DNA of 64,000 nucleotides from Periplaneta americana. Its lineage: Eukaryota; Arthropoda; Insecta; Blattodea; Blattidae. Where the stretch lies: the NCBI RefSeq assembly GCF_040183065.1, contig NC_091119.1, positions 192,393,543-192,457,542 on the forward strand, given 5' to 3'. The position numbers and the translations under genes were made by a program. The notes under the pieces are model-generated. The model worked only from the letters and a program-made list of their open reading frames with translations. It searched no databases and was not told where the DNA came from. This document shows positions 1 through 64,000 of the stretch, piece by piece. Numbering within the stretch: position 1 is the first letter of the stretch; every line of letters begins with the position of its first letter.

Positions 1-736
1 TAACTCAATAAATTAATTTGATTTGTAAATTTAAGTTTTATCTCTCACAGATTCAGCCTGCTTCAACTTAACCTCACTGGAAATACCACTTGTTTCCCCT
101 GGTTATTTAATTTGTTTCAATGCTGTTTTTTATTGTACACTAGTGAAGGGACCTAGGGGGGCTTTGCCCCCCTCAACAAACAAAAATTACATTCCGAATT
201 GGACTGAGACATAACTAACACGAAGCAATTTCTACTCACCTTAGTTTCAGAAAGTGGCCTTTAACCTGGCGTCATGTATTGATGTGTATTTATAAACAAC
301 AAATAACAATAAGTGAAATATTTTAAGAAGAACCCTCTAACTCGCTTCGTAGCGTAGTGGTAAAGTGTCTGACTATAAATCCAAAAGTTCTTGGATCGAA
401 TCCTGGCGGCTGCACGTAAGATAAATCAACATGAAATACAATATAATTGATAAAGAAAGCAAGAGAGAAAAAGTAAAGGAGAATGAAGGGAAAGAAGATA
501 AAAGGAAGAAACGATAAAAAAAAATTATATTGTAATTTCTTAAAGTCAAACCCACATTTTTACACATATCGCATTGTTAGTAGAAAAGCAGCATATTGTG
601 GTTAATTATCGATATCTGCTGATACTACATTTTGACTTGAAACATATTTACTGTTCTCCAAATTGGTGTAGTTACTGTACTTTTGACTTATCTTGTATTT
701 CAGCACCCAATGAGTTGGGTTGTGATGGATGGCTTA
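1..736. other. Unassigned flank or intron upstream of first visible PPWD1 exon
   Basis: No coding exon is recognisable here. PPWD1 orthologues have about 66 more N-terminal residues, so this is either intron or 5' flank. It holds a perfect 7-bp GGGGGGC/GCCCCCC hairpin with a TTT loop (156-172) and a tRNA-like segment near 343-412. Positions 431-502 are A/G-rich. The rest shows nothing I can name. Confidence 0.5.
343..412 (+). repeat. tRNA-like sequence (SINE head or tRNA pseudogene)
   Basis: TAGCGTAGTGG (350-360) fits a Pol III A box and GGATCGAATCC (393-403) fits a B box, at the spacing expected of a tRNA. The acceptor stem is poor, so a functional tRNA is unlikely. Confidence 0.4.
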
Positions 737-1563
737 TGGTACGGTCACACATCACTACTTTTGCTGCACAACTTTTGTACTGCAGCTGGAAAAGTTGCGT
801 GTTGTGTTCACATGTAAGCCAAAAGTAGCGCACTGCACGCTATTTTTCGTGCTGCGCAACCCGAGTGTTGCAAAAGTTGCAACTGGAAGTTGCGAATCTG
901 TTCACACACAAGGCACTACTTTTGCAGCCGCAGTCATGCTGCAGATTTCCATCTCTGTGTTGACTTCTCAATATACATTTTGTGGTTATGTTTGCATTAT
1001 TAAGAAACTCATGCGAAAGTTTACTTATTTATTATTTGCTTTTCTGTCCTAACTAGTATTCAGAAATTGGCATTATTTTTACTATAAAACTTTTAAAAAC
1101 ACCTATATACTTAAATGATAACCAACAGCATATTCACGTAATCAATGTTGGCAACCCTCCTGTTTGAAACTATGCTACAGAAAATTAAAAAAAGTTAATT
1201 GTATCATCAGCAAATATGCTCAGACTGTGTTGTGCATTTAATAACTGTTACAAATAATTTATTTTCATCACATCTAACATTAAAGTACATCCAAACAATA
1301 AAAGTATCTTTTTCATATATGGGTGGTCGCAACCACAGCAAAAGTTTCAACAAAACCGATATCAAATATACTGCGGCTGCAACCCTGAGAACCCTGTTCA
1401 CACGTCGCTACTTTTAAGCTGCTGGCAGCATGAAAAAGTAGCGAGCAGCAGGTTTGGCAGCCGCTACTTTTCGGGATGCACTATTGTTCACACATCGCAG
1501 TACGAGAGTTGCGCAGTTTTTTGTACTGCATCGCTGCAAAAGTAGCAACGTGTGACCGTACCT
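737..1563. mobile_element. PIF/Harbinger-like non-autonomous element, copy 1
   Basis: The ends are inverted: the left begins TGGTACGGTCACAC and the right ends GTGTGACCGTACCT. A 3-bp duplication TTA flanks it (734-736 and 1564-1566), the TWA-type target expected of PIF/Harbinger. The interior repeats modules such as TTCACACGTCGCTAC on both strands and has no transposase. Near-identical relatives lie at 17409-18240 and, truncated, at 35207-35390. Confidence 0.75.
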
Positions 1564-1729
1564 TTATATATTCATGTAACTGATTTCAGCTTTCATAACA
1601 TGTTACAATATTCTCATATATTTCCTAAGATGATCATAGATCATAGACCAATAGGGAAAGTGCTACAGAGTAGTTATACCCTGGGTTACAACAGCTGCAT
1701 TGTTAATACTTGTGATATGTCTGTTGCAG

Positions 1730-36455
<34,726 letters not shown>

Positions 36456-36582
36456 GAATTTTCGCAAACAATATTCTTTACAAGAGATTCCGAATAACTG
36501 TATTATATACTGTGCAAAAAACACCAGAAAATATAATTTCTATGTATTTGAATATTAGTAGAACCTTATTTGTTGAACATAT

Positions 36583-37791
36583 GGGCTATTCCATATGAAG
36601 TTGATCAGTAAAAGACCTCACATTTTTTTTTATACTATAATTTTTTCCCTACTTATACAACGTGCTGAGGGGAGTGCATTTTCAAAAATATACTATCGAA
36701 AGTCAAACGGTTTTCGTATTATTGAGCGACAAATTTAGCATATTTTATAAAAACAAGCCTCTTTCAGCGCTCAGAACTCTGGAACCATTCACTGCAGAAC
36801 ATTGAACGAGAGCTCATTTTGAAGCTGACATTTGGTAGGTTATGTTAAGAAGTAATCCTTATTTTTATTGTACACAGAGAGACAGATAATCTGATTTTAC
36901 TTGGTTTTAGGCTTTTTGGCCATTTGTAAAAATGTAAAAAAAAATATTGAGAAAAAACCTTGCATTATTAAGAGGGATTCGGCATTGTTTGCTTAGTGGC
37001 TGGGCAATAAGTTTCGAGGGTATTAAATATATTTTCACACGCCTAGACTTGAACGGCACAGTACCGCACGCACTGGCCGAGAGCTGAAGATAAGCGAGCG
37101 TTGGGCGTAATTTTACTCCTGTGTTTATGAAAACCTGTGATAAAGCTAGCACAGACATGACTGCTAGACGACACATCACGTGTTTATTTCCACTGGCCTT
37201 GCTTCCCTCGGCTATCTCCCGCCTCACAGTCAGCTGGTTAGTTCACGCGCGTAAATGTTTTATGATTTTCAAATTTACATTTGAACAATTTTTTTTACAT
37301 TTCCTTTATCAATAATTTGATTTATTTTCTTTATTTGATATTTTCAATACTTCCTTATCAACGGACCACCAGTAAAAAATATGTGTTTATTTGTGTTTTC
37401 AATGCGGAATCTAACCATATATTTTAAAAATATTTTTTCGTGGCCAAAGGCGTGTTAATGAAGAAAAATCTAAATTTCTCCATTTCCATAAACAGTAAGA
37501 AAAGCTGTTTACATGTCAATATAAACTTTAATTTCTCAGCATCAAAATAAACCATGATTTTGATCATTGGGTGAAAGGGTTTCGGAGCCACAACAGTTTA
37601 AAGTTGCTAATTTTATGAAAAATACGATAAATTTAAATATTTTTAATTTAAACACTATGAAGTTCTGATGCCTCAAACTTTGCACAAAGCATTATATCAC
37701 AGTTGTCTACGGACAGAAAAAGTTTCATTGTATTTAAAAATTGCAAGGTCAATTTTCTCTATATTTCGGTTGATTTGAGATGGAATAGCCC
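36583..37791. mobile_element. 1.2-kb element with GGGCTATTCCAT inverted ends
   Basis: Begins GGGCTATTCCAT and ends ATGGAATAGCCC, with ATAT on both sides. The interior has no recognised transposase. Superfamily uncertain. Starts about 130 bp beyond the PPWD1 stop. Confidence 0.65.
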
Positions 37792-38126
37792 ATATGTAGA
37801 ATAAAACTTAATTTATACGTTTTTATGGGGGTCTGAAGAAGAAAACGCATAAGTGAGGGGAAAAAAAAACATAACTGAAATTACATGTAATAACATTTGA
37901 AATAGTATTTGAAGAATATATTGGGAGAATGAGTTAAGTCAGTTTGGTAAAATTTTCGTAGGAGAAGACAATTTATAACTTCATAGTTACTCCATCTTTG
38001 AGTCTGCAATATAGGACTCAACATTTATAACGCATATTCTTGAAGATTGTAAGATTATTTGTACGAAATTGACTTCTCTTGTTCTTACCGTGTGATCTTC
38101 ATTTAATAACATATGATTATTTTATA

Positions 38127-38333
38127 CTTACTTACTTACTGACTTTTAAGGAACCCGGAGGTTCATTGCCGCCCTCACATAAGCCCGCCATCGGTCCCTA
38201 TCCTGAGCTAGATTAATCCATTCTCTATCATCATATCCCACCTCCCTCAAATCCATTTTAATATCTTCCCATCTACGTCTCGGCCTCCCTAAAGGTCTTT
38301 TTCCCTCCGGCCTCCCAACTAATACTCTATATG
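38127..38333 (-). mobile_element. LINE A copy 2: 207-bp 3' end only
   Basis: Perfect 17-bp TSD CATATGATTATTTTATA (38110-38126, 38334-38350). Contains the terminal codons of LINE A and its (TAAG)n tail. Confidence 0.92.
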
Positions 38334-38660
38334 CATATGATTATTTTATAAAGAGGTAAATTATTTTGGTCTGACTCCTAAGGAATAAACCTTGCCCTCA
38401 AATATTTGTGTTAACTGTTTCATAATTTTCCCAGTTACATCATGCTGTGTTTCGAAACTTTTAATTATTTCTAAAGCAGTAGCAGCATCATTAAAGGACA
38501 CAAGATAGTTAGATGCAAACATGGGCAGTTTCAAATTTCCACGAATTGTAAAGTGGACTGCATCTTAACAGTGAACACAGTTATGCTGTATTTTCGAATT
38601 TTTACATTCTTGCAGCGAACCTAATTTCGAGTAAAATTAATTTAGAATGTATAAATTATA

Positions 38661-39990
38661 TTCGGAATATGTATAATAAGTCTTTGTGTTAAATTTTAAC
38701 GTACATTGTTAACATGTTTCGACCTATTTTGGGTCATCTTCAGAACTGGTCGTTGTTGGTGTTGGCGCCTCTTGTTTCCTGTGTGGGTGCGTTCGTAGTG
38801 TAGAGTCAAAGAGTGTATGTGTTTTGAAATTGAGTTGTGTGTTGAGAATATCGTTAGGGGTGTGTTTTCGTGTGTCTGTATATTTCATATTGTTCTAGTG
38901 TGTTGAGTTTCTGGCTTTTTGGTTGGATATGCAGTATTTCCATGTCTGTGTTGATGTCTCTGTAGGTGTGGTTGGCATTTGTGATGTGTTCTGCATATGT
39001 GGAGGTGTTATTTAATTTTGTTATGGCTGTGATGTTTTCTTTGTAACGTGTTTGAAATGATCTGCCTGTCTGTCCTATGTCCACATATGCAGAACACATC
39101 ACAAATGCCAACCACATCTACAGAGACATCAACACAGACATGGAAATACTGCACATCCAACCAAAAAGCCAGAAACTCAACACACTAGAACAATATGAAA
39201 TATACAGACACACGAAAACACACCCCAACGATATTTTCAACACGCAACTCAATTTCAAAACACATACACTCTTTCAGTCTTACTAATAAAAACTCTATAT
39301 ACAGACGTTTAACTGTCTTATACTTTTACAATGAGTAGCTCGTTTATAAGTCGTGTGTAAATTCCTTACTAATAATCACTACATACGTCGTGTATAACAG
39401 TATGACTGTTACACAGCTACGTCATAGTTTCGTCATTACTTCGTTACGAAAGTTAATAGAATATCTGAGGTTCTCTATTGCATCCGGTAGAGCGCTGTAG
39501 TGTGGCGTGTTAAATATCGATAGTACAACTGGCTCTAATCGATTACCACATTACATTTTGGTCAAAGAGTACAAGCTACAGCAATATTATTCTAATAATT
39601 CTATGATCTTTGGTTTGTTCTTCTATGGTTACAAGGTAACCATCGTCATAAAATGACAGTCGATACGAACAGCTGTTAGAGGGGTTTCGTGTATATAACT
39701 ACTGCAAAGCAATTCCCATTGTATAGTTACAGCCTGTTTATATGTCCATAGCTTATTCACGGTTTATTAGTAACGTTTTCTGTCTCAACTCTGCGTAAGT
39801 CTCGTATAAAAACTATACACGGTTTATTAGTAAGACTATTTGACTCTACACTACGAACGCACCCTCACAGGAAATAAGAGGCGCCAAAACCAAAAAGACC
39901 ATTTCTGAAGATGACCCAAAATAGGTCGAAACATGTTAACAAGGTACGTTAAAATTTAACACAAGAAAGACTTATCATACATATTCCGAA
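38661..39990. mobile_element. Penelope-like element 3, palindromic, with a nested element
   Basis: Inverted arms start TTCGGAATATGTATAATAAG on the left and end with the complement at 39990. The left arm (minus) encodes YVDIGQTGRSFQTRYKENI, the GIY-YIG motif region, then STYAEHITNANH and DMEILHIQPKSQKL. The right arm repeats the latter part on the + strand. Each arm has CTGAAGATGACC...GGTCGAAAC (38716-38743 minus, 39905-39932 plus). No RT remains. Confidence 0.78.
39275..39838. mobile_element. Non-autonomous DNA transposon nested in Penelope-like element 3
   Basis: Ends CAGTCTTACTAATAAA / TTTATTAGTAAGACTA, flanked by TTT on both sides. Removing it restores the uninterrupted arm seen at 38790-38820 on the other strand. 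Interior unclassified. Confidence 0.72.
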
Positions 39991-40019
39991 GTGATACAGT
40001 GTTAAAAGTTGTGTAATCA

Positions 40020-40021
<2 letters not shown>

Positions 40022-40064
<43 letters not shown>
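40022..40064. repeat. (TA)n microsatellite
   Basis: About 21 TA units. Confidence 0.95.
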
Positions 40065-40072
<8 letters not shown>

Positions 40073-40507
40073 TAAATTATATATCATATCTTCTGGGATT
40101 TAAAATACAATAAGAAGTTTAAAAAAAAAAATCGAAAAACTTATATCCGAAATAAATTACCGTAGAAAGTTTAGAAAGTTTTTGGAACCTCAGAAAAAAT
40201 AAACAATAAGTGTGAAACATGCATAAGTGTAAAACATATAAAAAAAAGTTTTACTGTAATATGTGTTATGTGTTAGTAGATGTAGAAGTTTGTATACATT
40301 TAATACAATACCCTATTTCTACGTGTGCCAGAAACCTCTCCTAAAATGAAAGTAAAGAATTATACAAGTAGATTCAGAGGGATTGCATGTGGATTATTTT
40401 TAGAAAGAAAAGTCTGAGAATTTATTGTTTGTTCCAGTTGAAATGTCTTGGTGCTTTGAATTTTTGGTAGACATAAGAGAGTTATTCCCTTTCATAATGA
40501 TCTAAAC

Positions 40508-40689
40508 CAGGGGTCGTCAGCACAGAGCACGCTGGGGCTAGCCTCTCTTACCTGCAGAAAACGCAGTGCACTATAGTGCTCTCGTAGCTGCTAGCGGGTA
40601 TGCTCTCTATCTCTCCCTGTTGCACGACAATGCACATGGGACGGCATCGCGTACCCATTGCACATTTCAGCGAGTGCTGACGACCACTG
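40508..40689. mobile_element. hAT-type MITE
   Basis: 182 bp, ends CAGGGGTCGTCAGCAC / GTGCTGACGACCACTG, with a perfect 8-bp TSD ATCTAAAC (40500-40507, 40690-40697). The 8-bp target and CAGGGG ends are diagnostic of hAT. Confidence 0.92.
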
Positions 40690-40697
40690 ATCTAAAC

Positions 40698-41089
40698 CAT
40701 TGCCAACTAAATGACTACTGTTCGCCCCATCAAATAGATCTGGTGATGGGTACAATTAAATTTTCCTCCCTTCCTTACATCTCTCCCCTTCTAAATAGCT
40801 TCAGTCAACTTTTTTCACTTCTGCATAGCAAATAAAGAGATTCGGTGAGAGTTTTTTGGTTGTTTGAAAGGACAAGAGAGTGTGTCGCAGACAAATTGTA
40901 GAAACTGGTAGAGTTGGAAGAAATTCGAGTAGCAGATGGTGGTACTTTGAAAGTAACAGTCCATTTTAAGATGCCTGCAATAAAGATATATTTTCCTAGA
41001 ACCATGTACCTTTCCTCTCTAATTAAGGATTACAGAATCAGTTTAAGGAATAGAAAATTACATCCGATTAATTGATTAAATCCCATAAC

Positions 41090-41167
<78 letters not shown>

Positions 41168-41590
41168 TTAACAGTTATTTGTATATGATAGCTAAGACAC
41201 TTAACGTAACAGGAAAATCCATGGAAACAAAGTTCAAGGGGAGGGGGAATTCAAACCCGGTAACCACCCCCTTGTGTATCTCCCTGTAACAGACCTACAG
41301 TTCTTCTACGTGAAAGACTTCATGTATCACGTACCATCAGTAGTACACGGTCAGATACGAATTGTAATAAATTGGAGTTGTGGTTATACTGTATTGTACA
41401 CAGACGAAGAAAAATGTGTTATATTTTTATTCGTTATTTTGTGAATCCATACACTGTCATCTGCCATATCCAATAGAATGCACTGAAAATAAATACCGAA
41501 TGATGTTTTTGTAACTGTATGTATAACTTCTGCAGCGATGGTCAGGTAGCTAGCAGATAGCTACAGTGCAGAGAGAGAGTACTGAGAACC
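40698..41590. other. Intergenic, no gene recognised
   Basis: AT-rich sequence with a (TA)n(GA)n microsatellite at 41096-41167. No open frame resembling a known protein. Confidence 0.6.
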
Positions 41591-41880
41591 CAGCTGCCTT
41601 GATAACTTGCGCAGACAGTAAATGTGTCCAATGTTGTAACAGGAGAGTCACAAATACATTTTTTGGAAGCACTTTTAAGCTTTTTTCCCGAATCATTTTC
41701 TTCCATGTAACTATACACTGCAATTTTAGACACGTTTGTCGCTTTAAGTGTTCTCTTCAAAACATAACTAACGGAAATTAATTGTCCTCCATTACTTGCA
41801 TTGTCATATTCACTCTGGAAATACATGTAAACAGGACACATGACTTCCTTGACATCAGAGTATGTAATGTCCTCTGTCAC
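41590..41880 (-). pseudogene. Possible DDE-transposase N-terminal remnant
   Basis: Minus-strand frame has KRTLKATNVSKIAVYSYMEE and SPVTTLDTF, similar in spacing to the helix-turn-helix start of insect DDE transposases (ATGVS..TV..I.KE ... LD.FD). Weak, motif-only call. Confidence 0.35.
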
Positions 41881-41892
41881 CTATTGAATATC

Positions 41893-42814
41893 TTACTTAC
41901 TGGCTTTTAAGGAACCTAGAGGCTCATTGCCGCCCTCACATAAGCCCGCCATCGGTCTCTATCCTGAGCAAGATTAATCCATTCTCTACCATCATATCCC
42001 ACCTCCCTCAAATCCATTTTTATATTATCTTCCCATCTACGTCTTGGCCTCCCTAAAGGTCTTTTTCCCTCCGGCTTCCCAACTAACACTATATGCATTT
42101 CTGGATTCGCCCATACGTGCTACATGCCCTGCTCATCTCAAACATCTGGATTTAATGTTCCTAATTATGTCAGGTGAAGAATACAATGCGTGCAGTTCTA
42201 TGTTGTGTAACTTTCTCCATTCTCCTGTAACTTCATCCCTCTTAGCCCTAAATATTTTCCTAAGCACTTTATTCTCAAACACCCTTAACCTATGTTCCTC
42301 TCTCAAAGTGAGAGTCCAAGTTTCACAACCATAAAGAACAACCAGTAATATAACTGTTTTATAAATTCTAACTTTCAGATTTTTTGACAGCAGACTGAAT
42401 GATAAAGCTTCTCAACCGAATAATAACAGGCATTTCCCATATTTATTCTGTGTTTAATTTCCTCCCGAGTATCATTTATATTTGTTACTGTTGCTACCAG
42501 GTATTGAATTTTTCCACCTCTTCAAAAGATAAATTTCCAATTTTTATATTTCCATTTCGTACAATATTCTCGTCACGAGACATAATCATATACTTTGTCT
42601 TTTCGGGATTTACTTCCAAACCTATCTCTTTACTTGCTTCCAGTAAAATTCCCGTGTTTTCCCTAATCGTTAGTGGATTTTCTCCTAACATATTCACGTC
42701 ATCCGCATAGACAAGCAGCTGATGTAACCCGTTCAATTCCAAACCCTCTCTGTTATCCTGGACTTTCCTAATGACATACTCTAGAGCAAAGTTAAAAAGT
42801 AAAGGTGATAGTGC
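41893..42814 (-). mobile_element. LINE A copy 3
   Basis: 10-bp TSD ATTGAATATC (41883-41892, 42815-42824). Covers RT from [13 protein letters not shown] and VYADDVNML to the terminal KPEGKRPLGRPRRRW...WRAYVRAAM and a TAAG tail, with frameshifts. 5' truncation lies just before the SPLLF motif. Confidence 0.9.
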
Positions 42815-42824
42815 ATTGAATATC

Positions 42825-43398
42825 ATAGAAAGTAACATCAGCGCACCAATCACAATATCCATCATATTGAATTAAAAGTAGTTGTAAGTGATGTGTTTAA
42901 AATCTGAACTCAACTAGGTTACAGGCAAGCCTAGACTGAGGGAGGATAACAAAGAATGTTAACGTGTTGTAAGAACATTCTGTCAAACAAGTACGTGGCA
43001 GTGGCAGGCGGTAGCGTGACATGAAGGAAAGCGGTGGCTGTATGTATGTCATTACTCGACTGGACTTCGATGCCTGTTGCCAACATATACTGTTTCCATG
43101 GAATCACTTCCCCGAAAACATTGCTGGTACACAGTAGTAAGTAGCATACCCGAACCCCTCTTGTACTTATTGTCAAGTTCGTCCTAACTTTTAAACTCAA
43201 CTGTGAGAAGTTTCCTTCTGTATAAAAAACAGTGTAATGTGTAATTACTTAAATCTGATATCTACATTTCTATGTTTGATTGTGTAAGCAAGTTCTACTC
43301 CTGGTAGAGTGTAAGAGAAGTGTTTTTGGCTTTCACTGTGCTGTCATTAGAGGTTATGGAGAAGGGAATGGTGGCATGAAGACTTGTGGAAGGGTGTT
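42825..43398. other. Intergenic, no feature recognised
   Basis: Nothing identifiable on either strand. Confidence 0.5.
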
Positions 43399-45130
43399 TA
43401 TTTATTTATTTTTATTGCTAGTAAGTTTGAAATGAATACACGTTAATAAATACAATGAAAGATAAACTAGCCCACTCCTGAATGAGTAAGACTCGTGCTC
43501 AGGAGGGGATTCCAATACAGACAAAAATAAAATTAAAATTGAGAGTGAATACAGATTAAATAGTGTTTAATATGTTTAAACCCAAACTATAAATCCAATA
43601 CAAATTTTTTAAATTTTTTTATTAATTTGGAGAGGATTCGTGGTTGAAATATTATTGGAATAAAATTTGTTTAATAATCTGGGACCTTGATGCATGCTGT
43701 GATAAAAAGCTGCATTGGTTTTACATTTTGGTTCAGACAAACACAGAGAATTCATATTTTTAGTTCTATATTTATGTATATATCTTTGAAAGTTGTTAAA
43801 ATTTCTATGAAAATATTTTAATAAAATAAAATAATACGTTTAGTGTTGAAAACTTTGAAATGTTTAAACAACAATTCAGTTGGATAATCTTTTTGCTTTT
43901 TTAAACAAATTTGTAGTACTTTTTTCTGTAGTAAAATTAACGGATAAAGGTTAGATTTATAAGTTCCACCCCAACCTATAATACCATACATAAATATAGA
44001 TTGAAATAATGCTAAATAAATTACACGTAAACAGTTAAATGACAAAATATTTCTTAGAATAACAAAGTAACATAATGTTTTACGTAATTTATTACGTATA
44101 TAATGAATATAATTATTACATTTTAAATGATTATCAATAATTATACTTAAGTATTTAACCTCATTAACGTCATTAATAACTGATCAATTGCAATTTATAT
44201 CGGAACAATCAGAATTATGCATTTTAATTTGTAGTATAGATGAAATTGGTTTATTACCTTTATTATTTAAAGAAAATGGGATAGCTATTGTTTTATCTTT
44301 ATTAATTACAAGTGAATTTAAATCGAACCATTTTTTTATTAATTTTAAGTCTAAATTTGCATTATAATAAGCATCAGTCCAAATTTTTCCACTAAAAAGT
44401 AAAACAGTATCATCAGCATACGAATATAAATCACCTTCATATTCTTTAAGGTCTATCATTAAAAGGTCATTAATATATGAAGAATGCAAGAATGATGGAT
44501 GTCATTTGGAATACATTTTGCAGGAGAAGCAATTGAAAGTTTGAAATGCTTAGCGCTCAAAGCTTAACTGATTTTCCGATCATTACTGGACAATGACTAT
44601 CAGTGGTAATGCCATATAACTCTGTATGTACATTCTACATGTCTTAAGCTATGCAATGACAGTCTTGGTTCATTTTCGACAAGAAAGTGACATCCGTCAT
44701 TCTTGTAGTGGACTCTCCATATATTAAAAATAAAATCAGTCCAAGGATTGTTCCTTGCGGAACACCTATTTTAATTTTAATAAATTCACTTAATACATTA
44801 TCAATTTTAGTAGCTTGAACTGTATCATTTAAATAAGATTTTAATAAATTAATACACTTTATTTTTAATTCCAACACAATTTAATTTCTCTAATAAAAAA
44901 TGATGACTTAAAGTATGAAAAGCTTTTCTTATATCCAAAAATATACCAACACACTTAAAACCTTGATCAAGTACCTTAATAATTTTTTGAGTAACATTGA
45001 AAATATCATTCTCTGTACTACAGTTTTTTCTGAATCCAAATTGTTTTTAACTTAATATATTCTGCTTATTTAAATGATCCATTATTCTACCTTTAATGCA
45101 TTCATTAATGTGTTCATTATACAAAAGTAT
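43399..45130 (-). mobile_element. LINE E: Jockey/CR1-like LINE remnant with TAAA-rich 3' end
   Basis: Minus-strand pieces in several frames run in RT order: FGFRKNCSTENDIF (near 45010), LNDTVQATKI...IKIGVPQGTILG (44644-44877), INDLLM...YSYADDTVLLFSG (44184-44489), and MYGIIGWGGTYKS...LLFKHF (43818-44045). GVPQGT and YADD identify RT. Many lesions. A MITE splits it between FLIY and INDLL. Confidence 0.8.
44480..44718. mobile_element. MITE nested in LINE E
   Basis: Inverted termini CAAGAATGATGGATGTCA (44487-44504) and TGACATCCGTCATTCTTG (44688-44705), extending outwards to a GGAGAGTCCACTA-type end on one side. Removal with a 4-bp ATAT duplicate restores the reading FLIYINDLL. Confidence 0.72.
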
Positions 45131-45135
45131 TATTT

Positions 45136-45385
45136 GCTATTAAATTTGTTTGTAAGTAGTACAAATCAGAAAACTTAATGCCAGAGAAAAGAATATCTAA
45201 AATAAGTGTGAACTGGGTCCCACCAGAGAGAAAGAGAAGTGGTCGACCAAAGAAAACATGGACTGAGGGTGTACAGACAGTCGTGATTACGAGAGAATTG
45301 GAGCTGCATCAGTGGATGGACAGAGAGAAATGGCGTTTGGTTTCTGGAAAATGGTGACAGCTGTTTTATTACTGATGGTGAGTAG
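45136..45385 (+). mobile_element. LINE H 3' end fragment
   Basis: Reads MPEKRISKISVNWVPPERKR and SGRPKKTWTEGVQTV...WRLVSGKW, resembling the terminal GRPxxxWxxxV tract of LINE ORF2 proteins. Family unassigned. Confidence 0.5.
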
Positions 45386-45415
45386 GATTCAGTTCATTTC
45401 TCTGATGTAGACTTA

Positions 45416-45735
45416 CAGAGTGGTCGAAATGGTCGTACCCCCTTTTATTTCGCGAAGATTTGTGTTGTGTTGGTAACCTTGGTATCCATACAGTGAGAAT
45501 AATAACTGGAATCGCACAACAGAAGAGTTACGAGCATCTGTGGAAGATAGCTTCATCACGTAACCCAGGATTATCACTGCCGGAACGTAGTGCAGAATTC
45601 AGCCATGCTACAAGTACAAGGACAGTCTTCACCATATAGATGTTCCGCAACCATCTGGTGAGTGTCTATATCAAATATTCAATCATAACCATCACAGTTG
45701 AGGATAAAGGGTATGGCCACTTTTCGGCCACTCCA
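45416..45735. mobile_element. TA-flanked MITE
   Basis: Imperfect ~30-bp inverted ends CAGAGTGGTCGAAATGGTCG / ..CGGCCACTCCA with TA on both sides (45414-45415, 45736-45737). Non-coding, Tc1/mariner-type target. Confidence 0.65.
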
Positions 45736-46286
45736 TAGTATTTTGTATTTTCTCCAGTGCAATGCTTGAACATCGTCTGAGACAGAGCATCAAAAGAAAA
45801 TCTCTAAACAGGAACTGGACTTTAAGTCGCGATATATCCATCAATAACAAATAATGAAAGCATTTATGCCAGCAACCATTGTTACTACATGAAATTTCCC
45901 TCTCTAAGTTCTAGGTGGCTTTGGATTCTCGGGTGTATTGATATAATTCACAAATAAGATGTTCAAATTAAGGAAAATTAAAACCAGAGATATTTCAGGG
46001 ACGAATTTTAGCTGGGGACATCATAAATTAGTCAAGGACTGTTCCTGGAAATTTGGCACGGACGATTTGCGACGATTTGCTTATTTTTACGTAGCATATA
46101 TTTAATTAAGCATATGAGTAAAGGTGTGAAATTATAGGATTAGTTAATTTGGCATTTATAACAAAAATGTTTTAAAAAGTAGCATTTCGTAGCATTAATG
46201 TTTGAAGAAATAGTGTTTATTAGCTAAAACCTCTGCTGCTGTTTTATATATTTGAGAGGGATAAATGAAAATAAGATATATATATA
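45736..46286. other. Intergenic, no feature recognised
   Basis: Nothing identifiable on either strand. Confidence 0.5.
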
Positions 46287-46605
46287 GGCCACCTCTGTGG
46301 TGTAGAGGTCAGCATGCTGGTCTCTTACGCAGAAGGCCCTCATTCGATTCCCGGTCGGGTTAAATTTCCTGGTTAAGATTTTTTCAGGGTTTTCCCTCAA
46401 CCGTAAGGCAAATGCCAGGAAATTTGGGCCACAACATCCCTGAATATCACCGGCCTCATTCATCACCGAAATAATATTCATAACAAATCAGTAATACTTA
46501 TACAGTCGCCATCTTGTTCACAACAATAGAACCAGTCTCAACAATAGTACACGAGCTTTCGGATTTCATACAGAAGATATGACCAGAGATGTTAAAGCGA
46601 GTATA
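46287..46605 (+). mobile_element. SINE2: tRNA-derived SINE, copy 1
   Basis: A box CTGTGGTGTAGAGG, B box ATTCGATTCCC. The body has CCTCAACC and CACAACATCCCTGAATATC and continues to GACCAGAGATGTTAAAG. Copy 2 at 57840-58198 shares the same extent, which defines the element. Confidence 0.8.
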
Positions 46606-46622
46606 AAAAAATAACAGCGAAA

Positions 46623-46662
<40 letters not shown>

Positions 46663-47605
46663 TTTTGTTACAATGTTAAGTTGAGTAACTATAGTTTCAG
46701 GTCTGTTGTCAAAAAAAAGACACAAACAAAAAGATGTTGACGATGACACATTCGTGTTTAAATTGAATGGCAACCAGCAAATGTTGTAATTTAAAAATTA
46801 ACAATCGAAATATTACAAACAGCAGATGCCTGTCTTCACCCCTGCCCAGTAATGATATCTTTAATTATTTTATTTGTTACGAAAATTAAAAAATTTGAAA
46901 ATAAAAAAAAAGTGATCATAAAATTCTGAAAAAAAAAAAAAAAAAAAAGAGGTAAGGAAGCACATACTTCAAATCAGTATTACAATATTTTAAGTTTCTA
47001 GCTCTAAAAATGTGGACATTATAGGCAATTTGATATGATGTGTAATTTCTCATCCCCTTCAGGCTTCATATACTACGAGTAAATAATTCTTGTATGTGTA
47101 TTTTTTTGTTATATCCCTCTGTCTCACCAAACACCAAATAGCATGGAATTCTATCTGTATAGCCCACAAGGCCCCCATTATTTGATATGATTTTTCCACA
47201 CTGAAGAATAAAGAATAAGCGATACATAAGCAGTCAGGAAAAGTTGCCACGTGAATATGAAACCCACTCCATGAAATTAAGAAGAAAATCTGAAGCTAAT
47301 AGGTTGTTCTAATTGAAATGTCTTTCACGTTGTAATGTTACTTGGATAATAAGTTTTTAAGGGAGAAGTAGATTTGTTTTTAGAGACATACATAATCTTA
47401 ATAAAATCGTGATTACGAAATAAACACGAGTTATGCAAATAAAATTTGCCGAACGAAATGTAGAATTAACCAACATTTCATTTTCATATACAATAAAATG
47501 AATTTAAAACAATGTGTACTGTTTTAAAATTGTTTTAATTATTATATTTTCGACATTTTGTTTTGTACATTCTTTCTTTGAGATTTGAAGTTTTCAGTAT
47601 TATTA

Positions 47606-47655
<50 letters not shown>

Positions 47656-48560
47656 CCTATGATATGAAATCATTAAAATGAATGCAAATCTAACGACCTA
47701 TAGAGTATCTCGATTTTCTTGTATTTATTTTTCTATGGCAAAGAATAACGGTAGGGAGGGTTTATTCTCTCTTTCCCATATATGTTACAAGCTACATGTA
47801 TGGTACATGTATTTTTGTTATGAAGTTTTTTATGCGCGAAAATAATACCGACTTTTTTATTTGGTTAATTTCACAATTTGAAGTATTCCAGATTCTAAAC
47901 TTTCTACGTTCTGAGCCTTTCACCCTTGTAGTTTCTCCATGAGGCTGCCCCTTAATATTGAACTATTCCTTGTCTAAATACGAAATTTCAAGACTGACCT
48001 TCAGAGAAGCATGGTTGGGTGTACGTATTATGACGTTAGTGAAGGCCGTGTTAAATAATCGTTTGTATTTTGTTTCTGTTGTGGTGCAGTATAAAACGCA
48101 TTTATTATTACGCTGAAGTGTTCACGTATAAAACATCTAAATTATTTGGTTATGCGGATCAGCAGTGTAAAAAATAGATTTCTGCCTCGTTCACGACTTG
48201 ATGTTAAATGTCACGCATTCTCTATTAACGTCGATTTTATATTGATTGTCCGAACTTTGAAAAAGGGGTTAGTTTTATATTAAGTTGTCACAAACATAAA
48301 ATATGCAACAATGTACGTTCCTGACTCCCGTACAGACCACATGTTTAATATTTATTTTGCTCTTTGTGTATGAATTAAAAAACATGTAATCGATAATTTT
48401 ATCCACATTCTTAATCGCAATAGTACAAACATGTTGACCCTGGCTTAAATTCAGTTTTCCTACCGACTTCCCTCATAATTTATACAATTTAGTTTCTTGC
48501 GCGTTGTATATTCGACCCGCCCGCCGAGAAATAATATTGGTGTCTCGCTCTTCTCTTCTC
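46606..48560. other. Intergenic upstream of jun, no gene recognised
   Basis: AT-rich with poly-A and (TA) runs (46617-46663), an A-run near 46930 and (AAT)n at 47606-47652. From about 48480 rightwards GC and CpG density rise sharply into the jun promoter. Confidence 0.6.
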
Positions 48561-48614
48561 CGCATGCGTGGAAGTTCCTGGTACAAGTATGACGACATTG
48601 TCGACGTAGCCTGG

Positions 48615-48619
48615 CCAAT
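48615..48619 (+). promoter_or_regulatory. Upstream CCAAT box
   Basis: GGCCAATAG, 53 bp upstream of a second CCAAT box in the jun promoter. Candidate NF-Y/CTF site. Confidence 0.4.
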
Positions 48620-48667
48620 AGCGAGCAGGCTTCGTAGTTCGCAGAAAATAGATGCCGTCATTTTCAG

Positions 48668-48672
48668 CCAAT
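48668..48672 (+). promoter_or_regulatory. CCAAT box, jun promoter
   Basis: AGCCAATAG at -91 relative to the proposed start at 48759. It begins exactly 20 bp before the CRE/TRE-like site, as I recall for the human JUN promoter. Confidence 0.6.
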
Positions 48673-48687
48673 AGAGTCGCGGCTGGG

Positions 48688-48695
48688 TGACGTGA
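48688..48695 (+). promoter_or_regulatory. CRE/TRE-like site, jun promoter
   Basis: TGACGTGA at -71, one base off the CRE TGACGTCA. It corresponds in position and spacing to the human jun1 TRE (TGACATCA, recalled). A Jun/ATF2 heterodimer site is the expected function. Confidence 0.65.
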
Positions 48696-48699
48696 TGCG

Positions 48700-48709
48700 A
48701 TAAAAATAA
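48700..48709 (+). promoter_or_regulatory. MEF2-like site, jun promoter
   Basis: ATAAAAATAA matches YTAWWWWTAR at 9 of 10 positions. It begins 12 bp after the start of the CRE/TRE-like site, the same offset as the recalled human MEF2 site. Confidence 0.55.
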
Positions 48710-48715
48710 CTTGTG

Positions 48716-48722
48716 TGAGTCA
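48716..48722 (+). promoter_or_regulatory. Consensus AP-1 site, jun promoter
   Basis: TGAGTCA, a perfect TRE, 12 bp upstream of the TATA box. It suggests Jun autoregulation. Confidence 0.65.
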
Positions 48723-48727
48723 CAGAA

Positions 48728-48733
48728 TATAAG
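48728..48733 (+). promoter_or_regulatory. TATA box of jun
   Basis: TATAAG, 31 bp upstream of the A in TTCAC (48756-48760), which fits an arthropod TCA-type initiator. Start of transcription proposed at 48759. Confidence 0.6.
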
Positions 48734-48758
48734 CAGTACGGTTGGATGTAGTTGATTC

Positions 48759-48952
48759 ACAAAGCGTTTAGTTGAGCAGGGGAGCAGACGTGTGCGGTTC
48801 GTAACAGAGACTTGGTCGCCACGGCGCCTGTACGTATTGATCGCCGAAGTGAGTCATTCTTGTTGTGGTTGAACACGCGGTGACGCTAGCGTTGTTGTCA
48901 TTTGCAGTAGTGGAGGCTTCATATAAAGTGTGAGGAGGAGGACGCTCGCTTG
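48759..48952 (+). other. jun 5' UTR (proposed)
   Basis: About 194 nt, CpG-rich, with no ATG before 48953. A second perfect AP-1 site TGAGTCA lies at 48850-48856. A second TATA-like TATAAAG at 48922-48928 could drive a shorter transcript starting near the 48953 ATG. A gtgagt/ttgcag pair would give only a ~55-nt intron and is unlikely. Confidence 0.5.
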
Positions 48953-49831
48953 ATGGTTCGCAACTGTTCCAATCCCAAGATGGAGACTACGTTCTACGAG
49001 GACCAGTCTTTCCAACATAGGTTAAACGGAGATGTGAACCAATTGAAACGAAGTATGACTTTGGATCTGAACGCGTCTCGGGGTCCGGCGAAGAGGCCGA
49101 AATTCAACCCTGCCGTTACAGCAGCTCCTGTACTGTCATCCCCGGATCTGAATATGCTGAAGCTGGGCTCTCCCGAACTGGAGAAACTCATCATCGCGCA
49201 GCAGAATGGTCTGGTGACGACGACTCCAACTCCGACGACGCAGATACTGTTTCCGAGGACTGTGACAGAGGAGCAGGAGATGTATGCGCGAGGGTTCGTG
49301 GATGCCTTGAACGAGCTACACACGAGCGATTCGAGTCAGATGAGCTCGGGGGGAGGTTTGCAGCCCGTGGACGTCCCCGTCACCAGCAGCGGCACCGGCG
49401 TCGGAGTCACGTACACGACGCTGGAACCTCACGGCCAGGTCGTGATCAGCCAGGCGAATTCGTTTTCGCCAATCTCTTCTGCCGGGTACAACATCCTGTC
49501 TCCGGATTCTGCAATAATAGTGAAGGACGAACCTCAGACTGTTCCGAGTCTGGGATCAACACCGCCACTGTCACCAATAAACATGGAGTGCCAAGAGAAG
49601 ATCAAGCTGGAGAGGAAGAGGCAAAGGAACAGGATAGCTGCTTCGAAGTGCAGGAGGCGTAAGTTAGAACGCATTTCAAGGCTCGAGGACAAAGTTAAAC
49701 TTCTTAAAGGTGAGAACACCGAACTTGGTAGTGTTGTGCATAAGCTCAAAGAACAAGTGTGTCAGCTGAAAGAGCAAGTGATGGACCATGTGCATAGTGG
49801 GTGTCAAATTATGGTGGCCTCCCACTTCTGA
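48953..49831 (+). CDS. Jra: Jun/Jra, bZIP AP-1 transcription factor (intronless)
   Basis: 292 residues in one exon. Residues 10-15 METTFY, SMTLDLN (34-40), and [19 protein letters not shown] (62-80) match the start, delta region and JNK target region of vertebrate c-Jun. Ser63-Pro, Ser73-Pro, Thr91-Pro and Thr93-Pro fall at the same numbers as in human [11 protein letters not shown] and TPPLSPI (203-209) match the regulatory cluster before the basic region. Basic region 221-240 is [20 protein letters not shown]. Zipper leucines lie at 244, 251, 258, 265 and 272. The protein binds AP-1/CRE sites in the nucleus as homo- or heterodimers, under JNK control. The first ATG in the transcript is 48953; ATG 48980 (METTFY) has a better context and may also start. 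GC-rich compared with surroundings. Confidence 0.97.
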
Positions 49832-51061
49832 ACCGAGGACTCCCCGGGATGAAACCCGGTCGGCAGTGTGTGTGTGAGTGTTGAAAACACGGATATCCTT
49901 GCCTTTTTCTTTACGGGTTTGGTTTCTTAAGGCAACTTGAGATGTAACAGCGGCTGCTCCATTTGTTAAAAAAAAAGTTTGTGCTAATTTGTCGAACGAC
50001 CTTTCTGTGGTTAAATTTTTATTTTTAAGACACCCTTTACGGGTTTCATGACGTGCTCAAATGAAATATGGAGTAGCCAAACACGCGAATTCAAAACCAA
50101 ACTTTTTTTTTTATTAATTTTCACTGTTCAATTTCATTGCACTTCGCGGAACGCATGACCGATCCAAGTGCAGCGAAAAATGGTGCCCCGGCGCGAGGCT
50201 AGAACTGGCCTTGCCTATACACTTGCGTAATGTATATCGCTAGGAGCGGCAACGTTCTGTCGCGAACAAGATTAGAAGTACGGGTGCCCTCCACCTTATG
50301 ACAGTAAGTCCAGATATTTCTCCCAAAGAGAAACTGATAGTATTACAAAATAATAGTGACTTATTTACATTTTGTTGTCTTTTTTTTATGCTGAGTGTGG
50401 ATTACGAACATGCATTCCTGAATAGACTAACGTGGGCGCGTATGTTTCATACAATACTTAACATCAACTTTAAAAAGCCCCAGTTTTAAGTTGTTTTAGG
50501 AGGCAAATTGTGCATCTAGTCGCAGCCCTGTGTGGGATATACTTTCATGTATATAAAGTATGTGATTTTTATATAATAATGTGCAAAGCTATGTTTGCTC
50601 TATCTTTTGAATGGTTTGCTAAGCAGGGAATATTTCGAGTTAGGGCAAAAGAGCCAGTTTTATATTTGGCAAAAAGTGCTAAGCTACAAGAGTAGCGTCT
50701 TTTTTATCAGGTTGAATAGCCTATTGTGTGATTACCTAGTTGGAAGTGCTTTCAACAATTTGTAGAAGAAAAGTATATTGCCTGTAGGCAGTCTATATAT
50801 TTGTAATACAAATCCTTCCAATATGCAATGTGCCTTTTAAACAAGAGATTTGAGTTTTTGAATCTGCTATCTGAATCCTCATTTTTTCAAAACAACCTGC
50901 AGCAAGTTAAGAACTCTTGTATATGTATATACATACATTTTCTACAGTGTATCATTAGCATTCACCTTCAATAAGATATTTTTATGTGTGCTGGTATGTG
51001 ATCTAGAAAATAGATTCCATAAAGTCTTTTTTATGAATGATTTTATTTTTGACAAAATAAA
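49832..51061 (+). other. jun 3' UTR (proposed), AATAAA at 51056-51061
   Basis: AT-rich, with no open frame of note, at least one ATTTA (50363-50367), and the first clear AATAAA signal at 51056-51061. Vertebrate jun mRNAs carry AU-rich instability elements, but the density here is low. The true end is unknown. Confidence 0.5.
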
Positions 51062-52902
51062 TTGATATTTGAAAAGATTGCCCTTATTTAACATGATCAT
51101 AGTATGCACCATCATAATGAATTATTTGATATACCGGTATAAGATATAGGCTATATTACCTACTGACCAAAATTAAATTTTCAGATACATGAGTATTATG
51201 ATTCATTATGATTGGTCTGTGCTTTGAGTTATAAAGTATCCTTTCCAATCCTTTATGTACTGTTACGTCAGAATTGAACCATTATAAAAAGTATATTTTT
51301 ATTTAACAAATGGTGGTAAATTAGGCCAACTGCTTGAAAATAGTAATCTAATTACGTTGCCATGAAAGCGCGACAAAAAATAGTAGCACACTAGTCTGAA
51401 TGATGGTATTTTTCCTGACATTGCATTTATGAAAACTTACTTTTACTTGCTGTGCGACGGTCAAAATGTCTCGTCTAGAGTGGATGGTGAAACTAGCGCT
51501 GAGGTAGTTCAGATTATTTCGGAAGTGAAAATCGTTGAATTTATAAGGGATTTTTTTGTTTTGTTTGTGGAGATGCAGTTGATAGTATATGCAAGACATA
51601 ACAAAAGCCCAAACCTAACCTGTCGCAGATTCTTATATACAAGGTGTATACATATAAATGGAGTAAGAAGGGAATTACCTCAGCGTTACTTTAGCCAATA
51701 TATCGATGGTATTCAAAAGCTACCTCTTCAAAATATTCAATTTCACAGGAGAGTGAAAAGAGAAATATATATGATTTTTATAAGAATAAAGTGAAAGCTC
51801 ATTTTATTAATTTTTTTTGACATCGATATTAAAATGCTGCATAAAAACAGAGTTATCGTAGTACCAGAAATTCATAATAGGCGTCATGTTAAGTGCCACA
51901 GTAATTAAAATGAACGTTATCAGCAACAATACGTAACTATATAACAAACTTCAAAACCGAATATGTTATAATTGATATAAATACTTACACAAAATAGTTT
52001 GTCAACAAGAAATTCTCTCCCTCTACAGTATTATCAATTTCGAACACTGAGCCCACATTATAGGAGAGATGTTGGTCGGAACGTAATGATAGGGCTAACA
52101 GCCTCCCTACATAAAATAGCTGCGTATAGCTACTAGCCCAGCAAAGACATTGGCGTTATAATGGGGTTGATTGACTGATTGATTGTTTATTGAATATATT
52201 ACCGTATAATGTTAAACATACATTATAGATTAAAATAACTTTATTAAAATACAATAGGAGCCACAATCAGCGACTTGTACTTATATTTATTGCAATAGTT
52301 TTTCAAAAGTAACACATTTATTGCACTCAAAACTGAATGAGAGGATTTTGGACGAAAATATTAAACACGTGAAATATTGTATTTAGAAATAAATGTTTTT
52401 TTTTTTATGGGAACAATATTTATTATTATTATTTTTATTTTTGTTGTTGTTGTCTGAGTTTATGGTCCATCGAGATCATTTTTAAATGGCATCCTATCAT
52501 TTTATTAATATCATCTGAAAGAACATATTTTTCATGTAATACTTCATTTGTTTTGTACAGAAACACTATAGTTACAGTCACTATGGTAACAATTTTTTTG
52601 TTGATATATTTTCTTGCTCCCTGTGTTATGAAAGCAGTTTTATGGATGAAACCAACATAAAAGAAGATATTCTAAACAGAAAATGATACTTTTATGCCCC
52701 TGACACGTCCATGTTATCTAAATTTCGCTTGTATACTACTCACAGTTGACTCAAAAAATAGGTTTCCGATTTGGATGAGTTTCGTTAAAAAGTATGCATA
52801 CTTATTGCTGTGTACGTCTTCAGTCACCAAATTCTATTATCATCAGGATCTAAGTTTTCTCGTTGAGAGTGGTAATTTCAATTGTAATGTGTAAGTATGG
52901 AG
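51062..52902. other. Intergenic, no gene recognised
   Basis: A 121-codon open frame at 51429-51794 starts with ATG but resembles nothing I know and is probably chance. The remainder is AT-rich and featureless. Confidence 0.5.
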
Positions 52903-53217
52903 TTTTCATTCATAATTTTCTGCTCAAGGACAGGTCTTTCACTACAAACTCAGCATTCACAAATCTGATCTATTTTCAGTCTTCCTCTTAGTTTCCGCAT
53001 ATCGTCTATCATCTGACATCATCTTCTGCTCCGAATTCTTCTCCCGTTCACCACTCCTTCCAGTGCATCCTTCAGTAGATAGTTTCTTCTCAGCCAGTGA
53101 CCCAGCCAATTCCTTTTTTTTTCTTGTTTCAACATTATTCTTTCTTCACCCACTCTTTCTAGCACAGCTTCATTTTCTTTTCTTATTCTGCCTGTTCATT
53201 TCACATTCTTCTTATTA
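52903..53217 (-). mobile_element. LINE C 3' fragment
   Basis: Sequence closely follows 8995-9310 (CTTTCAC..CAAACTCAGCATT, CATCTGACATC, CAGTGACCCAGCCAATT). Includes the (ATTC) tail side at 52903. Confidence 0.75.
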
Positions 53218-54871
53218 AGTACTAGCTGAAAGCACCCGGCGTTGCCAGAGTTGTTCTTTTTGCTTCTTTTTTTCGGTCGTACCAAAGAATCAATATATCA
53301 TTTAATTTATATTGGAAGATTTTTTTACCCCTTGACTGCTGCATGCCTATTTTTTTTAAATATGACTTGAGAACTATATCTCACAAATTCAGAACATATT
53401 AGGCCTACATTAATTCTTATTTCATACACAGAATACAGATACAATATAAACTCGCAATAAGTCATTTTTTAATATAAGAAACTAACATTCTGAGACACGT
53501 ATACCAGTTCTTTTTTAGAAATTAAGAGATTATTTCCACAACGCATAACATACTACATTGGCAACGTGATTATACGATTAGAATTTCGCAGTAACACATT
53601 TTCGGACATGAACAACAATATTTTAAGAGACGTATGATATTTTTATTTTTACTATCTGACCTGACAGTGTTATTTTCAGTCGGCTTACGTACATTCACAT
53701 ACTACATTAGCAATATGACAAAAGTATCATTGGATTTCTTTTTGATGTGTGTAAAATCTTTTTTTCCCTACTTCTTCGTATAAAATTTAGTTGAGAATGT
53801 GAAAAACACGGAGTTTTTAAGTTAATGTCTGCAACTTTGAGCGACTGTCCTTGAGCTTAATTTTAATATGACCATTACAAATGCTAGTCGCACTGGAATT
53901 GCTGTTACTTAAAATTGAAACGCATGTTAGTGGGTATCATAAGAATGCGTGGATAAAAGCATCTTCTTTCGTTTTGCCAGTTAATATTGTCACTTCTATT
54001 ACTACGTTCTGAATGAGATTTTTCACACCAATTCTTGTTTCACTGCATAATTTTGGTGGGCCAGTATTTCACAATAGTTGGCCTATTATTGGTGATTCAA
54101 TATTAAGTATTAAATTATATGGTAGCAATCTTTGTGGTTTCAAAGAATTCAAAATTCAGTTGGATAAAACACAGTCTGCTCACTATGTACAACTGCATGA
54201 GAAATTCATAATACGTTCCTGGGCTGAGTAAAGATATTTATTGCATGAATTATCTAGTTTTAGCCTTCATGATGTGTATCAACAATGTTATTTAATTTCG
54301 TATTATAATTTCCATGGCCGTGAAAGTTGATGTTGAATATAACAGACAATAATAAAAAACAATTGACTGCAGAAGATTGCATTTAATATTATACAGGAAT
54401 GTTTGATTGTATATTATAATTTTATTTTTTATGCTTCAATTAATTTAATGTCAATTTGTCCGATTTTAATGTAGTCTATGTTCTTCTCCTGGTTATGAAG
54501 ATTAAATGTGGAAACTTTGACTCATATCGGTCAAAGCGTCTAGATTTGTATAAAGTACATACATACATAGCCACATTGACTTTTGTGCGAGATCGTGCGT
54601 ATTTGCTTGCTTTCCGCACAAAACCAATACGCGGTAAGTGTGAAATACCACATTCAGTATTCCCAACGTAACACACATAACAATTTCCCTCTTCTTACCG
54701 CTTAAGCGCCATATTCATTTTACTACTTTAGCCTTTTAACATTATTTTTAGAGACGTTTAACATAGTAATAATTATAAATTGGAAACTTACCACTGCAAT
54801 TTCACCTAAATTGCACTGTTAATTATTGTTTTTAAATATTTGCAAAAATTGAGTAAACTCTACAACACCAC
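53218..54871. other. Intergenic, mostly unassigned
   Basis: At 53220-53250 TACTAGCTGAAAGCACCCGG resembles the edge of a widespread insect interspersed repeat that I cannot name. No gene recognised. Confidence 0.4.
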
Positions 54872-55440
54872 AAAAGTTACTGCATTTGTAATGCAAGTAA
54901 CATTAAGGAAGCCGTGAAAAAATCAACGAGATTCCAGATGCCGATGTTATTACTGCAATATGTTATATAAATAATATTGTTAAAATATTAAAATGGAAAA
55001 TAAATCATTACATAACCTTACCGTTTGTTTTAAGTTCGCATTTATAGACTGGGGGGAAAAAAAAGACAGACGTATATCACGGCCTGCTGGAATATAGTAA
55101 ACACAGAAAACATTTTATAGCAACAATGTTAAAGATAGATATATTTGTTTTCCAAAGTTGCCGTCATTGAACAGAAACCAAGATGGAGATTTCATTGCAA
55201 CTAATTAGAAATTCCTCTTTCAGGTATGTAATAAACGATCTTCGCACAAAATAATGTACGATACACGAGCGGTATGTTTGTTTTCATGTTCTCGGAAATT
55301 AAAAAAGCTCAACTACGTTTCGCTTTTTCAATCTTTTCCTCGAACATGAAAACGTCAACATACCGCTCTTGTAACGCATATTACTATTATATATAAGATG
55401 GAGTATTAAAGTACAATAGTGCACCATACTTTTATGGGAC
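54872..55440 (+). repeat. Tandem duplication, unit 1
   Basis: 569-bp unit beginning AAAAGTTACTGCATTTGTAA, almost identical to the next unit. Differences are a few substitutions and one base in an A/G run. Holds an imperfect hairpin at 55267-55368. Non-coding. Confidence 0.92.
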
Positions 55441-56008
55441 AAAAGTTACTGCATTTGTAATGCAAGTAACATTAAGGAAGCCGTGAAAAAATCAACAAGA
55501 TTCCAGATGCCGATGTTATTACTGCAATATATTATATAAATAATATTGTTAAAATATTAAAATGAAAAATAAATCATTACATAACCTTACCGTTTGTTTT
55601 AAGTTCGCATTTATAGACTGGGGGAAAAAAAAGACAGACGTATATCACGGCCTGCTGGAATATAGTAAACACAGAAAACATTTTATAGCAACAATGTTGA
55701 AGATAGATATATTTGTTTTCCAAAGTTGCCGTCATTGAACAGAAACCAAGTTGGAGATTTCATTGCAACTAATTAGAAATTCCTCTTTCAGGTATGTAAT
55801 AAACGATCTTCGCACAAAATAATGTACGATACACGAGCGGTATGTTTGTTTTCATGTTCTCGGAAATTAAAAAAGCTCAACTACGTTTCGCTTTTTCATT
55901 CTTTTCCTCGAACATGAAAACGTCAACATACCGCTCTTGTAACGCATATTACTATTATATATAAGATGGAGTATTAAAGTACAATAGTGCACCATAATTT
56001 TATGGGAC
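55441..56008 (+). repeat. Tandem duplication, unit 2
   Basis: Direct head-to-tail copy of unit 1, ending TTTATGGGAC. Equivalent hairpin at 55835-55936. Confidence 0.92.
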
Positions 56009-56529
56009 ACAGTCCTCATACTTTTTACAAATTAAAAGTCAATTTACTTGTAATGTATTATACCATACCTTCGTGAAATAGGTCCCAGGAATCAGTGACA
56101 CACCTTCAACAAGATTATCATATCAAGACGTAGGTAAAGTACAGGTACTTGTTAAATACAATAGCTGCAAATCCGGTACTGGAAATATACCTTCACGTCA
56201 AATCTCAGCAAGTGGATCAGGGTTGGCTCGTTACCCAATAGGTTTGTTTCTGCAGTGAGTTTGTCGTGGTTTGGCAATGATCACTGAACATCAGTTTGAA
56301 ACTAATTTCAAACCATCTTTGCAAGAACACTTAAATACTGTAAAATAATTTATTAGCAATGCCATTTTAACCGGGATGGGCGAAGCCGACGCCGGTGGCC
56401 ATCGGGTTGCAAGGGGACCAGTGGCGGCCAGTGACCGAAGTCCTTGGTGAGGCCTGTTGTAACTGAGTACTCTACCATCCATATAAAATGCTTATTATTA
56501 TTCATTATATTTTATTATGATTGACATTA
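56009..56529. other. Intergenic, no gene recognised
   Basis: A short GC-rich patch (56370-56450, around GGCGAAGCCGACGCCGGTGG) stands out in AT-rich surroundings and may be a repeat fragment. Nothing else seen. Confidence 0.4.
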
Positions 56530-56615
56530 TTCATTCATTCAGTGTTCCCAAGGACAGGTCTTTCATTGCAAACCCAGCTTTCTCCAATCTTTCCTGTTTT
56601 CTGCCTTCCTCTTTG
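56530..56615 (-). mobile_element. LINE C 3' terminal fragment
   Basis: ATTCATTCATTC tail followed by AGGACAGGTCTTTCATTGC and CAATCTTTCCTGTTTTCTGC, matching the LINE C end. An (AAT)n run follows at 56620-56665. Confidence 0.65.
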
Positions 56616-56619
56616 TCTT

Positions 56620-56664
<45 letters not shown>

Positions 56665-56772
56665 GTATTATTATTAATGAAAAAAACATGTCACTCAAAT
56701 CTAAATGTCATTTTTTTTTTCAAAAAGTTCAAGGGAGGGTTCAAACCAGTAATCCTCCCTTGCGTACGCCCC

Positions 56773-56798
56773 TGATAATAATAATGTTGATGATGATG

Positions 56799-56840
<42 letters not shown>
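56773..56840. repeat. (GAT)n/(AAT)n microsatellite
   Basis: Triplet repeat at the junction with the LINE A tail. Immediately left, CTTGCGTACGCCCCTG (about 56759-56774) looks like one terminal end of a DNA transposon (CAGGGGCGTACG) without a partner. Confidence 0.8.
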
Positions 56841-56844
<4 letters not shown>

Positions 56845-57391
56845 CTGGCTTATAAGGAACCCGGAGGTTCATTGCCGCCCTCACATAAGCCCGCCATCGG
56901 TCCCTATCTTGAGCAAGATTAATCCGGTCTCTATCATCATATCCCACCTCCCTGAAATCCATTTTAATATTATCTTCCCATCTACGTCTCGGCCTCCCTA
57001 AAGGTCTTTTTCCCTCCGGGCTCCCAACTAACACTCTATATGCATTTCTGGATTCGCCCATACGTGCTACATGCCCTGCCCATCTCAAACGTCTGGATTT
57101 TATGTTCCTAATTATGTCAGGTGAAGTATACAATACGTGCAGCTCTGCGTTGTGTAACTTTCTCCATTCTCCTGTAACTTCATCCCTCTTAGCCCCAAAT
57201 ATTTTCCTAAGAAACTTATTCTCAAATACCCTTAATCTCTGTTCCTCTCTCAAAGTGAGAGTCCAAGTTTCACAACCATACAGAACAACCGGTAATATAA
57301 CTGTTTTATAAATTCTAACTTTCAGATTTTTTGACAGAAGACTAGATGACAAAAGCTTCTCAACGGAATAATAACAGAAATATTTATACAC
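56829..57391 (-). mobile_element. LINE A copy 4
   Basis: Open minus-strand frame from [20 protein letters not shown] through GRPRRRWEDNIKMDFREVGY to WRAYVRAAMNLRVP and a TAAG tail. RT catalytic part absent through 5' truncation. The least damaged LINE A 3' end in the window. Confidence 0.9.
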
Positions 57392-57839
57392 ACTATTAAA
57401 CTCATTTTACTTACTTTTTCGTTATTTGAAACTTTGAAAAACGGCTATAAATTTTTATATTTTATGACAATTTATATTTTTATTTCACACTTAAGTATCA
57501 CGTAGCAGTGGCTCGCGTCCCATAGATTGAGAACAGCTGCATTGTAATATTTTAACATTTAGAATTTAAAATGTTGTAGGCACAAAATTGCATTTGTTGT
57601 TTCTGGATCCGGGATAGTAGATCACTTACTACATACATACGTACAAGGTGCAACTGCACTTGTATTTTATTGTGTTAAACCTACATATGCGCGTGTCATT
57701 GAAGATCATTGCTTCCATGCCTGTTGAGTCAGTTTATCAAACGGTGTCAGATTGTTTTAAGAACTGAGTTTCTATACACGTGATTCTGTGCTAACATCAA
57801 GGACCTATTGCTATTTTTTCCTGAAATCTTTCCACATAC
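57392..57839. other. Intergenic, no feature recognised
   Basis: Nothing identifiable on either strand. Confidence 0.5.
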
Positions 57840-58198
57840 TCACTTTAACATCTCTGGTCATACCGCGAGTTATCTTTTTAGGTGAAATCCAAAGGCCTGT
57901 GTACTATTATTGAGACTGGTTCTATTGTTATTGTTATTATTGTTCTATTGTTGTTGTGATGGCGTCTGTAGATGTAGACGTAGGCCTATTACTGATTTGT
58001 TATGAATATGATTTTGGTGATAAATGAAGCCGGTGATATTCAGGGATGTTGTGGCCCGAATTTCCTGGCATTTGCCATACTGTTGAGGGAAAACCCTGAA
58101 AAACCTCAACCAGGAAATTCAACCCGACCGGGAATCGAAACCGGGCCCGTTGCGTAAGAGACCAGCATGCTGATCCCCTACACCACAGAGACGGTCCG
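57840..58198 (-). mobile_element. SINE2 copy 2
   Basis: Minus strand: CTGTGGTGTAGGGGATCAGC (A box region), B box GTTTCGATTCCC, and the same body and GACCAGAGATGTTAAAG end as copy 1. Confidence 0.8.
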
Positions 58199-58214
58199 TA
58201 AGTTACTTATACCC

Positions 58215-58216
<2 letters not shown>

Positions 58217-58267
<51 letters not shown>
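58217..58267. repeat. (AAT)n microsatellite
   Basis: About 17 AAT units. A (TTTA)n run also lies at 58440-58487. Confidence 0.95.
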
Positions 58268-58269
<2 letters not shown>

Positions 58270-58455
58270 TTTGGTAAGTTAATTGTTTTATTTTATTCTT
58301 GTAGCTTCTTCACAGCGTTAAGTTTATTCTCACTACTCCTCACCAAAGATACAAACCGATGTAAACAAGTGAGCTACTCTGGTGAAGACAATGTTAAGTG
58401 ACATTTTCATTATTCATGAAAATAATACTATTTATTTATGTATTTAGTTACTTAC

Positions 58456-58486
<31 letters not shown>

Positions 58487-58535
58487 TGCCTATAACAGGG
58501 CAAAGCCCCAATTACAATAGACAGTACAGATATTC

Positions 58536-58761
58536 TGCAAATCTAATCTTTCAGGTAAAGATTCCTGTAAAGCAGATTTGAATAATTTCAAGGGAAAAAT
58601 TGTTCCGGGGCCGGGTATCGATCCCGGGGCCTCTGGTTGAACGTACCAGCGCTCTCCCACTGAGCTACCCGGGAATTCCAGTGAGCAGAGCGCTGGTACG
58701 TTCAACCAGAGGTCCCGGGATCGATGCCCGGCCCCGGAACAATTTTTCCCTTGAAATTATT
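58536..58761 (-). mobile_element. tRNA-like foldback element, family II copy D (short)
   Basis: Perfect 14-bp TSD CAGTACAGATATTC (58522-58535, 58762-58775). Order: P block, antisense tRNA-like module (58603-58675), partial sense module (58681-58740), end. It is the reverse orientation of copy C with the middle deleted. Confidence 0.78.
58603..58675 (-). tRNA. tRNA-like module (GTT position) in foldback element D
   Basis: The most complete of these modules: A box TAGCTCAGTGGGAGAGCG, anticodon stem CTGGT/ACCAG around ACGTTCA (GTT, Asn-type), B box GGATCGATACC, acceptor TTCC/GGAA ends, T-run downstream. C at position 33 and one acceptor mismatch argue against decoding. Confidence 0.5.
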
Positions 58762-58775
58762 CAGTACAGATATTC

Positions 58776-59440
58776 CTTTAAAAACACATAGAATTGCATA
58801 TAACATGAAAAAAGAGGTGAAACAGATACAAATGCAGGATACAAGTGTAAATACAAATTAAAATGGAAAATGAGAAAAGTAAAAGAAAAAGAACAGACAA
58901 ATAGATACTTCATAAATAAAAGACACAGATATAGATATAAATGAAAAATACAAAATAAAATAAATGAAGTATAGATATCATAGCCAAAAATGTAAAATGT
59001 AGCTGTAATTCGCAAATTACAGAGTAACAAATAGCAATATTATATAAACTCAACTACCTTCAGTATATTAATAAGGAAATGTTTGTATTCCATGTAAGAA
59101 ATGCAGAAATCTAGATCCCATGTTTTACATATTTCATTGAAATTTGAATGCATTTTTAACACTGGTGAATTTTTAAGTGATGAAGTGTTTGGTTTTTTAT
59201 AATATAACAATTGGCGATTTCTTAAATGTGATGTTCTAGCATTATTCTGGATTTGTGATAATATTTCGCTGTTATCCAGTAGACCATAATATAGCACATA
59301 CCCTTTTCAGAGTTGTTTGTCTTTTGTATGTGAGGCGTTTTATATTGAAGTTTCAAATGGCAATACATGCAGTGCTACACAAGCCTGAGTTTTTCAAACA
59401 CTAAAGTTACTGTATTTCAAAATATAGTTTCAGTCACTAA
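58776..59440. other. Spacer before satellite
   Basis: Minus strand is open at 59040-59297 (NNARTSHLRNRQLLYYKKPN); this may be a LINE end but I cannot place it. Otherwise nothing recognised. Confidence 0.35.
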
Positions 59441-62400
59441 AAGTCTCGGTATTTTTTTCTCGAAAATCAGCTTGTGTTCGGGATTCTCATCTTGATGCTA
59501 TCGTGTCCGAAGTAAATGAAGGGGGAATACAAGAGCGCATTCCGTTCCTCTGTATGACCATTATTTCCGGGGATTAGAGACTGAAATATTTTACGTAGGC
59601 AAAAAAAAAAAAATAAAACAAAAAAAAAAAATAAGTCTACAAAAAAGTGCAACGAATTTACTCGATTTTATTGGTGTTTATTAGTAAACATGCGGGGATG
59701 CTACAGTGAAAAGTGCGGGTCTCTGAGCCCCTTCGTACCCCTTGTGTAGAGAAAATTCTCTTTTGGAAGGTCAAAATGCCCATTTTTTTAAAATATGCCG
59801 GCCTCTACCGACCATGTTCCTGGGGACAGAGAGTTGTCCTTTACGCTACAGATAGAGGTCGAGAAGCTCTATTCGCCGCACTTATCAGTTTTGTTCTCGC
59901 TACACGTACGGCGGAGTTATGGCGGCGAGAATGTTGGCGGAATAGAGGTAATTGGTAATTTTTTTCTCGAAAATCACCTTGTCTGTCGGGGTTCCCATTT
60001 TAATGATATATTGTCCCTTCCTTTTCCTAGTGAAGAGAAAATTCTGTTTTGGAAGGTCAAAATCACCATTTTTTTTAAATTTTGCCGATCTCTCCCGTCC
60101 AAACGAACGGGGATAGAGAGTTGTCCTTTATCCTAAAGATAGAGTTCGTCGAGCTGTATGCAACGCATTCACGGCTTTGTTGTCACTACACGTACTGCGG
60201 AGTTATGGCGGCCAGAATGTTGGCGGAATAGTTCTCGAAAATCAGAAATTGTTCGCGATTGCCATTTTGATGCTATCGTGTAAGAAATAAGTCAAGGGGG
60301 AATACAGGGCCGCATCCCGTTCCTCGGTATGGCCATTATTTCCGGAATTACAGACTCAAATATTTTGGGTACCCAAAATTTGGGGCTAGAAAAAAGGGCG
60401 ACGGATTTGCCGGATTTTAGCGGTGATTACTACTGAAGATGCTGGGATGCTACAGTTAAAAGGGCAGGCCTCTGAGACGCTTCGTTCTCCGTGTGTATAA
60501 TAAATTCTGTTTTGGAAGGTCAAAATGACCATTTTTTTTAATTTTGCCGGCCTCTCCCTTCCAAACGAACGGGGATAGAGAGTTGTCCTTTATACTAAAG
60601 ATAGAGTTCGTCGAGCTGTATGCAACGCATTCACAGCTTTGTTGTCACTACACGTACTGCGGAGTTATGGCGGCTAGAATGGTGGCGGAATAGTGCGTAG
60701 AATAGTTTACCTTCCCCTTTTTCCTCGAAATTCAGAAAGTGTTCGCGATTGCCATTTTGATGCTATCGTGTAAGAAGTAAGTCAAGGGGGAATACAGGGC
60801 CGCATCCCGTTCCTCGGTATGGCCGTTATTTCCGGAATTACAGACTCAAATATTTTAGGTACCCAAAAATTGGGGATAGAAACAAGTGCGACGGATTTGC
60901 CGGATATTTGCGGTGATTACTACTAAAGATGCTGGCATGCTACAGCTAAAAGGGCAGGGCTCTTAGTCGCATCGTTTTCCGTTGTTGAATAAATTCTGTA
61001 TTGGAAGGTCAAAATGACCATTTTTTTTAATTTTGCCGGCCTCTCCCTTCGAAACGAACGGGGATAGAGAGTTGTCATTTATACTCAAGATAGAGTACGA
61101 CGAGCTGTATTCAACGCACTCATCGGCTTTGTTGTCCTAAACGTACTGCGGAGTTATGGCGGCTAGAATACCGGCGGAAAATCAGAAATGACCATTTTTT
61201 GAAATTTTGCCGGCCTCTCCCTCCCAAACGAACGGGGATAGAGAGTTGTCATTTATACTCAAGATAGAGATCGACGAGCTGTATTCAACGCACTCATCGG
61301 CTTTGTTGTCACTAAACGTACTGCGGAGTTATGGCGGCTAGAATGGCGGCGGAAATCGAAAATTAGAAATTGTTCGCGATTGCCATTTTGATGCTATCGT
61401 GTAAGAAGTAAGTCAAGGGGGAATACAGGGCCGCATCCCGTTCCTCGGTATGGCCTTTATTTCCGGAATTACAGACTCAAATATTTTAGGTACCCAAAAA
61501 TTGGGGCTAGAAAAAAGTGCGACGGATTTTCCGGATATTTGCGGTGATTACTACTAGAGATGCTGGGATGCTACAGTTAAAAGGGCAGGCCTCTGAGTCG
61601 CTTCGGTCTCCGTGTGTAGAAAAAAATTCTGTTTTGGAAGGTCAAAATGACCATTTTTTTAAATTTTGCCGGCCTCTCCCTTACAAACGAACGGGGATAG
61701 AGAGTTGTCATTTCTACTCAAGATAGAGTTCTACGAGCTGTATTCAACGCACTCATCGGCTTTGTTGTCACTAAAAGTACTGCGGAGTTATGGCGGCTAG
61801 AATGGCGGCCCTTTTTTTCTCGAAAAACAGAAAGTGTTCGCGATTGCCATTTTGATGCTGTCGTGTAAGAAGTAAGTCAAGGGGGAATACAGGGCCGCAT
61901 CCCGTTCCTCGGTATGGCCGTTATTTCCGCAATTACAGACTCAAATATTTTAGGTACCCAAAAATTGGGGCTAGAAAAAAGTGCGACGGATTTTCCGGAT
62001 ATTTGCGGTGATTACTACTAGAGATGCTGGGATGCTACAGTTAAAAGGGCAGGCCTCTGAGTCGCTTCGTTCTCCGTGTGTAGAAAAAATTCTGTTTTGG
62101 AAGGTCAAAATGACCATTTTTTGAAATTTTGCCGGCCTCTCCCTTCCAAACGTACGGGGATAGAGAGTTGTCATTTATACGCAAGATAGAGTTCGACGAG
62201 CTGTATTCAACGCACTCATCGGCTTTGTTGTCACTAAACGTACTGCGGAGTTATGGCGGCTAGAATGGCGGCGGAACAGTAGTTGCCCTTTTTTTCTCGA
62301 AAATCAGAAAGTGTTCGCGATTGCCATTTTGATGCTGTCGTGTAAGAAGTAAGTCAAGGGGGAATACAGGGCCGCATCCCGTTCCTCGCTATGGCCTTTA

Positions 62401-64000
62401 TTTCCGGAATTACAGACTCAAATATTTTAGGTACCCAAAAATTGGGGCTAAAAAAAGTGCGACGGATTTTCCGGATATTTGCGGTGATTACTACTAGAGA
62501 TGCTGGGATGCTACAGTTAAAAGGGCAGGCCTCTGAGTCGCTTCGTTCTCCGTGTGTAGAAAAAAATTCTGTTTTGGAAGGTCAAAAGGACCATTTTTTT
62601 TTAATTTGCCGGCCTCTCCCTTCCAAACGAACGGGGATAGAGAGTTGTCATTTATACTCAATGTAGAGTTCGACGAGCTGTATTCAACGCACTCATCGGC
62701 TTTGTTATCACTAAACGTACTGCGGAGATATGGCGGCTAGAATGGCGGCGGAACAGTGCCCTTTTATTCTCGAAAATCAGAAAGTGTTCGCGATTGCCAT
62801 TTTGATGCTGTCGTGTAAGAAGTAAGTCAAGGGGGAATACAGGGCCGCATCCCGTTCCTGGGTATGGCCGTTATTTCCGGAATTACAGACTCAAATATTT
62901 TAGGTACCCAAAAATTGGGGCTAGAAAAAAGTGCGACGGATTTTCCGGATATTTGCGGTGATTACTACTAGCGGTGCTGGGATGCTACAGTTAAAAGGGC
63001 AGGCCTCTGAGTCGCGTCGTTCTCCGTGTGTAGAAAAAAATTCTGTTTTGGAAGGTCAAAATGACCATTTTTTGAAATTTTGCCGGCCTCTCCCTTACAA
63101 ACGAACGGGGATAGAGAGTTGTCATTTATACTCAAGATAGAGTTCGACGAGCTGTATTCAACGCACTCATCGGCTTTGTTGTCACTAAATGTACTGCGGA
63201 GTTATGGCGGCTAGAATGGCGGCGGAACAGTGGGTTTACTTTGCCCTTTTTTTCTCGAAAATCAGAAAGTGTTGGCGATTGCCATTTTGATGCTGTCGTG
63301 TAAGAAGTAAGTCAAGGGGGAATACAGGGCCGCATCCCGTTCCTGGGTATTGCCGTTATTTCCGGAATTACAGACTCAAATATTTTAGGTACAGTGCCCT
63401 TTTTTTCTCGAAAATCAGAAAATGTTCCCGATTGCCATTTTGATGCTGTCGTGCAAGAAGTAAGTCAAGGGGGAATATAGGGCCGCATCCCGTTCCTGGG
63501 TATGGCCGTTATTTTCGGAATTACAGACTAAAATATTTTAGGTACCCAAAAATTGGGGCTAGAAAAAAGTGCGACGGATTTTCCGGATATTTGCCGTGAT
63601 TACTACTAGAGATGCTGGGATTCTACAGTTAAAAGGGCAGGCCTCTGAGTCGCTTCGTTCTCCGTGTGTAGAAAAAAATTCTGTTTTCGAAGGTCAAAAT
63701 GACCATTTTTTGAAATTTTGCCGGCCTCTCCCTTCCAAACGAACGGGGATAGAGAGTTGTCATTTACACTCAAGATAGAGTTCGACGAGCTGTATTCAAC
63801 GCACTCATCGGCTTTGTTGTCACTAAATGTACTGCGGAGTTATGGCGGCTAGAATGGCGGCGGAACAGTGGGTTTACTTTGCCCTTTTTTTCTCGAAAAT
63901 CAGAAAGTGTTGGCGATTGCCATTTTGATGCTGTCGTGTAAGAAGTAAGTCAAGGGGGAATACAGGGCCGCATCCCGTTCCTGGGTATTGCCGTTATTTC
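59441..64000 (+). repeat. Satellite array, monomer about 470 bp, continues past the window
   Basis: Twelve units, dated by the shared TCTCGAAAAT start: near 59461, 59968, 60236, 60726, 61175, 61357, 61821, 62298, 62771, 63256, 63409 and 63894. Full units are about 449-507 bp; those at 59968, 61175 and 63256 are internally deleted (268, 182 and 153 bp). Conserved blocks include GATTGCCATTTTGATGCT, AAGTCAAGGGGGAATACAGG, ACTACTAGAGATGCTGGGAT and TATGGCGGCTAGAATGGCGG. The leftmost units are the most diverged and later ones are nearly uniform, as expected at a satellite edge. Confidence 0.93.

Follow-up and report, generated by a model that had tools for sequence, protein, structure and literature searches.

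It was found that a CCAAT box, an ATF/CRE-like site and a MEF2-like site lie directly 5′ of the jun coding sequence of the cockroach Periplaneta americana, in the order and apparently with the 20-bp and 12-bp steps of the vertebrate JUN promoter. The spacings of the three motifs are not plausibly random. I give about an even chance to the reading that this order and spacing descend from a bilaterian ancestor, the letters between and around the motifs having drifted. A second copy of the layout, at a place on contig C7 of the same genome, bears directly on this reading.

The jun gene and its promoter elements

The window, that is, the whole 64,000-nucleotide stretch that was analysed, comes from contig C3 at 192.4 Mb and carries the jun coding sequence as a single open frame of 283 aa (48980..49831, + strand). 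A Pfam profile search identified the product as Jun (Jun, PF03957, E 5.3e-34; bZIP_1, E 2.7e-18), and in the stretch compared its bZIP shares 69-72% of residues with human Jun and JunD. In a profile search of the 3.23-Gb genome, the gene tops at least 8 bZIP_1 matches, among which no second jun gene is evident. The first-pass annotation had claimed that the motifs front jun, and indeed a real Jun ORF lies about 0.3 kb downstream of them. The motif positions were also confirmed by reading the sequence directly: CCAAT starts at 48668, TGACGTGA at 48688 and ATAAAAATAA at 48700, giving the offsets of 20 and 12 bp. The three motifs lie between 312 and 271 bp before the start codon at 48980 (METTFYED), the CCAAT box being the element at 312 bp. 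An in-frame ATG at 48953 would prepend nine residues (MVRNCSNPK) to METTFYED. The elements, with positions relative to a presumed start at 48759, are as follows.

48615..48619, + strand: second CCAAT, upstream, at -144
48668..48672, + strand: CCAAT box (NF-Y type), at -91
48688..48695, + strand: ATF/CRE-like TGACGTGA, at -71; one mismatch to TGACGTCA; counterpart of the human jun1 TRE TGACATCA
48700..48709, + strand: MEF2-like ATAAAAATAA, at -59; one mismatch to YTAWWWWTAR, as the site begins with A where the consensus has C or T
48716..48722, + strand: perfect AP-1 TRE, TGAGTCA, at -43; absent from the earlier list of elements
48728..48733, + strand: TATA-like TATAAG, at -31
48756..48761, + strand: initiator-like TTCACA, with A(+1) at 48759; the arthropod Inr TCAKTY is not matched
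48786..48791, + strand: DPE match AGACGT (RGWYVT), exactly at +28
48850..48856, + strand: another perfect TRE, TGAGTCA, within the presumed 5′ UTR
48922..48927, + strand: second TATA-like element, TATAAA, which could serve another start near the ATGs

The region is best explained as the proximal promoter of insect jun. The two perfect TREs flank the presumed start, an arrangement that would suit autoregulation by Jun. The start at 48759, proposed in the first-pass annotation, fits in part: TATAAG at -31, CA at +1 and the DPE at +28 agree with it, but TCAKTY does not occur there and other starts are possible. TCAKTY has 4 matches in a 581-bp stretch, including 48854 and 48898, and the DPE scan, which used the looser RGWYNT, gave 5 occurrences in 581 bp. 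Since two of the TCAKTY matches and the second TATA at 48922 lie further downstream, the true start may differ from 48759. If it is 48759, the 5′ leader would be short, the ATG at 48980 following after 221 bp.

Likeness to and difference from vertebrate JUN

I take the human JUN elements to lie at -91 (CCAAT), -71 (jun1 TRE) and -59 (MEF2/RSRF). The 20-bp step from CCAAT to the jun1 TRE is presumably correct; the presumed human sequence and the presumed footprint positions agree on it. Rozek and Pfeifer 1993 is said to be the source of the 20-bp step and of the -91/-71/-59 numbering, and Shin et al. 1999 is reportedly, by its title, a study of MEF2 and the c-jun promoter.

The 12-bp step can be read from print. 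A ChIP primer for the JUN TSS, gggtgacatcatgggctatt, contains TGACATCA, 4 letters and then CTATT; the passage giving it states no species, and of the MEF2 site the primer covers the first 5 letters (PMC5706420). MEF2 probes reading GGGCTATTTTTAGGG agree with this primer in the passages that describe them (PMC6470251, PMC4339472), one of which cites Shin et al. 1999. The MEF2 and AP-1/ATF sites of the vertebrate c-jun promoter are described as functional in passages of two further papers (PMC2628930, PMC3256215). In searches of the open-licence PMC literature, the 12-bp step alone was found; neither the CCAAT part of the vertebrate JUN promoter nor a description of an insect jun promoter layout turned up. 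Of the claim that the spacings are the same as in human, the 12-bp step is supported by a published primer for vertebrate JUN, and the 20-bp step agrees with the human value that I take to be right.

The insect promoter resembles human and rodent JUN in the order of the motifs, in both spacings (the 20-bp one presumably), in the CCAAT-to-start distance of 91 if +1 is 48759, and in its place before jun. It differs in the letters of the motifs, human JUN having TGACATCA where the insect has TGACGTGA, and CTATTTTTAG where the insect has ATAAAAATAA; neither the exact jun1 TRE nor the exact human MEF2 site is present at insect jun. A TATA element, a DPE and, at -43, a perfect TRE further set the insect promoter apart from human JUN. 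The distal human slots, which I take to be jun2 TRE at -190, NF-Jun at -140 and Sp1 at -115, have no counterpart at these positions of insect jun; 3 of the 6 human elements considered are matched.

The identity of letters was assessed over the same region. From -91 to -50, 24 of 42 letters agree with the presumed human sequence (mean 10.5, sd 2.75), a score equalled at four positions between 62.0 and 63.6 kb of the window, in or adjoining a tandem-repeat array. The published 20-letter JUN-TSS primer agrees at 14 of 20 letters, a score that 4 further places in the window share. Past the MEF2 site, the identity to the presumed human sequence is 18/63, near chance, as it also is in the spacers between the motifs, and the alignment gives 42/105 overall. 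Alignment at the level of letters was rejected as proof of conservation, and it detects no conservation of letters at the jun promoter, the 24/42 having four ties in the window. Since the letter identity is not unique and the distal slots are empty, the resemblance is one of layout. It had been suggested that a whole core promoter is conserved between insects and vertebrates; this is partly supported, by the spacings and by the core-promoter elements that fit a start at 48759, but exceeds the evidence in view of the downstream letters, the missing distal elements and the differing CRE and MEF2 letters. The tandem-repeat array itself runs from 61012 to 63545 with units of 153-477 bp, and the scores of 22-24/42 to the presumed human promoter in and around it are probably due to chance.

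Spacing, chance and a second layout on C7

The layout was scored against a fixed consensus, CCAAT-N15-TGACRTCA-N4-YTAWWWWTAR, which has 23 specified letters and was taken from presumed vertebrate motif definitions, untuned to the site. The jun promoter has 2 mismatches in 23, and the next best place on either strand of the 64-kb window has 5. Simulated order-2 Markov sequence, 4 Mb for each of two models, contained no position with 2 mismatches or fewer, and 0 and 1 positions, respectively, with 3 or fewer. When the real elements of the upstream 1 kb were placed on a spacing grid, 3 of 5475 pairs were as good as the observed pair, which is itself included in the count. Circular shifts, again counting the observed pair, gave 84 of 1,000,000 spacing pairs in 1 kb, 6 of 250,000 in 500 bp and 6 of 90,000 in 300 bp. 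A looser pattern, tuned after the site had been seen, had one window match at 3 mismatches or fewer, against 0.09 expected. These models of spacing and chance are uniform, whereas CCAAT and CRE have preferred positions in promoters; owing to this non-uniform placement, the fair odds are estimated, not computed, to be nearer 1 in a few thousand.

The genome was searched for the 35-place pattern CCAAT-N15-TGACRTSA-N5-TA, with CCAAT and TGACRTSA required exactly. There are 17 such places, three of which are near-identical neighbours on C2, against 19 for the reversed-pattern control. Against the full consensus, the promoter-like place at C7:107364263-107364297 (minus strand, L013) has no mismatch, the jun promoter 2 and the other 15 places 3 to 7. 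The C7 place reads CCAAT, 15 letters, TGACATCA, 4 letters, CTATTTTTAG, which are the motif letters that I take to be human, and it is identical at 31 of 42 letters overall to the presumed human JUN sequence. At this place, TATATAAG starts 46 bp from CCAAT, the implied start would be nearer CCAAT than in jun, and GTAAGT, a possible splice donor noted by eye, is 200 bp away from CCAAT. In G+C, the jun and C7 places rank above the rest of the 17 (0.48 and 0.51; next 0.41). A TATA element 46-60 bp from CCAAT is present at both and at one other of the 17 (L018, 56 bp). A palindromic ATTACGTAAT is found upstream of the C7 place.

Partial layouts are not in excess over reversed controls anywhere in this comparison: besides the 17 places versus 19, there are 103 CRE-12-MEF2 places versus 117, and among the 100 of the 103 that were listed, many belong to one repeat. 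The strict full pattern has a single match in a 257-Gb prokaryote collection, in a record titled as a bacterial MAG. Scaled from this collection, about 0.01 perfect C7-type places are expected by chance in this genome; multiplying the 103 CRE-12-MEF2 places by 4^-5 for CCAAT gives about 0.1.

What does the C7 place front? No bZIP_1 match lies near it, and none of the 8 matches listed for the genome is on C7, which lends no support to a jun paralogue. NR4A is likewise not supported: of the 36 zf-C4 matches, the nearest one on C7 is more than 12 Mb off. In the 120 kb downstream, tblastn queries with five DNA-binding domains had no hit at E <0.1 (best 0.18), and inspection by eye of the listed open frames (minimum length 55 or 65 aa) revealed no recognisable exon of a DNA-binding-domain gene. 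Searching the literature for the letters of this place yielded no relevant title. Since the same layout occurs here with the presumed human motif letters, a shared layout alone is no proof of descent, and since jun is not nearby, the layout can come about, or be favoured by selection, at other places too. The C7 place points to an NF-Y/ATF-Jun/MEF2 module whose spacing is constrained, and makes the case for conservation at jun only less convincing.

Possible common descent and its rivals

Could the resemblance be a coincidence, in which an ordinary CCAAT, CRE, A/T-rich stretch and TATA happened to fall at the human spacings and were noticed post hoc? The non-unique letter identity in the window is in keeping with this, the compared elements were hand-picked (3 of 6 matching), and the preferred positions of CCAAT and CRE make the true odds better than the uniform model gives. 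Moreover, a phage-like contig equals the score with 2 mismatches to the fixed consensus, being the one match that the tuned pattern has among 2.9 million viral contigs; it has a terminase-like frame, and its layout match was taken as chance. A score of 2 does arise by chance somewhere in very large collections, and what counts is its location in a jun promoter; no animal jun loci were found in the viral and prokaryote collections. With 84 of 1,000,000 and 3 of 5475 spacings as good, and no equal place in the window, coincidence is improbable. That vertebrate JUN promoter DNA entered the assembly by contamination or misassembly can practically be dismissed: the resemblance itself is all that speaks for it, whereas the site lies at 192.4 Mb of C3, immediately ahead of a jun ORF with 69-72% identity to human Jun and JunD in the part of the bZIP compared, and the flanking letters are unlike the presumed human letters.

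Because of the C7 copy, convergence on a constrained spacing has to be taken seriously as a rival. NF-Y, ATF/Jun and MEF2 may cooperate best when they are about two helical turns and one turn apart, and human JUN, insect jun and C7 would then be three independent cases. The perfect layout of C7, which has the presumed human letters and stands ahead of a TATA and a GTAAGT, agrees with this, as do the lack of a bZIP_1 or zf-C4 match near it, its low chance expectation by either estimate, and the fit of 20 and 12 bp to helical phasing. On the other hand, a module of a common inducible type would be expected at more promoters, and no genome-wide excess of partial layouts was seen; with as many as 0.1 such places expected, the C7 place on its own could still be chance. 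I regard convergence as possible, while leaning away from it. The layout evidence comes from one insect species, which cannot tell an inherited layout from one that arose twice.

In the reading of common descent, order and spacing would have been retained because spacing matters. NF-Y would bind CCAAT, a Jun/ATF2-type bZIP dimer would bind TGACGTGA two helical turns downstream, and MEF2 would occupy the A/T site one turn beyond. The three would most likely form one stereospecifically spaced complex just upstream of the TATA/Inr/DPE core, and MAP-kinase signals (JNK on Jun/ATF2; p38/ERK5 on MEF2), together with Jun itself, would turn on jun. A broader version, in which the base-pair spacing of the JUN NF-Y/ATF-Jun/MEF2 sites is bilaterian-old, held by helical phase and also taken up by, or common to, at least one further promoter (C7) as a portable ancient module, is a tentative one, and I consider it rather doubtful.

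Very few stretches of regulatory DNA are known that are recognisably common to insects and vertebrates. If the layout and not the letters lasts, alignment-based screens may have missed ancient promoters. The persistence of a layout could then be tested directly on JUN, one of the most thoroughly studied inducible genes, and the perfect second layout on C7 provides an internal comparison of descent with spacing-driven convergence. In the X2/Y box of MHC class II genes, a CRE-like site and a CCAAT lie about two turns apart in a spacing-sensitive manner; the genes and partners differ from those of insect jun, and there is no MEF2. Arthropod immediate-early promoters can be very conserved, as egr-B is: its core promoter (CCAAT, two CREs, SRE, Inr, DPE) is described as similar in most hemimetabolous insects examined, Tribolium and Daphnia (PMC6140108). 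The likeness to jun lies in an immediate-early gene with CCAAT and CRE near an Inr/DPE core, conserved as far as Daphnia; in contrast, it is a different gene, its core names SRE and not MEF2, and the section on it makes no comparison with a vertebrate layout (PMC6140108). According to the same section, the DNA-binding domain of ATF2 is conserved between mouse and the termite Zootermopsis and changed in Drosophila, Apis and Tribolium (PMC6140108), which predicts where the jun layout should be lost. The Bicores, enhancers of Id and Znf503, are reported as common to deuterostomes and protostomes and as not detected in insects (PMC3410860). They resemble the jun promoter as a claim of regulatory DNA common across Bilateria, while they are enhancers with conserved sequence and synteny (PMC3410860) and insect jun has a promoter layout without significant letter conservation.

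Elsewhere in the window, tRNA matches form two divergent pairs, at 2414-2889 and 35704-36170, whose starts are 404 and 395 bp apart; they look like a duplicated unit.
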